Shown here piece after piece: positions 1 to 64,000 of a stretch of 64,000 nucleotides of DNA. Origin of the DNA: Olsenella sp. (GTDB lineage: Bacteria > Actinomycetota > Coriobacteriia > Coriobacteriales > Atopobiaceae); assembly GCA_022648325.1 (NCBI GenBank), contig JALCMG010000002.1, positions 62,001 to 126,000 on the forward strand, read 5' to 3'. How positions within the stretch are numbered: the first letter of the stretch is position 1; the number at the start of each line of letters is the position of its first letter. The translations under genes and the position numbers were made by a program. The notes under the pieces are model-generated. The model did not search any database. It was given only the letters and a program-made list of their open reading frames with translations, and was not told where the DNA came from.

Positions 1-317
1 AAGCCCACCGCTACGTTGGGGGTGCCCTTCTCGGCAAAGACCTCCCCCACTCTGTCCGACGCCTTGCGCTCGCGCACGAGCGCCGAGAAGAGCGTCCACG
101 GCCTCGAGCGGTCGAAGCCGGTCACATGGATGGGCTCCAGCTCGAATCCGGCCTGCGGGACGAGCGTCCCCTCGAGCTTTGCGCTCTGTCCAAAGAAGCG
201 CACATGATGGCCGCGAGCCGAAAGCTCCTCGGCCAGCGCCAGCGCCGGGTTGATGTGACCTGCGGTTCCACCAGCAGCGATTGCAACCTCGAGACTAGTT
301 TCTGCCACGCCTGCCAT
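1..317 (-). CDS. murG: MurG N-terminal part (cut by window edge)
   Basis: Undecaprenyl-PP-MurNAc-pentapeptide:UDP-GlcNAc transferase, which makes lipid II at the inner face of the membrane. Only the first 105 or so residues are in the window. Read from an ATG at 317, the protein opens MAGVAETSLEVAIAAGGTAG and continues HINPALALAEELSARGHHV. This is the family's N-terminal glycine loop (GGTAGH) and first Rossmann helix. The start overlaps the end of ftsW by 23 bp, as expected for a co-transcribed dcw gene; a GTG nine bases further in is an alternative start. The rest of the gene lies to the left of the window. Confidence 0.9.
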   Translation of the reverse strand, partial: MAGVAETSLEVAIAAGGTAGHINPALALAEELSARGHHVRFFGQSAKLEGTLVPQAGFELEPIHVTGFDRSRPWTLFSALVRERKASDRVGEVFAEKGTPNVAVG

Positions 318-1854
318 CCCCTCTTCCGGACCCACGCCCACGGAGCCTCTCCGCGGCACTGGGGCCGAGGTCTATACGTCCACCATCGTACCTGCTGGTC
401 CGCCCGCCGTCACGAGACCCACGGGCCCTCGGCTGCCGGCTTGACCGGCTTCCTCCGTCGACCATGCGCAGGCCAGAGCCGACATCCCCACGCGGTCGGG
501 CGGAGCGCGGCGTAGGCGTGCCCACCAGGGAGATGCCCGGGGAGCCCGAGGGCGCAGACCCTCTGGCCTCTTCCCCGTCCGCAAACTGCCAGGACTGGCG
601 ACTACGGTCATGGACGGTCTCGGGCAGCGTCGAGTGGTTGGACACCGAGACGATCATGCCCACCAGCATGAGGCAGCTCATGATGGTCGACCCGCCATAC
701 GACACAAAGGGGACTGGCTTTCCCGAGAGCGGGGTGATGCCCAGGACGCCGCAGACGTTCACGAGTAGCTGGATCACTATGAGCGAGGTGCAGCCCGCCG
801 CGATGAGCCTGCCACACATGTCGGGCGCGTAACGAGCAATGCGGAAGCCCGCCCAAGCGAGGACTCCAAAGGCTGCAAGCACGCCGAGCGTACCCGCAAG
901 GCCAAGTTCCTCGCCCACCACGGCGAAGATGAAGTCGTTGTATGCCATGGGCAGGTAGGAGTACTTCTGCTTGCTCATGCCCAGACCCACGCCAAAGAGC
1001 CCGCCAGATCCAAAGGCGTAGAAGCCCTGGATGAGCTGGTAGCCAGAGCCGGTGGGATCGCTCCAGGGGTCGAGCATGGTCACAATGCGGGCGCGAGAGT
1101 AGTCATCCTTGAGCGAGAGGACAAGAACCCCTACCACGCCAACGGCAAGCACCACGAGGATCCAGCGACGGTCCATGCCGGCAAGGTAGGCCATCACGAT
1201 GAGGGTTGCCGCAATGATGAGCGTGGAGCCCTTGTCGGGCTGCAGCAGGATGAGCACGAGTGGAATACCCACAAAGACCGCGAGGTTCTTGACGAAGTCC
1301 TGGAACACCATGGCCTGCTCATCGTAGTAGCGCTCTGCGAGGTCTGCGGCCACAAGGATGACGGTGATCTTTGCAAATTCGGAAGGCTGGAGCGTGAAGG
1401 GGCCAATGGCAATCCAACGCGTGGCTCCATAGGCATCGGTACCCGCTATGGGCAGGAAGATCAAGAGCAGGAGGCCGATGGTGAGAAACCAGATAAACCT
1501 GACCAGGCGCTTTCCCCAGAGGTGGTAATCCCTGCTCGCAATGAACACGGCGAACGCCGTGCCCAGGGCGGCAAAGATGAGCTGGCGCTTGAGGTAGTAG
1601 GCGGGGTCGTTGCCCAGCTTCTCGGAGGTGAGCGACGTGATGGACGAGGCCGAGTACACCATGAGAAACCCAAAGCAGGTGAGGATGACCACCACGGCTA
1701 TGAGGATGAGCCTGGGCTTCATGAACCTCTCGGGAACGCCGAGGATGGTCTTCTCGACCGACGAGCGCCCCGAGCTCCTTCCCCGCCCAGAGCGCCGGGA
1801 GGAGGGGCGAGGCCGCGGGGCGGCAGAGCTTCTGTATGTGGACGCCTGGGCCAC
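295..1854 (-). CDS. ftsW: FtsW/RodA/SpoVE-family peptidoglycan polymerase
   Basis: SEDS-family membrane glycosyltransferase that polymerises lipid II at the division septum together with its class B PBP. The 519-residue product starts at a GTG that shares one base with the murD stop (TAGTG). A basic, Arg/Ser-rich cytoplasmic N-terminus of about 45 residues precedes some ten hydrophobic segments up to about residue 405. Family signatures include GATRWIAIGPFTLQPSEFAK and, near the end of the membrane domain, GKPVPFVSYGGST. The last 110 or so residues form a low-complexity Gly/Arg/Ser tail ending RRGRN, longer than usual for the family. Position between murD and murG supports ftsW rather than rodA. 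Confidence 0.93.
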   Translation of the reverse strand: MAQASTYRSSAAPRPRPSSRRSGRGRSSGRSSVEKTILGVPERFMKPRLILIAVVVILTCFGFLMVYSASSITSLTSEKLGNDPAYYLKRQLIFAALGTAFAVFIASRDYHLWGKRLVRFIWFLTIGLLLLIFLPIAGTDAYGATRWIAIGPFTLQPSEFAKITVILVAADLAERYYDEQAMVFQDFVKNLAVFVGIPLVLILLQPDKGSTLIIAATLIVMAYLAGMDRRWILVVLAVGVVGVLVLSLKDDYSRARIVTMLDPWSDPTGSGYQLIQGFYAFGSGGLFGVGLGMSKQKYSYLPMAYNDFIFAVVGEELGLAGTLGVLAAFGVLAWAGFRIARYAPDMCGRLIAAGCTSLIVIQLLVNVCGVLGITPLSGKPVPFVSYGGSTIMSCLMLVGMIVSVSNHSTLPETVHDRSRQSWQFADGEEARGSAPSGSPGISLVGTPTPRSARPRGDVGSGLRMVDGGSRSSRQPRARGSRDGGRTSRYDGGRIDLGPSAAERLRGRGSGRGDGRRGRN

Positions 1855-3275
1855 TAGCGCAGCCCCCCTGCCGCGACGCGCTCAACAGCAAGGCGCTTGA
1901 AGAGCTCGCCACGCTCCTCCATGTTGTGGAACTCGTCGAAGGACGAGCACGCGGGCGAGAGCAGCACCACGTCACCCGCCTGGGCTCGCTCGCATGCGGC
2001 GGAGAAGGCCTCGCGCATGTGGGGCTCGCGAACAACCTCCAGCGCGGAGCTCGACGAGGCAACCTCGTCCTCGAGGGCGCGGGCGATCCTCTCGCCAGCG
2101 GCGCCGTAGCACACGGCCACGCGGCACCGAGCCGCCACCACATGAGCGAGCGACGTGAGGTCGGTGCCCTTGTCGTGGCCACCCAGGAGCACCACGATGC
2201 TTCCCGGCTTGAAGGCCGTGAGGGCCTTCCCGACAGAATCGGTGTTGGTGGCCTTGGAGTCGTTCACAAAGCGCACGCCGGCGACCTCGCCGCAGGGCTC
2301 GATGCGGTGCTCGAGCGGAGAGAAGGCGAGAAGCCCACGGCACACGTCCTCCTCGGACACGCCCAGCTCGAGCGCCACGGCAGATGCCACGAGGGCGTTC
2401 TCCTCGTTGTGCTCGCCCTTGACGAGAAGGTCGTCCGCCTGGGCGAGGACGTGCTCAACGCCGTCGAGCCGCACCACGAGGCGTCCGTCTCGCACGAAGG
2501 CCGCACACGGCGTTGCGGGGTCGCGACGCACGTCCACGCGACACACACGGAGCCCTCGAGCGTCGAGGCGGTCGATGACGGCACGGCACCAGTCGTCGCC
2601 GTCAAAGACCACGGCAAGGTCCCCCGCTCCGAGGTTGGCAAAGATCTTCTCCTTTGCCTGGGCATATGCCTCCATGCTGCCGTGCCACTCCACGTGGTCG
2701 GGCGTCACGTTCATGAGACAGGCCACACGCGGGTGCAAAAGGCGCGTGGTTGCCAGCTGGAAGCTGGAGAGCTCTGCCACAAACCACGAGCCGGGCTGGC
2801 GCTCGGCAAGGCGGCTCGTGATGATGGTGCCAATGTTGCCCACTGCCTCGGCGGAGCGGCCGCCTTCGCGCAAAAGCGCCGTTGTGAGGGTGGTCGTGGT
2901 TGTCTTGCCGTTAGTGCCGGTGATGCCTACCCAGTTCTGGGGGCTCTCGCGCCAGGCAAACTCAGGCTCGCCGATGATCTCTTTGGCATGTGCTGCGGCC
3001 GCCTGGAAGAAGGCCGAGCTCATGGGGATGCCAGGAGACGCGATGGCCAGGTCGTACGTGCCCTCGACCTCCTCGGTGCCCAGGACGCAGCGAACGCCCA
3101 GGCCATCGAGCTCGCGCGTGACCTCGCCCCCATGCGAGGAGGCGCCACCAAAGAGCGTGACCGAGGAGACCCTCTCCCCCTGGCCCACAAGGTAGCGGCA
3201 GACCGCCTCGCCCGTGTGTCCAATGCCCAGAACGGCGACGTTACCAAGACGCGCCGAGGAACTACTGTCCTGCAT
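1854..3275 (-). CDS. murD: UDP-N-acetylmuramoylalanine--D-glutamate ligase
   Basis: Cytoplasmic ATP-dependent ligase that adds D-Glu to UDP-MurNAc-L-Ala. About 473 residues. The N-terminal Rossmann part carries VAVLGIGHTGEAV; the central Mur-ligase P-loop is GITGTNGKTTTTT at about residues 118-130; further motifs are NVTPDHVEWHGSM and VNDSKATNTDSV, followed by the C-terminal domain. The ATG at 3275 is preferred to the longer open frame because an AGGGGG ribosome site lies just before it and the product then begins at the expected point of the family. It follows mraY by 10 bp and shares one base with ftsW. Confidence 0.94.
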   Translation of the reverse strand: MQDSSSSARLGNVAVLGIGHTGEAVCRYLVGQGERVSSVTLFGGASSHGGEVTRELDGLGVRCVLGTEEVEGTYDLAIASPGIPMSSAFFQAAAAHAKEIIGEPEFAWRESPQNWVGITGTNGKTTTTTLTTALLREGGRSAEAVGNIGTIITSRLAERQPGSWFVAELSSFQLATTRLLHPRVACLMNVTPDHVEWHGSMEAYAQAKEKIFANLGAGDLAVVFDGDDWCRAVIDRLDARGLRVCRVDVRRDPATPCAAFVRDGRLVVRLDGVEHVLAQADDLLVKGEHNEENALVASAVALELGVSEEDVCRGLLAFSPLEHRIEPCGEVAGVRFVNDSKATNTDSVGKALTAFKPGSIVVLLGGHDKGTDLTSLAHVVAARCRVAVCYGAAGERIARALEDEVASSSSALEVVREPHMREAFSAACERAQAGDVVLLSPACSSFDEFHNMEERGELFKRLAVERVAAGGLR

Positions 3276-3285
3276 GAAATGCCCC

Positions 3286-4311
3286 CTAGCCAAGCTGGAA
3301 GTACAGCGCAAAACCAAGGACCGCAAACGCGGCCGAGACAATCCAGAAACGGATGACCACCTTTGTCTCGCTCCAGCCCTTCTTCTCGAAGTGGTGGTGA
3401 AGCGGGGCCATGAGGAACACGCGCTTGCCTGTAGCCTTGAAGCTCACAACCTGGATGATCACCGAAAGCGCCTCGACGATGAAGAGGCCGCCCATAACGA
3501 GAGAGCAGATCTCGGTCTTGGTGAGGACTGCCAGTGCCGCGAAGGCACCGCCAAGGGCAAGCGAGCCGGTGTCACCCATGAAGATCGAGGCGGGATAGCA
3601 GTTGTACCAGAGGAAGCCAATGCAGGCGCCCGCGATGGTTGCGGCAAAAACAGAGAGGCCAAGCTGGTCTTCGTTGAAGGCGACCATGGCCATCACAACC
3701 ATCACCACGAGCACCGTGCCACCCGCAAGGCCGTCGAGGCCGTCGGTGAGGTTGACTGCGTTGGAGAAACCAGCCAAGAGCAGGAAGACAAAGAGCATGT
3801 AGAGCCAGGGGACTCGCACGCCACCGATGGCGATGGAGAGAACCCCCAGGTCAAGTGTCGCTCCTCCAGGGAACTCAATGGTGGGCGCGACGCCGCACAG
3901 GTTGACGGCCACCAGGCAGAAGACCACGCACACGACAGTGAGGCCAGCCATCTTCTGCGAGGGCGTGAGGCCAAGCGAGCGCTTGTGTGCCACTGACTCA
4001 ATGTCATCGAGAAGTCCCAGGGCACCCGTCGCGAGCATCGCAAAGAGCGCAAGGAAGAGCATGGGCGACCAGGGTGCCATGAGGAGCGTGGTCACCACCA
4101 CGCCGAGAAGAATCACGATGCCACCCATGGTGGGCGTACCCTGTTTCACGAGGTGGCGCTTGGGGCCGTCTGCCCTAACCTGCTGACCAAGCCCCTCGTG
4201 GCGCATGAGCTTTATGAAGAAGGGCATCACGACGGCGGTGATGACGGCAGCTGCACCTGCCGCCAGAAGCACCTGGTAGCTTGGGTATGCGGGATTTCCC
4301 ACAATGAACAT
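3286..4311 (-). CDS. mraY: Phospho-N-acetylmuramoyl-pentapeptide transferase
   Basis: Integral membrane enzyme that transfers phospho-MurNAc-pentapeptide to undecaprenyl phosphate, making lipid I. 341 residues, close to family size, with about ten hydrophobic segments. Signature motifs are visible: TPTMGG near residue 60, the Mg-binding LDD at about 101-103, NLTDGLDGLAGG in the middle, FMGDTGSLALGG, and the MAPLHHHFEKKGW loop near the C-terminus. The ATG overlaps the murF stop by one base (TGATG), suggesting translational coupling. Confidence 0.96.
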   Translation of the reverse strand: MFIVGNPAYPSYQVLLAAGAAAVITAVVMPFFIKLMRHEGLGQQVRADGPKRHLVKQGTPTMGGIVILLGVVVTTLLMAPWSPMLFLALFAMLATGALGLLDDIESVAHKRSLGLTPSQKMAGLTVVCVVFCLVAVNLCGVAPTIEFPGGATLDLGVLSIAIGGVRVPWLYMLFVFLLLAGFSNAVNLTDGLDGLAGGTVLVVMVVMAMVAFNEDQLGLSVFAATIAGACIGFLWYNCYPASIFMGDTGSLALGGAFAALAVLTKTEICSLVMGGLFIVEALSVIIQVVSFKATGKRVFLMAPLHHHFEKKGWSETKVVIRFWIVSAAFAVLGFALYFQLG

Positions 4312-5750
4312 CAGCGAAGCACTCCCCTCGCAAACGCATCCAGACCGCAGGAACGGGACGCCTTGACCAGCACGAGGTCACCCCGAGAAAAGACGGGGGC
4401 GAGCGTCTCCACGGCAGCGTCGACCGTGGGAAAGAGCTGTAGGCGGTCCTCGGAGGCACCCATCGTCCGCGCCGCCTCGGCCATCTCGGAGGCAAGCCCC
4501 CCGCCAATGAAGACAAGCATATCAAGACCCTTGGCAGCGGCATAGGCGCCCACGTAGCCATGGAGGCGTCGCTCCTCGCTGCCAAGCTCCCCCATCTCGC
4601 CAAGAACGGCAACGCGCATCCCCGTGGCGTCCATCTCGGAGAGAACGTCGAGGGCGGCGGCCATAGAGGCGGGGCTGGCGTTGTAGGAGTCGTCGATCAC
4701 GCGCACGCCGCGGGGAGACTCGCATACCGCAAGACGCATGCTCGCCGCAGGCATCTCTGCCATGGCGTCTGCCGCAGCATCGCGGTCAAGGCCAAGCGCC
4801 TCCACCACGGCCATGGCGAGAAGGAAGTCGGGCACAACCTGGCGGCCGGGGACCGAGGGCGTGACCCTCTTGGACCAGCCGTCCTTGCACGTGACGGTAA
4901 ACGAGGCAGCACCTGTGCCGGTGAGCTCGACGTCTGTGGCGCGCACGTCGTCGCCCTCACGCTCTCCCACATACGCCACGCCCACACCCACTGGACGCGC
5001 GAACCCATCGGCGATGAAGGGCGTGTAGTCGTTGGAGCTCGTGAGCACCAGAAGGGGCTCCACGCCGTCAGACGCCACCATGCCCGAGACCACCTCGGCC
5101 TTGGCGCGGGCAATGTTCTCGCGCGAACCAAGAAGTCCAATGTGGCTCGTGCCCACGTTGGTGATGACGGCGAGCGTGGGCGCACAGCATGCGGCCATGC
5201 GCGCGATCTCATTGGGATGGTTCATGCCCATCTCGCAGACGAGGACCTCGGCATCGTCGGGCACCGAGAGCACCGTGAGGGGAAGGCCAATGAGGTTGTT
5301 GAGGTTTCCCTGGGTGGCGTGGACGCGGCGCGCGGTGGCAATGCCCGTGCGCAGAAGGTCCTTCGTCGTGGTCTTGCCCACCGAGCCGGTAACCCCCACC
5401 ACCAGCCAGTTGGGGTGACGAGCACGCCACTCGTGGGCAAGGCGAAGCAGGAACTCCTCGGCGTCATCGTCCTGGGGTCGCACCACGGCGCAGCCGCGCT
5501 CTCGCGCAAGGGCAAGAAGCGAGGGCTCCGGCTCGCGCGTCACCACGACGCACGATGCTCCCGCCTCAACGGCGGCAGCCGCATAGTCGTTGCCGTCAAC
5601 CTTCTCGCCGAGAAACGCCACAAAGACGGAGCCAGCGCCGACCTTGCGCGAGTCTATCTCGACCGTGCCAGCGACGTGCGCGGCCGGCGTTCCCTCGAGC
5701 AGTTCCGACCCCGTTGCGAGCACGAGGTCTGCTATGTCCATCGAAAGCAT
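4311..5750 (-). CDS. murF: UDP-MurNAc-tripeptide--D-Ala-D-Ala ligase
   Basis: Mur ligase that adds D-Ala-D-Ala to complete the UDP-MurNAc-pentapeptide. About 479 residues. The N-terminal domain contains EIDSRKVGAGSVFVA, the UDP-binding signature of the family; the P-loop is GVTGSVGKTTTKD near residues 119-131; and VIDDSYNASPASM follows in the central domain. A GTG at 5762, directly after the ftsI stop, is possible, but the ATG at 5750 has a GAGGGAG ribosome site. It directly follows ftsI, where murE sits in most dcw clusters. Confidence 0.93.
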   Translation of the reverse strand: MLSMDIADLVLATGSELLEGTPAAHVAGTVEIDSRKVGAGSVFVAFLGEKVDGNDYAAAAVEAGASCVVVTREPEPSLLALARERGCAVVRPQDDDAEEFLLRLAHEWRARHPNWLVVGVTGSVGKTTTKDLLRTGIATARRVHATQGNLNNLIGLPLTVLSVPDDAEVLVCEMGMNHPNEIARMAACCAPTLAVITNVGTSHIGLLGSRENIARAKAEVVSGMVASDGVEPLLVLTSSNDYTPFIADGFARPVGVGVAYVGEREGDDVRATDVELTGTGAASFTVTCKDGWSKRVTPSVPGRQVVPDFLLAMAVVEALGLDRDAAADAMAEMPAASMRLAVCESPRGVRVIDDSYNASPASMAAALDVLSEMDATGMRVAVLGEMGELGSEERRLHGYVGAYAAAKGLDMLVFIGGGLASEMAEAARTMGASEDRLQLFPTVDAAVETLAPVFSRGDLVLVKASRSCGLDAFARGVLR

Positions 5751-5762
5751 AGGCTCCCTCAC

Positions 5763-7568
5763 CTATTTGGTTTTTGACGTGGTAGTCGTGGAGGCATCCG
5801 GGGAGATACCAAGATCTGTAACGGCAGCCTCCACTATCTCCTTGAAGGTGGGTGCCGCCGAGGAGAGCGCGAGGTGCGGCGTGCCGTTGAGGCCAACGTA
5901 GACCAGCACGCTGGGGTCATCGGCGTTTGCAAAGCCACACAGCGACGACACGTACCTGCCCTGCTGGTAGCCGCCCGACTCGCTTGCCTGCTCGCCGGTG
6001 CCCGTCTTGCCAGCGATGGTGTAGCCGTCGACCTGCCCGCGCTTACCCGTGCCGTCGGTCATGACCGACACCATCATGTCGGTAACCTCGTCGGCCGTCG
6101 TCTTGGAGATGACCTGGTCGCCCTCGGGCCAGCTGACCTCCTCATCGCCCTTGGATATGAGGAAGTGGGGCGTGGTGGGGATGCCGTCGTTTGCCACGAT
6201 GCCAAACGCGCGCACGATTTGCACCATGGGCACGGCAAGCGCCTGACCAAAAGCCATGGCTCCAAGCGTTGCGCCCGTGTAGTCCTCGTAGCTGGTTACG
6301 ATGCCCGTTGCCTCGCCCGGGTAGTCGATGCCCGTAGCGTGCCCTATGCCAAACTTGTCGACGCCCTCCGCGAAGCGCTGGGCGCCGATTACCTCCTGGG
6401 CAAGGAGCGACACGCCAACGTTCGAGGAGCGCACGAGCATGGTGCGCACCGTCATGTCCTCGGCACCACTGCGCGCCTCGTCGTCGGTCACCCAGTCGTC
6501 GCCGGCAAGGATCCTCAGGGGCACGTTGTAGATGCTATCAGCATTGAAGAGGCCGTTCTCGACGCCAATCGATACGGTCAAGATCTTGAACATGGAGCCG
6601 GGCTCGTATGAGGCGGTCACAGGCTTGAGAGTGAGCGCGTCATAGCTGGTATTTGCAAGGTCGGAGAGCTTGGCCAGGGGCGTAGAGCATGCGGCGTATA
6701 TCTCGCCCGTCTTGGGGTTTGTCACCATGACCGAGCCGGAATCCGCTTCGTAGTCTCCGACTGACTTGGAGATGACCTCCTCGGCCTTCTCCTGGATGTC
6801 GATGTCGATGGAGAGGACGAGGTCCTGGCCGTTCTTCGCCTCGGTGACCTGGGAGGTGCCACCTGCGATGGGCGTACCCGTGAGGCCGGTCTCGACGATC
6901 ATCTGGCCGTCCGTGCCCGAGAGGGCGTCGTTGTAGTAGTACTCGAGGCCGGTGAGGCCCTCATCGTCTGTACCCACGACGCCTAGCACCTGGCTCCCCA
7001 CGTCTCCATACGGGTAGACGCGCTTGGTGTCATCGAGGTAGTAGACGCCCTTGAGCTTGGCGTCCGAGAGCTGCTGCTTTATCGTGTCCGCAACGTCTGT
7101 GTCAACCTGGCGCTCAACGTAGGCAAAGGTGGAATCGGTGGTGAGCGCCGACGTGTAGTCGCCCGCAGTGCCGCCCAGGTTCGCTGCAAGAATCTTTGCC
7201 ACGCCCGAGGGATCCGTAATCTCCTTGGGGTTGCAATAGATGGTCTTGCAGTCGACGCTCATGGCCAGCACGTTGCCATTGCGATCGTAGATGGTCCCAC
7301 GCTTGGCGTGGAGAGTGATCACATTGGTACGGTGCTGCTCAGCTGCCTCGGAGAGACTTGCAGAGTCGATGACCTGGAGCCACATGAGACGCCCCGCCAC
7401 AACGGCGAAGGCAACCATCAGAATGATGAAGATCATCCGTGTGCCGCTGTCGAAGCCACCGGGGCCTGAACCACCTGGCCTCGACGCACGGGCACGGTAA
7501 CGGGCACGAGAGGCCTCGTCATACGAGGCCTCCGGGATCCCACGCCGCCCTTGGCGGCTCTGTCTCAT
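5763..7568 (-). CDS. ftsI: Class B penicillin-binding protein, FtsI-like transpeptidase
   Basis: Septal peptidoglycan transpeptidase, anchored in the membrane with its catalytic domain outside. About 601 residues. A basic cytoplasmic stretch is followed by a membrane segment at about residues 45-65 and a dimerisation domain starting near RGTIYDRNG. The transpeptidase domain has the active-site SMFK at about 325, SSN at about 381 and KTGTGE at about 521. There is no C-terminal PASTA repeat: after the transpeptidase domain comes only a short Ser/Thr-rich end. The ATG at 7568 has a GAGAGAG stretch upstream, while a GTG at 7580 lacks a ribosome site. Confidence 0.93.
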   Translation of the reverse strand: MRQSRQGRRGIPEASYDEASRARYRARASRPGGSGPGGFDSGTRMIFIILMVAFAVVAGRLMWLQVIDSASLSEAAEQHRTNVITLHAKRGTIYDRNGNVLAMSVDCKTIYCNPKEITDPSGVAKILAANLGGTAGDYTSALTTDSTFAYVERQVDTDVADTIKQQLSDAKLKGVYYLDDTKRVYPYGDVGSQVLGVVGTDDEGLTGLEYYYNDALSGTDGQMIVETGLTGTPIAGGTSQVTEAKNGQDLVLSIDIDIQEKAEEVISKSVGDYEADSGSVMVTNPKTGEIYAACSTPLAKLSDLANTSYDALTLKPVTASYEPGSMFKILTVSIGVENGLFNADSIYNVPLRILAGDDWVTDDEARSGAEDMTVRTMLVRSSNVGVSLLAQEVIGAQRFAEGVDKFGIGHATGIDYPGEATGIVTSYEDYTGATLGAMAFGQALAVPMVQIVRAFGIVANDGIPTTPHFLISKGDEEVSWPEGDQVISKTTADEVTDMMVSVMTDGTGKRGQVDGYTIAGKTGTGEQASESGGYQQGRYVSSLCGFANADDPSVLVYVGLNGTPHLALSSAAPTFKEIVEAAVTDLGISPDASTTTTSKTK

Positions 7569-7591
7569 GCTCTCTCTCACAAGGGAGTAGT

Positions 7592-8125
7592 CTACGCCTC
7601 GGGTGAGGCAGTATTGGCGTCTGTCACGGACTGCGCAGCATCCCCATCCGTCGTAGCTTCTGTGGCGGTGGCGTTGGTCGTAGTCGTGGCGGAAGCAGCG
7701 CTGGCGGACGAGAGATCGAGTACCTCTCGGTTTGTCGAGAGGGACATTCCGTAGTTCTGCGTGGCAATGCGGCTTATGCGGCTCGAAGAGGAAAGAACCG
7801 ACCGCTCAACTTGGAGGTCCTCATTGAGCGCCTGCGCCTCCTTGATCTGGGAGCGCAGCGTCGAGTTGGCCTGGAGCGTCGAGACCGTAGCCGTGGAGAG
7901 CGCCACGCGGCAGGCTCCGAGGGCAATGAACACGAGGGCGCATACCACGATGGTGCGGACTCGCTGCAGGAACTGGGGGCTCACGCCTGCCCTTGCGCGG
8001 GCATCAAGTCCGCCACCGGTGACGACCGAGAAGGAGGGGCGCTGCTCGACGCGTTCGTCGCGGCGCTCGCGGCTCCTCTCGGCTGCATCCATCATGACGG
8101 CCTCTGACCCCTGATACCTCATCAT
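7592..8125 (-). CDS. ftsL: FtsL-like bitopic division protein
   Basis: Small protein of 177 residues with one membrane segment (about 67-88, IVVCALVFIALGACRVALST), a charged cytoplasmic N-terminus and an external heptad-like stretch containing EAQALNEDLQVERSVL. It ends in a long Ala/Thr-rich tail. Sequence conservation of FtsL is poor; the assignment rests on this topology and on its place between rsmH and ftsI. In other bacteria FtsL works with FtsB/DivIC and FtsQ to activate FtsW-FtsI. The first ATG is used because AAGGG lies 5 bases upstream; an internal ATG ATG pair about 30 bases downstream is an alternative. Confidence 0.78.
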   Translation of the reverse strand: MMRYQGSEAVMMDAAERSRERRDERVEQRPSFSVVTGGGLDARARAGVSPQFLQRVRTIVVCALVFIALGACRVALSTATVSTLQANSTLRSQIKEAQALNEDLQVERSVLSSSSRISRIATQNYGMSLSTNREVLDLSSASAASATTTTNATATEATTDGDAAQSVTDANTASPEA

Positions 8126-8235
8126 TGTCCCTTGTCTCCCGGCGGTGCCGGATGTCGTGCGTGCTGGTACGTTGGTGGTGCGTTTGTGGTGCGTTTAAGC
8201 TGCGTTGGTGGTTCGTAATGCTTCGTTTTTTCGTG

Positions 8236-9240
8236 CTATGCAGACGACCTTGCGGTCGGGTGCGACGATTCCGTGCCCTCGTTCGTGACGTCGAGCTTGA
8301 CCGCCACGCGCATGAGCGCACTTCTCGCCCTTGGGTTGGAGGAGACCTCCTCCTCTCCCGCGACGAGCGGCTTTCTCGTCCTGACTTCGACTATCGGCAC
8401 GTGGCCGCATACGCACACCGGGAGGTCCGGCGGACAGATGCAACCCTGTGAGAGCTCGGAGAAGACGTGCTTCACGATGCGGTCCTCGAGCGAGTGGTAG
8501 GAGATGACGCAGATCCTGCCACCTGTGTTCGCCCAGCGGACGGCGGCGCGAAGGCCTTGGTCGAGGGCGTCGAGCTCGTGGTTCACCTCGATGCGCAGGG
8601 CCTGGAAGGTCTTGCGAGCGGGGTGGCCTCCGTGGCGGCGGGCAGCCGCGGGTATCGCTCTCTTGATCACGTCGACGAGCTGGAAGGTCCTCTCGATGGG
8701 TGCCTTCTCGCGCGTCTCCACGATTGCGCGGGCTATGCGCGCCGCGTACTTCTCGTCCCCGTACACGCGAAGGATTCGGGTGAGGTCGGCTTCGTTGTAT
8801 GTGTTTATGACCTCTTGTGCGGTTGGGGTGTCTTTCCCCGAATCCATGCGCATGTCTAGGGGGGCGTCCTCGTTGTACGAGAAGCCCCGTTCCGGGATGT
8901 CGAGCTGGGGAGAAGAGACCCCCAGGTCGAAGAGGAAGCAGTCCACGCCGGGGACCCTGGCGCCAACGAGCAGCTGGTCAAGGTCTCCAAAGTTGCCCTT
9001 GAGCGGAAGGAACTCCGCCTGGGGCGCCTCCCGCGAGAAGCGCTCGGCTGCCGCCTTGAGGGCCATGTCGTCTTGGTCGATGCCAATCGAGAGGCCGTCG
9101 GGGGCGATTCTCTGCGCGAGCGTAATGGAGTGTCCGGCCCCGCCGAGGGTGCAGTCGCAGACCACCTCTCCCGGCTTGGGGTCGAGCTCGGCGAGGACCT
9201 CGTCGAGCATCACGGGTACGTGCCGATATTCGGATGTCAA
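8236..9240 (-). CDS. rsmH: 16S rRNA (cytosine1402-N4)-methyltransferase
   Basis: SAM-dependent methyltransferase (MraW/RsmH) acting on the P-site region of 16S rRNA. About 334 residues beginning (M)TSEYRHVPVMLDEVL, the conserved N-terminus of the family. The SAM loop is DCTLGGAGHS, followed by DLGVSSPQLD and FQALRIEVNHEL. The TTG at 9240 is chosen because GGAGGGG lies 6 bases upstream and homology begins there; the open frame continues far upstream but would overlap mraZ. A 110-bp gap follows before ftsL. Confidence 0.94.
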   Translation of the reverse strand: MTSEYRHVPVMLDEVLAELDPKPGEVVCDCTLGGAGHSITLAQRIAPDGLSIGIDQDDMALKAAAERFSREAPQAEFLPLKGNFGDLDQLLVGARVPGVDCFLFDLGVSSPQLDIPERGFSYNEDAPLDMRMDSGKDTPTAQEVINTYNEADLTRILRVYGDEKYAARIARAIVETREKAPIERTFQLVDVIKRAIPAAARRHGGHPARKTFQALRIEVNHELDALDQGLRAAVRWANTGGRICVISYHSLEDRIVKHVFSELSQGCICPPDLPVCVCGHVPIVEVRTRKPLVAGEEEVSSNPRARSALMRVAVKLDVTNEGTESSHPTARSSA

Positions 9241-9260
9241 GGCGCTCCCCTCCCCTTTGC

Positions 9261-9695
9261 CTACTCGCCAAAGAGAAGCGACTCGAGACGGTCCACCGCG
9301 TCGTCGGAGGCGAACTTCTCGTTCCAGCGATCGGCGTTCCAGATCTCGAAGTGGTCGCCCGCGCCGACGACCATGAGGTCGCCGTCGAGGCCCAGGCGCT
9401 GGCGCTGGCCGCGGGTCGTCTCGTCGATCTTGCCGAGGGCAACACGACCGGCGGAGTCGATCTCCACCGTCGTGGCCATGGCATTGAGGCGAAGCAGGGT
9501 CTCTGCGTCGTTGCGGCTCCTGGGGTCGAGGTTCAGGCTGTTGACCCATGCCTCGAACGCCTCGGGGGTGTAGCCGTAGAGCGCGTCCTTGCGTGGGATG
9601 AGCTGCACGAGTTCGCCGAACTGCTTGCGCAGGATGGCGGGGAGGGTGACACGAGACTTGGAGTCGAGGCTACGCTGGTACTGGCCAGTGAGCAT
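9261..9695 (-). CDS. mraZ: Transcriptional regulator MraZ
   Basis: First gene of the dcw cluster; a DNA-binding protein of the AbrB-like double-repeat type that controls its own operon. 144 residues. It opens MLTGQYQRSLDSKSRVTLPA, and its two DxxxR motifs are visible: DSKSR near residue 10 and DSAGR near residue 83. The ATG at 9695 has a GAGGAGGG ribosome site; the upstream extension of the frame has no homology. Twenty bases separate its stop from the rsmH TTG. Confidence 0.95.
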   Translation of the reverse strand: MLTGQYQRSLDSKSRVTLPAILRKQFGELVQLIPRKDALYGYTPEAFEAWVNSLNLDPRSRNDAETLLRLNAMATTVEIDSAGRVALGKIDETTRGQRQRLGLDGDLMVVGAGDHFEIWNADRWNEKFASDDAVDRLESLLFGE

Positions 9696-9723
9696 GTCGC
9701 CCTCCTCTCGTTGACACTCGCGC

Positions 9724-9797
9724 CCACGTTTGAACGTGGAACAAACTATAGACCAAAACCGACACCTAGCCACACCTAAAAACACTTTGCGACACGC
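9724..9797 (-). promoter_or_regulatory. Putative mraZ promoter with 10-bp-periodic MraZ boxes
   Basis: On the minus strand a TATAGT -10 lies at 9750-9745. Upstream, GTGT occurs four times at exact 10-bp steps (its complement ACAC begins at 9762, 9772, 9782 and 9792). Three copies read AAAGTGT, TAGGTGT and TAGGTGT, each followed by three bases. MraZ is known to bind short direct repeats at 10-bp spacing, including AAAGTG-type repeats in mollicutes. No good -35 is seen; the boxes occupy its place. A perfect 7-bp inverted repeat (CCACGTT/AACGTGG, 9724-9739) sits near the expected transcript start. Confidence 0.6.
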
Positions 9798-10149
9798 AAG
9801 GGCGAGTTTTGGCCACAGGCGGTGATCTTTGTTCGCAAGCGGGATGTGAGAGGAACGACGATGCCCCCATATGTTGTGGTTGGGCGTCGTGCAAACACAA
9901 CGAAACGGCAGGGAGTACGAACACCGAGAAACGAATTGTGTTGGTGGGATGAAGGCGGCGGTGGGGCAGAGTGTGGGGGTGAGTGTAGGGTGGTGGCGGG
10001 CCGTCGCCGGGAGCTGTTACAGGAGTCAGGGCTCGCTGCAGGAATCAAGGGCGCCAAAACTCAGAATCTGTACAGGAGGAAGAATCGGGATCATGCCGGG
10101 CCCAGCGCAACCGGGCCGAGCGCCACGGGGCGCGGCGCCGGCGCACTCC
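9798..10149. other. Intergenic region, no gene recognised
   Basis: About 350 bp between the mraZ control region and the end of xerD. On the plus strand there is a G-rich stretch with a 12-bp rhythm (GTGGGG, GTGGGG, GTAGGG near 9963-9990) and, near 10090-10145, GC-rich partial inverted repeats (GGGCCC-type) that could form part of an xerD terminator but lack a clear T-run. No open frame here has a convincing ribosome site or recognisable product. Confidence 0.4.
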
Positions 10150-11061
10150 CTACTCGCGCACGTGGGCGCGGGGGTGCGCCGCCAGGTAGACGCCGCGCAC
10201 GTGCGTGCGGTCAACGTGTGTGTACAGCTGGGTAGTCGAGATGTCGGCGTGGCCGAGAAGCTCCTGGACAACGCGCAGGTCGGCACCACCCTCGAGCAGG
10301 TGCGTGGCAAAGCTGTGCCGCAGCGTATGGGGGTGCAGCCCGTGCACTCCCACCACACGCCCGGCCCGCTCCACGATTGCGTGAACGGACTGTCGAGAGA
10401 TGCGCCCGCCGCGCTGGTTGAGAAAGATTGCCTGCGTGGGCGTGCGCCCCACAAGCCCCGGACGCCACAGCTCGAGGTACTCCCCCATCACTCGCGCGGC
10501 CGACCCCATGATGGGCACCACGCGCTCCTTCGACCCCTTGCCAAACACACGCACGACCTCCTCGTCCAGCCGCACGTCGCGCAGGTCGAGGCCGCACAGC
10601 TCCGAGACGCGAAGGCCGCAGCCATAGAGCGTCTCCAGGATGGCGCGGTCACGCTGGCCCGCTGCGGTCTTGGGGAACGGCTGGTCGAGAAGGGCCTCGG
10701 CCTGCTCAACGCCCAGGACGTCGGGCAGGCGCTCTGGCTTCGCGGGCAGCGGCAGGTCGGCCGTGGGGAAGTTCTCGCAAATCTCGTCCGCCACCATGAA
10801 GCGGTGGAAGCCCTTGATGGCAGACACCGCGCGCTCGACGGAGGCGGGGGCAAGTCCCACGTCCACCAGGTCCGCGACGTGCGCCTCTATCGCCTGGCGG
10901 GTCACCTCGTCGGGGCTGGTGACGCCGGTCTCCGCAAGCGCCGAGAGATAACGAGAAAGGTCGCGGCCATAGGCCGCGACCGTATTGGGCGATGCGTTCC
11001 TCTCAACGGAGAGGTAGTTGAGGTACTCGCGCAGGGCGCGCGAGAGGTCCATCGTGGTCAT
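10150..11061 (-). CDS. xerD: Tyrosine recombinase XerD-like
   Basis: Site-specific tyrosine recombinase of 303 residues, the normal length for XerC/XerD enzymes that resolve chromosome dimers. The SAM-like N-terminal core-binding domain (about 1-95) is followed by a catalytic domain with all expected residues: R151 in GCGLRVSEL, K175 in GKGSKER, H245 and R248 in HPHTLRHS, H271 in LLGHADIS and Y280 in TTQLYTHV. It lies downstream of pyrG by 23 bp, consistent with co-transcription. It could be called XerC or XerD; no phage or island genes surround it, so a housekeeping role is most likely. Confidence 0.88.
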   Translation of the reverse strand: MTTMDLSRALREYLNYLSVERNASPNTVAAYGRDLSRYLSALAETGVTSPDEVTRQAIEAHVADLVDVGLAPASVERAVSAIKGFHRFMVADEICENFPTADLPLPAKPERLPDVLGVEQAEALLDQPFPKTAAGQRDRAILETLYGCGLRVSELCGLDLRDVRLDEEVVRVFGKGSKERVVPIMGSAARVMGEYLELWRPGLVGRTPTQAIFLNQRGGRISRQSVHAIVERAGRVVGVHGLHPHTLRHSFATHLLEGGADLRVVQELLGHADISTTQLYTHVDRTHVRGVYLAAHPRAHVRE

Positions 11062-11084
11062 GGGCCGACCGCAGCGACCCGCTG

Positions 11085-12731
11085 CTACCTGGGGTTCACG
11101 TCGTGACGGTCGACGCCCTCGTGGTGGGCGATGGCCGCGCGGACGAACTCGCGGAAGAGCGGTGCCGGCTTGGTGGGACGGCTTTTGAACTCGGGGTGGG
11201 CCTGGGACGCCACGAACCAGGGATGCATGGACTCGGGAAGCTCGATCATCTCGACCAGGCGGTTGTCAGGCGAGAGGCCCGAGATGACCATGCCGGCATC
11301 GGTGAGCTGCTTGCGGTAGGCGTTGTTGACCTCGTAGCGGTGACGGTGACGCTCGTAGATGAGCTCCTCGCCGTACGCCTCGGAGGCAAGCGTGCCGGGA
11401 ACAACCTTGCAGGGATAGGCACCCAGGCGCATGGTACCACCCTTGTCGGTGATGTCCTCCTGGTCGGGCATGAGGTCGATGACGGGATAGATGCACTCGG
11501 GCTCGAACTCGCTGGACATGGCACCGGGAAGCACCGCGACGTTGCGGGCAAACTCGCACACCGCCATCTGCAGGCCAAGGCAAACGCCGAGGTACGGCAC
11601 CTTGTTCATGCGAGCACGGTTTGCCGAGAGGATCTTGCCCTCGGTGCCGCGCAGGCCAAAGCCGCCGGGAACGAGGACGCCATCGTAGCCGGCGAGCTCC
11701 TCGTCCACGTTCTCCTCGGTGAGTTCCTCGCCGTCAACGAGCTTGATCTCGACGTGGCGGTCGTAGTAGACGCCGGAGTGGTGAAGGGCCTCGATGACCG
11801 AGAGGTAGGCATCGGGCAGCTGGGTGTACTTGCCAACCACGGCGATGCGGGTCTTCTCGGGCAGGGAGTTGGCCACGTGCATGGCGTCGGTGAAGTCGTT
11901 CCAGTCGCTCATGTCGCGCTCGCGCGGCTCGAGGCCCAGCTTCTGGCAGACCTTCTCGTCAAAGCCCTGCTTGGCGAGGTGCATGGGCACGTCGTAGATG
12001 GACGGGCAGTCGGAGTTCTCGAAGACGCAATCTTCGTCCACGTCGCAGAAGTGGGCGATCTTGGCGCGGATGGAGGCATCGACCTCGTGGTCGGAGCGGC
12101 ACACGATGAAGTCGGGCTGGATGCCCATGGAGCGCAGCTCCTTGACGGAGTGCTGGGTGGGCTTGGTCTTGACCTCGTGGGCGGCGGCGATGTATGGCAC
12201 GAGGCTCACGTGGATCACGAGGGTGTTGCCGGTGCCCTTCTCCTTGCGGAACTGGCGCATGGCCTCGACGAAGGGCTGCCCCTCGATGTCGCCAATGGTG
12301 CCGCCCAGCTCGGTGATTACCACGTCGGCCTGGGTCTGCTCCTCGATGCGAAGGAAGCGGGACTTGATCTCGTTGGTGACGTGTGGAATCACCTGCACGG
12401 TGCCGCCAAGGAAGTCTCCGGCACGCTCGCGCTGGATGAGCGACTGGTAGATGAGGCCCGTGGTGAAGTTGGACTCGCGGGTGAGGTTCTCGTCAATGAA
12501 GCGCTCGTAGTGGCCGAGGTCGAGGTCGGTCTCCTTGCCGTCCTCGGTCACGAAGACCTCGCCATGCTGGAAGGGGCTCATGGTACCCGGATCTACGTTG
12601 AGGTACGGGTCGGCCTTCTGCATCATGACCTTGTAGCCGCGGGCCTTGAGCAGGCGTCCGAGGGATGCCGCCGTGATGCCCTTGCCGAGGGAGGATACGA
12701 CGCCGCCGGTCACGAAGATGTGCTTTGTCAT
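11085..12731 (-). CDS. pyrG: CTP synthase
   Basis: Converts UTP to CTP using glutamine and ATP in the cytosol. 548 residues. The N-terminal synthetase domain starts [20 protein letters not shown] with its P-loop, followed by [20 protein letters not shown]. The C-terminal class-I glutaminase domain has the nucleophile elbow [10 protein letters not shown], and HPEF supplies the catalytic His-Glu pair. Length and motifs are complete. It has its own leader of about 45 bp with a stem-loop. Confidence 0.97.
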
Positions 12732-12744
12732 GTGGGTTTACCTT

Positions 12745-12783
12745 CCCGTAGTGGTTCGACCGTTTCTACGGGTCTTTATTCTA
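12745..12783 (-). promoter_or_regulatory. Candidate pyrG promoter and leader stem-loop
   Basis: On the minus strand TAGAAT (12783-12778) could be a -10. It is followed by CCCGTAG and CTACGGG arms (12772-12766 and 12751-12745), a perfect 7-bp stem with a 14-base loop in the short leader. There is no clear -35 and no T-run after the stem. In Bacillus pyrG is controlled by leader attenuation, but nothing here proves the same mechanism. Confidence 0.3.
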
Positions 12784-12937
12784 GCGCGAGAACGTCGTAG
12801 GCGTGAGACCGCTCACCGACTGTACATGGCTGATTGGGAAAATCGCCGAGCCTGCGGGCGAAGCCCTGGTTTATCTGCACCATGACGCTGCATCGCGCGG
12901 GGATTCGGAGCCCTCTTTGAGTTTGTCGAGGACCCCG

Positions 12938-13089
12938 TGCCCAAAATTTGCGGTTGCCGGTCAAAATTCGGGGTTCCGCTTAGTATCACCCCACGGGTAC
13001 CATTTCCCCACCTGCGGCTCCGCAGAAAGCTAGAGCTTTCGTACTCGGCGATTCGCCTAAAAAGGGCCGGTAACCGCAAATTTTGGGCA
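12938..13089. repeat. 152-bp element with 23-bp terminal inverted repeats
   Basis: The left arm at 12938-12960 and right arm at 13067-13089 are reverse complements with one mismatch (GGTTGCCGG against GGTTACCGG). The interior contains further perfect hairpins: CTGCGG/CCGCAG around 13012-13025 and GAAAGCT/AGCTTTC around 13025-13040, then GGCGATTCGCC. It encodes no protein. Size, terminal repeats and intergenic place suit a MITE or a structured intergenic repeat. No second copy was noticed in this window. Confidence 0.6.
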
Positions 13090-13144
13090 GGCAGCCCTCC
13101 CCCGACGAGAAAATGCCAAGTTACGACTCGCTAAGACGCTCATC

Positions 13145-13174
13145 GGCGCCCGAGATGTTCACATCCCGGGCGCC
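13145..13174 (-). terminator. Possible terminator after the PARG-like gene
   Basis: GGCGCCCGAGATGT pairs with ACATCCCGGGCGCC across a one-base loop with a single mismatch, 35 bases after the stop at 13209. The following bases on the minus strand are not T-rich, so this may be a processed 3' end rather than a classic terminator. Confidence 0.4.
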
Positions 13175-13208
13175 GGCGCGAGTGAATCACCGTTCTGGAA
13201 ATGAAACC

Positions 13209-14156
13209 CTAGAGGTACTTGTGCCAGTCGTCCTCGTCCTCGGAGCCCTCCTCCTCGGCGGCGCGCTGCGATGCGCGCTTTGCGGCAAGCTCGGCGCGGC
13301 TCTGGTACGGTGCCTCGTTCTTCTCGGGGAAGGTCGCAAAGGCATGCTGGAAGACCTCGAGGTTCTCGTCGAAGCGACCACGCGGCACCGGGAAGGTGAT
13401 CTTGGAGGCCACATGCGTACCAGAGGCGAGCTCGGCGCGGAAGAGCTCGGCGACCGTCGCTGCGTCCCACCCAAAGGCGCCGCAGCCAAAGGCACCCAGC
13501 ACCAGCCTGTCATAGCCAAGGTGGTCGGCGATGGCCATCACAAAGGCGATGCGCTCGCGCATAGCCGTGACCAGGGCATCGTCGGAGACGTGATAGTTCG
13601 CGCGGGCAAATACGGCATTGGGAGCGGCACACACGATCACGTCGGAGTACGAGTGGTACTTGTCGCGCTCGAAGCGCACGGCGGGAACGACAAGCGCGCG
13701 GTTGCGGTAGAGCTCGCAGTTGATGTTGCGGCGGCGGTTCTCGCCATACCAGTCGCGCTTCTGCGAGAGCACGTTGTAGAGGAACGACTCCGAGCAGAGT
13801 GCCTCCTCCTGCGCCCATGCCCCGCGCTCGTAGCCGCCACCGGGGTTCACGAACGAGGCGAAGTCGAGCATCGCCATGTCGCAGCGGCTCGGGATGCCAC
13901 GCCCCAGTCGAAGGACCGTCGAGGTGCTGTCCTCCTCGACAACCTCCACCTGGGGCACCACGCCCTCATGGGCAGGCATGTCTGGCATGCCAGAGACCTC
14001 ACGCGTTCCAGCGAGAGATGATGCAATCTCTGCCGAGAAGAGCTGGTCCATCTGGGCTATGTGCCGCTCCGCGAGCTGGGCGCGGCTTGGCCCGCGCCTC
14101 TGACCCCTCGAGTTCCTGCCGTTTCCGCCGCGCTGGCCTGCCCTATCTTGTGCCAT
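13209..14156 (-). CDS. TIGR02452-type PARG-like macrodomain protein
   Basis: Predicted poly(ADP-ribose) glycohydrolase-like enzyme that would remove ADP-ribose from proteins or nucleic acid. About 315 residues. The family signature GGG-X7-QEE is intact in FVNPGGGYERGAWAQEEA (GGG about 106-108, QEE about 116-118, the second Glu being the expected catalytic acid), followed by the conserved EALCSESFLY. A further patch, VLGAFGCGAFGWD near two-thirds of the protein, is typical of the ADP-ribose pocket. The first 30 residues are basic and Gly/Arg-rich; the last 25 are acidic. The ATG at 14156 has GGAGGGG upstream and overlaps the recN end by 14 bp. No matching ADP-ribosyltransferase is seen nearby. 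Confidence 0.82.
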   Translation of the reverse strand: MAQDRAGQRGGNGRNSRGQRRGPSRAQLAERHIAQMDQLFSAEIASSLAGTREVSGMPDMPAHEGVVPQVEVVEEDSTSTVLRLGRGIPSRCDMAMLDFASFVNPGGGYERGAWAQEEALCSESFLYNVLSQKRDWYGENRRRNINCELYRNRALVVPAVRFERDKYHSYSDVIVCAAPNAVFARANYHVSDDALVTAMRERIAFVMAIADHLGYDRLVLGAFGCGAFGWDAATVAELFRAELASGTHVASKITFPVPRGRFDENLEVFQHAFATFPEKNEAPYQSRAELAAKRASQRAAEEEGSEDEDDWHKYL

Positions 14157-15810
14157 CGGGATCCCCTCCATAGCCGTCGCCTGCATGTTCGAGCATCTCC
14201 CGCGCGTGCGCGAGCGACGCATCGCCCGTGTCGCCCGAGAGCATGCGCGCAATCTCCTCGACGCGCTTCTCGCCTGCGACCTCGTCGATCTTGGTCTCGG
14301 GCGGCTCGCCCGAAGCCCCCGCCACCTTGTGCACGAGGTAGTGACGGTCTGCCATCACGGCGACCTGTGCGAGGTGCGTGACCACAATAACCTGGTGCGT
14401 GCGGGCGAGGTCGCGAAGCACCTGCGCCAGGGCCACTGCCGTGGCGCCTCCAACGCCGGCGTCTACCTCATCGAAGACGAGCGTGTCGCAGCCGTCGGCG
14501 TCTCCCAAGGCAACCTTGCAGGCAAGCATCACGCGGCTCACCTCGCCGCCCGAGGCAATGCGCCGCAGCGGACGCGCCGTAAGGCCAGCGGCCGGACGGT
14601 AGAGAAACTCCGCGCGGCTGGGACCCATGCTCCCCCACTGGTCGCGCGGAAGACGCGTCTGCGCAACCTCCAGCGAGGCTGTGCCCATCTCGAGTCGAGA
14701 CATCTGCGCGCTGACCTCTGCCGAGAGGCGCGGGGCGCCCTTCTCGCGCACGGCGTCCAGTGCGTCGGCGGCCTTGGCGAGCGCGGCCTCCGCCGCGTCG
14801 AGCGCCTGCTGGGCGCGTCTCTCGGCCTCGTCGCCGCCCTCGCTTGCCGCCACCACGGCAGCGGCCTTCTCGCGCCGAGCAAAGACGTCCTCCATGCGCG
14901 GGCCAAAGCTGCGCCTCAGGCCCTCGAGGCGTGAGAGGCGCTGCTGCATGCGCTCGAGCGACTCCGGATCCCACTCGACGCCGTCCGCATAGTCACGCAG
15001 GCTCGATGCCACATCCTCGATGTCGATGAGCGATGACTCGAGCGTGTCTGCCCAAGCACCAAGCTTGGAGTCGTAGCTCGAGGCATCTCTCAGCGCGCGC
15101 ACCGCCGCCGAGAGCGCGTCGGAGGCGCCGTCGTCGCCAGCCACGAGGTTGTGCGCCCCAGACGCCGCGGCCACGAGCGACTCGGCGTGCTCGGCACGCG
15201 GCAGGGCCTCCTCAAGCTCCTCGTACTCGCCCTCGCGGGGAGCCACCTCATCGATCTTCCTGAGCGTGAACTCGGCCTCCTCGAGCTTCTCGGCGCCGGA
15301 GCGCGAGAGCTCACGCACGCGCTCGAGCTCGTCTGCCGCGTCACGTGCGGAGGAAAGCGCGGCCCGGTAGGCGCCAAGCGCGTCTACGGCCTCCTGCCCA
15401 AGCCACGCATCGAGGATCTCGACGTGCGAGCTAACCGAGAGGAGCCGCTGGTGTTCGTGCTGGCCGCAGAGGTCAACGGTCCGCCCCACGCCCGCCGCAA
15501 GCTCGCGCACCGAGCCCATGTGTCCGTCTATCTCCACGCGCCCGCGACCGTCCGCCGAGACGCGCCTACGCACCACGCAACCGTCGGAGTCTCCGCCGCG
15601 CTCGAAGAAGCGTCCCTCGACCTCGAGGGCATCCGCGCCCTCGCGCACCGAGCCTGCATCGGCGCGCTCCCCCACCAGAAGCTTGATGGCCGAGAGAAGC
15701 GCCGTCTTGCCGGCGCCCGTCTCGCCCGTAAGCACCGTGAGGCCCTCGGAGGGCTGGATGGTGACGTCGCGGATGAGAGCGACGTCTCTTGCGTGCAGCT
15801 CGTCGAGCAT
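14143..15810 (-). CDS. recN: DNA repair protein RecN
   Basis: SMC-like ATPase acting in double-strand-break repair. 555 residues. The Walker A TGETGAGKTALL lies at about 28-39; long helical regions rich in Ala, Glu and Arg (about 150-370) fit the coiled coil; and the ABC signature and Walker B appear late in ASGGEVSRVMLA and LVFDEVDAGVGG. The ATG shares its A with the nadK stop (TGATG), so nadK and recN are coupled, the order seen in many Gram-positive bacteria. Confidence 0.95.
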   Translation of the reverse strand: MLDELHARDVALIRDVTIQPSEGLTVLTGETGAGKTALLSAIKLLVGERADAGSVREGADALEVEGRFFERGGDSDGCVVRRRVSADGRGRVEIDGHMGSVRELAAGVGRTVDLCGQHEHQRLLSVSSHVEILDAWLGQEAVDALGAYRAALSSARDAADELERVRELSRSGAEKLEEAEFTLRKIDEVAPREGEYEELEEALPRAEHAESLVAAASGAHNLVAGDDGASDALSAAVRALRDASSYDSKLGAWADTLESSLIDIEDVASSLRDYADGVEWDPESLERMQQRLSRLEGLRRSFGPRMEDVFARREKAAAVVAASEGGDEAERRAQQALDAAEAALAKAADALDAVREKGAPRLSAEVSAQMSRLEMGTASLEVAQTRLPRDQWGSMGPSRAEFLYRPAAGLTARPLRRIASGGEVSRVMLACKVALGDADGCDTLVFDEVDAGVGGATAVALAQVLRDLARTHQVIVVTHLAQVAVMADRHYLVHKVAGASGEPPETKIDEVAGEKRVEEIARMLSGDTGDASLAHAREMLEHAGDGYGGDPDGTR

Positions 15811-16667
15811 CAGCGACCAGCCCTGCCGTAGAAGACGCGCGACACGGAGTTGTAGAAGCTCTGGGCGCTGTGGTCGAGAAGGATGATATCTCCGGAACCC
15901 CTGCGCACCGTAGCATGCACGGGCACGCCGTCATCGTGAAGCCGCACATTCTGGCCGTCGGCAAAGAAGTGGCGCGCAACCGGACGCTCCGGGCTCATCT
16001 CGATTTCGACGACGTCGGAGGGGGCGGTAAGGAACGCGCGTGCCATGATGGTGTGTGGCGCAATGGGCACACAGACCATACCCGAGAACTCCGGCGTCAC
16101 GATGGGCCCACCCGCGGCAAGTGCATAGCCCGTCGAACCCGTTGCCGTCGAAACAATAAAACCATCGCCGCGCAGCGTGTCGATGTGGTTGCCCGAGACC
16201 GAGACCTCAAACTGGACCATATCGCCCTGGCCGCCGCGCGAGATGGCAAAGTCATTGAGGGCAAAGCTGTCTACCTGGTAGGAGGTGCCGTCCTTGCACT
16301 GGAAGGTGCTCTCGATGGCAAGCGTGGCCCTGTGCGAGACGTGCAGTTTGCCGGCAAGGGCGCTTTGGACGGTCTGGATGAGCTTGTCGGGGCCGGCCGT
16401 AGTGAGAAAGCCCAGGTGACCATAGGAGATTCCCAGCATCGGAATCTGGGAGTAGCCCACGATGCGCGCGGCGCGCAGGAGCGTGCCGTCACCGCCAAGG
16501 GAGACCACCAGCTGGCAGTCCGCAGGGCTCTCATCGTAGTTGGGAAAGCGCTTCTTGTCATGTGCCCACACCGCCTCGACACCCTGGCCAGAGAGCCAGT
16601 GCTCGAGGGCGTGCGCGCCCTCCACGGCATCTGGACGCGCGTAGTTGGGAACGATAAAGACCTTCAC
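15810..16667 (-). CDS. nadK: NAD kinase
   Basis: Phosphorylates NAD to NADP in the cytosol. About 285 residues from a GTG at 16667, chosen because GGGAGG lies just upstream and the product then starts (M)KVFIVPNYARPDA. The family motif GGDGTLLRA and the substrate loop GDGFIVSTATGSTGYALAAG with GGPIV are complete. Downstream it is coupled to recN. Confidence 0.95.
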   Translation of the reverse strand: MKVFIVPNYARPDAVEGAHALEHWLSGQGVEAVWAHDKKRFPNYDESPADCQLVVSLGGDGTLLRAARIVGYSQIPMLGISYGHLGFLTTAGPDKLIQTVQSALAGKLHVSHRATLAIESTFQCKDGTSYQVDSFALNDFAISRGGQGDMVQFEVSVSGNHIDTLRGDGFIVSTATGSTGYALAAGGPIVTPEFSGMVCVPIAPHTIMARAFLTAPSDVVEIEMSPERPVARHFFADGQNVRLHDDGVPVHATVRRGSGDIILLDHSAQSFYNSVSRVFYGRAGR

Positions 16668-16723
16668 GCAAACCTCCCGCCAAACAGGTGTACGGAGCAC
16701 GACTTAGAGTGTACCCCCACAGG

Positions 16724-17518
16724 CTAGGCGAGAACCACCGCCCCCTCGCTAACGACGGAGTTGAGGTCGAGTTCGGTGGGTGCGGCACCCCGATGGCCGT
16801 ACATGAGGTACTCTACGTTGCCCTTGTGGCCTCGCACGGGGCTTTCGCAGCAGCCCACGGGCCCCAAGCCGGCATTCGTAAACGCGGTGGCAATGCGCTC
16901 AAGCGAATGCAGGCGCACTGCGGAATCGCGAACCACGCCGCCCTCGCCAACCTCGTTGCGGGCAGCCTCGAACTGAGGCTTCACCAGCGTGAGAAAAGCG
17001 CCCTCGGGCGAGAGGAGCGAGATAACCGCAGGCAGGGCCGTCTCTACCGAGGTGAAGGAGACGTCGCATACGGCAAGCCGGATGGTACCATCGCGCTCTG
17101 GCGTGGGCACATCGACGATGTTCGTGCGCTCGAGGAGGGTCACGCGGGGGTCGCTTCTCAGCGACCAATCGAACTGTGCATAGCCCACGTCCACAGAGAG
17201 TACCGAGGCAGCGCCGTGCTTGAGAAGGCAATCCGTGAAACCGCCCGTGGAGCAGCCCACATCGAGGCAGGCAAGACCGGTTGGGTCTACGTCGAACGCC
17301 TGAAGGCCGCGCTCGAGTTTGAGGCCGCCGCGGCTCACAAAGGGGATATGCCCGCGCACGTGCAGGACAATGCCCGGCTCCACCTGCTCACCGGCACGCT
17401 CGAGACGGCGATCCTGCGTGGAGACCTCGCCCGCCATCACGGCACGCATCGCATCCTCGCGGTTGGAGAAGAAGCCCTGCTCTACGAGCTCGTCGTCGAG
17501 CCTTCGACGACGAGTCAC
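16724..17518 (-). CDS. tlyA: TlyA-family rRNA 2'-O-methyltransferase
   Basis: 264 residues: an N-terminal S4 RNA-binding domain (RRRRLDDELVEQGFFSNRED, then VSRGGLKLERGL) followed by a FtsJ-like Rossmann methyltransferase with the SAM loop LDVGCSTGGFTDCLL and a catalytic-type Lys in LVKPQFEA. The family is often annotated as hemolysin A, but TlyA proteins methylate 16S and 23S rRNA. The GTG at 17518 overlaps the xseB stop by 4 bp (GTGA). Confidence 0.92.
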   Translation of the reverse strand: MTRRRRLDDELVEQGFFSNREDAMRAVMAGEVSTQDRRLERAGEQVEPGIVLHVRGHIPFVSRGGLKLERGLQAFDVDPTGLACLDVGCSTGGFTDCLLKHGAASVLSVDVGYAQFDWSLRSDPRVTLLERTNIVDVPTPERDGTIRLAVCDVSFTSVETALPAVISLLSPEGAFLTLVKPQFEAARNEVGEGGVVRDSAVRLHSLERIATAFTNAGLGPVGCCESPVRGHKGNVEYLMYGHRGAAPTELDLNSVVSEGAVVLA

Positions 17519-17829
17519 GAGGCGCTGGCGCCCTCGGCGGGCGCGGGGCCCTTGGACTCTGTAGTGGCTCCTGCCTGAGGTGCCGCGCCCTTGTCGGTGC
17601 CCTTCTCGACAGTGGGGCCCTCGTCGGCGAGCATGGCCCTCTCCTCTGGCGAGAAGTCCGTGGCGTCGACCAGCTCGACGGCCTTCGAACCCAAGGCAAT
17701 GGCCTCGTCAAAGAGGTCGAGCGAGCGCTCGAGCGAGACGTCGCGGTCGCGCACGGCACCAACGATGTCGTCCAGTCGACGCGTGATCTGGTCGAAGCTC
17801 TGGTACTGGGAGACGTCCGGCTTGGCCAT
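17515..17829 (-). CDS. xseB: Exodeoxyribonuclease VII small subunit
   Basis: Small subunit that forms a helical collar on XseA. 104 residues; the conserved part is the first 65 or so (SFDQITRRLDDIVGAVRDRD, then VSLERSLDLFDEAIALGSKA). The last 35 residues are a Gly/Ala/Ser-rich tail beyond the usual 70-80-residue length. It lies 2 bp after nusB and overlaps tlyA by 4 bp. The large-subunit gene xseA, which often precedes it, is not in this cluster. Confidence 0.88.
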   Translation of the reverse strand: MAKPDVSQYQSFDQITRRLDDIVGAVRDRDVSLERSLDLFDEAIALGSKAVELVDATDFSPEERAMLADEGPTVEKGTDKGAAPQAGATTESKGPAPAEGASAS

Positions 17830-17831
17830 GG

Positions 17832-18386
17832 CTACTCCGCGACCTCGCCGGTGTCTTCGCCAGCAGTGGGAGCCTCGTCGAGAGGTGCCTCGTCCGTCTC
17901 TTCCAGCGGGGCGTCTGCCTGCGACTTTTCCGACGCGTGGAGCGTCTGGCGAGCCTTCTCGTAGACGTCGACGCCAGCCTCCACGTCCTTTGCGATAGTG
18001 CCGAGCACGCCGTTGATGAAGCGCGGGGACTCGTCGGTGCCAAAGGCCTTGGCAAGCTCGACGGCCTCGTCGATGGCAACGGCAACCGTGACGTCGTCCT
18101 CCTCGAGCATCTCGTAGAGGGCGAGGCGCAGGATGTTGCGGTCGACGATAGGCATGCGAGAGAGGCTCCAGCTCTCGGAGCTGGAGCGAATCACCGCGTC
18201 GATGGCATAGCGGCGTGAGTCGACGCCGAGCGCGAGCTCCTCGCCATACGGGTCGAGCGGCCCGTCGGTGATGGCATAGTCTCCCGAGAGCACCTCCTCG
18301 ACCGTGCGGTGATTGATATCGGCCTGGAAGAGGAGCTGCAAGGCTTGGGCGCGTGCGAGTGTGCGCCCTCCAAAGCGACCGGACAC
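17832..18386 (-). CDS. nusB: Transcription antitermination factor NusB
   Basis: RNA-binding antitermination factor, mainly for rRNA operons. About 184 residues with LARAQALQLLFQADINH at the N-terminus and DRNILRLALYEML followed by VAIDEAVELAKAFGTDESP and FINGVLGTIAKDVEAG towards the end, all standard NusB patches. The GTG at 18386 is chosen because AAGGAG precedes it and it avoids overlap with the Asp23-family gene. It ends in a 40-residue acidic tail. Confidence 0.92.
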   Translation of the reverse strand: MSGRFGGRTLARAQALQLLFQADINHRTVEEVLSGDYAITDGPLDPYGEELALGVDSRRYAIDAVIRSSSESWSLSRMPIVDRNILRLALYEMLEEDDVTVAVAIDEAVELAKAFGTDESPRFINGVLGTIAKDVEAGVDVYEKARQTLHASEKSQADAPLEETDEAPLDEAPTAGEDTGEVAE

Positions 18387-18387
18387 G

Positions 18388-18750
18388 TTACTCCTTGGGG
18401 AAGACGAGGCTGTCAATGCAGACGTCAACGGCGGTCACGCCAACGCCAACCTGCTCGGTTATGGCGTCGGCGACCTCGCTGCGGACGTCCGCGGCAAGCT
18501 TGGTGAACGGATAGCCGTAGAAGACGGCGAGGTGCACGCAAATGCGCAGGCCGCCATCCTCGACGGACGACTCGACCGCAGACTCTGGTACGACCGAGTT
18601 GCTAGTGAATACGCTGATGAGACTCGAGGTGATGTCGTTGCCGCCCACGGAGGCAACACCCTCAACGCGCTTGGCAGCGAGCGAGACGACGGTGGAGATG
18701 ACTCGCTTAGAAATGCCGATGCCAGAAACGTAAAGCTCGCTTTCGGCCAT
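18388..18750 (-). CDS. Asp23/Gls24-family envelope stress protein
   Basis: About 120 residues of the Asp23/Gls24 (DUF322) family: GIGISKRVISTVVSLAAKRV at the start, EGVASVGGNDI, then VHLAVFYGYPFTKLAADVR and VGVGVTAVDVCIDSLVF. In Staphylococcus and streptococci such proteins belong to cell-envelope stress responses, but the precise function is not settled. The ATG at 18750 has AAGGAGGG. A place directly before nusB is common in Gram-positive genomes. No membrane anchor is visible in this protein. Confidence 0.9.
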   Translation of the reverse strand: MAESELYVSGIGISKRVISTVVSLAAKRVEGVASVGGNDITSSLISVFTSNSVVPESAVESSVEDGGLRICVHLAVFYGYPFTKLAADVRSEVADAITEQVGVGVTAVDVCIDSLVFPKE

Positions 18751-18829
18751 TGGTGGCCCTCCTTGTGCTCGGATCGTTGCCGTCAGGCGGCGGGATGCTT
18801 GAAATCCGCCGCAGACCCCAAACACTGCC

Positions 18830-18835
18830 AGTATA
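18830..18835 (-). promoter_or_regulatory. Candidate -10 for the Asp23-nusB-xseB-tlyA operon
   Basis: TATACT on the minus strand, 80 bp before the Asp23-family start, within GTCTATACT. A similar GTCTATA block precedes mraZ and efp. No clear -35 is visible. Confidence 0.4.
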
Positions 18836-18863
18836 GACGTTACCGGTCCTTAGGAAACAGACG

Positions 18864-18887
18864 CCCGCGCGGCTGTGGCCACGCGGG
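18864..18887 (-). terminator. Possible efp terminator
   Basis: CCCGCG and CGCGGG arms 45 bp after the efp stop, with a 12-base loop and only a short T stretch (GTCTGTTTCC) beyond. A weak candidate. Confidence 0.35.
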
Positions 18888-18932
18888 TACGTGTGCAAGA
18901 TAGGATGGCACCGGGAGCGCCTGCACTAGACC

Positions 18933-19496
18933 CTAGACGCGCGCGACAAACTTGCCGTCGCGGGTGTCAACCTTAATCTTCTCGCCCTGATTGAGGTACA
19001 TGGGGACCTGGATGGTTGCACCGGTCTCAATGACTGCGGGCTTAGTGCCGCCCTGGACGGTGTCACCCTTGAAGCCCGGGTCGGTCTGCGTGATCTCAAC
19101 CTCGATGAAGGTGGGTGGCTGCACCGCGTAGAGGACGTCATTGGCGTACTGGAGAAGGCAGACGTCGTTCTCCTTGAGGAACCTGTCGTTGTCACCGATG
19201 AGCGCCCTATCGACGGGAATCTGCTCGTAGGTCTCGGTGTCCATGAACCAGAAAGAGGTGCCGTCGTCGTAGAGGTACTGCATCTCACGGGTGCGCATGT
19301 CGACGCTCTCGAACTTGGCGGACTGCTGGAAGTTTTCCTCGTTCACGCGGCCGGTGCGGATGTCGCGGTACTTGGTGCGGACGTAGGTGTTGCCCTTGCC
19401 AGGCTTGACGTGCTGAGCCTCGAGAATGACGCAGTCCTTGCCCTTGATGTTGACGCCAAGGCCAGCCTTGAGGTCGGTTATGGAAAGTGTAGCCAC
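18933..19496 (-). CDS. efp: Elongation factor P
   Basis: Ribosome-binding factor that relieves stalling at polyproline stretches. 187 residues, standard length, starting (M)ATLSITDLKAGLGVNIKGKD. The loop HVKPGKGNTYVR carries the lysine at the position modified in some bacteria; the C-terminal half has the OB-fold patch VPMYLNQGEKIKVDTRDG. The GTG at 19496 has AGAAGGAG upstream. Confidence 0.96.
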   Translation of the reverse strand: MATLSITDLKAGLGVNIKGKDCVILEAQHVKPGKGNTYVRTKYRDIRTGRVNEENFQQSAKFESVDMRTREMQYLYDDGTSFWFMDTETYEQIPVDRALIGDNDRFLKENDVCLLQYANDVLYAVQPPTFIEVEITQTDPGFKGDTVQGGTKPAVIETGATIQVPMYLNQGEKIKVDTRDGKFVARV

Positions 19497-19516
19497 GAAA
19501 AGGTCTCCTTCTCCCT

Positions 19517-19558
19517 TGCCCGGGCACACCGGGCATTTTCGTACAGCACTCAAGTATA
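19517..19558 (-). promoter_or_regulatory. efp promoter -10 and leader stem-loop
   Basis: TATACT (19558-19553) is a good -10 on the minus strand. The leader then contains a perfect inverted repeat TGCCCGG-TGTGC-CCGGGCA (19535-19517) about 11 bases before the ribosome site. There is no T-run after it, so it is not an ordinary terminator. Confidence 0.5.
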
Positions 19559-19691
19559 GACACCTTGACACGGTGACGCGACCGGTTGGGGGCGTCTTCC
19601 AAAAACGTGCAAAGGGGGTACGGGCAGCCCGGCGTTCATCACTCGCCGGAGACAACATTTCGCAAAGCCAGGCGCGCCCGTCTCTCCCGCG

Positions 19692-20081
19692 CTAGTGCCC
19701 TAGGCGACCAACGGTGTTGTCCCAGAGGCCCTTGGCTCCAGCCCCCACCACCTGGAAGAAGGACGGCGAGCGCAACAGGCGCTCGGCGGGCACGTGCTCG
19801 CGGATGGCTCGCAGGCAGGCCTTGTTGTCGCCGGTCGAGAAGGTGAAGTGGCGGCCGTCCTTCACGAAGATCGCAAAGCGCGGGATCTTCTTGCCCGCAA
19901 TGACCGAGGCAGAGACGTAATCGACCTCGTTCCAGGGAATCTGGATGTAGTCCTCTACGTTCTTCTCGTTGTAGTACTCGAAGGCAACGTCGCCCAGCAT
20001 CACGTTGCCTCCTGAGGTAAGCCCGTCGAGGTTCGTCGCCCGGTCCGTGTAGTCGACCTTCGTGTTCTGAGACTGCGCCAT
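19692..20081 (-). CDS. DUF956-family protein of the mannose PTS operon
   Basis: 129 residues; DUF956 proteins (sometimes called ManO) are encoded with mannose-family PTS genes and are thought to regulate them, but the mechanism is not established. Recognisable patches are GLTSGGNVMLGDVAFEYYN, VEDYIQIPWNEVDYVSASV and RFAIFVKDGRHFTFSTGDN. The ATG at 20081 has AAGGGTG upstream. It lies 163 bp after manZ on the same strand and is the last gene of the operon. Confidence 0.85.
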   Translation of the reverse strand: MAQSQNTKVDYTDRATNLDGLTSGGNVMLGDVAFEYYNEKNVEDYIQIPWNEVDYVSASVIAGKKIPRFAIFVKDGRHFTFSTGDNKACLRAIREHVPAERLLRSPSFFQVVGAGAKGLWDNTVGRLGH

Positions 20082-20244
20082 GGAGTAGCACCCTTCTCGC
20101 TTTTGTGGAACCAGCGGCCGCGCGACGGGCTGCGCCGCAAAGGCCCCAAACCAAACGGAGCCGCACCCCACCAGCGTAGCAGGGTGCGGCCCACGGTGTG
20201 CGCCTTGTCGTTGGCGCGACGCCCGAAGCTTCGGGGACGAGGGC

Positions 20245-21177
20245 TTAGAGCAGCCCGATGAGGCGACCGACGATACCAACGCCGAAGAGGGCGAGGATGA
20301 TGACGATCGGCGAGACGTTCTTCTTCAGCAGCTTGCACACGAACAGCGTGAGGGCCACGGCGGCGAGGCCGGGGATCAGCGAGTCGAGGTTCTGCTGGAG
20401 GGTGGTGACCTTCATCTGATCGAGGCCGTTAGCACCGAGCGAAGCATACTGCGTGAGTGCGCTCTTGATGCCTGCGGCGTCCGGCGTGATGGTCGACCAG
20501 TCGATGTAGGCACCGGCCTGCTGCTGGATCGTGGAGACAACCGGCTTGAAGCTGATGGTGACCCAGCGCTCGACCAGGGCGCCGATGACGAACATACCAA
20601 GGATGGAGGCACCCTCGGTGATCTTGCCGAGCCTGCCGCCCGAAAGGTCCTTCGAGATGTCAGCACCGGCCTTGTAGCCAGCCTCCTGGGTGTACCAGAG
20701 GAAGGCGAGGCGGATGACGTTCCAGAGCACAAAGAACAGGATGGGGCCAAGCGGAGAACCGCCCAGTGCCAGGGAGGCACCAAGGGCACCCAGCAGCGGG
20801 CGCACCGTGTACCAGAAGACAGGGTCGCCGACGCCGGCGAGAGGACCCATCATACCGACCTTGACGCCCTGGATGGTGACGTCGTCGATGGGCTCGCCGT
20901 TGGCGCGGCCCTCCTCGAGGGCGAGGGTGACGCCGATGACGGGGGCGGAGACGTACGGGTGCGTGTTGTAGAACTCGAGGTGACGCTTCAGGGCCGCGAT
21001 CTGGTCATCCTTGTTGGGATAGAGCTTCTTGATCGCAGGAATCATGGAGTAGCACCAGCCGCCGTTCTGCATACGCTCGTAGTTCCACGAGCCCTGCAGG
21101 TACTGGTGACGGTTGCACACCGCAAGACGATCCTGCTTGGTAAGGTGGACGCCCTTGTCCTGAATCTTTTCTGCCAT
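20245..21177 (-). CDS. manZ: PTS mannose-family EIID component
   Basis: Membrane component IID of a mannose/fructose/sorbose-type PTS permease. 310 residues. A long cytoplasmic N-terminus has the family patch QGSWNYERMQNGGWCYSMIP, then TLALEEGRANGEPIDD and IQGVKVGMMGPLAGVGDPVFW, followed by several membrane segments ending near the C-terminus (PIVIILALFGVGIVGRL). It follows manY by 24 bp. Confidence 0.94.
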   Translation of the reverse strand: MAEKIQDKGVHLTKQDRLAVCNRHQYLQGSWNYERMQNGGWCYSMIPAIKKLYPNKDDQIAALKRHLEFYNTHPYVSAPVIGVTLALEEGRANGEPIDDVTIQGVKVGMMGPLAGVGDPVFWYTVRPLLGALGASLALGGSPLGPILFFVLWNVIRLAFLWYTQEAGYKAGADISKDLSGGRLGKITEGASILGMFVIGALVERWVTISFKPVVSTIQQQAGAYIDWSTITPDAAGIKSALTQYASLGANGLDQMKVTTLQQNLDSLIPGLAAVALTLFVCKLLKKNVSPIVIILALFGVGIVGRLIGLL

Positions 21178-21201
21178 TGCTAATCACACTCCCTTGCAAG
21201 C

Positions 21202-22017
21202 CTAGTAGTTGTCGATGACGTCGCCCAGCGGGTCGCCGGAGCCCACGGCACCGGAGCCGCCATTCTGCTTGGCGTACTCCTTGAGGCCAAGGTAGATGAA
21301 GGCCAGGGAGAGACCAATGACGCCAAGGGCGATGAGGGTGAGCTGGGAAAGGGCAGCGAGGACGAAGCCGAGCGCGAAGAAGGGCCAGACCTCCTTGGTA
21401 GCCATCATGTTGATGACCATGGCGTAGCCCACGCAGCAGACCATGCCGCCGCCAACGGCCATGCCGCCGGAGAGCCAAGCGGGCATAGCGTTGAGCGCCG
21501 CAGTCACGGCGTCGCCGGGGATGAAGCAGAGGGCAGCAGCCGGGATGGCAATACGAGCGCCCTGCATGCAGATGGCAGCGATCTGCCAACGCTCGATGCC
21601 GGCCATGTCGTCGTTCTCAGCGCACTTGTCCATGCCGTGGACCATAGCCGTTGCGATGGTACGGCAGACCATGGTGAGGAAGAGGCCTGCGACGGAGAGC
21701 GGCACGGCGACGGCGATGGAGGTGGTCATAGCCTCGTTGGGGTCGGAGCCGCCGTTGATGGCGATGACCATGAGGATGGCGGATGCAACGGAGGCGAGGG
21801 CGGCGTCAGGCGCGACGGCAGCGCCGATGTTTGCCCACCCAAGGGCGATCATCTGGAGCGAGCCGCCCAGGAAGATTCCCTCCGAAGGGTGACCGGTCAC
21901 GAGGCCGATGAGCGTGCATGCAACCAGAGGCTGGTGGAACTGCCACTCATCGAGGATGCCCTCCATGCCTGCCAGGAAGGCAACGATAATAACGAGCAGG
22001 ACTGATATTGGTGACAT
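21202..22017 (-). CDS. manY: PTS mannose-family EIIC component
   Basis: Sugar-conducting membrane component IIC of the mannose-family PTS. 271 residues, nearly all hydrophobic, with the signature GIFLGGSLQMIALGWANIG and VAPDAALASVASAI near residues 55-85. It is preceded by AGGAGGGG and lies 15 bp after manX. Together with EIID it forms the transport channel; substrates of the family include mannose, glucose and related hexoses, and the sequence does not tell which is used here. Confidence 0.94.
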   Translation of the reverse strand: MSPISVLLVIIVAFLAGMEGILDEWQFHQPLVACTLIGLVTGHPSEGIFLGGSLQMIALGWANIGAAVAPDAALASVASAILMVIAINGGSDPNEAMTTSIAVAVPLSVAGLFLTMVCRTIATAMVHGMDKCAENDDMAGIERWQIAAICMQGARIAIPAAALCFIPGDAVTAALNAMPAWLSGGMAVGGGMVCCVGYAMVINMMATKEVWPFFALGFVLAALSQLTLIALGVIGLSLAFIYLGLKEYAKQNGGSGAVGSGDPLGDVIDNY

Positions 22018-22032
22018 AACCCCTCCTTATCC

Positions 22033-23070
22033 CTACTTGTTGGCTGCCTGCGCGGCAAGCTCGTCCTCGGCCTTCTTGATGATGGCGTCGTAGGACTCCG
22101 CCTTGTCGGCCGGAACCTTGCGGATATCGAACTCGACGCCCCTGGACTTGATCTTCTCGAGGGTGTCGACGTCGTTCTGGTCCATGGCAAGCGCGTTGGT
22201 CACGACGACCTTGCCCACGGAGTGAGCCATGGAGCCAAGGTTGAGCTTCTTGATGGGCACGCCGCCCTCGATGGCGCGAAGGGCATCCTGCGGGGTCTCG
22301 AAGAGGAGCATGGCGTGCGTGTTGCCAAAGCGGGGGTCCTTCGCGATCTCGCAGATCTTCTTGATGGGAACCACGTGCACGTGGACTCCCGGAGGGGCCG
22401 CCTGGATGATCATTGTCTTGCGGAGCTGGTCCTCCGCGACGCCGTCGGAGCAGACGATGATGCGGTCTGGGTTAGACGCCTTGGTCCACGTGGTTGCCAC
22501 CTGACCGTGAAGCAGACGGGTGTCGACGCGTGCGAACACGATCTTGATGTGACCGTCGCCGATGACCGTCCCCTCCGGAATGGCACCAGTAGGCGCAGCA
22601 GCAGCAGCTGCCGCAGCGGCTGCGGGAGCAGCTGCCGCAGCAGCCGCAGGAGCCGCCTCCTTGGGCTCGAGCTCCTCGGGCTTGATGCGAATGCCGTTCT
22701 TTGCCTCGGTAAAGACATCCTTAGCGATGGCAGCAGCCGTGCCCTCACTCATGCGATCCCCATAGGCCTGGATGAGCATGGGCAGGTTAAGGCCCGTCAC
22801 CATGACCCAATCCTCATGGCCCTCGCTCGCAAGCAGGCCGTTGACCTGGTTGAATGGAGTTGCGCCCCAAAGATCGACAAAGAAGAGCACATGCTCCTGC
22901 TCGTCGAACGTTGCGACGGCTTCCTTCAGCTTCGTCTTGAGATCATTGGGGCCCATGTCAGGTGTCAGGGTTACAGCAGCGACATCCTTCTGCGGCCCGA
23001 AGATCATCTGGCCGGACTCCATGATTCCCTCGGCGAACTTGCCATGACTGGCTAAAACGATACTGACCAT
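22033..23070 (-). CDS. manX: PTS mannose-family EIIAB fusion component
   Basis: Cytoplasmic phosphotransfer protein of 345 residues. The EIIA domain (about 1-130) has its phosphorylated His9 in VLASHGKFAEGI; an unusually Ala-rich linker spans about 140-160; the EIIB domain starts near GHIKIVFARVDTRLLHGQVA with its phospho-His at about 188. It is first in the operon with an AGGAGGAAG ribosome site. Phosphate from HPr would pass from EIIA to EIIB and then to the sugar carried by manYZ. No PTS regulator gene lies nearby. Confidence 0.94.
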   Translation of the reverse strand: MVSIVLASHGKFAEGIMESGQMIFGPQKDVAAVTLTPDMGPNDLKTKLKEAVATFDEQEHVLFFVDLWGATPFNQVNGLLASEGHEDWVMVTGLNLPMLIQAYGDRMSEGTAAAIAKDVFTEAKNGIRIKPEELEPKEAAPAAAAAAAPAAAAAAAAAAPTGAIPEGTVIGDGHIKIVFARVDTRLLHGQVATTWTKASNPDRIIVCSDGVAEDQLRKTMIIQAAPPGVHVHVVPIKKICEIAKDPRFGNTHAMLLFETPQDALRAIEGGVPIKKLNLGSMAHSVGKVVVTNALAMDQNDVDTLEKIKSRGVEFDIRKVPADKAESYDAIIKKAEDELAAQAANK

Positions 23071-23185
23071 TCTTCCTCCTTACGCATATCCCGTGCCGCC
23101 AACAGATAACGCGTGTTAATTATGAAGAGGCTTACATATTTTCTTTCTTCTCCCATCTTTCACGCCTCATTCACACTAGCTACAC

Positions 23186-23191
23186 ATTATA
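23186..23191 (-). promoter_or_regulatory. Candidate -10 of the manXYZ operon
   Basis: TATAAT on the minus strand, about 115 bp before manX, in an AT-rich stretch unlike the neighbouring coding DNA. A -35 match is poor, suggesting an activator or other control. No catabolite-response element was recognised with confidence between 23071 and 23432. Confidence 0.45.
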
Positions 23192-23432
23192 AGGCACACA
23201 GAGCTTTCGGTTACGCGAAAAAACGACGTAAGAAAAAGCGGCCGAGCAAAGCAGCATTACTTGTTGCGTCAACTACCGGCATGAATACTAAGACCTGAGG
23301 GCAAAAGCTGTTCATACAAGTTGGTGAACGGTCGACAGACGGTAGTTTCCAGACGGAAAATAACGCGAATGCCGAGGTAAGAGCGCATGTCTCGCCTAAC
23401 GCCGTTCACGAAACGTCTGCCGAGAATGGGTG

Positions 23433-23530
23433 TCACCGGAGAGGCTAATTTGATGCAGAACGCGTCAAAAGCGCCCTTCCGGCGACAACGGGCGCTGCCA
23501 CCGGAGGGCGAGAAGTACGTTGGATGCTAC
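23433..23530. repeat. 53-bp palindromic repeat, one full unit plus a partial
   Basis: The full unit is 23433-23485 (TCACCGG ... CCGGCGA, one change from the TCGCCGG consensus end). The centre reads TTTGATGCAGAACGCGTCAAAA. A second, incomplete unit begins near 23498 with CACCGGAGGGCG. It lies just after the pepP stop on the minus strand, so it could form the 3' end of that transcript. Confidence 0.75.
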
Positions 23531-23555
23531 AGGTGCGCTTGCGTACGAGACTCCG

Positions 23556-24683
23556 CTAGCAGGGGATGCACACAAGACCGTGCGGCGACTGGGTGAAGAC
23601 CTCGTAGCCATTCTCGGTCACGATGCCAAAGTCCTCAACGCGCACGCCGAACTGCCCGGGCAGGTACGTGCCCGGCTCGACGGTAATCACAGAGCCCGCA
23701 GGGATGGGCTTGTCGTTTCTCATGTTGAACATTGGCTGCTCGTGAATCTCGAGACCAACGCCGTGGCCAAGCCCGTGCACGAAGCAGTACTCCGGGAAGT
23801 CCGCCTCGCAGATGACCTTGTGCGCAAGCTCGTGGATCTCGCGCCCAGTGACACCCGCGTGGATGGCCGCCTCGCAGGCCTCGTTTGCCGCACGCGTCGC
23901 CTCGTAGACCTTGCGCTGAAGGTCGCTGGGCTCCCCCACGCATACCGTGCGCGTCATGTCCGAGTGGTAGTCGTGATATCCGGCACCATAGTCCATCACG
24001 ATCATGTCGCCGCGCTGGATCACGCGCTCGCCCGGCTGAGCGTGCGGGTTCGCGCCGTTGGGGCCAGACGCGATGATCGAGTCGAAGGAGAGCGAGTCCG
24101 CCCCGTTGGAGAGCATCCATCCCTCCAGCTCGGCACGTACCTGCTGCTCGGTGAGGCCGGGCTTGATGTAGCCGCAGATGTGCTCGAAGGCCGCGTCGGT
24201 GATCGACTGCGCGTGGCGCATGAGCTCGACCTCCTCGGCGTCCTTCACAATACGCAGCGCGGCGATGTCGCCGTGCAGGCGCGGAGTGAGGGCGGCAACG
24301 GATGCCTTGGCGCACTCCTCCCCCAGGGCATCGAAGAACGCGAGGTCGCAGGTGTCCTCCACGGCCACGACGCGCGAGCGGGTCTCGCGGATGCGCTGGG
24401 CCGCCCACCAGGCGGGGCTCACGATGTCCATGTCGAGCTTCCAGGGGGTGTCCGCGCCAAGGCGGTTCTGGAAGGTGCCAAAGTAACGGGAGTCGGTGTG
24501 GAGCCACAGACCATCGGCGGTCACAAATGCGGTATGCGCAACCTCGTCGTCGAAGGTGCGCTCGGCGCCGGTGAGCCAGCGAAGGTCGGGGTTGTTGCGG
24601 AGAATCGCCGCGTCATAGCCCCTCTCGGCCATGAGCGCCCGGAGCCTCTCAACGCGAGCGGCGCAAGCTTGTGCATCTGCCAT
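23556..24683 (-). CDS. pepP: M24-family Xaa-Pro peptidase
   Basis: Cytoplasmic metallopeptidase of 375 residues, of the aminopeptidase P/prolidase type that releases residues before proline. A creatinase-like N-terminal domain (about 1-130) is followed by the pita-bread catalytic domain. The five metal ligands are in place: Asp residues in VMDYGAGYHDYHSDMTRT, His in HGLGHGVGLEIHE, Glu in TVEPGTY and Glu in VRVEDFG. The ATG at 24683 has AGAGAAGAGAG upstream. pepP and efp are neighbours in many Gram-positive genomes; here the PTS operon separates them. Confidence 0.92.
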   Translation of the reverse strand: MADAQACAARVERLRALMAERGYDAAILRNNPDLRWLTGAERTFDDEVAHTAFVTADGLWLHTDSRYFGTFQNRLGADTPWKLDMDIVSPAWWAAQRIRETRSRVVAVEDTCDLAFFDALGEECAKASVAALTPRLHGDIAALRIVKDAEEVELMRHAQSITDAAFEHICGYIKPGLTEQQVRAELEGWMLSNGADSLSFDSIIASGPNGANPHAQPGERVIQRGDMIVMDYGAGYHDYHSDMTRTVCVGEPSDLQRKVYEATRAANEACEAAIHAGVTGREIHELAHKVICEADFPEYCFVHGLGHGVGLEIHEQPMFNMRNDKPIPAGSVITVEPGTYLPGQFGVRVEDFGIVTENGYEVFTQSPHGLVCIPC

Positions 24684-24768
24684 GATTCTCTCTTCTCTCT
24701 CATACAAAACGGACAGTATCGACGGGTAGCCCACCACAAGGCGGTGGGCATCGTAGGCGAGAAACGCG

Positions 24769-25971
24769 TTAGCGCGAGGAGCACCAAGCCGTCGTGTGCT
24801 CGGCAAGCTGGTCATCCTTAACGGCAGCGAGGCGCACGCGCCCCAGAGCGCGCGGGAGCTCAAGCATGAACTTGTTGGAACGGCGGAAGCGCTCGGCTTT
24901 GAGGGCGGCCGCCATCCTAGTGGGGTCGACCGCGCACTCGACGTAGCCCAGCTCAAGACGGTCGAGCAGCTCGTCCTGTGTGAGCATGTCATCGATGGAG
25001 AGCCCGCCCTGTGCCACCGAGAGACGCGCCGAGAAGCGCATGGCCTCGGCAAGAAGCGTCGAGGAGGGCACATCCTCCCCCACCAACGGGCGCAGGGCAT
25101 GCACAAAGGTCGTGCCGTAGTCGATGGACTGGCGCACGGCAACCGAAGTGGACGAGACGATCTTGCCACGGCTCTTCATGCAGTCCACCATCTGGTCGCA
25201 GATGACGGCACGGTCGAGTGCAGCGATATCGTTGGCGCGGTCGAAGAGGCGGCCAAAGGTCTTGTCGGAGTCTGCCATGGCACTTGCCGCGAAGAGGGCG
25301 CGTGCAAGAAGCGCGGCCTCATCCGTACGCGTAGCGTCAACAACATCGAGGTCGCAGTAGACGTATCGGGCGCTGCCATCCTGCGTAACCATCCGGTCTT
25401 TTTTGCCGGGCAGGTCGAGCGCGAGCGGTGTGACCCCCGCCAGAAGCGCGGTCGCGGGGTCAAGCGGAACCTGGGCAAGCGTCAAGCCGCCGCACCATGA
25501 CTTGCAGGCAAACGACATCGTAGAGAGGGCGCGCACGCCGCCCACGGCGACGGCGATGTCGTCACCAGTCATGCCAATCTCTGCAATCCCCTCGAACACG
25601 GACTCGAGGGCCGCGATCGAAGAGGCCTCCGGTCCAGACGGGAGGTCGATCATGTGCACGAAGAAGCCAACGTCGGAGAGGTCACGGCGAATCGCCTCGA
25701 CCACGTCTGCCGGGGCTTCTGGAACGCTTGCGAGCGCTGCCGCACGGGGCTTGCCCACATAGGCGCGCAGGTCGTTGCCCATGGTGCCAATGAGGTCATC
25801 GCCCACTCGCGCATCGAGCGAGTTCCCGCGGAGGTTCACCCACTGGCGCTTCGCACGAATGCGCACGGGAACATCGGCAGCGGCCTCGGGCTTGGGCTCT
25901 GCCGTTGTAGCCTCGGCCGCTGCGTCCTTCTCGACCTCAATCTGCTGGTCGTCCTGGCTGTTCTCGCTCAC
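24769..25971 (-). CDS. Degenerate 3-dehydroquinate-synthase-like protein
   Basis: 400 residues. After an acidic, Ala-rich N-terminus of about 35 residues the protein follows the AroB fold. Its order of elements matches: VAVGGVRALSTMSFACKSW for the cofactor strand, LAQVPLDPATALLAGVTPLA, DLPGKKDRMV, and IDYGTTFVHALRPL for the usual GHTFGHAIE. But the GGG cofactor motif, the GGKTG loop and two of the expected zinc histidines (GHTFGH reads GTTFVH; the later HGEAV reads TLLAEAM) are missing. It overlaps aroK by 4 bp (ATGA). It may be an inactive or changed enzyme; an active AroB must be looked for elsewhere. Identity as an AroB relative is good, function unknown. Confidence 0.7.
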   Translation of the reverse strand: MSENSQDDQQIEVEKDAAAEATTAEPKPEAAADVPVRIRAKRQWVNLRGNSLDARVGDDLIGTMGNDLRAYVGKPRAAALASVPEAPADVVEAIRRDLSDVGFFVHMIDLPSGPEASSIAALESVFEGIAEIGMTGDDIAVAVGGVRALSTMSFACKSWCGGLTLAQVPLDPATALLAGVTPLALDLPGKKDRMVTQDGSARYVYCDLDVVDATRTDEAALLARALFAASAMADSDKTFGRLFDRANDIAALDRAVICDQMVDCMKSRGKIVSSTSVAVRQSIDYGTTFVHALRPLVGEDVPSSTLLAEAMRFSARLSVAQGGLSIDDMLTQDELLDRLELGYVECAVDPTRMAAALKAERFRRSNKFMLELPRALGRVRLAAVKDDQLAEHTTAWCSSR

Positions 25972-26558
25972 AAAAGCCCCCTCTCCCAGAGCAGCTGGCC
26001 GGACTCGCTGGCCACCTGCTCGAAGGTCCTGTTCCGAATGTCGATGGTGATGTCGGCCATCTGCTGGTAGAGCGGGCGACGGTGACGGAAGAGCGCCCGC
26101 GCGTGCGAGGCATCGCCCAGGTCCGGGCGCCTCTCGGGGCAGCGCATCTGGCGCAGGGAGTCAGACAGGTCCCCGTCGAGATAGACCACCACGCCCATGC
26201 GATGCATGAGCTCGCAGTTCTCGGGCCTCTCGACCACTCCCCCGCCACAGCTCACCAGCAAGGACTTTCGCGATGCGAGCCCCTCCAAGACCTTTGTCTC
26301 CTCGTCGCGAAAGCTCGCCTCGCCACGAGAGGCAAACACGTCGCGCACACTCATGCCAAGGGCACGCTCAACCAGCTGGTCGGTGTCAACGTAGGGCCGG
26401 CAGAAGAGCTTTCCCAGGTTACGCGCGAGGGTGGACTTGCCTGCGCCAAGAAACCCCACGAAGAAGATGTGGTCGCAACCTTCGTGGATGACGTAACCCT
26501 CGCCCAACTTGCTCTTCCCTGCTTCCGCGCACGTATCTGACGCACTTGATTCTATCAC
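25968..26558 (-). CDS. aroK: Shikimate kinase
   Basis: Phosphorylates shikimate in the route to chorismate. 196 residues with the P-loop GFLGAGKSTLARNLG, the substrate-binding DTDQLVE, the FRDEE patch, and SCGGGVVERPEN. The ATG overlaps the yqeG stop by 4 bp (ATGA). A leading segment of about 28 residues precedes the conserved core, so a later start is possible, but no better ribosome site is obvious. Confidence 0.9.
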   Translation of the reverse strand: MIESSASDTCAEAGKSKLGEGYVIHEGCDHIFFVGFLGAGKSTLARNLGKLFCRPYVDTDQLVERALGMSVRDVFASRGEASFRDEETKVLEGLASRKSLLVSCGGGVVERPENCELMHRMGVVVYLDGDLSDSLRQMRCPERRPDLGDASHARALFRHRRPLYQQMADITIDIRNRTFEQVASESGQLLWERGLL

Positions 26559-27109
26559 CCGTCACTGCGGCCAGACGTACCGGGAGCCTCGCCCTCAAAC
26601 TCGACACCGCGCAAGACAAGCGACTCTCCCAGGCGGAAGATCTGCGTGTACCAGAGGTCGCGGCGAGACTGTGGCCGCACAAGGATGGTGCGCACGCCAG
26701 CAAGGTTACCGGCAAGGATGTCAGTGAAGATCTGGTCGCCCACGATGACCGTCTGCTCTGGCCCCACGCCCATGCGTGCCATGGCAACCCATGCCGAGAA
26801 GGGCGCCGGCTTCATTGCGTGGTCGACTACGGGACACCCCAGCTCACACGCGGATGCAGCCACCTCGCCCGAGTGGAAGTTGTTGGAGAGCAGGCATGTG
26901 GCGATGTCTGCCTCGCGCAGGCGCTCGAGCCATGCCCTAACGGCAGGCGGTGCCACGTGGGTGTCCCTGGGGACGCAGGTGTTGTCGCGGTCGAGAAGGA
27001 CCAGCCGTACGCCTGATGAAGCCAACGAATCAACGTCGATGAGGTCTACAGACGCCACGTAGCGCGTGGCACGGAAAAGGACATGCGTCCCTGTCTCCAC
27101 TGCACTCAC
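26555..27109 (-). CDS. YqeG-family HAD-IIIA phosphatase
   Basis: 184 residues of the YqeG/HAD-IIIA family. Motif I is LLDRDNTCVPRD, motif II CLLSNN, motif III KPAPF, and motif IV GDQIFTDILAGN. Relatives act on phosphatidylglycerophosphate or similar substrates; the substrate here is not proven. It overlaps both mltG and aroK by 4 bp (ATGA), so the set is likely one transcript. Confidence 0.87.
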   Translation of the reverse strand: MSAVETGTHVLFRATRYVASVDLIDVDSLASSGVRLVLLDRDNTCVPRDTHVAPPAVRAWLERLREADIATCLLSNNFHSGEVAASACELGCPVVDHAMKPAPFSAWVAMARMGVGPEQTVIVGDQIFTDILAGNLAGVRTILVRPQSRRDLWYTQIFRLGESLVLRGVEFEGEAPGTSGRSDG

Positions 27110-28452
27110 GCCCCCGAGTTCTGGGCAATGACCTGCTGGTGCTGCTCGTACGTCTCGGAGAAGGCGTGAACCGAGCTCGTGATGAAGAAGTAGTAGTAAT
27201 TGGTGTCCTGGGGGTTTGCCGCCGCCGTGAGCGAGGCAAGGCCCGGGTTGCAGATTGGCGTGGGCGTAAGGCCCTTGTTGGTATAGGTGTTATATGGGTC
27301 GTCCTGCGTGAGGTCGTCTGCGGTGACCTCACGGCCAAGCGTGTAGGCAAGCGTCGCGTCGCTCTGGAGCGCCATGTCGGCCGCAAGGCGGTTGTAGAAG
27401 ACCGACGAGATGAGCGGGCGGTCGTCGTCGGTGAGCGCTTCCTTCTCGATGATGGAGGCTATAGTAAGCACGTCGTAGTTCGAGAATGACCTGCTATAGC
27501 GCGTCTCCAGCGCCTGACGGGCGCTATCGAGGTCGAGCGTGGCAGCCTCAGTCTGGTACTGGGTAAGCATCGCCCGTATGACCGAGTCTGCGGTCACGGT
27601 CTGGCCACCAAAGTCGTAGGTCTTGGGGAAGAGGAAGCCCTCCAGAGAGTCGTTTGCGGCTTCGGAGAGAAACGGATAGTCGCCCACATAGTTCGAGGCC
27701 TTTGCCTGGGCCATGAAATCGCTTGAGGAGATGCCAAACTTCTCCTCGACAAGCGAGGCAATCTGGGCCATCGTGTAGCCCTCGGGAACCTGCAGCGTCG
27801 AAGCGGTGGAGTTGGGGCCTGCCACGAGCTGGTTAATGACGTTTGTGACAGAAGAGCCCGTGAGCAGAGAGTACGTCCCGCTCTTGAGCTTCTGCTCGAC
27901 GTTTTGCTTCTGGACCTCCTGGAGGAAGGAGGAGGTGTCGGAGATGACCCCGGCGCCCTGAAGAATCGACGCGATGCTTGAGGTGGTCGAGCCGTCGGGG
28001 ATTGTGACCTCAACCTCCTGGCCCGCCGCCACCTGCGCGTTATTGGGGTCGGAGCCCTTGGTGAGCCGCGGGAGCACTAGGGTGAAGAAGAGTGCAACAA
28101 AGGCAGCCACACCGGCGAAAATGGCCACGACAACAGCGACACCCTTGGAGCCCGTACCACGACCATTTCCTCCGCGCTTTCGCCTGCCGCCCTGGGAGTC
28201 AGCGCGCCTGGTGGCGTCAGCCGTACGAGCAGAGACATGGCTCGTCGTGCCCCCTATGGAGCCAGTAGAGCCTGGTGTTGGCACACTTAAACGTCCCGCC
28301 GCAACAGGGTGACCGGCGGGCCGAGGCTTTGCCGGCGCTGCTGTGGCCGGCCTGCGTGATGTGGCCTTTGTTCTCTGCTGCGCTTCCTCCGGCGTGCGGA
28401 AGTGGGTCGCGCGGCGCTTGGGCATCTCGTTGTTCTGGTTGTTCATGGGCAT
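27106..28452 (-). CDS. mltG: MltG-like endolytic murein transglycosylase
   Basis: Membrane-anchored glycan-strand terminase (YceG/MltG). 448 residues: a long basic, Pro/Arg-rich cytoplasmic part (about 1-100), one membrane segment (about 104-125, VAVVVAIFAGVAAFVALFF), a LysM-like stretch and the YceG domain. The catalytic Glu is expected in IASIIEKEA; the conserved YNTYTNKGLTPTPICNPG follows. The ATG at 28452 has GAGAGG. It lies 12 bp after ruvX. Confidence 0.9.
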   Translation of the reverse strand: MPMNNQNNEMPKRRATHFRTPEEAQQRTKATSRRPATAAPAKPRPAGHPVAAGRLSVPTPGSTGSIGGTTSHVSARTADATRRADSQGGRRKRGGNGRGTGSKGVAVVVAIFAGVAAFVALFFTLVLPRLTKGSDPNNAQVAAGQEVEVTIPDGSTTSSIASILQGAGVISDTSSFLQEVQKQNVEQKLKSGTYSLLTGSSVTNVINQLVAGPNSTASTLQVPEGYTMAQIASLVEEKFGISSSDFMAQAKASNYVGDYPFLSEAANDSLEGFLFPKTYDFGGQTVTADSVIRAMLTQYQTEAATLDLDSARQALETRYSRSFSNYDVLTIASIIEKEALTDDDRPLISSVFYNRLAADMALQSDATLAYTLGREVTADDLTQDDPYNTYTNKGLTPTPICNPGLASLTAAANPQDTNYYYFFITSSVHAFSETYEQHQQVIAQNSGA

Positions 28453-28464
28453 ATCGTTAGCCTC

Positions 28465-28890
28465 TCAGACCGTGGGTCCCGCCTGCCGTGCGTCAAGCCA
28501 GGCCTGCAGGAAGAGCGACGCAGAAATCATATCTACCTTGCCGCGCATGGACTTCTCGGATAGCCCCTGCTCGCGCAGGATGCGCTTGGCCTCGGCAGAG
28601 GAGAGCCTCTCGTCCTCAAACTCGAGGGGGAGGCCCGCCTGCGCGGCGATGTCCTCGGCAACCGCGCGAACCCGCTCGGCCTGCGGCCCCTCCTCCCCCG
28701 CCATCGTGAGCGGACGACCGCACACAAGAACGTCGGGATCCCAATCCTCGAGCACACGACGGAAGCTTCGCGCCATCGAGGAAACCTCGGGTGCCGGGAG
28801 CACGCACACCGGCGTGGCGACGCGGCCCTGCGGGTCGCTCACCGCCACGCCGACGCGGGTCTCCCCAATGTCGAGCGCAAGGGCTCGCAC
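28465..28890 (-). CDS. ruvX: RuvX/YqgF-type Holliday-junction resolvase-like protein
   Basis: 141 residues of the RNase-H-fold RuvX family, implicated in 16S pre-rRNA 5'-end processing and resembling Holliday-junction resolvases. The start is ALDIGETRVGVAVSD (first catalytic Asp); PLTMAGEEGPQA and EDERLSSAEAKR carry later acidic residues. The GTG begins directly after the alaS TAG stop with no gap. The set alaS-ruvX-mltG is common in Gram-positive genomes. Confidence 0.92.
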   Translation of the reverse strand: MRALALDIGETRVGVAVSDPQGRVATPVCVLPAPEVSSMARSFRRVLEDWDPDVLVCGRPLTMAGEEGPQAERVRAVAEDIAAQAGLPLEFEDERLSSAEAKRILREQGLSEKSMRGKVDMISASLFLQAWLDARQAGPTV

Positions 28891-31530
28891 CTATGCCCCC
28901 AGGGCTGCCTTGGCGGCGTCGAGCGCAGCGGCAATGCCCGAGGCGTCTGGGCCGCCGGCCTGCGCCATGTTGGGCCTACCGCCGCCACGGCCGCCCACGA
29001 AGCCGGCGATCTGCTTGATGATGTCACCAGCGGAGAAGCCTGCGGAGACTGCGGTCTCGGTGCCGGCGGCAAGCAGCGCCACCTTGCCATCGGGCGTGGT
29101 GGACGCCACGACGCAGGCGACGGGCTCGCCCTTGGCGCCGTCACGGACGGAGTCCCAGACGGAGCGCAGGTCCTTGCCAGAGACGCCATCGAGCTTGGTG
29201 AAGACGCAGCGATAGGTGCCGAGATCCTTAGCGTTGCGCAGGGCCGCCGCCACGACGTCGCCCGAGGCAGAACCCTTGGCCACGCCGATGTTGTGCTTGG
29301 CCTCGCGCAGCTCGTCGCGCATCTGGGAGACGCGCTCGGGGAGGTCGGCGGGACGGCACTTGAGCGTGGCCGCAGCCTCGTCCATGAGCGCCAGGCGCTC
29401 GTCCACGTACTCGATGGCACCCATCGAGGTCACGGCCTCGATGCGGCGGGCGTTAGAGCCCACGGAGCTCTCGGAGACGATCTTGAACAGGCCAAGGTCT
29501 GCGGTGTTGCGGGCGTGGGTGCCGCCGCAGAGCTCACGCGAGAAGGGCTTCTCGGAGTTGCCCGTAGAGACCACGCGCACGCGCTCGCCGTACTTCTCGC
29601 CAAAGAGTGCCACGGCACCCGAGGCCTTGGCCTCGTCGATGCCCATGACCTCGGTCACGATGGGCTCGGCGGCAAAGATCTCGGCGTTGACCATGCCCTC
29701 GACACGCTCGAGCTCGTCTTTGGCCATGGCCTCGAAGTGGGTGAAGTCAAAGCGCAGGCGGTCGGGGGCCACAAGCGAGCCGGCCTGGCTCACGTGGTCG
29801 CCGAGGACCTTCTTGAGAGCGGCGTCCAGCAGGTGCGTCGCCGTGTGGTTGCGGCGGATAAGCTCGCGTCGGCCGTGGTCGACCACAGCGGTCACCTCAT
29901 CGCCCACCGAGACGGCACCGTCGGTGACCTCGGCCACGTGGCCCACGAGGCCACCCTCGTGGTGCAGCGTGTTGGTGACGCGAGCGGGGCCCACGATGCC
30001 GGTGTCGCCCACCTGGCCGCCCATCTCGCCGTAGAACGGCGTACGGTCGAGCACGATCTCAACCTGGTCGCCGGTCTTGGCCTCGCGGACGGACTCGCCG
30101 TCGCGCACGATGGCAACGACCTCGCAGCCGGTGAGCTCGTCGTGGTCGTAGCCGTCGAACTCGGTCGCGGGAAGGCCGTCGGAGAGGGCAACCCAGACGT
30201 TGTTGGCCTTGCCCCAGGCGTCGCGGTTGGCCGTGGCGCGAGCGCGCTCGCGTTGGGCCTCCATGGCCGCGTCGAAGGCGTCCATGTCAACCGAGTGACC
30301 AGCGGCGCCGGCAATCTCGCGGGTGAGGTCGATGGGGAAGCCGTAGGTGTCGTGCAGAGTGAAGGCAACGTCGCCCGAGAGGGGCTCGCCCTCGCCAAGG
30401 CGCGAAAGCTCTGCCTTGAGCTGATCCTCGCCGTTGTCGAGGGTCGCGCCAAAGCGCTCCTCTTCGGCGTTGATGATGCCGTCGATCAGGGCCTGCTGCT
30501 CGACGAGCTCGGGGTAGGTGTCGCCAAGAAGGCGCGTGACCTCGTGGGCGTAGGTGGTGAGGAACTGCCCCTTGATGCCCATGAGACGGCCGTGGTAGAC
30601 GGCACGGCGGAGAAGGCGGCGAAGCACGTAGCCGCGGCCCTCGTTGGAGGGCAGGATGCCGTCGCCAATCATGAACGTGACGGCGCGCGAGTGGTCGGCG
30701 ACAATGCGCAGGCTCTTGTCGGTTGCAGCAGAGACGTGGTAGCGAACGCCCGCAAGGCCCTCGCCCACGCCGATGAGGGTGCGAAGGATGTCGCCCTCGT
30801 AGTTGGAGCCCCCGTGCTGCATGATGGCCGCAATGCGCTCGAGGCCCATACCGGTGTCGATGTTGCGGTGGGGCAGCTCGGGCATCGAGCCGTCCTCCTG
30901 GCGGTCGTACTGCGTGAAGACGAGGTTCCAGAACTCGAGGTAGCGGTCGCCGTCGTCGCCGGGCTTCTCGCCCTCGAACTCGGGACCCTGGTCAAAGTAG
31001 ATCTCGGAGCAGGGACCACAGGGGCCGGTGGGGCCGGCGGCCCAGAAGTTGTCCTCCTCGCCCAGGCGCGAGATGTGGTCGTAGGGGACGCCCTGCTTGT
31101 GCCAGAGCTCGATGGCCTCCTCGTCGTCCTTGAAGACGGTCATGTAGAGGCAGTCCTTGGGGAGGCCCAGGTGCTCGGGCGAGGTGATGAACTCGTAGGC
31201 CCACTCGATGGCGTTGGCCTTGGTGTAGCCGCCAAACGAGAAGTTGCCCAGCATCTCGAAGAACGAGAGGTGACGCGCGTCTCCGATGTTGTCGATGTCG
31301 TTGGTGCGCAGGCACTTCTGGCAGGAGCAGGCACCAATCTCCTTCATGGTCTTGGTGCCCTGGTAGTACTCCTTGAACTGGTTCATGCCGGCGTTGGCAA
31401 GAAGCAGCGAAGGGTCATCCGGCACGAGAGAGGAGGACGGGTAGAGCTTGCAGCCCTTGCCCTCGAAGAACTTGAGGAAGTCCTCACGGATCTCTGCCGT
31501 GGTCATGGTCTTGTAGTCAGACGCGCTCAT
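28891..31530 (-). CDS. alaS: Alanyl-tRNA synthetase
   Basis: Charges tRNA-Ala. 879 residues, full length. The class-II core has NAGMNQFKEYY and the motif 2 region CLRTNDID; the editing domain has the HTATH zinc motif near two-thirds and CGGTHARNTAD; a DHHA1-type C-terminal domain ends GGGRPNMAQAGG. The ATG at 31530 has GAGGAGAAAC. It overlaps the end of the transporter gene by 14 bp. Confidence 0.97.
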   Translation of the reverse strand: MSASDYKTMTTAEIREDFLKFFEGKGCKLYPSSSLVPDDPSLLLANAGMNQFKEYYQGTKTMKEIGACSCQKCLRTNDIDNIGDARHLSFFEMLGNFSFGGYTKANAIEWAYEFITSPEHLGLPKDCLYMTVFKDDEEAIELWHKQGVPYDHISRLGEEDNFWAAGPTGPCGPCSEIYFDQGPEFEGEKPGDDGDRYLEFWNLVFTQYDRQEDGSMPELPHRNIDTGMGLERIAAIMQHGGSNYEGDILRTLIGVGEGLAGVRYHVSAATDKSLRIVADHSRAVTFMIGDGILPSNEGRGYVLRRLLRRAVYHGRLMGIKGQFLTTYAHEVTRLLGDTYPELVEQQALIDGIINAEEERFGATLDNGEDQLKAELSRLGEGEPLSGDVAFTLHDTYGFPIDLTREIAGAAGHSVDMDAFDAAMEAQRERARATANRDAWGKANNVWVALSDGLPATEFDGYDHDELTGCEVVAIVRDGESVREAKTGDQVEIVLDRTPFYGEMGGQVGDTGIVGPARVTNTLHHEGGLVGHVAEVTDGAVSVGDEVTAVVDHGRRELIRRNHTATHLLDAALKKVLGDHVSQAGSLVAPDRLRFDFTHFEAMAKDELERVEGMVNAEIFAAEPIVTEVMGIDEAKASGAVALFGEKYGERVRVVSTGNSEKPFSRELCGGTHARNTADLGLFKIVSESSVGSNARRIEAVTSMGAIEYVDERLALMDEAAATLKCRPADLPERVSQMRDELREAKHNIGVAKGSASGDVVAAALRNAKDLGTYRCVFTKLDGVSGKDLRSVWDSVRDGAKGEPVACVVASTTPDGKVALLAAGTETAVSAGFSAGDIIKQIAGFVGGRGGGRPNMAQAGGPDASGIAAALDAAKAALGA

Positions 31531-32920
31531 GTTTCTCCTCGTCAGTGGACGGCGCCGCGGGCTTGGCCACGTGGCCGGGCGCGTCATCGTCCTGCCTATT
31601 GGTTGCAACATTCCTATTTTCCCTCATATCGGTCACGCACACAGCGTTTTCATGGTCATTACTTTCATTTTTTGCTGCTTTTCGCGCCCTTATCCACGAA
31701 GACGAGGTCACGAGGCGCGTGCTCTCGAAGAACTTCTCGTCATCCAGGGCGTCAAAGACGGCCTCGACATTGCCCGCAGGGTCGCGGTGGGGCCTGCTCT
31801 GGAAGAGGGCGCCGTCCTCGGAGACCAGCTGGCGCTGGGTGCGGGTCTCGAAGTAGTAGACAAAGACGCCGCGGGTGGCCGCCGTGAGCGGGATCGCAAG
31901 AACCATGCCCACTATGCCGCCCAGGCAGTTGCCTATAACAATGCCCACAATCGAGAGGACGGGATGAATCTTGACCGCCGAACGCATGATGAGCGGCGAG
32001 ATGACGTTGTCGGTCACGTTTGCCGCAACGACCATCACCAGAAGCGCCCAGAGTGCGAGCCAGGGGCTCTCGAAGAGGGCTAGCAACGTCGCGAGGGCAG
32101 CCGAGACAAAGGGACCGATGACGGGGACAAAGTGCATGAAGAACGTGATGATGGCAACGAGGCCGGCGTAGGGGTGGCCGAGAAGCCCAAGCCCCACCCA
32201 CACGGAGACGCCGTTAATGATCGAGCAGATGAGCTGGCCGCGCATGTAGCCGCCCATGGAGCGGCTCATCACGGCGAGGAGCAGCGTCATGTCATCCTTG
32301 CGGGAGGGGCCGGCGATCACAGCGAGCTCGCGCACGATCACGGGATAGTCCTTGGCAAACCAGTACGCAAGGACTAGCGCGAGGAAGAAGTTCACGAGGT
32401 TGTCCACGGTGTTGAAGAGCCCCGATACGGCACCGTTCGAGAGCTGCCGCACCGTGTCGGAGGCCATGGAGCTGCCGGCGGACGAAAGGGTCTGGACTAC
32501 GGAGTTCACCATGCTCTGGAGCTGCTCGTTGTCAGAGCTACCGTAGCTTTCCCAGAAGTTGGAGAGGGCGTCCTGCACGCTCTTCACATAGCTTGGGACC
32601 TGTCGGAGCACCTCGACGGACTGCTGGACAAAGGTACCGCCGAGAACCACGACCACGGCGGCTAGGACCACCAAGACCACGAGAAGCGAGACAAGCGCGG
32701 CAAGGGCCCTGGGGACGTGCTGGTCCTCGAGCGCGTTGGTTATGGGGCTGCAGATGAAGCCGATGATGATGCCCATTAGCAGGAGCTCCACGGCATCGCC
32801 GACCTTAGAGAGACCGAGCACGCAGAGGACGAAGACCGCAATGGCGCCGACGATCGCCCATGCGACCACCAGCCTCCTTCGCCAGGCTGCGTACTTCTCG
32901 TCAGCGTTCCTGTTTCCCAC
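31517..32920 (-). CDS. AI-2E family (PF01594) transporter
   Basis: 467-residue membrane protein of the AI-2E/YhhT family, with about eight membrane segments. Typical features are IIIGFICSPITNAL in the second segment, the long loop with VLRQVPSYVKSVQDAL, and in the C-half LICSIINGVSVWVGLGLLG, FVPVIGPFVSA and NCLGGIVGMVLAIP. Members include exporters and ion or pH transporters; the substrate cannot be told from sequence, and the family name alone does not show AI-2 export. The GTG at 32920 has GGAGGGGAG. The last 60 residues are hydrophilic. Confidence 0.88.
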   Translation of the reverse strand: MGNRNADEKYAAWRRRLVVAWAIVGAIAVFVLCVLGLSKVGDAVELLLMGIIIGFICSPITNALEDQHVPRALAALVSLLVVLVVLAAVVVVLGGTFVQQSVEVLRQVPSYVKSVQDALSNFWESYGSSDNEQLQSMVNSVVQTLSSAGSSMASDTVRQLSNGAVSGLFNTVDNLVNFFLALVLAYWFAKDYPVIVRELAVIAGPSRKDDMTLLLAVMSRSMGGYMRGQLICSIINGVSVWVGLGLLGHPYAGLVAIITFFMHFVPVIGPFVSAALATLLALFESPWLALWALLVMVVAANVTDNVISPLIMRSAVKIHPVLSIVGIVIGNCLGGIVGMVLAIPLTAATRGVFVYYFETRTQRQLVSEDGALFQSRPHRDPAGNVEAVFDALDDEKFFESTRLVTSSSWIRARKAAKNESNDHENAVCVTDMRENRNVATNRQDDDAPGHVAKPAAPSTDEEKHERV

Positions 32921-33039
32921 CGGCGGCTCCCCTCCTTGCCAGGCAACTCATTGTAGCAAGGTGTGACGAGATGGCCGCTGGCGGCAGAAGAGTCCAGTGA
33001 CGGCAAGCGGAAGGCCGGCGGTTCATTTGGTGCCAACAC

Positions 33040-33075
33040 AAAAGCGCGGCGCCGGGATTGCGTTCCCGACGCCGC
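33040..33075 (-). terminator. Terminator after the sigma-factor gene
   Basis: GCGGCGTCGGGA pairs with TCCCGGCGCCGC (one G-U) across a six-base loop, then GCTTTTG, starting 9 bases after the stop at 33084. It forms a good rho-independent structure. Confidence 0.75.
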
Positions 33076-33083
33076 TCGTGGCG

Positions 33084-33986
33084 CTACTTGCTCATAAGGC
33101 CCTCTGGGTCGATCTTGTCCTGCACCCGCCGGAGCGTGCGTCGCAGGAGGCGCGAGACCTGCACCTGCGAGATGCCCAGGCGCTCGGCAATCTCGACCTG
33201 CGTCATCCCCTCGAAGAAGCGCATGCGGATGACGTCCTTCTCGCGCGGCGAGAAGTCCCTGATGACGTCCTCGAGGACGATGCGATCGTCCGACGCCGCG
33301 AGGTTCTCGTCCTCCGTGGCGTAGTGGTCGATGACCGAAGGGGCGTCGTCATCGTCCGAGGAGCCGCCACCCTCGAGAGGCACGGAGCTGTAGGCGCTCG
33401 AGGACTCCATGGCCTCCAGGACGTCGTCCACGCTCGCACCCACGCGCTTGGCGATCTCCTCGACGGAGGGGCTGCGCGAGAGCTCGTTGGTAAGCTCGTC
33501 GTTTGCCTGGTTGACCTTGGCGGAGAGCTCCTGGAGCCGGCGCGGCACACGAACCGACCAGCCCTTGTCGCGGAAGTGGCGCTTTATCTCGCCCAGGATG
33601 GTGGGCGTGGCGTAGGTGGTGAACTCGAGGCCGCGCGAGGGGTCAAAGCGGTCGATTGCCTTGATGAGGCCGATGGTCCCCACCTGGATGAGGTCGTCGA
33701 GGGGTTCTCCTCTGTTCTTGAACTTTGACGCGAGGAAGCGGACGAGGTTGAGGTGGCTCACGATGAGTTGGTCGCGGACCTCCGGGTCTCCCGTTGCCTT
33801 GTACTGGCGGAAGAGTTCGCGCGTGCGGTCCTTGTCCCAGGCGGCCTTGCCCTTAGGCGTGCGGTGGAGCGAGCGGTGGCGGGCCCTCTCGGCGCGGGCC
33901 TCCGACGCCTCGCGCGCGGCGCGCTCCTCCTCGGTCTCGCAGGCCTGCGTGGTGTCCTGCGTGTCTGCGGCGCTAGCGCTAGGCAT
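33084..33986 (-). CDS. SigF/SigB-type RNA polymerase sigma factor
   Basis: About 300 residues of the sigma-70 group 3 (SigB/SigF/SigG) type. An Ala/Glu-rich N-terminus of about 50 residues is followed by region 2 (LVRFLASKFKNRGEPLDDLI, VGTIGLIKAIDRFDPSRG, FTTYATPTILGEIKRHFRD), region 3 (SVEEIAKRVGASVDDVLEAM) and region 4 (REKDVIRMRFFEGMTQVEIA, ERLGISQVQVSRLL). The ATG overlaps the anti-sigma stop by 8 bp. Such factors serve general stress or, in spore formers, development; no sporulation genes are seen here. A strong terminator follows. Confidence 0.9.
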   Translation of the reverse strand: MPSASAADTQDTTQACETEEERAAREASEARAERARHRSLHRTPKGKAAWDKDRTRELFRQYKATGDPEVRDQLIVSHLNLVRFLASKFKNRGEPLDDLIQVGTIGLIKAIDRFDPSRGLEFTTYATPTILGEIKRHFRDKGWSVRVPRRLQELSAKVNQANDELTNELSRSPSVEEIAKRVGASVDDVLEAMESSSAYSSVPLEGGGSSDDDDAPSVIDHYATEDENLAASDDRIVLEDVIRDFSPREKDVIRMRFFEGMTQVEIAERLGISQVQVSRLLRRTLRRVQDKIDPEGLMSK

Positions 33987-34371
33987 GCTGCACGCCCATT
34001 CTCTTGGAGAGGTGCAGCGTGTGGCCGTCCTCCGAGATGTTGAAGTCGTCGCATACGGCACCGAGAAGCACCTCGACCAGGTCGATGGGCTGGGGCTCGC
34101 CGGTGGGGTCGGTGGCCTCGTCGGGGTCCTCGTCGCCGAGCGAGAAGTCGGCGGTCATGCCGTCTGGCTCGAGGCCAAAGACGATGTCGCAGGTGGCAGG
34201 CTTGGTTGCGCAGGCGTAGACGAAGCCCTCCTCGGCCGCCATGCGAACGTCCTCGACGTCGTCGACGCTCATGTCGCAGCAGACGGCGAGGTTGGAGGCG
34301 GTCATGCGAACCGCCCGGGCAAAGCGCGCCTCAGCGGGAACGCTGAGCTTAACGATACTGGTGCTAGGCAT
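33979..34371 (-). CDS. RsbW/SpoIIAB-like anti-sigma factor, divergent
   Basis: 130 residues aligned in outline with RsbW: SVPAEARFARAVRMTASNLA, CDMSVDDVEDVRMAAEEGFV, then a short C-terminal part ending LHLSKRM. By position it should bind and inhibit the downstream sigma factor. Oddly, the N-box reads EEGFVYACATK where kinases of this type have the Mg-binding Asn (for example EACTNAVQHA), and neither the DxGxG box nor the GGLGL lid is evident, so ATP binding is doubtful. It overlaps both neighbours by 8 bp. The ATG at 34371 has CGAGGAGAA. No RsbV-like antagonist is encoded next to it. Confidence 0.72.
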   Translation of the reverse strand: MPSTSIVKLSVPAEARFARAVRMTASNLAVCCDMSVDDVEDVRMAAEEGFVYACATKPATCDIVFGLEPDGMTADFSLGDEDPDEATDPTGEPQPIDLVEVLLGAVCDDFNISEDGHTLHLSKRMGVQHA

Positions 34372-35014
34372 TGTTCTCCTCGCCATCTGCCGCGGCCTGC
34401 TCTGCGGTGACGGGCGCGGCATGCTTGGGCTTGTGGGATTGCTTATCGGGGGCGGTCGCGGGGTCTGCGGCGGGCTCGGGCTTCTCGGCCTCCGTGGGCG
34501 TCTCGGCCTCGACCGGCGCGTAGGTCACGTACGCGGTGGCGTGCTGCTGAGCAGGTGCGGGGCTCTCCTCAGCGTTCTCCTTGCCCGCAGCGTCCTCGAG
34601 ACGAGCCTGCGGGACGTCGCCCTTGCCAACGAGCTTCGAGACTGCGCCGGCAACGGCACCGGCAGCACCCGCGACGCCCTTGCTCACCGTATCGGTCACT
34701 GCCGAAGCGGTACCCGTGACCGTGGAGACGTCGCCCAGGATGTTGTTCAGGCTGTCAAGGCTCTGGGTGGCACCGTCGATAGTTGCCTCGGCCTTCACGA
34801 GGAGCGGATTGACCTGCTTCATGGCGGGGTCGAGGTCGTCTACCATGCCGTCCACCTTGGCGATAATGGGCTGCACCTGCGCGATAGTCTCGTTTGCCGA
34901 GGTAGTAACCTCGTCGACAGAGGCGCGCGCCTTGCGGATGGTAAGCGCGAGCTCGACCACGGCCCAGATTGCCACGGCGACAAGAACGACGAGGGCGATG
35001 TCCAGAGGACTCAT
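34364..35014 (-). CDS. DUF948-family membrane protein of the sigma cassette
   Basis: 216 residues: one N-terminal membrane segment (about 4-25, LDIALVVLVAVAIWAVVELA), a helical, coiled-coil-like part (ASVDEVTTSANETIAQVQPI through about residue 105), then a Gly/Ala patch (GVAGAAGAVAGAVSKLVGKG) and a low-complexity tail. DUF948 proteins are often found near stress genes, but their role is unknown. The ATG at 35014 has AGGAGAAGGG. It overlaps the anti-sigma start by 8 bp and is the first gene of the set. Confidence 0.8.
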   Translation of the reverse strand: MSPLDIALVVLVAVAIWAVVELALTIRKARASVDEVTTSANETIAQVQPIIAKVDGMVDDLDPAMKQVNPLLVKAEATIDGATQSLDSLNNILGDVSTVTGTASAVTDTVSKGVAGAAGAVAGAVSKLVGKGDVPQARLEDAAGKENAEESPAPAQQHATAYVTYAPVEAETPTEAEKPEPAADPATAPDKQSHKPKHAAPVTAEQAAADGEENNA

Positions 35015-35201
35015 CTTGTGTCCCTTCTCCTGCGACGCTCCCCCGGGAACTATCCAAGGGCGCGACGCACCACGCGTACGCCGACATTCTACCCGTTTGG
35101 GTGAACTTGGTCGCATGCCAGGCACCTGTTGGGCATCCAGGAGCGCAGCAGGCGGAGATAATGTCGGCGAGATTGAGCATCGTTATGGAGTGGGTAGCCG
35201 A

Positions 35202-35250
35202 GAAAAACTGCAAATTCCGATTGGTTAGGGGTGGCTAACCGATCGGAATT
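35202..35250 (-). terminator. Terminator after the ABC exporter
   Basis: AATTCCGATCGGTTAG pairs with CTAACCAATCGGAATT (16 bp, one G-U) across a six-base loop, followed on the minus strand by TTGCAGTTTTTC. It stands 65 bp after the exporter stop. Most of the 300-bp gap between 35015 and 35314 has no other recognisable feature. Confidence 0.7.
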
Positions 35251-35314
35251 CTCAGCTGAGAAACCCCAAGAACGGCGCCCGCGGCAAACCGCAGATGCCC
35301 GACAAGAAACGCCC

Positions 35315-37111
35315 CTACGCGCGAGCGCCTTCAAACTGCATGCGGTAATACCGCGCATAGGTGCCGCCACGAGCGAGAAGTTCCTCGTGCGTCCCGCGCT
35401 CGACCACGCGCCCGCCATCGATGGTCGCGATCTCGTCGGCGTCCTTGATGGTCGAGAGGCGGTGAGCAATCACGATGGTCGTACGCCCCTGGGAGAGCTC
35501 GGCGAGAGACTCCTGCACCGCGTGCTCGGACTCGTTGTCCAGAGCCGAGGTCGCCTCATCCAGGATGAGGATCTTTGGGTCCTTGAGAAACACGCGAGCA
35601 ATGGCAATGCGCTGCTTTTGCCCGCCCGAGAGGCGTGCGCCACGCTCCCCCACCTGGGTCTCGTAGCCGTCGGGCAGCGTCTCGATGAACTCGGCGATGT
35701 TGGCCTTCTCGGCAGCGTCCTCGATCTGGGCCATGGTCGCGCGCGGGTTGCCGTAGGCGATATTCTCGGCAATGGTCCCGTCAAAGAGGTAGACCTCCTG
35801 CTGCACGATGCCGATGGCCTCGCGCAGGCTGCGCTGCGTCACCGAGCGCACGTCCTGCCCGTCGATGGTAATGGAGCCGGAGTCCACGTCGTAGAAGCGC
35901 GGGAGAAGCGCGCAGGTGGTGGATTTGCCGCCGCCAGAGGCGCCCACCAGGGCAATGGTCTCGCCAGGGCGCATGTCCAGGTTGAGACCACGGATGGCCT
36001 CGGGGTTCTCGCCCGCGTCCCCGCCGTCTTCATAGGAGAAGTGCACGTCGTGGTACGAGATGGCGCCGTCGGTCACCTTGAGCGCCGGAGCGCCGGGAAC
36101 GTCCTCGATCTCGGGCTGGGAGTCGACCATCTCCTTGAAGCGGCGGAAGCCAGCGATGGCCTTCTGGAAGGTCTCGGTGAAGTTGAGAATGTTCTCGATG
36201 GGCGTAGTGAAGAGAGAGATGTAGAGGGCGTAGGTGGCAAGGTCGGTGGCCTCCATCTGCCCCTGGGCGATGAGCCATCCGCCCATCACCACGATGAGCG
36301 TGTAGAGGATGCCCATGAGCGCGGCAATGCCGGCCTGGTAGCGACCCATGGCGCGGTACATGCACACCTTCGAGTCGAGGTAGGCCTCGTTGCTCTCGCG
36401 GAACTTCTCGCGCTCAACGTCCTCGGCGGCAAAGCTCTTGACCACCCGTGCGCCGGCGAGGCCGTCCTCAAGGCGCGAGTTCACATCGGCAATGCGCACG
36501 CGGTTCTCGCGAAAGACCGCCTTCATCTTGAGGTTTGCACGCAGGTTGTAGACAACGAGGACGGCGAGGGCCGCGCCCAGGCAGACGGTGAGCGGCACGT
36601 TGATAAACGAGAGGATCACAAACGAGCCTACGACCTCGATGGCACCGATGAGCAGGAACTCCGGCCCGTGATGGGCCGCCTCGGAGATGTCGAAGAGGTC
36701 GCTCACCAGGCGGCTCATGAGGTCGCCGGACTTGTTGCGATCAAAGAACGAGAGGCTCATGCGCTCGTAGGCGTCGAAGAGATCCTCGCGCATGCGGCTC
36801 TCCATGCGCGCGCCCATGACGTGACCCCAATAGGCCACAAAGTAGCGGCACCCAAAGCGCACGGCGTACATGACGACAAAGCCAACGAGAAGGTAGACCA
36901 GGGCGGACGTGATGGCTTCCGGGCCCTGGCGGAAGAGGCCGCCCGTGAGCGTGCGGAGGATCTGCGGAAAGGCGAGGTCGATTCCCGCTACGGTGATGGC
37001 GCAGACGATATCTGCGATGAAGAGGTGCAGCTGACCAGCGTAGTAGCCGAGAAAACTGGAGAAGAGCCCGCGGCGACGATGCGCCTTGGACCCGGAGGTG
37101 CCGTTGCTCAT
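35315..37111 (-). CDS. ABC exporter, fused membrane and ATPase domains
   Basis: 598 residues. The transmembrane domain (six segments, about 20-320) contains VGFVVMYAVRFGCRYFVAYW and the coupling patch FDAYERMSLSFFDRNKSGDL. The ATPase domain has Walker A LVGASGGGKSTT, Q-loop IGIVQQEVYLFDGT, the signature ARLSGGQKQRIAIAR and Walker B ILILDEATSALD. This is the multidrug/lipid exporter type, working as a dimer; being alone, it probably forms a homodimer. The substrate is unknown. Confidence 0.92.
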   Translation of the reverse strand: MSNGTSGSKAHRRRGLFSSFLGYYAGQLHLFIADIVCAITVAGIDLAFPQILRTLTGGLFRQGPEAITSALVYLLVGFVVMYAVRFGCRYFVAYWGHVMGARMESRMREDLFDAYERMSLSFFDRNKSGDLMSRLVSDLFDISEAAHHGPEFLLIGAIEVVGSFVILSFINVPLTVCLGAALAVLVVYNLRANLKMKAVFRENRVRIADVNSRLEDGLAGARVVKSFAAEDVEREKFRESNEAYLDSKVCMYRAMGRYQAGIAALMGILYTLIVVMGGWLIAQGQMEATDLATYALYISLFTTPIENILNFTETFQKAIAGFRRFKEMVDSQPEIEDVPGAPALKVTDGAISYHDVHFSYEDGGDAGENPEAIRGLNLDMRPGETIALVGASGGGKSTTCALLPRFYDVDSGSITIDGQDVRSVTQRSLREAIGIVQQEVYLFDGTIAENIAYGNPRATMAQIEDAAEKANIAEFIETLPDGYETQVGERGARLSGGQKQRIAIARVFLKDPKILILDEATSALDNESEHAVQESLAELSQGRTTIVIAHRLSTIKDADEIATIDGGRVVERGTHEELLARGGTYARYYRMQFEGARA

Positions 37112-37214
37112 GCGTTAGATCCCTACCTGCGATGCGAATGTTGTCCGTGCGACATCATAGCGGATGGGGCTGCGGGGGCGCGGAGGGCGGAGGGGATGCG
37201 GCGGGGGGGCGGCA

Positions 37215-37267
37215 TCGCCGGAGAGGGCGTTTTGTTGCAAATGCCGCCAAAAACGGCCTTCCGGCGA
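37215..37267. repeat. 53-bp palindromic repeat, single unit
   Basis: One complete unit TCGCCGG ... CCGGCGA with centre GTTGCAAATGCCGCCAAAA, the most consensus-like single copy. It lies between the ABC exporter start and the GH3 gene end. The remaining bases to the next palindrome (37268-37420) show no gene. Confidence 0.8.
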
Positions 37268-37420
37268 CACACCGCTTCCGCGAAACGCGCCATAACGACG
37301 CGCTCTCCTGCAACGCAGAAACGCACGAACCGGGGCCGGCACAGGGCCGACCCCGGTCGCTGGGACGCGCTGGGATTGGAGGAAGAATGACGCGTCCCCA
37401 TATAGCGCTTCCCCTCAAAG

Positions 37421-37451
37421 ATGAGACAAAGGGACTGTCCCTTTGTCTCAT
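37421..37451. repeat. Palindrome of the GAGACAAAGGGAC family
   Basis: ATGAGACAAAGGGAC-T-GTCCCTTTGTCTCAT, a perfect 15-bp inverted repeat with a one-base centre, 53 bp after the GH3 stop. Near-identical elements lie at 40120-40148 and 57099-57129. It could act as a terminator or a REP-like element. Confidence 0.8.
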
Positions 37452-37503
37452 AAGGGGCCTGCCCGACCGCCGGGAGAGTGCGGCCGAGCAGGGGGAGGTG
37501 GGA

Positions 37504-39978
37504 CTAAGCCTCGGGTGCGGTGAGAGGATCGACGTAGTACTTCTTCGTGCGATCATCCGAAATCTTGCCCGAGTAGTTGAGACCAAAGGCAAAGTCGTAC
37601 TCGTTGCCATCGGCATCAACGTAGCAGTCCATGTCGCGAGGAACGTCCTCGAGCTGCTTCTCGACGGCATCCATGTCCCTTGGCATCTGCATGGGGAGCA
37701 GGCCGGAGGGCTCGGACTGGCCGGCGACGATCTTGCAGGCAGCCTCGGTAGAACCGGACATAGAGACGAGAATGGCGTCGACCTCGGGCTCGAACTCATG
37801 GACGCACATGGGCTGCGTGATGTCGAGGATCACGATGCAGGGCTTGCCGGCCTCCTTGGCGAGCTTGGCAGCATCGAGAATCTGGTCGAGCTGGTTCTCG
37901 TTGGTGATCATTGAGGTGCGGCCGTAGTAGCTGCGGTTCTCGATCTCGACGCCCTTCGCAGACTCATGCTCTGCCCACTTGGAGCCATCAGCAGGGTCGC
38001 CGGCAATCGAGGTCTGACGCACGTACTCGGAGTCCGCAGTGTAGGGACGATACTGCAGGGAGAGCGGCACGTAGTTGCCATCCTCATCCTGCGAAGACCT
38101 GGGGTCGGCGTTGCTGGGAGCCTTGGCACAGACAAGCACGTAGTCGACATCTGCGATGTCAGCGGCGGTAAGACGAGTAAGGTCATCGAGCGTGGGGGTA
38201 GCATTACCGGTCTTCTCGTTAACGGGACCGGTGAGAGTATCGGCAAGCGTATCGGTAACAACGTCGAAGTACTTCTTGAGCGTTCCATCAGACAGCGGAA
38301 GCTCGCACGCCGACGAGGTCTCCGACCATCCGCCCATGAAGCCGGCAGCGCGGTACGACTTCGAGAAGCGCATGGGGACGTAAACCTTGGGCTTGGCGCT
38401 CTCAGAACCTGCCTTGATAACATTGCCGTGGTTCTTGAGCATTACGATGCCCTTGACCTGGTCCGTAAGAGCCTCTTCCTTAGTAGCATCATCGCCCTTG
38501 TCGACCTCAGAGCGCGTGGCGTCAACGTCAATGTAGGGATCCTCAAAGATGCCAGTGTTGAAGTAGCTGAGAAGCAGACGCTTGGCAGAGTTTCTGAAGT
38601 TAGTCTCTGCCTGCTCTTCGCCAAGCTCTTCCTTCATGTCGTTATAAGCAGAGACAAGCAGTGTGGGATCGTTGCAGCCGCCCATCTGGTCGACGCCAAC
38701 GGAAACAGACTTCGAGGCGCGCTTTGCGGGCGTCCAGACATTTGTGTCCTCAAGACCCCAGCAGGTTGCAATACCTCCTCCATTGGGATCGCTCAGGACT
38801 CCCCAGTCGGTGCACGCAGAGCCAGCAAAGCCAAAGCGATCGCGGAGAAGCTCGGTGACCTTGTACTTGGAGAAGCCGGAGCCAACCAGCTCGCCGTACT
38901 CGTTGTCCTCGTCAAAGGCGATGGTGTAGGAGGTCATGATGGAGGAGGCGCAGCCGGTCTTGCCGTCAAGCTTGAAGGCACCGTCAACGAACGAGATCAT
39001 GCATGCCTCGAAGTTCTTGCCCGGATACACGGCAAACTTTCCGCCATCCTTGTGGCCCTCGCGGCCACCCTCGCCGGGGGCCTCCGCCGGCCAGTGCTTG
39101 ACCATGGCAGCAACCGAGTCCTTGCCCCAGCCTTCATCGTTTCCACTGTCATCGGTCGTGGACTGCATGCCGTCGATGAAGGCCTTGCAGGTATCGCGGG
39201 AAAGTGCGGGATCCTCACCAAAGGTACCGGAGAAGCGCGTCCAGCGGGGGTCAGATGCGACGTCGGTCTGAGGGCCGAGGAACATGGAGATGCCCATCCT
39301 ACGGAGGTCGTGAGCAATTCCAGCACCGGCACGCTTGGCGACCTCGGGGTCAAACGTGGCGGCAAGGGCGAGGTTGCCAGGCCAATCCACGCAGTTCTTA
39401 CCGTTACGAGGATCCGAGGAGAAGTTGATGGGAATCTTGTTCTCCGAGGCCTCCACATATGCCTGCATGTTGTTTGCCCAAGCAGCCTGCTTAAACGCAG
39501 GGTATGCGGAAGCAGCATTGAGGACGGCACGAACGTTGCCATCGAGGAACTGCTTCTGCTCGTCGGTCACCGAGCTATCGTCCTCAACCTTGCTCTGGTG
39601 CCCAGAGAAGCACATAAGGCCAGCAATCTGCTCGATGGAGAGACGCCCGGCAAGATCTTCGGCGCGCTCCTCGGCGGAGAGGCGCCAGTCCTCGTAGGGA
39701 ACCAGCTCGCCAGTGCCCTCGAAGTCCTTGAACGCGTAGCCGTCCTTCTCGATGAGCTTGAGACCGGAGTCTGGCGAGTAGGACAGTTGCTTGCCATCGC
39801 CGTTGTCAACGATGGTGTAACCGTAGTCGGTTGCCGTCTCGGTGTAGCCGTTGCCCTTCTTGTTCGCTGCGTTGTCCGTGCTCGGGGTGCTCCCGGTCGA
39901 GCAGCCCGCAAGCCCTGCGAGCGCCGCCGCGGCAGCCGACCCAGCAAGGAAGTTCCTGCGCGTCAGGTTGTTTCCCAT
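37504..39978 (-). CDS. Tat-exported GH3 glycoside hydrolase lipoprotein
   Basis: Family GH3 (beta-glucosidase type) enzyme of about 824 residues. The N-terminus has a twin-arginine motif with lipobox: RRNFLAGSAAAAALAGLAGC, so it should be a Tat substrate kept at the cell surface. GH3 landmarks are visible: RRMGISMFLGPQTDV, then MVKHWPAEAPGEGG for the KH motif, and GSACTDWGVL for the nucleophile Asp region. The C-terminal domain has LLSYFNTGIFEDPY and VLVCAKAPSN. The sugar specificity cannot be given from sequence. The ATG at 39978 has AAGAGGAG. Confidence 0.88.
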   Translation of the reverse strand: MGNNLTRRNFLAGSAAAAALAGLAGCSTGSTPSTDNAANKKGNGYTETATDYGYTIVDNGDGKQLSYSPDSGLKLIEKDGYAFKDFEGTGELVPYEDWRLSAEERAEDLAGRLSIEQIAGLMCFSGHQSKVEDDSSVTDEQKQFLDGNVRAVLNAASAYPAFKQAAWANNMQAYVEASENKIPINFSSDPRNGKNCVDWPGNLALAATFDPEVAKRAGAGIAHDLRRMGISMFLGPQTDVASDPRWTRFSGTFGEDPALSRDTCKAFIDGMQSTTDDSGNDEGWGKDSVAAMVKHWPAEAPGEGGREGHKDGGKFAVYPGKNFEACMISFVDGAFKLDGKTGCASSIMTSYTIAFDEDNEYGELVGSGFSKYKVTELLRDRFGFAGSACTDWGVLSDPNGGGIATCWGLEDTNVWTPAKRASKSVSVGVDQMGGCNDPTLLVSAYNDMKEELGEEQAETNFRNSAKRLLLSYFNTGIFEDPYIDVDATRSEVDKGDDATKEEALTDQVKGIVMLKNHGNVIKAGSESAKPKVYVPMRFSKSYRAAGFMGGWSETSSACELPLSDGTLKKYFDVVTDTLADTLTGPVNEKTGNATPTLDDLTRLTAADIADVDYVLVCAKAPSNADPRSSQDEDGNYVPLSLQYRPYTADSEYVRQTSIAGDPADGSKWAEHESAKGVEIENRSYYGRTSMITNENQLDQILDAAKLAKEAGKPCIVILDITQPMCVHEFEPEVDAILVSMSGSTEAACKIVAGQSEPSGLLPMQMPRDMDAVEKQLEDVPRDMDCYVDADGNEYDFAFGLNYSGKISDDRTKKYYVDPLTAPEA

Positions 39979-40119
39979 TCTTTCTCCTCTTGTCGTGCGG
40001 TCCCCCTCCCACAGGGGGCCGCAGCCTTCCCTCCGCACGGCCATGCGGCCGTGGCAATTCCCGCGTGAAGCCGGGGCCTACGGTCAGGGCGCTCCCAACG
40101 CCCACCGCGTGGCCCGCCA

Positions 40120-40148
40120 TGAGACAAAGGGAAACTCCCTTTGTCTCA
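40120..40148. repeat. Palindrome of the GAGACAAAGGGA family, variant copy
   Basis: TGAGACAAAGGGA-AAC-TCCCTTTGTCTCA, 13-bp perfect arms with a three-base loop. It ends one base from the stop of the small lipoprotein gene (40150), where it can serve as a 3'-end hairpin. Confidence 0.75.
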
Positions 40149-40149
40149 C

Positions 40150-40644
40150 TTAGCCGTAGAAGTCGAAGTTGATGGTGTCGAAGTCGGCGATGCCAAAGTC
40201 GGAGGCAGTGCCCTCAAGGGTGTTCTTGTCGACGACCTTGAGCGTGATGTCCTTGGACGAGAGGTGCAGCGTGATCTGGTCCTCGGTGCCCTCCCAGGTG
40301 CCGGTGTCGGTCAGGAGGTCGGCGTGGGCCTCGAGGGGCTTGACCTCGCAGGTGCCGTCATCGGAGAGGTTCACGTCGAGCATCTGCTCGCTGCCGCCGG
40401 CGGTGCCGTAGACAGTCTGGCCGGTGATCTCGACGGAGCCGCGCCACTGGCCGGCATAGGCCTTGTTGGCGTCGAACTCGGAGCTGGAGCTGTCCTTGGA
40501 CGAGCTGGAGCTCGAGGTCGTGCTCGTGCTGTTCGTGGTCGCGGAGGACGACGAGCTTGCAGAGGACGACGAGCCGCCGCAGGCCACAAGCGGCATGCAG
40601 AGCATTGCGGCAAGCAGACCCGCAACCAGTACCTGCTTCTTCAT
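40150..40644 (-). CDS. Small Ser-rich lipoprotein, function unknown
   Basis: 164 residues with a lipoprotein signal: MKKQVLVAGLLAAMLCMPLV followed by the lipobox cysteine in VACGG. A Ser/Thr-rich linker (about 25-55) leads to a small all-beta-looking domain beginning YAGQWRGSVEITGQTVYG and ending FDTINFDFYG. No family is recognised. The ATG at 40644 has AAGGAA. It lies upstream of the GH3 gene on the same strand, but with about 170 bp and a palindrome between, so co-transcription is uncertain. Confidence 0.75.
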   Translation of the reverse strand: MKKQVLVAGLLAAMLCMPLVACGGSSSSASSSSSATTNSTSTTSSSSSSKDSSSSEFDANKAYAGQWRGSVEITGQTVYGTAGGSEQMLDVNLSDDGTCEVKPLEAHADLLTDTGTWEGTEDQITLHLSSKDITLKVVDKNTLEGTASDFGIADFDTINFDFYG

Positions 40645-40851
40645 GCTAGGTTCCTTCCCCTCTGGCCGAGACCATCCCGGCCATCCCGCGCATCGTGATT
40701 CGGTGCGCCTTGCTCGAGAGTCATTACAAATCGATGACGTCTCAATTGAGGGGAAAGGTACTAACCTGTCGAAATTCTGGCGTGTCCTGCAACCTGAAAC
40801 GGCAGACGGAAGGACCAAACGGTGTCGAGAGGTGCGGCGAGTGGTACAGGG

Positions 40852-42258
40852 TTACGCCCCGCTCGGCGCGCCATTCTCGCCGGCGGCATCCGAGGGGACG
40901 CCATTCTCGCCAGCATCGCCAGCGGTCTGCTGCGGCTTGAGCCCCGCCCGGTCTCGCGCGGTGGCCTCGATGCGCCAGGCCTCCCACCCGCAGGGGCTTG
41001 GGTGGTAGAACGCTCCGCGCTCGAGGCCCTCGGGCAGGTAGCGCTGCTCCACCCAGCCCGTGGGATAGTTGTGGGGGTAGAGGTAGGGGCCGTACTCATC
41101 CGAGCCCGGGCGGTGGCGATCGCGCAGGTAGCTGGGTACCTCTCGGCGCGGCCCCTCGCGAACCTCCTTCAGGGCGGCATCTATCCCCGCCTCGGCGGCG
41201 TTCGACTTAGGCGCCAGTGCCATGTACTCCACGGCCTGGGCAAGGTTGATGCGACACTCAGGCAGGCCAATGACCTCGGTTGCCTTGAACGCCGCCTCGG
41301 CAACGAGAAGCGCCTGGGGGTCGGCGTTGCCAATATCCTCCGAGGCGAGGATGAAGATGCGCCGCGCGATGAACTTGGGATCCTCCCCCGCGTCGATCAT
41401 GCGCGCCAGCCAGTAGAGCGCTGCATCCGGGTCGCTCCCGCGCATGGACTTGATGAAGGCCGAGATGATGTCGTAGTGCATGTCGCCGGACTTGTCGTAG
41501 GGCAGCCCGTGACGTGGGTTGGCCTCCAGCACGTGGTCGCGCGTGATGCGAACGGGGTTCTCCGGCGTCGCGGTACCCGCCGGGGCGGCCATCTGGCTTG
41601 CAAGCTCGAGTGAGGTGAGAGAGGCGCGGCCGTCTCCACCGGCAAGGGTCACTATCTCCTCGAGGGCGTCGTCGTCGAGCTCGAAGGCCCCCTTGAGGCC
41701 GTACTCCGAGGTCACGGCGCGGCGAACGATGGTGCGGATGGAATCGTCGTCGAGCGGCCCGAGCTCCACCACGCGCGAGCGCGATAGCAGCGCCGAGTTC
41801 ACCTCGAAGTAGGGGTTCTCGGTGGTTGCCCCCACCAGAACCACGGTGCGGTCCTCCACGGCGTGCAGCAGCGCGTCCTGCTGTGAGCGATTGAAGCGGT
41901 GAATCTCGTCCACGAAAAGAATGGTGCGGCGGCCCATGGAGAGCAGGCGGTTCTCGGCGGCGTCAATCTCGCGGCGAAGGTCCTTGACCGTACCCGTGAC
42001 AGCCGAGACCTCTACGAACTCCGCGTGGGTCGAGTTGGCGATGATGCGAGCGAGCGTTGTCTTGCCCGTGCCCGCCGGCCCGTAGAGGATCACCGAGGAG
42101 AGCGTGTCGTGCTCTATCGCGGTGCGCAGCCAGCTGCCGGGGCCAACGGTCTCCGTCTGGCCCACGTACTCATCGAGGGTCTGCGGGCGCATGCGCGCGG
42201 CGAGAGGGGCGTTCATCGTGCGCTTGTAGCGCTCTATGTTCGTGAAGAGGTTATCCAT
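40852..42258 (-). CDS. rarA: Replication-associated AAA+ ATPase RarA (MgsA)
   Basis: 468 residues. The AAA+ core has LAARMRPQTLDEYVGQ, Walker A GPAGTGKTTLARI, Walker B LFVDEIHRFN and sensor GATTENPYFEVNSAL. The C-terminal MgsA part has YDKSGDMHYDIISAFIKSMR and YPHNYPTGWVEQ. It works at stalled forks with single-strand-binding protein. The last 20 or so residues contain an imperfect GENG repeat (AGENGVPS, AGENGAPS) that is not part of the usual domain. Confidence 0.94.
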   Translation of the reverse strand: MDNLFTNIERYKRTMNAPLAARMRPQTLDEYVGQTETVGPGSWLRTAIEHDTLSSVILYGPAGTGKTTLARIIANSTHAEFVEVSAVTGTVKDLRREIDAAENRLLSMGRRTILFVDEIHRFNRSQQDALLHAVEDRTVVLVGATTENPYFEVNSALLSRSRVVELGPLDDDSIRTIVRRAVTSEYGLKGAFELDDDALEEIVTLAGGDGRASLTSLELASQMAAPAGTATPENPVRITRDHVLEANPRHGLPYDKSGDMHYDIISAFIKSMRGSDPDAALYWLARMIDAGEDPKFIARRIFILASEDIGNADPQALLVAEAAFKATEVIGLPECRINLAQAVEYMALAPKSNAAEAGIDAALKEVREGPRREVPSYLRDRHRPGSDEYGPYLYPHNYPTGWVEQRYLPEGLERGAFYHPSPCGWEAWRIEATARDRAGLKPQQTAGDAGENGVPSDAAGENGAPSGA

Positions 42259-42312
42259 GCAAGCGATTGTAGCCTAGGGCCGTGGCAGAGACGGCCAGCG
42301 CGTCGCTGACGC

Positions 42313-42394
42313 CGAATGTGTGACAACCCGCAACACATTCGTCACCCGAATCTGTGATGTCCTGCGCGGGTCACACAATCAGATGCGAATGTGT
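42313..42394. promoter_or_regulatory. Divergent intergenic region with three CGAATGTGT copies
   Basis: CGAATGTGT occurs at 42313-42321 and 42386-42394, and its exact reverse complement at 42333-42341. The first two make a 9-bp inverted repeat with an 11-base spacer. They lie between divergently read rarA and the amidotransferase gene, so they may be operator sites. Confidence 0.4.
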
Positions 42395-42552
42395 AGCGGC
42401 GTGGCCGTTTCTCTCTTCTCGGCAGACGGCTTTTCTCGGCGCCAGGTTCTTCTCGCCGCACGTTCGTTTTTTCTGGAATGGCGGTCGTGGGCAGCGAAGC
42501 CGCCACCTGTCGGCTAAGGTATTCCACCGGAGCATCGCACAGGGGAGGAAGC

Positions 42553-43341
42553 ATGACAATCGCAGCCGCCACAAGGCCGCTCATCGGAATCACGTCCCGG
42601 CCGAGGGAAGACCCGGAGAACCCAAACTGGACCATGACCGACGACCACTACGCCGCGTCAGTGGCCGACGCCGGCGGCATCCCTGTTGCCCTCCCCTATG
42701 CCATCCCGTTTGGCTTCGACGCAACGTCCCTTGTCCCGGACATCGTTTGTCGTCTCGACGGCATCCTTTTCACTGGCGGCGGCGACATTGCAGATGACGC
42801 CTTTGACGGCCATGCCTACGCGCCGGAAAGCCACTCGCCCATCTCGCTCACCTGCCCCGCACGCGACGACTTTGAGTGGGCGCTCATGCGCGCATGCTGG
42901 GACGCCGACGTACCGGTGCTTGGCATCTGCCGCGGCATGCAGGTCATGAACGTGACCCTTGGCGGCACGCTCGTGCGCGACATCAAGGACTACCCCACCA
43001 AGACCATCCCCCACAGGCGAGGAGACTCACCGGACTCCCCCGTCCACCACATACGCATATCCGAGACGAGCCGCCTGGCCAGAATCCTCGGGTTCACCTC
43101 CGGCGAGGTCAACTCGCTCCACCACGAGGCCATCTGCACACAGGCACCAAAGGGGCACGTCGTGGCATGGGCCGAGGACGGCACTCCAGAGGGCCTCGAG
43201 TTTGACGAGAAGACCTTCTTCCTCGGCGTGCAGTGGCATCCCGAGAAGCTCCGCACCCAGCCGCAGCTCTTTAGCGCCTTCGTGGACGCCGCGCGCGAGC
43301 ACGGCGCGGAAGCGAGAGCGGCACAGAAGTCTTCACTGTAG
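42553..43341 (+). CDS. PuuD-like class-I glutamine amidotransferase
   Basis: 262 residues of the peptidase C26 family (gamma-glutamyl-gamma-aminobutyrate hydrolase type). The start is RPLIGITSRPREDPENPN; LDGILFTGGGDI follows; the nucleophile elbow is LGICRGMQVMNV; and the His-Glu pair is in LGVQWHPEK. It probably hydrolyses a gamma-glutamyl amine; no polyamine pathway genes are close enough to fix the substrate. The ATG at 42553 has GGGGAGG. Its stop codon overlaps the first of three palindromes. Confidence 0.88.
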   Translation: MTIAAATRPLIGITSRPREDPENPNWTMTDDHYAASVADAGGIPVALPYAIPFGFDATSLVPDIVCRLDGILFTGGGDIADDAFDGHAYAPESHSPISLTCPARDDFEWALMRACWDADVPVLGICRGMQVMNVTLGGTLVRDIKDYPTKTIPHRRGDSPDSPVHHIRISETSRLARILGFTSGEVNSLHHEAICTQAPKGHVVAWAEDGTPEGLEFDEKTFFLGVQWHPEKLRTQPQLFSAFVDAAREHGAEARAAQKSSL

Positions 43342-43427
43342 TGACGTGTTTGACCTCTCAGCGGGCAATATCTTCACTATAGTGAAAACTATAGCTAAAT
43401 ATGCGCTATAATCTCCACTACAGTGAA
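43332..43427 (+). promoter_or_regulatory. Three operator-like palindromes at exact 41-bp steps
   Basis: Sites TTCACTGTAGTGAC (43332-43345), TTCACTATAGTGAA (43373-43386, a perfect palindrome) and TCCACTACAGTGAA (43414-43427) have centres 41 bp apart both times. The middle one lies just upstream of a TATAAT, the third just downstream. Such an array suits a dimeric or tetrameric repressor that loops or packs the DNA around the promoter. The regulator is not evident nearby. Confidence 0.7.
43407..43412 (+). promoter_or_regulatory. -10 of the DUF4143 ATPase gene
   Basis: A consensus TATAAT, 28 bp before the ATG at 43440, between two of the palindromes. The region around the expected -35 is TGAAAA, which the middle palindrome overlaps. 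Confidence 0.6.
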
Positions 43428-43439
43428 GAGAGGAGCAGC

Positions 43440-44690
43440 ATGGGCTTCGCACAAGGACTCATTCCGCGCAAAGCGTATCTCGAAGAGCTCGAGAAATGGG
43501 AAGAATCCGGTCTCATCCGTGTTCTCCAGGGAGTTCGTCGGTGCGGCAAGTCGTCAATCCTTGCAACCTATGGAAACGCCCTACTCAACAAGGGCGTGCC
43601 TCAAGAAAACGTAATCGTCTATGACCAGTCCCAGTGGCTGCGTCCCGAGCATGCTGATGCAGCGTACCTCAAGGAAACGCTCTCTCAAGCGCTCGACCAG
43701 TCGAATCCAACATGTCACCGCTACGTACTCTTAGACGAGGTGCAAGAGGTAGAGGGCTGGGAGAGGGTTGTCCGTCAACTGCAGACCGTACCCGGCTGCG
43801 AAATTGTCGTGACGGGTTCTAACGCCTTTCTTCTCTCGGGCGAGCTTGGCACACTGCTATCTGGCAGGTATGTCCGCATCCCCATCTGGCCACTTTCGTT
43901 TTCCGAATACCGCGTTTTCAAGAGCGAGCTCGATGGCACAGAAAACAGCGTTGATGACGCATACCCCTCCTACCAGCTGTATGGAGGGATGCCAGTCCTT
44001 TTTTCCCTGAGAAACAGAAACGAGGATGCCATCCGAACGGTCCTTTCGTCGGTCTATGACACGGTCATCATGAATGACGTGGCATTGCGCACCGGCGTGC
44101 GAGACTACCCGCTGCTTGACAGGCTGTGCCGTTATCTCTTCCGCACATCGGGAAACCTCTTCTCCACCAACTCTGTGCGCAACTACCTTGTCTCGAATGG
44201 AATGAAAGTTCACGTTACTACCATCGATGCCTACCTTGGCGCGCTTGAGGATGCCCTTATACTCTACAGCGCCACTCAGGATAGCCTGTCCGAGAAGACA
44301 CTTCTCAACCCAAGGCGCAAGTACTATCCGGTAGACACGGGGCTACGGAATCTTGCGAGCGGCTTCTCCAATCTCGATACGGGATTCCAGCTGGAAAACG
44401 TTGTCTATCTTGAGCTGCTGCGACGCAGCTGGGATGTTTCCGTTGGAAAGACCACCGGCGGAGAGATTGACTTTGTTTGCAGGCGGGGCGCCGACAAACT
44501 CTATATCCAGGTTTCCGAGGACCTCTCATCGCCTCAGACCCGCAAGCGTGAGCTCGCTCCACTGAACGAGCTGGGCGATTCATTCCCCAAACTCGTGCTC
44601 ACGCTTGACCGGCTCCACGAAGGTGTCACCGAAACCGGAATTCGCATTGAGGACGCACGAGATTGGTTGCTCGAGGCCGACCATCGCTGA
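43440..44690 (+). CDS. AAA ATPase with DUF4143 C-terminal domain
   Basis: 416 residues. The ATPase part has Walker A VRRCGKSSIL, Walker B YVLLDEVQEVEGW and the sensor VTGSNAFLLSG (AAA_14). The DUF4143 part follows, with GEIDFVCRRGADKLYIQVSE near the C-terminus, resembling the E-D-QxK arrangement of restriction-endonuclease-like folds. The function of this widespread family is not known. The ATG at 43440 has GAGAGGAG. Codon use is less GC-biased than in neighbouring genes, which suggests transfer. It stands convergent with dgt. Confidence 0.88.
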   Translation: MGFAQGLIPRKAYLEELEKWEESGLIRVLQGVRRCGKSSILATYGNALLNKGVPQENVIVYDQSQWLRPEHADAAYLKETLSQALDQSNPTCHRYVLLDEVQEVEGWERVVRQLQTVPGCEIVVTGSNAFLLSGELGTLLSGRYVRIPIWPLSFSEYRVFKSELDGTENSVDDAYPSYQLYGGMPVLFSLRNRNEDAIRTVLSSVYDTVIMNDVALRTGVRDYPLLDRLCRYLFRTSGNLFSTNSVRNYLVSNGMKVHVTTIDAYLGALEDALILYSATQDSLSEKTLLNPRRKYYPVDTGLRNLASGFSNLDTGFQLENVVYLELLRRSWDVSVGKTTGGEIDFVCRRGADKLYIQVSEDLSSPQTRKRELAPLNELGDSFPKLVLTLDRLHEGVTETGIRIEDARDWLLEADHR

Positions 44691-44746
44691 GTATGGCTGG
44701 CGCTTGACCTGCCGAGACGACAAAGAGTCCCGCACCAGCCCCCTCC

Positions 44747-45988
44747 CTACGGCCGCACCCCCTCGAAGTACCCACGTCGCGGGAAGAGCTCGCGAGCCTG
44801 GGGAAAGAGCTCTGAGCACGTGGCCATGAAGTAGTCGTCCGTCATGGACGAGATGAAATCGACCACCGCGAGGTCTGGGTCCTTCTCCCAATCGTAGGTA
44901 CGGCCATACGGCGCAAGGTGCCGGCCGAGCGGCTCGATGTGGTGCCGGAAAATCGCGGAGGACTCGTCGCCCGCTCGCAGCGCCGCGAGCTCGTGCTCAT
45001 ACAGCATCGAGAAGAGCTCCGAGACGCCGCGCGAGAAGTCACCGTTGACCTCGGATGCGCCATAGATCTTCTCGTAGTTCTCGCGCTTTGCCCGGCGCAT
45101 CTCCGCGAAGCCCTCCTCGCTCATTTCGATGCGCGGTTTGTCCAGGCTGTTCTCGACCAAGTCCGCCACAAATGCCCCAAGCGCCCATGCGTTGTACGCC
45201 CCGCCGAGCCCGTCGTCAAAGCTCTTCTCGGTGCATAGGCCCGCACGGATGGCGTCCTGGCGGTCTTTGCCCACGTAGGCGATGATGTCAGAGACGCGAA
45301 CCACGCAGCCCTCGAGCGTCATGGGGCGCAGGTGCGCGATGGCGGGACCGCCCTTCTCCCAGCACTCCTCGACCCCGAGGTCGAACTCCCCAAAGCTGGC
45401 GAGGTCGCTCGTCTCGAAGACCTGCTGCTCGAACTCTCCGTTGTGGCAAATCACGCCATCCAGGGTCTGGAGGGCAAGGTTTCTCCCGTACGTCACGTCG
45501 AGCACGCGCACGCTCTGCACGTTGTGGGCAAAGAAGCGGCCGGTGTGCGCGTGGTAGACGTCGTTCAGGAAGCGCTCGCCGGCATGGCCAAACGGGGTGT
45601 GGCCAATGTCGTGCCCCAGCGCGATGGCCTCGATGAGGTCGAGGTTGAGCCCCAGCGCGGCGCCGATGTCCCGCGCGACTCGGGCAACGAGCTGAACGTG
45701 CAGGCCGCGCCGCGCCAGGTCGTCGTCCGCGCGAAACGAGAAGACTTGGGTCTTCCCTGCTAGGCGGTTGTACGCGGACATGTGCATGATCTTCTCGGAG
45801 TCGCGCACAAACGCCGGGCGCAGGGCGCTCTCCTGGTCGCGCTCGGTCTTGTCGCGACGCAACGCCGCAGAGCTTGGCGTGGCAAACGGCGAGAGCTCAC
45901 CGCTTGCGCGACGGTTGGCGACGGCCTTCTCGGCCCTTGGTGAGAGCTGCCCCGTGAGGTGGGGCGCAAGCTTGTTGGTAACTTCCAT
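44747..45988 (-). CDS. dgt: dGTPase-like HD-domain triphosphohydrolase
   Basis: 413 residues. The HD motif is IEAIALGHDIGHTPFGHAGE, preceded by RLAGKTQVFSFRADDDLARR, a pattern typical of dNTP triphosphohydrolases; a second patch FDLGVEECWEKGGP is unusual in detail. It removes triphosphate from dGTP or other dNTPs and would lower dNTP pools. The ATG at 45988 lies downstream of the repeat array at 46106-46218. Confidence 0.85.
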   Translation of the reverse strand: MEVTNKLAPHLTGQLSPRAEKAVANRRASGELSPFATPSSAALRRDKTERDQESALRPAFVRDSEKIMHMSAYNRLAGKTQVFSFRADDDLARRGLHVQLVARVARDIGAALGLNLDLIEAIALGHDIGHTPFGHAGERFLNDVYHAHTGRFFAHNVQSVRVLDVTYGRNLALQTLDGVICHNGEFEQQVFETSDLASFGEFDLGVEECWEKGGPAIAHLRPMTLEGCVVRVSDIIAYVGKDRQDAIRAGLCTEKSFDDGLGGAYNAWALGAFVADLVENSLDKPRIEMSEEGFAEMRRAKRENYEKIYGASEVNGDFSRGVSELFSMLYEHELAALRAGDESSAIFRHHIEPLGRHLAPYGRTYDWEKDPDLAVVDFISSMTDDYFMATCSELFPQARELFPRRGYFEGVRP

Positions 45989-46105
45989 GGCTGCCTCCTG
46001 GCATCGTGTTGATCGAGGCAGATTCTAGCAAGGAGACGCGACAGTATTTAGGGCCGCCAGGGCGCCCCCGGCGGACCAAGCCGCAACACCCCTCCGGGGA
46101 CCAAG

Positions 46106-46218
46106 TCGCCGGAGGGACAAATTTGTTGCAATATGCATCATCTAGCGCCCTCCGGCGACAAATAATCGCCGGAGGGCGCCGTATGTTGCAAATTGCGTCA
46201 AAAGGGGCGTTCCGGCGA
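46106..46218. repeat. 53-bp palindromic repeat, two full units plus remnant
   Basis: Units at 46106-46158 and 46166-46218, each TCGCCGG ... CCGGCGA, separated by CAAATAA (7 bp), so the period is 60 bp. Centres read GTTGCAATATGCATCATC and GTTGCAAATTGCGTCAAAA. The end of the first and start of the second form a perfect 14-bp hairpin GCGCCCTCCGGCGA/TCGCCGGAGGGCGC with the 7-base loop. A decayed unit is visible at about 46048-46100. Confidence 0.85.
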
Positions 46219-46258
46219 CACGCCACGCGCCTGAAAACGTACCCAAAGGAGCTACCGC

Positions 46259-47635
46259 CTACTCCACGACGAGGCAGCCCATGTTGAGGCGATGCGTCCA
46301 CTCGCCAATGACGTTGCCCTTGCCGCAACGGGTGAAGACGCCGCCGAACTTGCCGTTGAAGAGGAAGAGGCCCTCCATGTTGCTCATCTCCGGTGCCGCA
46401 AGGGGATCCTCGCCGGGCTTGAGCACACCGCCGCGCAGGGTGGGCGTGCGGTACTGCGGCGCATACGCCTGCACCACGCCACCACTCTTGGCACACGCAG
46501 CAAGAGCGCGCTCCCATTCCTCCTGCGTCTCGCAGTCGAGTCCAGCAACCACGCCAACGGCGTTGTAGCCACCCGCAGGCTTCACGATCCAGCGGTCCTT
46601 CTTGGCATAGGGCGAGAGGTCCGAATTGGCATCAAGCAACACGGTCTCGGGGACGTGCGCCTCGATGAAGGCTTGCTCCTCGGGCGTGAGAATACCGTCA
46701 ACCGCCTGCGAGCGCATGACGGCGAAGACCGTCTTCGTGGCGCAGGGCCAGGTCCTGTAGCCGCCGATAACGCAGGCAAGACCACGACGTGCGGCCTCGG
46801 CCAGTGCGTCGGCGCCGGCGCAGGGCTTCTCGGCAATCTCGGACGTGACGGCACGACGGTACACGCAGGCAACGGGGCCGCCGGGCACCATGAGGAGGTC
46901 GTGTCCGGCAACGTGCTCAATCCGCAGGTCGCGGATGTCGCAGAACTGCGCGTAGAACCCCTTGTCGGAGAGACGCCAGAGGAAGTCCTCAAGCTCGTCG
47001 GTCGACGCGCTCTCGGAGTAGTCAACGATGCACAGCGAAGGGTGGTCCGAAGCGCTGCCAAAGCGGTCAGCGTTCGCCCAACTCACGTACGTCTCCCTGA
47101 TGGCATCGATTGCCTCGCCCACCAGGTCGTACGTCGTAATCGAGGGGTGCTTCTCGGCGAACTTGCGGTAGGTCTGGGTTGCCTGGATGGCACGAGTGAC
47201 CTCAACGGTTGTGGTCATGCCAGCCGAGCCATCGGTGTTGAGCTCGCAGAACTGGTAGTCGCCAGTCTCCTCGTTGAAGAAGATGTCCACGCGGGCAATG
47301 GGAATCATCTGCTCATAGCCGGTGGGAATGAGCGTGAGCTCCTCGAGCTGTGGGGAGAGGTGGAAGAGCTTACGGAAATCGGGGTTGCGCAGGTACTCCG
47401 CCGTAATCTTGTCCATGATGCGACCCATGGTCTCGGCAGCGTCGCGCAGGATGTCAACCTGGGCTGCGTCAAAAATCTTGGGGGTCATTGCCCAAGAAAC
47501 CGGTCCCCCGTGATAGAGGGCATGCGTGGTGAGAAGGTAGCGGTCACCAGCCTCCCTGCTCTCAACGTCACCGGCAAGCTCGCGCGCAGTCGACAGGAAC
47601 TCATCCTCAAGTTCGCGTCCATGAAGGCTAGTCAT
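46259..47635 (-). CDS. Glutathionylspermidine-synthase-like ATP-grasp protein
   Basis: About 458 residues with an arrangement like the circularly permuted ATP-grasp (glutathionylspermidine synthase C-terminal) family: RVDIFFNEETGDYQFCELNT with the acidic metal-binding Glu-Leu-Asn-Thr-Asp, SAGMTTTVEVTRA, and the lysine-bearing strand KKDRWIVKPAGGYNAVGVVA; GLFLFNGKFGGVFTRCGKGN lies near the end. Family members make amide bonds on peptides or polyamines; the substrate here is unknown. The ATG at 47635 has AGGAAG. An SGNH-GNAT gene lies 210 bp upstream on the same strand. Confidence 0.78.
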   Translation of the reverse strand: MTSLHGRELEDEFLSTARELAGDVESREAGDRYLLTTHALYHGGPVSWAMTPKIFDAAQVDILRDAAETMGRIMDKITAEYLRNPDFRKLFHLSPQLEELTLIPTGYEQMIPIARVDIFFNEETGDYQFCELNTDGSAGMTTTVEVTRAIQATQTYRKFAEKHPSITTYDLVGEAIDAIRETYVSWANADRFGSASDHPSLCIVDYSESASTDELEDFLWRLSDKGFYAQFCDIRDLRIEHVAGHDLLMVPGGPVACVYRRAVTSEIAEKPCAGADALAEAARRGLACVIGGYRTWPCATKTVFAVMRSQAVDGILTPEEQAFIEAHVPETVLLDANSDLSPYAKKDRWIVKPAGGYNAVGVVAGLDCETQEEWERALAACAKSGGVVQAYAPQYRTPTLRGGVLKPGEDPLAAPEMSNMEGLFLFNGKFGGVFTRCGKGNVIGEWTHRLNMGCLVVE

Positions 47636-47705
47636 ATGTGTCACTTCCTGATCGCCGAGGTCGGAGCGCGACATTTCGGCGAGCGATGCGAATATGTCTG
47701 TAAAG

Positions 47706-47724
47706 AGCTATCCAATAGATAGCT
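47706..47724 (-). promoter_or_regulatory. Leader stem-loop before the ATP-grasp gene
   Basis: AGCTATC-TATTG-GATAGCT, a perfect 7-bp inverted repeat about 70 bp before the start at 47635. It may be an operator or leader structure; a TACAAT that could be a -10 lies just upstream of it on the minus strand. Confidence 0.3.
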
Positions 47725-47845
47725 GCCCGATTGTAGACGCTCGGATGCAGCATCACTGATTCTGCACACAACATGTCAGGTCTTTGTACACTCGCACGGC
47801 AGGAGGTTGATATTGGGCAATACCCGCCCGGAGTAGACGAAAAGC

Positions 47846-49702
47846 CTACGCTCGGCTCAGGAAGTGCATGCCCTTCTCGGGATACACCGTAAGCCCAAGC
47901 TTCTCCTGTAGGGCAATGGACGCCTGGTTGTCGGGCCACACCTCGCCCCACGGAACGAGCCCTCGGTCTAGTTGCTCGTTGATCTTCGCAGACTCAAGCG
48001 CGGTGGCCCACCCGCGGCGGCGCTGCTCGGGAAAGACCTCGAGCATGCCAATCGCGCCCTCGGGATGCTCGCCGATAAAGGCGCAGAGACGTCCCGCCTC
48101 AAAGCCGCCCAACACAAGGCCGCGGGCGAGAATGTCCTCCAGCTCGCCGGGAGCCAGGTACTCGGGATGCGAGTAGTGCGAGGCCACAAGCTCGGCGTAT
48201 GCGGGCGTGAGCGTGCGGATATCAAGTGAGGGATCCACCTCGAGGCGAGTCTTCTTCTCGTAGATCACCATGTTGCAGGGCGCGTCTTCGGTGAGGCCAA
48301 GGTCGCGGCGAACATCGTACACCGGCGCGGCGCCAAGTGCGCACACAAGGTCACGGGACGCAAAGACGTCCAGTGCCTCACGAACGGCCTTCCTCGAGGT
48401 GCCCCACACAAAGGTCCCGTGCCGCGGCACCTCCAAGAGGCACGCGCCCTTCTCGGCGACGAGGACCTCGCCAATCCCACGACGAGCGCACTCCAGGATG
48501 GGAAACGCCTCGCGCGGCCCCTTGGAGAGAAGGTCGATGGCACGTGCCCTACGCGTCTCGGCCGGCTCCGCCAGGGTGTTCATGATGTAGGCAAGGCGCT
48601 CTGCGATAGTTGCCGAGCCGTCTGCGTTGGGATGCTCGTAGCCGTCGGCCATGAGGACGGGGCTCGCCTGCAAAAGGCGCGACCCCTCCACCAGGTGCAT
48701 GCCGGGGTTTGCAGCAACGGCGCTGCGGATAAGGTCGGGCACCACGGCAAAGCAGCTGCCACGGTGCGTTGGGTGGGTCTCGTCCAGGTGCCAAAGCGGG
48801 GTCAGGGTCCATACGGATGCCTCGGGCCACGCCTCCGCAACCTCGAAGAGGCTCGTGCGGATGTCGCGCGAGATGCGCATCTTCTGGCAGGGCTCGTAGC
48901 GGTAGTTCTCGCCCAGCTCTACCACCACGGCCGAAGGCGAGGCCTCATCGACAAGCCCCACGGTTGAGCCGGGGAGAAACACCTGCCCACCAATCCCCTG
49001 GTTGAGCACGTCCAAACCAAGCTTAGTAGCGAGAAGGGCCGGCCAGTTGTGCGCGGGGTCCCCCGAAACGAAGCCCTGCGCGATGGAGTCACCTATCACA
49101 AGAAGCTGGTCGCGCGACGCCACCGGCTCGATCACGTTGCCGTCGCCAACAACGCACCGCAGGTCGCAGCTGGTCAGGCACGGAAGCCACACGCGCACGT
49201 GATGGTGACGCCCCATGCCGGGAAGGCGCTGAAGGCTGCTCTCGGGCGCCTCGCCGGGGTCGTCGAGCGCAAATTCAACGCGCGTGACGCCGTCACGGTT
49301 CTCCTCGGGAAGCACGCAGGGCAGGTGCCTGCCGTCGACATCGCACGAGAAGCCGTCGAGGGGGCCGTCCGGGGCGAAAGCGCACTCGGCCACCTCGGTG
49401 AGAACCTCGCGCGAGCCGCGCGGGAATTCTTCCACGCGGGCCTCAAGCACGATGGCCGAGGAATCTGTCTCGAACTCCACGGTGATCCCCGACGCGCAAG
49501 CGGCCATGGCACGATAGAGGCCAGGGTGCCACGCACGGCAACTCCCTATGGCCTTGAGCTGGCTCTTTGCAAAGCGCCATGGGTGGATCCACCCATGGCC
49601 CAAGGGCTCTGCCCACACCGCGCCGTGAAGCAGTCCCTCGACGGGAACGCTCACGAGCAACTCGGCCATATCCTTCTCGTCCATGAGTTCACTGACGCTC
49701 AT
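47846..49702 (-). CDS. SGNH hydrolase fused to a GNAT acetyltransferase
   Basis: 618 residues in three parts. The N-terminal beta-rich part (about 1-200) resembles the front domain of some esterases. The SGNH part has the nucleophile VIGDSIAQG near residue 205, the Gly block GIGGQVF, LGENYRY where a GxND-type motif is expected, and the late pair DGYEHPNADG. The C-terminal part (about 390-618) is GNAT-like, with a lobe containing RRGIGEVLVAEKGACLLEVP and the acetyl-CoA strand GAIGMLEVFPEQRRRGWATA. Thus one protein could both remove and transfer acyl groups. The direct target is unknown; the neighbouring ATP-grasp gene is on the same strand. Confidence 0.78.
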   Translation of the reverse strand: MSVSELMDEKDMAELLVSVPVEGLLHGAVWAEPLGHGWIHPWRFAKSQLKAIGSCRAWHPGLYRAMAACASGITVEFETDSSAIVLEARVEEFPRGSREVLTEVAECAFAPDGPLDGFSCDVDGRHLPCVLPEENRDGVTRVEFALDDPGEAPESSLQRLPGMGRHHHVRVWLPCLTSCDLRCVVGDGNVIEPVASRDQLLVIGDSIAQGFVSGDPAHNWPALLATKLGLDVLNQGIGGQVFLPGSTVGLVDEASPSAVVVELGENYRYEPCQKMRISRDIRTSLFEVAEAWPEASVWTLTPLWHLDETHPTHRGSCFAVVPDLIRSAVAANPGMHLVEGSRLLQASPVLMADGYEHPNADGSATIAERLAYIMNTLAEPAETRRARAIDLLSKGPREAFPILECARRGIGEVLVAEKGACLLEVPRHGTFVWGTSRKAVREALDVFASRDLVCALGAAPVYDVRRDLGLTEDAPCNMVIYEKKTRLEVDPSLDIRTLTPAYAELVASHYSHPEYLAPGELEDILARGLVLGGFEAGRLCAFIGEHPEGAIGMLEVFPEQRRRGWATALESAKINEQLDRGLVPWGEVWPDNQASIALQEKLGLTVYPEKGMHFLSRA

Positions 49703-49877
49703 CGCACGTCGCCTCTCTGCGATTCAGCCACGTTGTGTGCGCTGCGATTGATGTTTTGGGCATCTATTGTGGCAGAAACCGAGACCGCGTGGGCGCTGGG
49801 AGAGGAAAGCCTCAGGCGCAATACGAAAACGCATCCCCAAGCGTCGGCGGAAGGATATCCGCACACAGACCCCCGCA

Positions 49878-50414
49878 CTACTCCTCGTTTGCCGCACGGC
49901 GGAGCGGTTCGTAGGCGGCGATAAGGTCGTCGAGGCGCATCCTTGCGTTTGCCGGGCTGGTCGAGGGGAGCCCCACGCACGGCATGCCACATGTTGGCTC
50001 GACAAGCCGCCGGTAGATCCGGGTTGCGGTTCCACCGGTGCAAAAAACGCACGAGATGGGCGCTGCCGAGAGAATCCGTCCCACGTCGTTGGGGACGGGG
50101 TCTCGAATGGAGGCGTCGCTCGCGCCAGTGATTGTACAGCTCGCGAGCACGTCCCAGAGCGCAACGTGGTGACGCAGGCACAGGTCTCTGCGGTCGTCGT
50201 TTTCCTCGGGAAGCGGCTCATCCCACAGGGCCGCCATAACGCGCCAGAAGCGGTTCTGGGGGTTACCGTAGTAGAAACACACTTCGCGCGACTTGGGACT
50301 GGGCATGGTGCCAAGTACCAAGACGCGGCTATTCTCATCAAATATTGGCTCTAGCGGGTGAACGACGAGCTGAGAGGACCGGCCAGTCTCGCCTTGGTGT
50401 GCGCTACTCGCCAT
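49878..50414 (-). CDS. DNA-deoxyinosine-type glycosylase (UDG superfamily)
   Basis: 178 residues. Motif 1 is VLGTMPSPKSREVCFYYGNP followed by NRFWRV, typical of the hypoxanthine/MUG-like branch (TIGR04274); the late LPSTSPAN is motif 2. It removes deaminated purines or mismatched bases from DNA. The ATG at 50414 overlaps the end of the phosphoesterase gene by 11 bp. Vsr, another mismatch enzyme, lies about 0.85 kb upstream. Confidence 0.85.
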   Translation of the reverse strand: MASSAHQGETGRSSQLVVHPLEPIFDENSRVLVLGTMPSPKSREVCFYYGNPQNRFWRVMAALWDEPLPEENDDRRDLCLRHHVALWDVLASCTITGASDASIRDPVPNDVGRILSAAPISCVFCTGGTATRIYRRLVEPTCGMPCVGLPSTSPANARMRLDDLIAAYEPLRRAANEE

Positions 50415-51207
50415 CGCGAATTGGCTCCGCGAACTCCTCGCCGTCGTCCAGGCGCATAACCGTGACCTGGCCAAAGTCGGCACCCCCGGCGGCACCGGAA
50501 TCGATGTCCCAGCGATCCGCCACGCCACCGGTAGCATCGCACGCGCCAACGCGCACCATCTGCGCAATACCGTCAGAGTTCCTCACCGGCCGGTCAAAGT
50601 CGTCGGTCATGGACGCAAGGTAGGGCGTTGGGGTGTGGCCCGCCACGACAATAGGCCCCTCTCCCCTCTCGTTGAGAAGCCCTGTTGGCACCGACCAGAA
50701 CTCATCGCGAATCCACAGCAGGTCATCGGGGATCTGCGCGGCAAGAAGCCCATCGATTGCGGCATCGTCCCACGCGCCATCCGCAGGCAGAGGCCCTCCC
50801 GGCCTAATGCCTGCGTGAGCCATGATGTACTGACGGCCCGACACCTCAACATGAGCCGAGAGGGGAAGTCCGCGCACCCACTCCACGAGTTCGCTCGCCT
50901 CATCATCCGAGAGGCCCCGAAGGCTCGAGAGCGTGGCCATGCCGCCGTTGATCGCCCAATTTGCCTGAGACACAACATCGTCTACATGGTCGAACGCATC
51001 GAGCATGAGGTCCTCGTGGTTGCCCTTGAGCACGTGCACGTTGGGGAGCGAGCGCGTAAACCGCATGACGCCGACAGGATCCGGCCCGCGATCGATCATG
51101 TCCCCCAGGCAGAACACGACGTCATCTGAGCCCGGAGACACGCGCTCAAACACGCGCTCGAGCGTTGCTCGGTGTCCGTGGACATCAGAAAAGACGTATG
51201 TCGACAT
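50404..51207 (-). CDS. PPP-family metallophosphoesterase
   Basis: 267 residues starting MSTYVFSDVHGHRATLERVF. The metal-binding motifs of protein phosphatase 1-like bacterial enzymes are complete: SDVHGH, GDMIDRGPDP, and KGNHEDLM, with AGHTPTP later. It could act on phosphoproteins or on dinucleotides (ApaH-like). The ATG at 51207 has AGGGGG. It overlaps the glycosylase gene by 11 bp. Confidence 0.87.
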   Translation of the reverse strand: MSTYVFSDVHGHRATLERVFERVSPGSDDVVFCLGDMIDRGPDPVGVMRFTRSLPNVHVLKGNHEDLMLDAFDHVDDVVSQANWAINGGMATLSSLRGLSDDEASELVEWVRGLPLSAHVEVSGRQYIMAHAGIRPGGPLPADGAWDDAAIDGLLAAQIPDDLLWIRDEFWSVPTGLLNERGEGPIVVAGHTPTPYLASMTDDFDRPVRNSDGIAQMVRVGACDATGGVADRWDIDSGAAGGADFGQVTVMRLDDGEEFAEPIRDGE

Positions 51208-51259
51208 GGCAACACCCCCTATCGTTGGCCACGGATACCAGCTTAGACCTGCGGCTGAT

Positions 51260-51772
51260 TTAACGCAAAGTATGCCGTGAACGTAGCTTTTGCCGCTCTC
51301 GGCGAAGCTTCCAAGGGTGAGGCGAGCCAATCTCGACCACGCGCGCAATGTGGGGACCCTCCCCACTCGCACGGTCAAGCTCGCGGAGAACCTCCTGCAT
51401 GGTGGGCTCGAGGCGCTCCTTCTTGAGCATGCACTCCCACACCACGAGGACTGTCCAACCGTCTTTTACCAGCAGTGCATTGTCGCGCGCGTCGCGGGCG
51501 CGGTTGCGTTCGAACTTCGCCCTCCAAAACTCCACGTTTGATTTGGGAAGCGGCAGGGCGCAGTGGGGGCATCGATGCCAGAAGCAGCCGTTCACAAAGA
51601 TGGCGACGCGCCTGCCGGGAAAGCATATATCGGGCTTCCCCGGCGCCTTCTTCCAGTGCAGTCGATAGCCGGTGTAGCCGGCCTCGCGCAGGCGCGCACG
51701 CACAAGCAACTCGGGCTTTGTGTCCTTGCTCTTGTTCGCCTGCATCACATGGCGCGTGGCCTCGCTCGTCAA
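51260..51772 (-). CDS. vsr: Very-short-patch repair endonuclease
   Basis: 170 residues of the Vsr family, which nicks T:G mismatches arising at methylated cytosine sites. It has RHVMQANKSKDTKPELLVRA, the catalytic Asp region APGKPDICFPGRRVAIFVNG and the zinc-binding patch CFWHRCPHCALPLPKSNVEF. The TTG at 51772 starts the product; an ATG at 51745 is an alternative. A partner cytosine methyltransferase (Dcm) is normally linked but none is seen in the window. Confidence 0.9.
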   Translation of the reverse strand: MTSEATRHVMQANKSKDTKPELLVRARLREAGYTGYRLHWKKAPGKPDICFPGRRVAIFVNGCFWHRCPHCALPLPKSNVEFWRAKFERNRARDARDNALLVKDGWTVLVVWECMLKKERLEPTMQEVLRELDRASGEGPHIARVVEIGSPHPWKLRRERQKLRSRHTLR

Positions 51773-51789
51773 GACGCTAGGCCCCCGTC

Positions 51790-52752
51790 CTACGCCACCG
51801 GGGCGTCCGAGGCAGCAGGCGCCCCCTCAAAGTTGAGGTCGCCCGTGAGTGCGCGGGAGGCGTCGTCGCCAAAGTCACGTGAGAGAACTGCAGATACCAC
51901 CGAAGGTGCACGGTCTAGCGCGCGGTCGTAAAGATCCTCAAATGAATCCCTGCTCACGGCACCCGTCTCGGGATTGGTCCATGCGCGGTGCTCGGCGTTG
52001 TCAAACTCCGAGGAAGCAGACGCGCGCACGCGGTGTGAGAGCGCGCTGTAGGTTGAGTACGGGGCGCCGGTGACCGCGCGCTCGAGGGAGGCAATCACGC
52101 TGCGATGCTGGTCGCGCGTGGCGTAAAGCAGGCGCAGCATGGTGCGGTAGCAGCTCACCGAAGCGGAGAACGTGGTGGGATCGACGGGCTTGTCATATGT
52201 CCATAGGGCTGCGTAGAAATAGATCTTGTCGATGATGGCAAGCACTTGGCGAGAGGCGTGGAGGGTATTCGCAAACGGCCTGTATTCCGCAATGGTCTTG
52301 GCAGTCTTTCGATAGAGCACCGCCTCGTCGAGGTCGCGCTCCACCTCCATGTGAACCTTTCCCGCACACTCGGGGCCAAGCCCGGGAACGCCTGCATGCG
52401 TGAGAGAGCGCGCCCAAGCATTCACAAAGGGATGGACCGTCGAGTCAAGAAGCCAATGGCACGAGAATCCCGCAAGGTATGCGGCACCAACGTCCTTCTC
52501 GCGCTTGGGCAGGCGATCGACGGCCTCACGCATGGCCGCGAGGAGACTGGCAGGTCGCTTGTCGTGCATAAGACTTCCCAACTGCGCCCATTTGGCCATA
52601 AGGGGATAGAGCTTGATGTAGAAAAGCGGGTCTGGACCCTGGCTCCCCAGAAGGAAGGCGTCACGCTCGTCCAAGGTCGCCAGGGGAAGCTCGGCCTTCG
52701 CGCGATCGGCAACGTCGCGAGCAAAGAAGTCGTGCGTGAGAATGTCTGGCAT
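51790..52752 (-). CDS. Zinc-dependent phospholipase-C-like protein
   Basis: 320 residues in the zinc-dependent phospholipase C (DUF) family. The start MPDILTHDFFARDVADRAKA is followed by AFLLGSQGPDPLFYIKLYP and YLAGFSCHWLLDSTVHPFVN, the last carrying His-Asp residues expected to bind metal. There is no signal peptide, so it is likely cytoplasmic or peripheral. The ATG at 52752 has AAAGGGG. Vsr follows 17 bp downstream. Confidence 0.78.
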   Translation of the reverse strand: MPDILTHDFFARDVADRAKAELPLATLDERDAFLLGSQGPDPLFYIKLYPLMAKWAQLGSLMHDKRPASLLAAMREAVDRLPKREKDVGAAYLAGFSCHWLLDSTVHPFVNAWARSLTHAGVPGLGPECAGKVHMEVERDLDEAVLYRKTAKTIAEYRPFANTLHASRQVLAIIDKIYFYAALWTYDKPVDPTTFSASVSCYRTMLRLLYATRDQHRSVIASLERAVTGAPYSTYSALSHRVRASASSEFDNAEHRAWTNPETGAVSRDSFEDLYDRALDRAPSVVSAVLSRDFGDDASRALTGDLNFEGAPAASDAPVA

Positions 52753-53052
52753 CTTGGCCCCTTTCTGGTTCCAAAGGGCATGCGAGAAGCGCAGTACCCT
52801 CGAATCGCAATTATGCCCCATCTTGGGCGCACCAGACGGACAGCGGCGCAAAGGGCACCCTCCACCCGCAGCCGCCCGCCGCCAGGTTGCGTGCGTCCGC
52901 GGCAGCAACACATCCAGACGGCGCCGCGTGCCAACAACTGTGCCTAAGCCATTACATAATCCTGACAAAAGCGATGAATTCTACCGGCAAGCAAACGATA
53001 ACGTGTTGAGTTGTATGAATGCGGGCGAGTCATTCCTACAGAGAGGATCACG
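52753..53052. other. Divergent intergenic region
   Basis: 300 bp between the phospholipase-C-like gene (minus) and the MFS gene (plus). It must hold both promoters. An AT-rich stretch near 52960-53015 is the likely site for the MFS promoter, but no confident -10/-35 pair could be set. No open frame of note. Confidence 0.35.
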
Positions 53053-54282
53053 ATGTCTTTCAAAATGACGAAGGCCGAGAAGAGCTGGGTCATGTACGAC
53101 GTGGGCAACTCTGCGCTGGTGCTTCTCGCCACGAGTGTCATTCCCATCTACTTCAAGTCGCTAGCAGATGGGCCGGCCCTTGTCGCCTGGAGCTATGCGG
53201 AGACCGTAGCATCGCTGGTCATCGCCCTGCTCATGCCCATACTGGGCTCAGTTGCCGACCAGCAGGGCATGAAGAAGAAGTTCATCATTGGCTCCGTGGG
53301 AACGGGAGCCGTGGCCTGCGTGGCGATGGGCTTCCCCACCAGTGCGATGGCGTTTCTCGTCATCTACGTGATCTCTTCCGTAGCGCTCAACACGTCGTTC
53401 GTGTTCTATGACGCGCTGCTTGTTGACGCCACAACCGACGACCGTATGGACGACGTCTCGAGCAACGGATACGCATGGGGCTACATCGGCAGCTGCGTGC
53501 CGTTTCTCGCTTGTCTCGCCTTTGTGCTGGTGAGACCGTTTGGCATGAGCCTTCAGGCGGCCATGCAGATTTCTTTTCTGATCACGGCGGCATGGTGGGT
53601 GGCGTTCACGATCCCCATGCTCAAGAACGTGGAGCAGACCCACTACAAGCCGCGCGAGGAGCACGCCCTTGCCAACGCCGTGCGTGGTATTGGCGCCACC
53701 GCCAAGCGCATCTGGCGTGACCCGTCCATCAGAAATTACATCATTGCGTACTTCTTCTACATCGACGGCGTGCACACCATCATCAAGCTTTCCACCTCGT
53801 ACGGGGCAGACCTTGGTATCGACGGAACGCAGCTGGTGCTGGCGCTTCTCGTCACGCAGTTCGTGGCGTTTCCCTCGGCTATCGCATACGGGCGACTTGG
53901 GCACAAGCTTGGTACCCGTACGATGATTCTGGTTGGCATTGCCGGCTATACCTTCATCACGCTGTTCGCCGCGTTCTTCCTGCGCACTGCCGTCGAGTTC
54001 TGGATTCTGGCCATCATGGTTGGTCTCTTCCAGGGCGGCCTGCAGGCGCTCTCGAGGTCTGAGTTTGGCAAGCTCTGCCCCAAGGAGCACGCCAACGAGT
54101 ACTTTGGGTTCTTCGACATCTTTGGCAAGTACGCCGCCATTCTCGGCACCTTCATCGTTGGCACCATGACGGCGGCAACTGGCAACAGCTCACTGGGAGT
54201 GCTTTCGATTGTGGTGCTCTTCATCATTGGCTTCGTGGTGATGCTCCGCGTCCCCGAGCGCACGACTGCGACGGAGGAGTAA
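53053..54282 (+). CDS. MFS transporter, UMF1/Atg22-like family
   Basis: 409 residues with about 12 membrane segments, of the UMF1 (vacuole-effluxer-like) MFS branch. The start is MTKAEKSWVMYDVGNSALVL; ADQQGMKKKFIIG is the loop between segments 2 and 3; VSSNGYAWGYIGSC and EFGKLCPKEHANEYFGFFDI are family patches. The ATG at 53053 has AGAGAGGAT. The substrate is unknown. Confidence 0.87.
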   Translation: MSFKMTKAEKSWVMYDVGNSALVLLATSVIPIYFKSLADGPALVAWSYAETVASLVIALLMPILGSVADQQGMKKKFIIGSVGTGAVACVAMGFPTSAMAFLVIYVISSVALNTSFVFYDALLVDATTDDRMDDVSSNGYAWGYIGSCVPFLACLAFVLVRPFGMSLQAAMQISFLITAAWWVAFTIPMLKNVEQTHYKPREEHALANAVRGIGATAKRIWRDPSIRNYIIAYFFYIDGVHTIIKLSTSYGADLGIDGTQLVLALLVTQFVAFPSAIAYGRLGHKLGTRTMILVGIAGYTFITLFAAFFLRTAVEFWILAIMVGLFQGGLQALSRSEFGKLCPKEHANEYFGFFDIFGKYAAILGTFIVGTMTAATGNSSLGVLSIVVLFIIGFVVMLRVPERTTATEE

Positions 54283-54309
54283 GCACTCCGACAACAGATT
54301 GGCATGTCA

Positions 54310-54422
54310 TCGCCGGAAGGGCTTATTTGGCGAGAAATGCAACAGCAGACACTCTCCGGCGACAAAAAGTCGCCGGAGAAGCTGTTTCGACTCAAATTGC
54401 AACAGATGGAAGCTACCGGCGA
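54310..54422. repeat. 53-bp palindromic repeat, two units (reverse)
   Basis: Units at 54310-54362 and 54370-54422, linked by CAAAAAG (7 bp; period 60). Both read TGCAAC rather than GTTGCA, thus reverse orientation. The junction forms a 10-bp stem TCTCCGGCGA/TCGCCGGAGA. It lies 28 bp after the MFS stop and before the nuclease-like gene. The 240 bp from 54423 to 54666 contain no other recognised feature. Confidence 0.85.
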
Positions 54423-54666
54423 CATCCCACCAAGGGATCGCCTCTCAGCCCCCAGCACCTATCTCAAAAAACACTCGACGCATTCTTGCGAAGAGTCATT
54501 TTTTTAACCCGCGCCAAAACCACCAGCTTTTACCTGCGCAAATATGGATACAGTCAAGTGGCGTGACGGCTATCGGCAAGAAGGGTGCTCGCTCTTTGCA
54601 AGAAGCGTGCAAGCAGCATGTGGCACTCTCCCCTCATTAGATTCCAATAAGGAGGAGGTGCAACCC

Positions 54667-55659
54667 GTGAGCCTTTTATTTCTAGGATTCCAAACCGCCG
54701 CCGTTTTGGCAGAGAGAAACGCCCGCAGGGGATTCAAGGATTTCCTTCCATCCAACGTGGTGCTGCTCTCACAGGCATCCAGAAGTCGTACCGAGATCAT
54801 CTCGCACGACCTTTCGGAATACGGTCTCACTGACAGGGGGCTGGACGTTATTGTTCCGCGAGATGCCTCGAGAGATCCGCGCTCACCCCTGCGGTATCAC
54901 CGTGGCCACCCACTATTCCCTTCTGGCTCATTTCTTCGGGGAAGAGGGGGCATCTTCATCGCCTCCCCCGCCCTCTCTTTGCTACAGCTTTCGTTGGCAC
55001 TAGACGAATGCTCCTGGCTCAAACTCGCATATCGTTTCACAGGAACTTTTTCGCTTGACGAATCTGCGGAAGACGGCATTGTCGAGCGTCCCCCCCTCGC
55101 GAGTACACAAGAATTGGAGGCCTACTTCTCCTCAGCTGCAGAGATAGGCATTCGTGGAGCCAGAAGGTCATGTCGACTTCTGCGGCAAGTACGAAACGGC
55201 TCGGCATCTCCAATGGAGTCAGAACTCGAAATCGCCCTCTCCCGGCCACGGCCCATGTCGGGATATGGCTGCGTTCATGCAACGCTCAACGACCAGATCC
55301 GCTATGACGAGCTCGCGCGGAATCTAACAGGCCATCTCTTTGCGCGAATTGACCTCCATTACCAGCAAGCACGCTATGGACTCGAGTATAGCGGGCGCTT
55401 GCCACACCAATGGCAAGTACCCGAAGACGTTACGAGACAAAACGCGCTTGCCCATATGGGTGAGGAGACTGACTTCGTGACATATCGCCAGCTATCGGAT
55501 GCACGCGAGCTTGAACTCGTTGCAAGGAAAGTAACGCGCAAGACGAGGAGGACATGGAGAGAGAACCTTCTCCTCCCTCTCGAGCAAAGGCAGGCGTTTC
55601 TCGACGAACTGCTTCGCGAGAAGGAGTTCGAGACGGGTGCCGGGGTTTTGAGAGTGTAG
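54667..55659 (+). CDS. Nuclease-like protein of unknown function
   Basis: 330 residues from a GTG that follows a strong AAGGAGGAGGT site; a longer frame exists upstream but without such a site. The N-terminus begins (V)SLLFLGFQTAAVLAERN. Near the end ARIDLHYQQARYGLEYSGRL-PHQW, then VTRQNAL, follows the DUF559/Vsr-like restriction-endonuclease pattern (Asp, Glu, His/Arg). No family is named with confidence; the closest guess is an Actinobacterial PD-(D/E)xK protein. Base composition is lower in GC than the neighbours and repeat arrays flank both sides, which suggests acquired DNA. Confidence 0.7.
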   Translation: MSLLFLGFQTAAVLAERNARRGFKDFLPSNVVLLSQASRSRTEIISHDLSEYGLTDRGLDVIVPRDASRDPRSPLRYHRGHPLFPSGSFLRGRGGIFIASPALSLLQLSLALDECSWLKLAYRFTGTFSLDESAEDGIVERPPLASTQELEAYFSSAAEIGIRGARRSCRLLRQVRNGSASPMESELEIALSRPRPMSGYGCVHATLNDQIRYDELARNLTGHLFARIDLHYQQARYGLEYSGRLPHQWQVPEDVTRQNALAHMGEETDFVTYRQLSDARELELVARKVTRKTRRTWRENLLLPLEQRQAFLDELLREKEFETGAGVLRV

Positions 55660-55675
55660 GTAACGCCGGTGCATG

Positions 55676-55788
55676 TCGCCGGAAGCGCGCTATTATTGCG
55701 CTTTGCATCAAACGAGCCTCTCCGGCGACTTTTTATCGCCGGAGAGGTCATTTTGACGTCATCTGCAACATAACACGCCTTCCGGCGA
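55676..55788. repeat. 53-bp palindromic repeat, two units (head-to-head)
   Basis: Units at 55676-55728 (forward) and 55736-55788 (reverse), linked by CTTTTTA (7 bp). The junction forms a perfect 12-bp hairpin CCTCTCCGGCGA/TCGCCGGAGAGG. It lies between the convergent ends of the nuclease-like gene and argD, where it may act as a two-way terminator. Confidence 0.85.
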
Positions 55789-55834
55789 CGGTGGCGACGG
55801 TGGTGGCGGTGCTGCCGAAGGAACCCCGTAACCC

Positions 55835-57079
55835 TTACGCCAAGAGCGCGGCGAGCTTGTCGACCACCTCGTCCACCTGGCCCTCGGTTATCACCAGCGG
55901 CGGCAAGAAGCGCAGGATGAAGTCGCCTATGTGGTTGAGGGCGAGACCCACCTCAAGGCCCTTGTTGACAAGCTCCGTTGCCACCGGCACGTCCAGCTGC
56001 GCGCCGAGCATAAGGCCATGCCCGCGCACCTCGGTCACGTGAGGCAGCGCCTCAAGCCGCTGGCGCAGATGGGCGCCGCAGGCAATGACGTGCTCCCCCA
56101 CCTTCTGCGAGACAAGCGCCTCAACCGTGGCGCGCCCAGCAGCTGCGGCAAGGGCGTTCCCGCCAAAGGTGGAGCCGTGGTCGCCCGGGCCCATGAGGTC
56201 CGCGACCTCTGCCGTCGCCGAGACAGCCCCCATGGGGAAGCCGTCCGCGATGCCCTTCGCCATGCTCACCACGTCCGGCTCGATACCAGCAAGCTGATAC
56301 GAGAACGGCGCGCCGCAGCGGAAGAAACCAGTCTGAACCTCGTCTATCACGAGAAGCACTCCGCGCTTCTTGCACTCAGCAGAAACAAACCGCAGGTAGT
56401 CATAGTCGGCAGGCCACACGCCACCCTCGCCCTGCACGCACTCGAGCATCACTGCGCACACGGGCCCGCAACTCGCAGGCGGGTTGTCCAGCGCGGCCAC
56501 CAGCGCATCCGCATCGTTGAGCGGCACGGCATCAAAGCCGGCAGGCATGGGGAGAAACGCCTTGTGGAACACGTCCTGGCCGGTTGCCGCGAGCGTCGCC
56601 AGAGTCCGGCCATGGAAGCTCTTCTGTGCCGTGAGGATGCCAGTCGCACCGCCAAGCTTCTTCTCGCCCCAGCGCCGCGCAACCTTGATGGCTCCCTCGT
56701 TTGCCTCAGCGCCGGAGTTCGCAAAGAACGTCTTCCACGCGGAGCCCGTGGAGCCAATAACGTGGCCCTCCTCGTCGCACGCAGACGAGAGGAGCTCGGA
56801 AAGATCGCGCGCAAGTTCCCCGCGGTTCTCGACGTAGTAGTAGTTGCCCACCTGCCAGACCTTGTCGACCTGCTCGTGCAGTGCGGCGGCCACCACGGGG
56901 TTGCGGTGCCCCAGGCTCACGGCACCAATGCCGCCCAGGCAGTCGATGTAGGTCTTGCCAGTGGAATCGGCAAGCGTGGCGCCCTCGCCCGAGACAAACT
57001 CGACAGGGAGGCGACCGTAGGTGCGCATAACGTAGGCATCGTCAAGGGCCTTGGCGCTCTCGTAGCTGGTGTCTGCCAT
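55835..57079 (-). CDS. argD: Acetylornithine aminotransferase
   Basis: PLP enzyme making N-acetylornithine in arginine synthesis. 414 residues with YIDCLGGIGAVSLGHRNP, the cofactor-binding LVIDEVQTGFFRCG and the Schiff-base lysine in MAKGIADGFPMGAV, then HGSTFGGNALAAAA. The ATG at 57079 has AAGGAG. It ends the operon argC-argJ-argB-argD. Confidence 0.93.
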   Translation of the reverse strand: MADTSYESAKALDDAYVMRTYGRLPVEFVSGEGATLADSTGKTYIDCLGGIGAVSLGHRNPVVAAALHEQVDKVWQVGNYYYVENRGELARDLSELLSSACDEEGHVIGSTGSAWKTFFANSGAEANEGAIKVARRWGEKKLGGATGILTAQKSFHGRTLATLAATGQDVFHKAFLPMPAGFDAVPLNDADALVAALDNPPASCGPVCAVMLECVQGEGGVWPADYDYLRFVSAECKKRGVLLVIDEVQTGFFRCGAPFSYQLAGIEPDVVSMAKGIADGFPMGAVSATAEVADLMGPGDHGSTFGGNALAAAAGRATVEALVSQKVGEHVIACGAHLRQRLEALPHVTEVRGHGLMLGAQLDVPVATELVNKGLEVGLALNHIGDFILRFLPPLVITEGQVDEVVDKLAALLA

Positions 57080-57098
57080 GTTGTTCTCCTTGCTCTGA

Positions 57099-57129
57099 AT
57101 GAGACAAAGGGACAGTCCCTTTGTCTCAT
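57099..57129. repeat. Palindrome of the GAGACAAAGGGAC family, inside the arg operon
   Basis: ATGAGACAAAGGGAC-A-GTCCCTTTGTCTCAT, 15-bp perfect arms, filling most of the 53-bp gap between argB (stop at 57133) and argD. It could moderate argD expression or be an inserted element. Confidence 0.8.
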
Positions 57130-57132
57130 GCT

Positions 57133-58008
57133 CTATTCCTGGATGAAGAGGGTACCCACGCCTGCGTCGGTAAAGATCTCGAGTAGCAGCGAGTGGGGGG
57201 ACTTACCATTGAGAATAACTACCTCGGAGACGCCTCGGTCCATGGCATCGACAATCGAACGCACCTTGGGAACCATACCGCCCGCAAGCTCGCCAGAAGC
57301 GAGAATGTTCTTGGTCTCTTCCTTGGTAAGCGAGCGGATAAGACTCTCCTTGTCGTTCACGTCGGCAAAGAGGCCATCGACGTCGGTGAGGTAGATGAGC
57401 TTGTCGGCGTGGAGCGCCTCGGCAACGGCGCTTGCGGCCTCGTCGGCGTTCACGTTGAAGAAGCCGTCCGGCCCGCACGCAACGCTCGCAATAACGGGAA
57501 TGTAGTCGTCATCGAGAATCGTCTCGATAAGCTCGGGACTCACCTCGCGAATGTGGCCCACGCGGCCAAGCTCCGGCGAGACGGGCACTGCCTTGAGCGT
57601 CTTTCCGTCCGCGCCCGAGATGCCCACCGCATTGTGACCATACTCGTTCAATGCCCAGACCAGCTGCTGGTTGACTTTGCCGATAAGAACCTCCTGCACG
57701 GCCTCCATGGTGTCGTCATCGGTGACGCGCAGTCCGTTCTTAAACTGCACGGGCATGTTGAGGCGGCTGAGCATCGTGCTTATTGCCTTGCCGCCGCCGT
57801 GCACGAGAACCACGCGCATGCCCATGAGCTTGAGAAGCTCGATGTCGCCGATCACCTGCACCATGAGCTTGGGGTCCTCCATTGCGGAACCGCCATACTT
57901 CACCACCACGGTCTTTCCGCGCATCTTGTTGATCCACGGGAGCGCCTCGGTGAGAACTTCTGCCTTCCTTTGGGCGAGCTCCAGCTCGCCCGCCTCGCGA
58001 CCTTGCAT
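57133..58008 (-). CDS. argB: Acetylglutamate kinase
   Basis: Phosphorylates N-acetylglutamate, usually the point of arginine feedback. 291 residues. Family patches include KTVVVKYGGSAMEDPKL, VLVHGGGKAIS near residue 70 for the substrate/ATP loop, and VNADEAASAVAEALHADKLI then YLTDVDGL. An N-terminal helix of about 20 residues precedes the core, as in the arginine-sensitive forms. The ATG at 58008 has AGGAGGT. Confidence 0.95.
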   Translation of the reverse strand: MQGREAGELELAQRKAEVLTEALPWINKMRGKTVVVKYGGSAMEDPKLMVQVIGDIELLKLMGMRVVLVHGGGKAISTMLSRLNMPVQFKNGLRVTDDDTMEAVQEVLIGKVNQQLVWALNEYGHNAVGISGADGKTLKAVPVSPELGRVGHIREVSPELIETILDDDYIPVIASVACGPDGFFNVNADEAASAVAEALHADKLIYLTDVDGLFADVNDKESLIRSLTKEETKNILASGELAGGMVPKVRSIVDAMDRGVSEVVILNGKSPHSLLLEIFTDAGVGTLFIQE

Positions 58009-58077
58009 GCGTACCTCCTGCCTTGGGTTCCTATCGGTCGTGGGGCCGCGGTGTATGCGGCCGGGCGTCGTGGGGGC

Positions 58078-59364
58078 CTAGGTGCGGTACTCCCCGTTAA
58101 TCTTGACGTAATCATGCGTGAGGTCGCAGGTCCACACGCGCGAGTGTGCCTCCCCCGCGCCAAGCGAGATAGCAATGTCTATCTCGGGCTGCTCAAAGCG
58201 ACGCAGCATGTCGTCCTCGTCCATGGGAACGGGAAGTCCTGCACGCAGCACGGGCACGCCCATGAAGTCGATGTCAACGTCTTCCTGCGAGAAGGGAACG
58301 CCGCACTTACCGGCTGCAGCCGCAACGCGGCCCCAGTTGGCATCGTGCCCAAAGATGGCGGTCTTTACCAGCGGGGAGTTTGCAATGGCAAAGGCCACCT
58401 TGTCGGCGTCAGCCTGCGTGGCTGCCCCAAGGACGTCCACCGTAACGAGCTTTGTCGATCCCTCGCCATCAGCGGCAATCTGGCGGGCAAGGTTGGTGCA
58501 CGCCCCCTTGATGGCAGCCGCCACCGCCGGGTAGGCAGGAGACGCCTCGTCGATAGCGTCGCCGCCGGCAGCGCCGGTGGCAAAGAGGATGCAGGTGTCG
58601 TTTGTGGAAGTGTCGGAGTCCACTGTCACCTTGTTGAAGGTCTGGCGCACAGCGGAGAGAAGCGCTGCGCGCGCGGCCTCGGGCGTGAGTGGGGCGTCGG
58701 TCGAGAGCGCGCAGAGCATGGTCGCCATGTTCGGCTGGATCATGCCGGAGCCCTTCGCAAAGCCTCCCACGTGAACCGTGACGGTATTACCGCCCGTCTG
58801 GGGAGCGGAACCCGCAAAGGCAACCTCCTTGGGATGGGTGTCGGTAGTCATGACGGCACAGGCGGCGTCGTGCGCGGCCTCGGGCGTTGGCGCGAGTGCA
58901 TCGACAATCGCAGGCACACCCGTCATGTAGGGCTCGAAGGGGAGCTGCACGCCAATGACGCCCGTCGATGCTACCAGCACGTCCTTCTCGTCACAGCCCA
59001 GCTCATGGGCGACAAGGGCGCAGGCCTTCTCGGCGCAGCGCAGGCCAGGCTCGCCCGTGGCGGCATTGGCGTTGCCCGAGTTGAGAACAACGGCACGAGC
59101 GTGCCCGGAAGCGGCGCGCGCCCTGCTCACCTGCACCGGCGCAGCGCAGAAGCGGTTCTGCGTGAACGTTGCCGCGCAGACGCAGGTCTTGTCGGCAACC
59201 ACGAGCGCCATGTCCTTGCGCTCGGGATTCTTGCGAAACCCCGCCGAGATGCCTGCGGCACGCATGCCTGCAGCGGCGCAGACTCCCCCCTCACAGGGGG
59301 CAAAGCCAAACGACTGGGGTGCGTCATCCTGTGTGGGAATGACGAGAGACTTGTAGCTTGTCAT
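58078..59364 (-). CDS. argJ: Bifunctional ornithine acetyltransferase/glutamate N-acetyltransferase
   Basis: Recycles the acetyl group from N-acetylornithine to glutamate. 428 residues starting MTSYKSLVIPTQDDAP; the self-cleavage site is expected at the Thr in MIQPNMATMLCALSTDAPL. VLNSGNANAATGEPG and VDSDTSTNDTCIL are further family patches. Its presence means the cyclic acetyl pathway. The ATG at 59364 has AGAAGGAC. Confidence 0.94.
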   Translation of the reverse strand: MTSYKSLVIPTQDDAPQSFGFAPCEGGVCAAAGMRAAGISAGFRKNPERKDMALVVADKTCVCAATFTQNRFCAAPVQVSRARAASGHARAVVLNSGNANAATGEPGLRCAEKACALVAHELGCDEKDVLVASTGVIGVQLPFEPYMTGVPAIVDALAPTPEAAHDAACAVMTTDTHPKEVAFAGSAPQTGGNTVTVHVGGFAKGSGMIQPNMATMLCALSTDAPLTPEAARAALLSAVRQTFNKVTVDSDTSTNDTCILFATGAAGGDAIDEASPAYPAVAAAIKGACTNLARQIAADGEGSTKLVTVDVLGAATQADADKVAFAIANSPLVKTAIFGHDANWGRVAAAAGKCGVPFSQEDVDIDFMGVPVLRAGLPVPMDEDDMLRRFEQPEIDIAISLGAGEAHSRVWTCDLTHDYVKINGEYRT

Positions 59365-59457
59365 GAATAGTCCTTCTGGACGAGGACGCGCCGCATGCGC
59401 GCCCACGGCGGACGGTGCGGATGGTCCTTGCGCCAGTCGGCGGACTCGGCTATGAGC

Positions 59458-60534
59458 TTAGGTGAGCGGGGCGGTGGCTCCAATGCCCTGGGTCTCCGGA
59501 AGGCCGAGCACCAGGTTTGCGCATTGCATTGCCTGGGCCGCGGCCCCCTTGCCGAGGTTGTCGATCGCGCAGGACGCGATGATGACCCTACGTCGTCGGT
59601 CATCAAGGGCAACGCCAACCTGGGCGCGGGCGGTAGCGGCAACGGAAGAGGTCTGCGGCATGTGGCCAGTGGGGAGCGTAGAGACAAGCGCCTCGTTGGC
59701 ATAGCGTCGCTCGTAGACGTCTTGAATGTCGTTTGCGGTTACGCCGTCGGCTGCCGTCATGTACACGGTGGCGAGAAGCCCGCGGGTGAGCGGAGCCAGA
59801 TGCGGCGTGAAGACCACGTTCATCTCGCGTCCGGCAACCTGAGTGAGGGTCTGCTCGATCTCAGGCGTGTGGCGGTGGTGGGCCACGCCGTATGCCTCGA
59901 CGGACTCGTTGGCATGGCAGAAGTGCGTGCGCGCATTTGCCGCACGACCCGCGCCAGAGACACCGGAGATAGCGTCCGAAATCACAAGGTCGCCTGTAGC
60001 CAGACCAGCCTCAAGCGCCGGGATGGCAGCAAGCGCCGTTGCCGTGGGGTAGCAGCCGGGCACGGCCACAAGGATTGCCTCGCCCTTTGCATGACGCTCC
60101 CCCAGCGCGAGAAGGCCTGCTCGATTGAGCTCGGGAAGACCATAGACCGTCTGGCCGAGAAGCTCGGGGCTTGTGTGCGGGGTGCCATACCATTGCTTGT
60201 AGACAGTAGCATCATGCAGGCGATAGTCGGCCGAGAGATCAATAACGGTGACGCCCAGCGTGAGAAGCTGCGGCGTGATCGCAAGCGAAGCCGTGTGCGG
60301 TACGGCGAGAAAGGCAACGTCGGCGTTCTGGGCAATAGCCTCTGGCTCGGGGAGCGAGAGGACAATGTCGGTCGCGCCCTCGAAGGCGGGATAGACGTCG
60401 GCGAGCCTGGTACCCGCAGCCTTGCGGTCCGTTGCCATCGCAAGCTCCATGGCGGGGTGCCCCAAAACGATGCGGCAGACCTCGACCCCTGCGAACCCGG
60501 TTGCCCCCACGACGCAGGCCCTTATGCGCTCCAT
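59458..60534 (-). CDS. argC: N-acetyl-gamma-glutamyl-phosphate reductase
   Basis: NADPH-dependent reductase, third step of arginine synthesis. 358 residues; the cofactor loop is CVVGATGFAGVEVCRI at the N-terminus, the active-site cysteine is in VAVPGCYPTATALA, and APLTRGLLATVYM follows near the end. The ATG at 60534 has GAGGGA; an in-frame ATG at 60561 is possible. It begins the operon; imperfect AT-rich inverted bases just upstream (TGCATA ... TATGCA) might bind ArgR, but the match to a known box is weak. Confidence 0.94.
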   Translation of the reverse strand: MERIRACVVGATGFAGVEVCRIVLGHPAMELAMATDRKAAGTRLADVYPAFEGATDIVLSLPEPEAIAQNADVAFLAVPHTASLAITPQLLTLGVTVIDLSADYRLHDATVYKQWYGTPHTSPELLGQTVYGLPELNRAGLLALGERHAKGEAILVAVPGCYPTATALAAIPALEAGLATGDLVISDAISGVSGAGRAANARTHFCHANESVEAYGVAHHRHTPEIEQTLTQVAGREMNVVFTPHLAPLTRGLLATVYMTAADGVTANDIQDVYERRYANEALVSTLPTGHMPQTSSVAATARAQVGVALDDRRRRVIIASCAIDNLGKGAAAQAMQCANLVLGLPETQGIGATAPLT

Positions 60535-60693
60535 TCCCTCAATCACCCCAGAACAATGCATAAACAGAATCTCGTATGCAAAATTGCTTTTGTTATTGGG
60601 TGCAGAATAGCACAGGGGCCAGAGACTGGACCACATGCGACAATCTGTTCTTCTCCCTGACACAATTGGAAACGAGAAGCGCAGCGGGTAAAC

Positions 60694-60726
60694 AAGAAAA
60701 GGACGCGGTTCCCTTTCCGGGAACCG
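60694..60726 (-). terminator. Terminator after the broken secreted-protein gene
   Basis: CGGTTCCC-GGAAA-GGGAACCG, 8-bp perfect stem, then CGTCCTTTTCTTG on the minus strand, about 12 bp after the reconstructed stop. A typical rho-independent shape, showing that the now broken gene once was a normal unit. Confidence 0.75.
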
Positions 60727-60737
60727 TGCCAGATCCT

Positions 60738-61601
60738 CTACACGAGCGAGACGTTGCCTGCCCAGCCCCACCTGGGCTGACTGCCTGGCTGTAGAAGTTC
60801 AGCCAGTCCCTCATGGTCATCTCTCTAACGTAGCCCTGATCGTCTCGTACCAAATTATTGCCTACGTAGATGCCAATGTGCCCGTATATCCTGCCGAGAC
60901 GGGTGGGAGATTTATCCACCGCAATGACCATACCAGCCCTCAGATCAGAGAGGTTGGAACCGTGGCACCAGGCCCAATACATGTCGTTGGCATTGCCACC
61001 GTACCAACCATAGCCCGCCGCAGCGAACACCTTTGATACCCAGGCGGCGCGCCAGCCAGAAACGCCCCTATAGCTTCTAGTCCTATAAGCAGCGTCAACA
61101 ACCGCCCTTTGCGCTCGGGTCAGATAGACGACGGTGCCAGAGGTAAAGCTGTAGGTCTTCCCATTGGGTACATGGCATCCATTACAACGTAAAAATCGCC
61201 ACAGTCCCCGAGAGCCGACGCATTAAACCAGATGCTGCTGGCGCTCGACCAGTCGCTGAGCGCGCCCGATGCGGAGCCGTCGGCGGATGCCCAGCGGAGG
61301 CGGTAGAGCGCGCCGGGGACCCCGTGGCCCTCGAAGAGCTCGGTCGAGCCCCAGTCGCCCTCGGCCCAGGAGCCGTCGCGCTGCCAGACGTAGTTGTAGG
61401 TGGCGCCCCAAAGGTCGCCGGAGGTCGCGGGCGTCACGGTGACGGAATCGCCCGAGGTGATGCGGGTGGTGGAGAGGCTCACGCCCGAGAACTCCCAGGA
61501 GGCCTGCCGTTTGATGCGGGTTCAGCAACGACAGGCACTGGCACGGCTAGAACACATGCCAAAACCAGTGCCAGCGTTACCAGGCGGCTGACTGCTTTCA
61601 C
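60738..61601 (-). pseudogene. Broken secreted NlpC/P60-like protein
   Basis: Read from a GTG at 61601 (GGAGG upstream), the start is a signal peptide (MKAVSRLVTLALVLACVLAV). Three frame changes are needed: near 61505 before ASWEFSGVSLSTT, near 61155 before NGKTYSFTSGTVVY, and near 60775 before RWGWAGNVSLV, each by one missing base. After repair, an Ig-like region (ATYNYVWQRDGSWAEGDWGS) leads to an NlpC/P60-like domain with AQRAVVDAAYRTRSY, VGNNLVRDDQGYVREMTM and SPRWGWAG. The expected catalytic Cys before AAWVS reads Arg (SGWRAAWVS). It is therefore most likely a decayed gene. Confidence 0.7.
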
Positions 61602-61970
61602 GGGAATCGACCTCCGAAAGATGTTTGGGCTATTTGTGGTTTTTTCAAGCGAACAGCATAACCCGCATCAAGGCGCGTTTATTGCCAAACGTTGCTAACC
61701 ACAGCCACATCTAACTCGGAACCAGCACAAGCAAAGCTTCTTAACTGAACCTCTCTCGCTAACTCTCTCGGCGAGAACTTACTCATGCGCGTCCCACTCT
61801 GGTTCTCAAGAGCTTTAAGGGAGCCACGATTGCCCTTCCAACTTTATAGGTGTGCGAGTTCTGGAGTCGTCTAAGCTCCATTTCGAGTCTCGATGTCTTT
61901 TCCATCTCATCTCGCAGCACATCCGCCATTCGGGCGTTTTGCTGCTTGTTTCGCAATGTAATCGAGCCTA
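61602..61970. other. Intergenic region, no feature recognised
   Basis: About 370 bp, lower in GC than its surroundings. It holds the end of the glycosyltransferase transcript and probably the promoter of the broken gene. No open frame with a ribosome site and no clear hairpin with a T-run was seen. Confidence 0.35.
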
Positions 61971-64000
61971 TTACCCACGACCGCGAAGGCCGCGGCTGAT
62001 GGATTTGAGCACTTCTCGGCGGGCACTTCCCACAGGCGCGATGGGGTCGACAATATGGCGGAGCGGGTTCTCTTCGCCAACCGCACGGGGCGGCTTCATG
62101 AACTCGTGAACCCTATCGGTGTACTCGTTGTTGATGAAGTCCATCACGCGGGACTCCGCCTGGCCAACGTCGACCTTGTGAAGCCCGGCAAGAATAGCCT
62201 CGTAGAACGGCGTCTCGCGAGCGTAGCTCCAGAAGTGCTCGGAAAGGTCAATCCACCCATAGGTCCACGGCTTTGCGGCACCGGCGTAATGGACAATCTT
62301 GGGATTACGACGGGACGTCAGGTAGGCATCGTAGGCGGCAGCGGGCGCGTTGGGATAGAGCGCAGTCGCCCTGTGGAAGATGTCGTTCGTGACATTCCAC
62401 GATGCATCGAGGTAGGTAACTCTCCCCTCGCACTCGGAATTGAGGACATCCTGATCGTTGTAGATGAAATCAGGCCGTTGAGAAACTTTAAGCCACTCGG
62501 ACACCTTGTGCAGCCTGCGCATAGCCCTCGTGTTGAGCACCAGCACACCCGCCTGGAAGTAGTCGTAAGGATTCCTCATCTTAAGGACGTCACGTGTGTA
62601 CTTCATGCGATTGCCGTCCGCAAGGTTGAGGTTGGCAAGATAGTCGACATCGCGTGTGGCAGCCACGAGGTTGTCACCAAGCTCGGTGTCAAAGAGCTGG
62701 GCAACGTCACCCTCGACCACAAGGTCAGAGTCAAGGTAGAGCACCTTGTCGTAGGCAGACAGCACGTCCTGCACAAGGAAGCGGTAGTAGGTCTCCACTG
62801 AGATGTGCTCATTGTTGGTGCCCAGGTCGTAGTCAGCGACCATGCGCCACACGTCGAAGAAGGTGATGCGCGCGTTGTCATAGCGTCCAAGATACTCGCA
62901 CATCGTCGTCTGGTGGTCCCCAGAGATGTTGCACGTGAGCACCACTATGTCATAGAAGCGCCCTGGGTTCGCGTTTCTCAGCATCGACTCGACGGCAACT
63001 GCCAGCACAGGCACGTAGGCATCGTCGGAGGCGAAGACCACGGGGACCACGTTGGGTTCCAGCACGGATTTGCGATCAATGAAGGCAGGAGTAAAGCTGG
63101 GCTCTGGCTCGGGGTTCTCAAAGTGGACGCACTGGAGCTGCTTGGTCTTCCATGCGGCTCCCGCACCCGTGCGCATGGCATGCAGATACCACACGTTGAA
63201 GAGGCGCTCTGCCAGGTGTCCGGGGGTGCGAACCGCCTCGCGGCTGTAGGTGGACATGTCCGTCTCGCGAATGAACTCGTCCAGCACGGGGAACAGGAAC
63301 TCGCAGTAGGACGAGAAGATCTCGTGACGCATGATGTACATGTTGCAGAAGCAGGAGCGCTCGCCACCAAGGAATGCGTCGAAGTCCTGGGAATAGTCGG
63401 GGAAGAGACGGTGCACGATTACCGCGCAACGGTTGAGGTCCTCGATGTGCAGCGCCGGCGCCGCAGCATAGTGCTCTCGAGGAGTCGAGAAGTCACCAGG
63501 GAAGTCGGCGAGGCGCTTAAAGCCAGTGGTAATCACGTCGTAGCCCTCGACGCAGGAACGAATGGTCTCATCGTCCAAGCCATAGCGCTTTATCGCCTCT
63601 TCGTCGATGAAGTCATCCATGACCTCACCGTAGGGGTTCTCCTCGTAGACGTTTGACGTGAAGTTGAAGTAGCGACGATAGTGGCAGAAGCCAACATAGG
63701 GTGAGGTGGTGTTCTTCCATGCCCAATACTGCGTCGTGAGCTCGCAGTACATGGGGTTCTTGTCCGAGATGTTCTCTCCCTCGTCGTCATGGAGCGCCCA
63801 GTCAAAGCGATTTGACTTGTTGCCCGGGCCAACCTGAACGGGCTGGAGGATGTTGCCCTTGGGTACCACAACGTCCTTGTGGGTCGTCACGAGAATGCGT
63901 ATGTCCTGAGACCCAAAGCCTGCCACGTGCTCTGCGTGGGCAATCTGGGTGAGGTGTACGTTCGCCCTGACTTTCATATAGCGCTCGCGTGAATAGTCGA
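61971..64000 (-). CDS. DUF4422-GT8 double glycosyltransferase (may extend beyond window)
   Basis: At least 668 residues. The first part (about 25-290) is DUF4422: DIRILVTTHKDVVVPKG, YWAWKNTTSPYVGFCHYRRY, FCNMYIMRHEIF. The second part (about 315-600) is family GT8, with VPVVFASDDAYVPVLAVAVE, the metal-binding DxD in VLYLDSDLVV, and YFQAGVLVLNTRAMR; IVHYAGAAKPW is the C-terminal patch. An internal ATG at 63977 is possible but has no ribosome site, and the frame is open to the window edge (DYSRERY), so the start is probably further right. It most likely builds a cell-surface glycan. Confidence 0.85.
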   Translation of the reverse strand, partial: DYSRERYMKVRANVHLTQIAHAEHVAGFGSQDIRILVTTHKDVVVPKGNILQPVQVGPGNKSNRFDWALHDDEGENISDKNPMYCELTTQYWAWKNTTSPYVGFCHYRRYFNFTSNVYEENPYGEVMDDFIDEEAIKRYGLDDETIRSCVEGYDVITTGFKRLADFPGDFSTPREHYAAAPALHIEDLNRCAVIVHRLFPDYSQDFDAFLGGERSCFCNMYIMRHEIFSSYCEFLFPVLDEFIRETDMSTYSREAVRTPGHLAERLFNVWYLHAMRTGAGAAWKTKQLQCVHFENPEPEPSFTPAFIDRKSVLEPNVVPVVFASDDAYVPVLAVAVESMLRNANPGRFYDIVVLTCNISGDHQTTMCEYLGRYDNARITFFDVWRMVADYDLGTNNEHISVETYYRFLVQDVLSAYDKVLYLDSDLVVEGDVAQLFDTELGDNLVAATRDVDYLANLNLADGNRMKYTRDVLKMRNPYDYFQAGVLVLNTRAMRRLHKVSEWLKVSQRPDFIYNDQDVLNSECEGRVTYLDASWNVTNDIFHRATALYPNAPAAAYDAYLTSRRNPKIVHYAGAAKPWTYGWIDLSEHFWSYARETPFYEAILAGLHKVDVGQAESRVMDFINNEYTDRVHEFMKPPRAVGEENPLRHIVDPIAPVGSARREVLKSISRGLRGRG

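What the first reader, a model, noticed from the sequence alone, without database searches (positions are those of the whole stretch)
46145..55748. Hairpins between adjacent repeat units show compensatory changes
At the three paired sites the end of one unit and start of the next form a stem with a 7-base loop: 14 bp (GCGCCC... with ...GGGCGC), 10 bp (TCTCC/GGAGA) and 12 bp (CCTCTCC/GGAGAGG). The bases beyond the shared CCGGCGA differ between sites but still pair. This points to selection on the folded form, or to copying of the hairpin as a block.
Basis: seen in the sequence. Interest (0 to 1): 0.62.

Follow-up and report, generated by a model that had tools for sequence, protein, structure and literature searches.

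The report
Repeat-built hairpins at gene ends
A gut bacterium and its closest relatives carry dozens of short repeat pairs just past the ends of genes, and where two repeats meet they form a strong hairpin whose two arms have changed together, most likely because the hairpin stops transcription coming from both sides.

Summary
In detail: the three junctions fold into 14-, 10- and 12-bp stems with 7-nt loops. The repeat is a 53-bp unit, usually paired at a 60-bp period. It occurs about 40 times in this genome and in all eight species sampled of the genus (Tractidigestivibacter; Atopobiaceae). It is absent from all other genera of the family searched. In 48 ortholog-deduplicated junctions, covariation exceeds every shuffle and every slid control (0.188 against 0.127±0.012). 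It is confined to the stem, stopping about 16 nt from the centre. Between orthologs the stem changes 2-3 times more slowly than the unit interior. Pairing is not universal: 44% of junctions have two or fewer pairs beyond the core, against 71% expected. This favours selection on the folded form over block copying. Elements sit between convergent genes (27 of 44 against 15 of 120 without an element; p=1.5e-9) or just past a gene's end. At one window site relatives carry unrelated strong hairpins instead. Best reading: a genus-specific, REP-like family acting as bidirectional intrinsic terminators. U-tracts are short and no transcript data exist, so function is inferred. New member of a known kind.

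The parts
46106..46158 (+). repeat unit 1 of first pair (53 bp, TCGCCGG...CCGGCGA)
   Evidence: pattern and model hits
46166..46218 (+). repeat unit 2 of first pair
   Evidence: best-scoring unit in the genome, 57 bits
46145..46179 (.). junction hairpin 1: 14-bp stem, 7-nt loop; R2 model hit 46128-46196 at 74.5 bits
54310..54362 (+). repeat unit 1 of second pair, 27 bp after the stop of gene 53011-54282 (+)
54370..54422 (+). repeat unit 2 of second pair
54353..54379 (.). junction hairpin 2: 10-bp stem, 7-nt loop (11 bp if the C-G inside the loop is counted)
55676..55728 (+). repeat unit 1 of third pair, between convergent ORFs ending at 55659 (+) and 55835 (-)
55736..55788 (+). repeat unit 2 of third pair
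55717..55747 (.). junction hairpin 3: 12-bp stem, 7-nt loop
   Evidence: orthologs in G002 and G003 show double changes
37215..37267 (+). solitary unit of the same family; the orthologous site holds a pair in G001 and G004 and a related variant in other species
23436..23510 (+). diverged unit with the remnant of a junction arm (GCGCCCTTCCGGCGA...CCGGAGGGCG)
   Evidence: (G000:C2:85436-85485)
46092..46112 (.). weak junction remnant left of unit 46106 (CCCTCCGGGGACCAAGTCGCCGGAGGG), probably a decayed third unit

Best explanation
The sites belong to a genus-specific family of intergenic palindromic repeats. Its working part is the hairpin formed where two adjacent 53-bp units meet: arm - CCGGCGAC - 5-nt AT-rich loop - GTCGCCGG - arm, flanked on both sides by CAAAA...TTTTG. 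The hairpin lies just past the 3' ends of genes, mostly between convergent genes. It most likely acts on RNA as a bidirectional intrinsic terminator: whichever strand is transcribed, the transcript folds the same stem and then reads a short U-rich stretch. Selection on stem stability keeps the two arms paired while their sequence drifts. Shown: family, hairpin, covariation, slower change of the stem, placement. Inferred: transcription through the element, termination, and selection as the cause of the pairing.
For: Covariation of the junction stem in 48 ortholog-deduplicated junctions, above all 500 shuffles and all slid controls, reproduced with other statistics. Chimeric junctions fold less stably, -27.9±0.45 against -29.7 kcal/mol on average. 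Arms within one unit, which are 39 bp apart, do not match. Stem sites change 2-3 times more slowly than the unit interior between orthologs. Of 44 junction clusters, 27 lie between convergent genes, 16 tandem and 1 divergent, against 15 convergent of 120 adjacencies without an element in the same loci, p=1.5e-9. In tandem contexts the element usually lies 20-60 bp past the upstream gene's stop. T is enriched on both sides just beyond the stem (0.47, 0.76, 0.62, 0.90 at positions 19-22); 76% of half-junctions have at least 4 T in 8 nt. At the site orthologous to 46106, six of seven relatives carry other strong hairpins on the gene's strand, several with TTTT at the stem base.
Against: A standard terminator scan calls none of the three window junctions because the U-tract is short and offset; only 43% of half-junctions have at least 5 T in 8 nt. 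Many junctions pair poorly beyond the core. Single-sided, stem-breaking changes outnumber double compensatory ones in orthologs; double changes are 23 against 16.9±3.1, p=0.04. Among tandem sites G-U mismatches are not commoner than A-C (7 against 12, n=15), so RNA-specific selection is not demonstrated. The gene calls are from a simple codon-usage scorer. No transcript data exist here.
Confidence: 0.58

Rival explanations
1. The hairpin works on RNA but as a 3'-end stabiliser or processing site (a barrier to exonucleases, as proposed for REP elements in E. coli), with termination done elsewhere, for example by Rho.
For: Same placement past gene ends and same covariation. Weak U-tracts. At the 37215 site other strong hairpins lie closer to the gene end.
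Against: The strong bias to convergent pairs and the symmetric CAAAA-stem-TTTTG layout fit a two-way terminator better. At the 46106 site the replacement hairpins of relatives look like terminators.
Confidence: 0.2
2. The matched arms result from DNA-level copying: strand switching at a short-loop inverted repeat corrects one arm to the other, or units are inserted as matched hairpins by a transposase; no function of the fold is needed.
For: Pairing excess is seen only across the short loop, not across the 39-bp interior. Clean gain or loss of a 60-bp unit between direct repeats (G002:C2:429457 against G006:C9:71030). Different sub-families at the same site in different species.
Against: Copying does not explain why stem sites diverge more slowly than the interior between orthologs nor the placement past gene ends. 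No target-site duplication in 50 arrays. Neither Y1 transposase gene of the genome is flanked by the family.
Confidence: 0.14
3. The units are binding sites of a dyad-recognising protein (conserved TTTTGNYGCAANNTTGCNNCAAAA inside, TCGCCGGA at the ends), e.g. a nucleoid or domain-boundary factor, and the hairpin is incidental.
For: The interior dyad is recognisable across many paralogs. Positions persist between species.
Against: Between orthologs the interior changes 2-3 times faster than the junction stem. The family has variants with other interiors (TTTTGTACGCA..TGCTGCCAAAA) at the same kind of site.
Confidence: 0.08

Closest known systems
Intrinsic terminators with compensatory stem evolution (Bacillus cereus; PMC5381666)
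   Same: Stem pairs switch between WC types through short-lived intermediates; bidirectional terminators were also predicted in that study.
   Different: There the subject is ordinary intrinsic terminators; here the terminator-like hairpin is assembled at the junction of two copies of a dispersed repeat and its U-tract is short.
REP/BIME elements and GTAG- or CGTC-tagged REP dimers (Di Nocera et al. 2013, PMC3733652)
   Same: Short intergenic palindromes, often dimers, mostly downstream of genes and between convergent or unidirectional ORFs, thought to act as RNA hairpins.
   Different: Unit is 53 bp, dimer spacing is fixed at 7 nt, no unpaired GTAG tag, no associated RAYT; the conserved hairpin lies between units.
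EFAR and other MITE-type repeats proposed to act as bidirectional terminators (EFAR is named in PMC3733652; its terminator role is from my own knowledge)
   Same: Dispersed repeat said to provide two-way termination between genes.
   Different: No sequence relation was tested; no target-site duplication found here.
DNA uptake sequence inverted pairs of Neisseria (from my own knowledge)
   Same: A short repeated word occurs as an inverted pair past genes and forms terminators.
   Different: TCGCCGGA is only 3.6-fold over chance in the window and 13 of its 21 occurrences are in the 53-bp units; here a 53-bp unit surrounds the word.

Membership tests
bidirectional intrinsic terminator | stable GC-rich stem-loop on both strands | tested here: met
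   z = -5.5 to -10.8 on both strands at all three sites
bidirectional intrinsic terminator | U-rich tract directly after the stem on both strands | tested here: inconclusive
   TTTTG at positions 19-23 is enriched; at least 4 T in 8 nt in 76%, at least 5 in 43% of half-junctions; standard scan calls none in the window
bidirectional intrinsic terminator | location past gene ends, preferably between convergent genes | tested here: met
   27 convergent, 16 tandem, 1 divergent of 44 clusters; p=1.5e-9 against adjacencies without element
bidirectional intrinsic terminator | RNA 3' ends at the hairpin | not testable with these tools
   no transcript data
REP/REPIN | dispersed intergenic palindrome, many copies, often dimers | tested here: met
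   about 40 units, mostly paired
REP/REPIN | unpaired GTAG or CGTC tag at one end of the stem | tested here: not met
   unit ends are TCGCCGGA/TCCGGCGA; no conserved GTAG or CGTC seen beside the unit ends
REP/REPIN | RAYT gene flanked by the element | tested here: not met
   two Y1_Tnp genes in the genome; L051 is flanked by a different palindrome, L050 by none of this family
MITE | terminal inverted repeats with target-site duplication | tested here: not met
   8-bp inverted ends present, but direct flanking repeats no commoner than shuffled in 50 arrays
known Rfam RNA family | match at gathering score | tested here: not met
   no hit in the window

The most novel reading that the evidence does not exclude
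The genus uses a dispersing, interchangeable set of terminator cassettes: repeat sub-families with different stem cores (CCGGCGAC/GTCGCCGG; CCGGCGTC-type; CTGTGGCGCC/GGCGCCACAG in G007) and a shared layout replace one another at the same gene ends, so that termination is supplied by a spreading repeat family whose functional hairpin exists only between two units.
Probability: 0.22. Interest if true: 0.52.

Novelty: new member of a known kind. Interest (0 to 1): 0.33.

Why it matters
It gives many roughly replicated hairpins in eight related species, at orthologous and non-orthologous sites, with measurable covariation. That is a useful natural data set for how terminator-like stems evolve and for how repeat families may be recruited to end transcripts in GC-rich Actinomycetota. 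The kind of element itself (REP-like intergenic hairpins, bidirectional terminators) is known.

Tried and rejected
RAYT mobilisation: two Y1_Tnp genes found but not flanked by this family. Target-site duplications: none. Within-unit hairpin as the conserved structure: arms match no better than chance and in places worse. Full inverted copying of one unit onto the next: pairing excess stops at position 16. G-U against A-C asymmetry to prove RNA-level selection: only 15 tandem sites, no signal. A first clustering of arrays collapsed everything because gapped identity was too lenient and was redone with flanks. Literature searches for such repeats in Olsenella, Tractidigestivibacter and Atopobiaceae found nothing relevant.

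Full report
Observation. The three paired sites were read directly. The unit pattern occurs 7 times in the window against 0.04 expected and the junction pattern 3 times against 0.04. RNA folding gives z from -5.5 to -10.8 on either strand.

The family. In the whole genome the exact unit pattern occurs 29 times (one of these, at C10, looks like a chance match). A sequence model (R1) finds about 40 sites, most in tandem pairs at a 60-bp period, some single or with a decayed neighbour. The consensus is TCGCCGGAGGGCCnnTTTTGTTGCAAnTTGCGnCAAAAnnGGCCCTCCGGCGA. The family occurs in all eight species of the genus that were searched, but not in 17 other genera of the family (R1) nor in about 30 with the junction model (R2); single weak matches occur in the order (G034 with R1, G052 with R2). 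Counts with R2 are lower bounds because the search scores at most 84 candidates per genome. Contig lengths identify relatives: G001 is Tractidigestivibacter scatoligenes SK9K4, G006 T. montrealensis KD21, G002 bacterium OL-1, G003 Olsenella sp. kh2p3, G004 MAG RUG11916.

Is the pairing more than chance? Junctions were collected from eight genomes and grouped by flanking sequence so that each orthologous site counts once. Three tests agree. First, contiguous pairs beyond CCGG average 3.67 against 2.27±0.19 when arms are exchanged between sites, p<1/2000, with 44% reaching five or more against 13%. Second, at positions 11-18 from the centre 332 cells pair against 298±9 in 71 junctions, z=3.8, with G-C/C-G reversals at position 15 (25 and 16 cases) and 16. 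Third, the tool count on 48 junctions gives a covariation score of 0.188 against 0.127±0.012, no shuffle of 500 as high, and at most 0.108 when partners are slid. Related rows were reduced to one per orthologous site, but remaining paralogy is not modelled. The effect is moderate: 21 of 48 junctions have two or fewer pairs beyond the core.

Selection or copying? Arms of the same unit (39 bp apart) do not match, and at some positions match less than chance, because the two halves of a unit are of different types. Matching across the junction stops at about position 16, shortly before the conserved TTTTG. In 35 ortholog comparisons the mismatch rate is 0.09 in the core, 0.12 in the arms, 0.32 at positions 16-18 and 0.29 in the unit interior; choosing sites by their CCGG core biases the core value but hardly the arms. 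Double changes are in mild excess (23 against 16.9±3.1, p=0.04), with 8 WC-to-WC switches; one example is the ortholog of the window's third site, where two pairs differ on both sides between G003 and the window genome. I take this as selection on the fold with some tolerance; a contribution of template-switch correction cannot be excluded.

Placement. With genes called by a codon-usage scorer trained on the window, 27 of 44 junction clusters lie between convergent genes, 16 between tandem genes and one between divergent genes, against 15 convergent of 120 gene adjacencies without an element in the same loci. In tandem contexts the element usually lies 20-60 bp past the upstream gene's stop. 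Positions are often shared between species whose flanks are 74-95% identical, so many insertions are old. At the site orthologous to 46106, G001, G003 and G004 have a variant hairpin (CTGCTCCGGCGTC...GGCGCCGGAGCAG), G007 a hairpin with another core (CCTGTGGCGCCAGTCTGGCGCCACAGG), G002 and G006 an unrelated hairpin (AAGCCGCAGGC...GCCTGCGGCTTTT); only G005 lacks a strong one. Different hairpins filling one place on the strand of the upstream gene suggest that what is kept is a hairpin past that gene.

Mechanism. The layout CAAAA - stem - loop - stem - TTTTG is symmetric, as a two-way terminator would be. The U-tract is short (T at 0.47, 0.76, 0.62, 0.90 over four positions, then G) and a standard scan does not call the three window sites, so termination may be partial, or the element may protect 3' ends instead. 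No transcript data were available. Steps shown: repeat family, hairpin, covariation, slower change of the stem, placement. Steps inferred: transcription, termination, selection as the cause.

Comparison with the known. Compensatory evolution of intrinsic terminators is described in Bacillus cereus (PMC5381666). Dispersed intergenic palindromic dimers past genes and between convergent ORFs are described as REP super-families (PMC3733652). This family lacks their GTAG or CGTC tag and has no RAYT of its own, and there is no target-site duplication. It is filed as working like a bidirectional terminator and as a REP-like repeat, not as a member of the GTAG/CGTC REP families or of MITEs.

Noticed in passing
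window 37422-37450, 40120-40148, 57100-57128: A second palindromic repeat, TGAGACAAAGGGAnnnTCCCTTTGTCTCA, three copies against 0 expected. It flanks a RAYT-like gene (L051, 1303-2220) on both sides and so is probably the REP or TIR of that transposase.
   Followed up: partly
L299-L303, orthologs of window 45988-46259: Relatives carry a long imperfect inverted repeat CTGCGACTTAATAGCAGT...ACTGCTATTAAGKCGCAG in the same intergenic region; absent from the window genome.
   Followed up: no
window 46259-47674 (-): 471-aa protein, 89-92% identical across the genus, without any Pfam match.
   Followed up: no
G002:C2:429457 and G006:C9:71030: Clean presence or absence of one 60-bp unit between direct repeats CCGGCGACAA at an orthologous site: units are gained or lost whole.
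   Followed up: partly
repeat family, all copies: Each unit is asymmetric: one half carries TTTGTTGCAA, the other TTTTGRYGC, and the two halves of a unit agree less than chance at position 21/33. Reason unknown.
   Followed up: partly
junction position 6 (CCGG[C/A]GAC...GTC[G/T]CCGG): This single stem pair is often mismatched (C-T or A-G) and changes fast (0.24 between orthologs) inside an otherwise rigid core.
   Followed up: no
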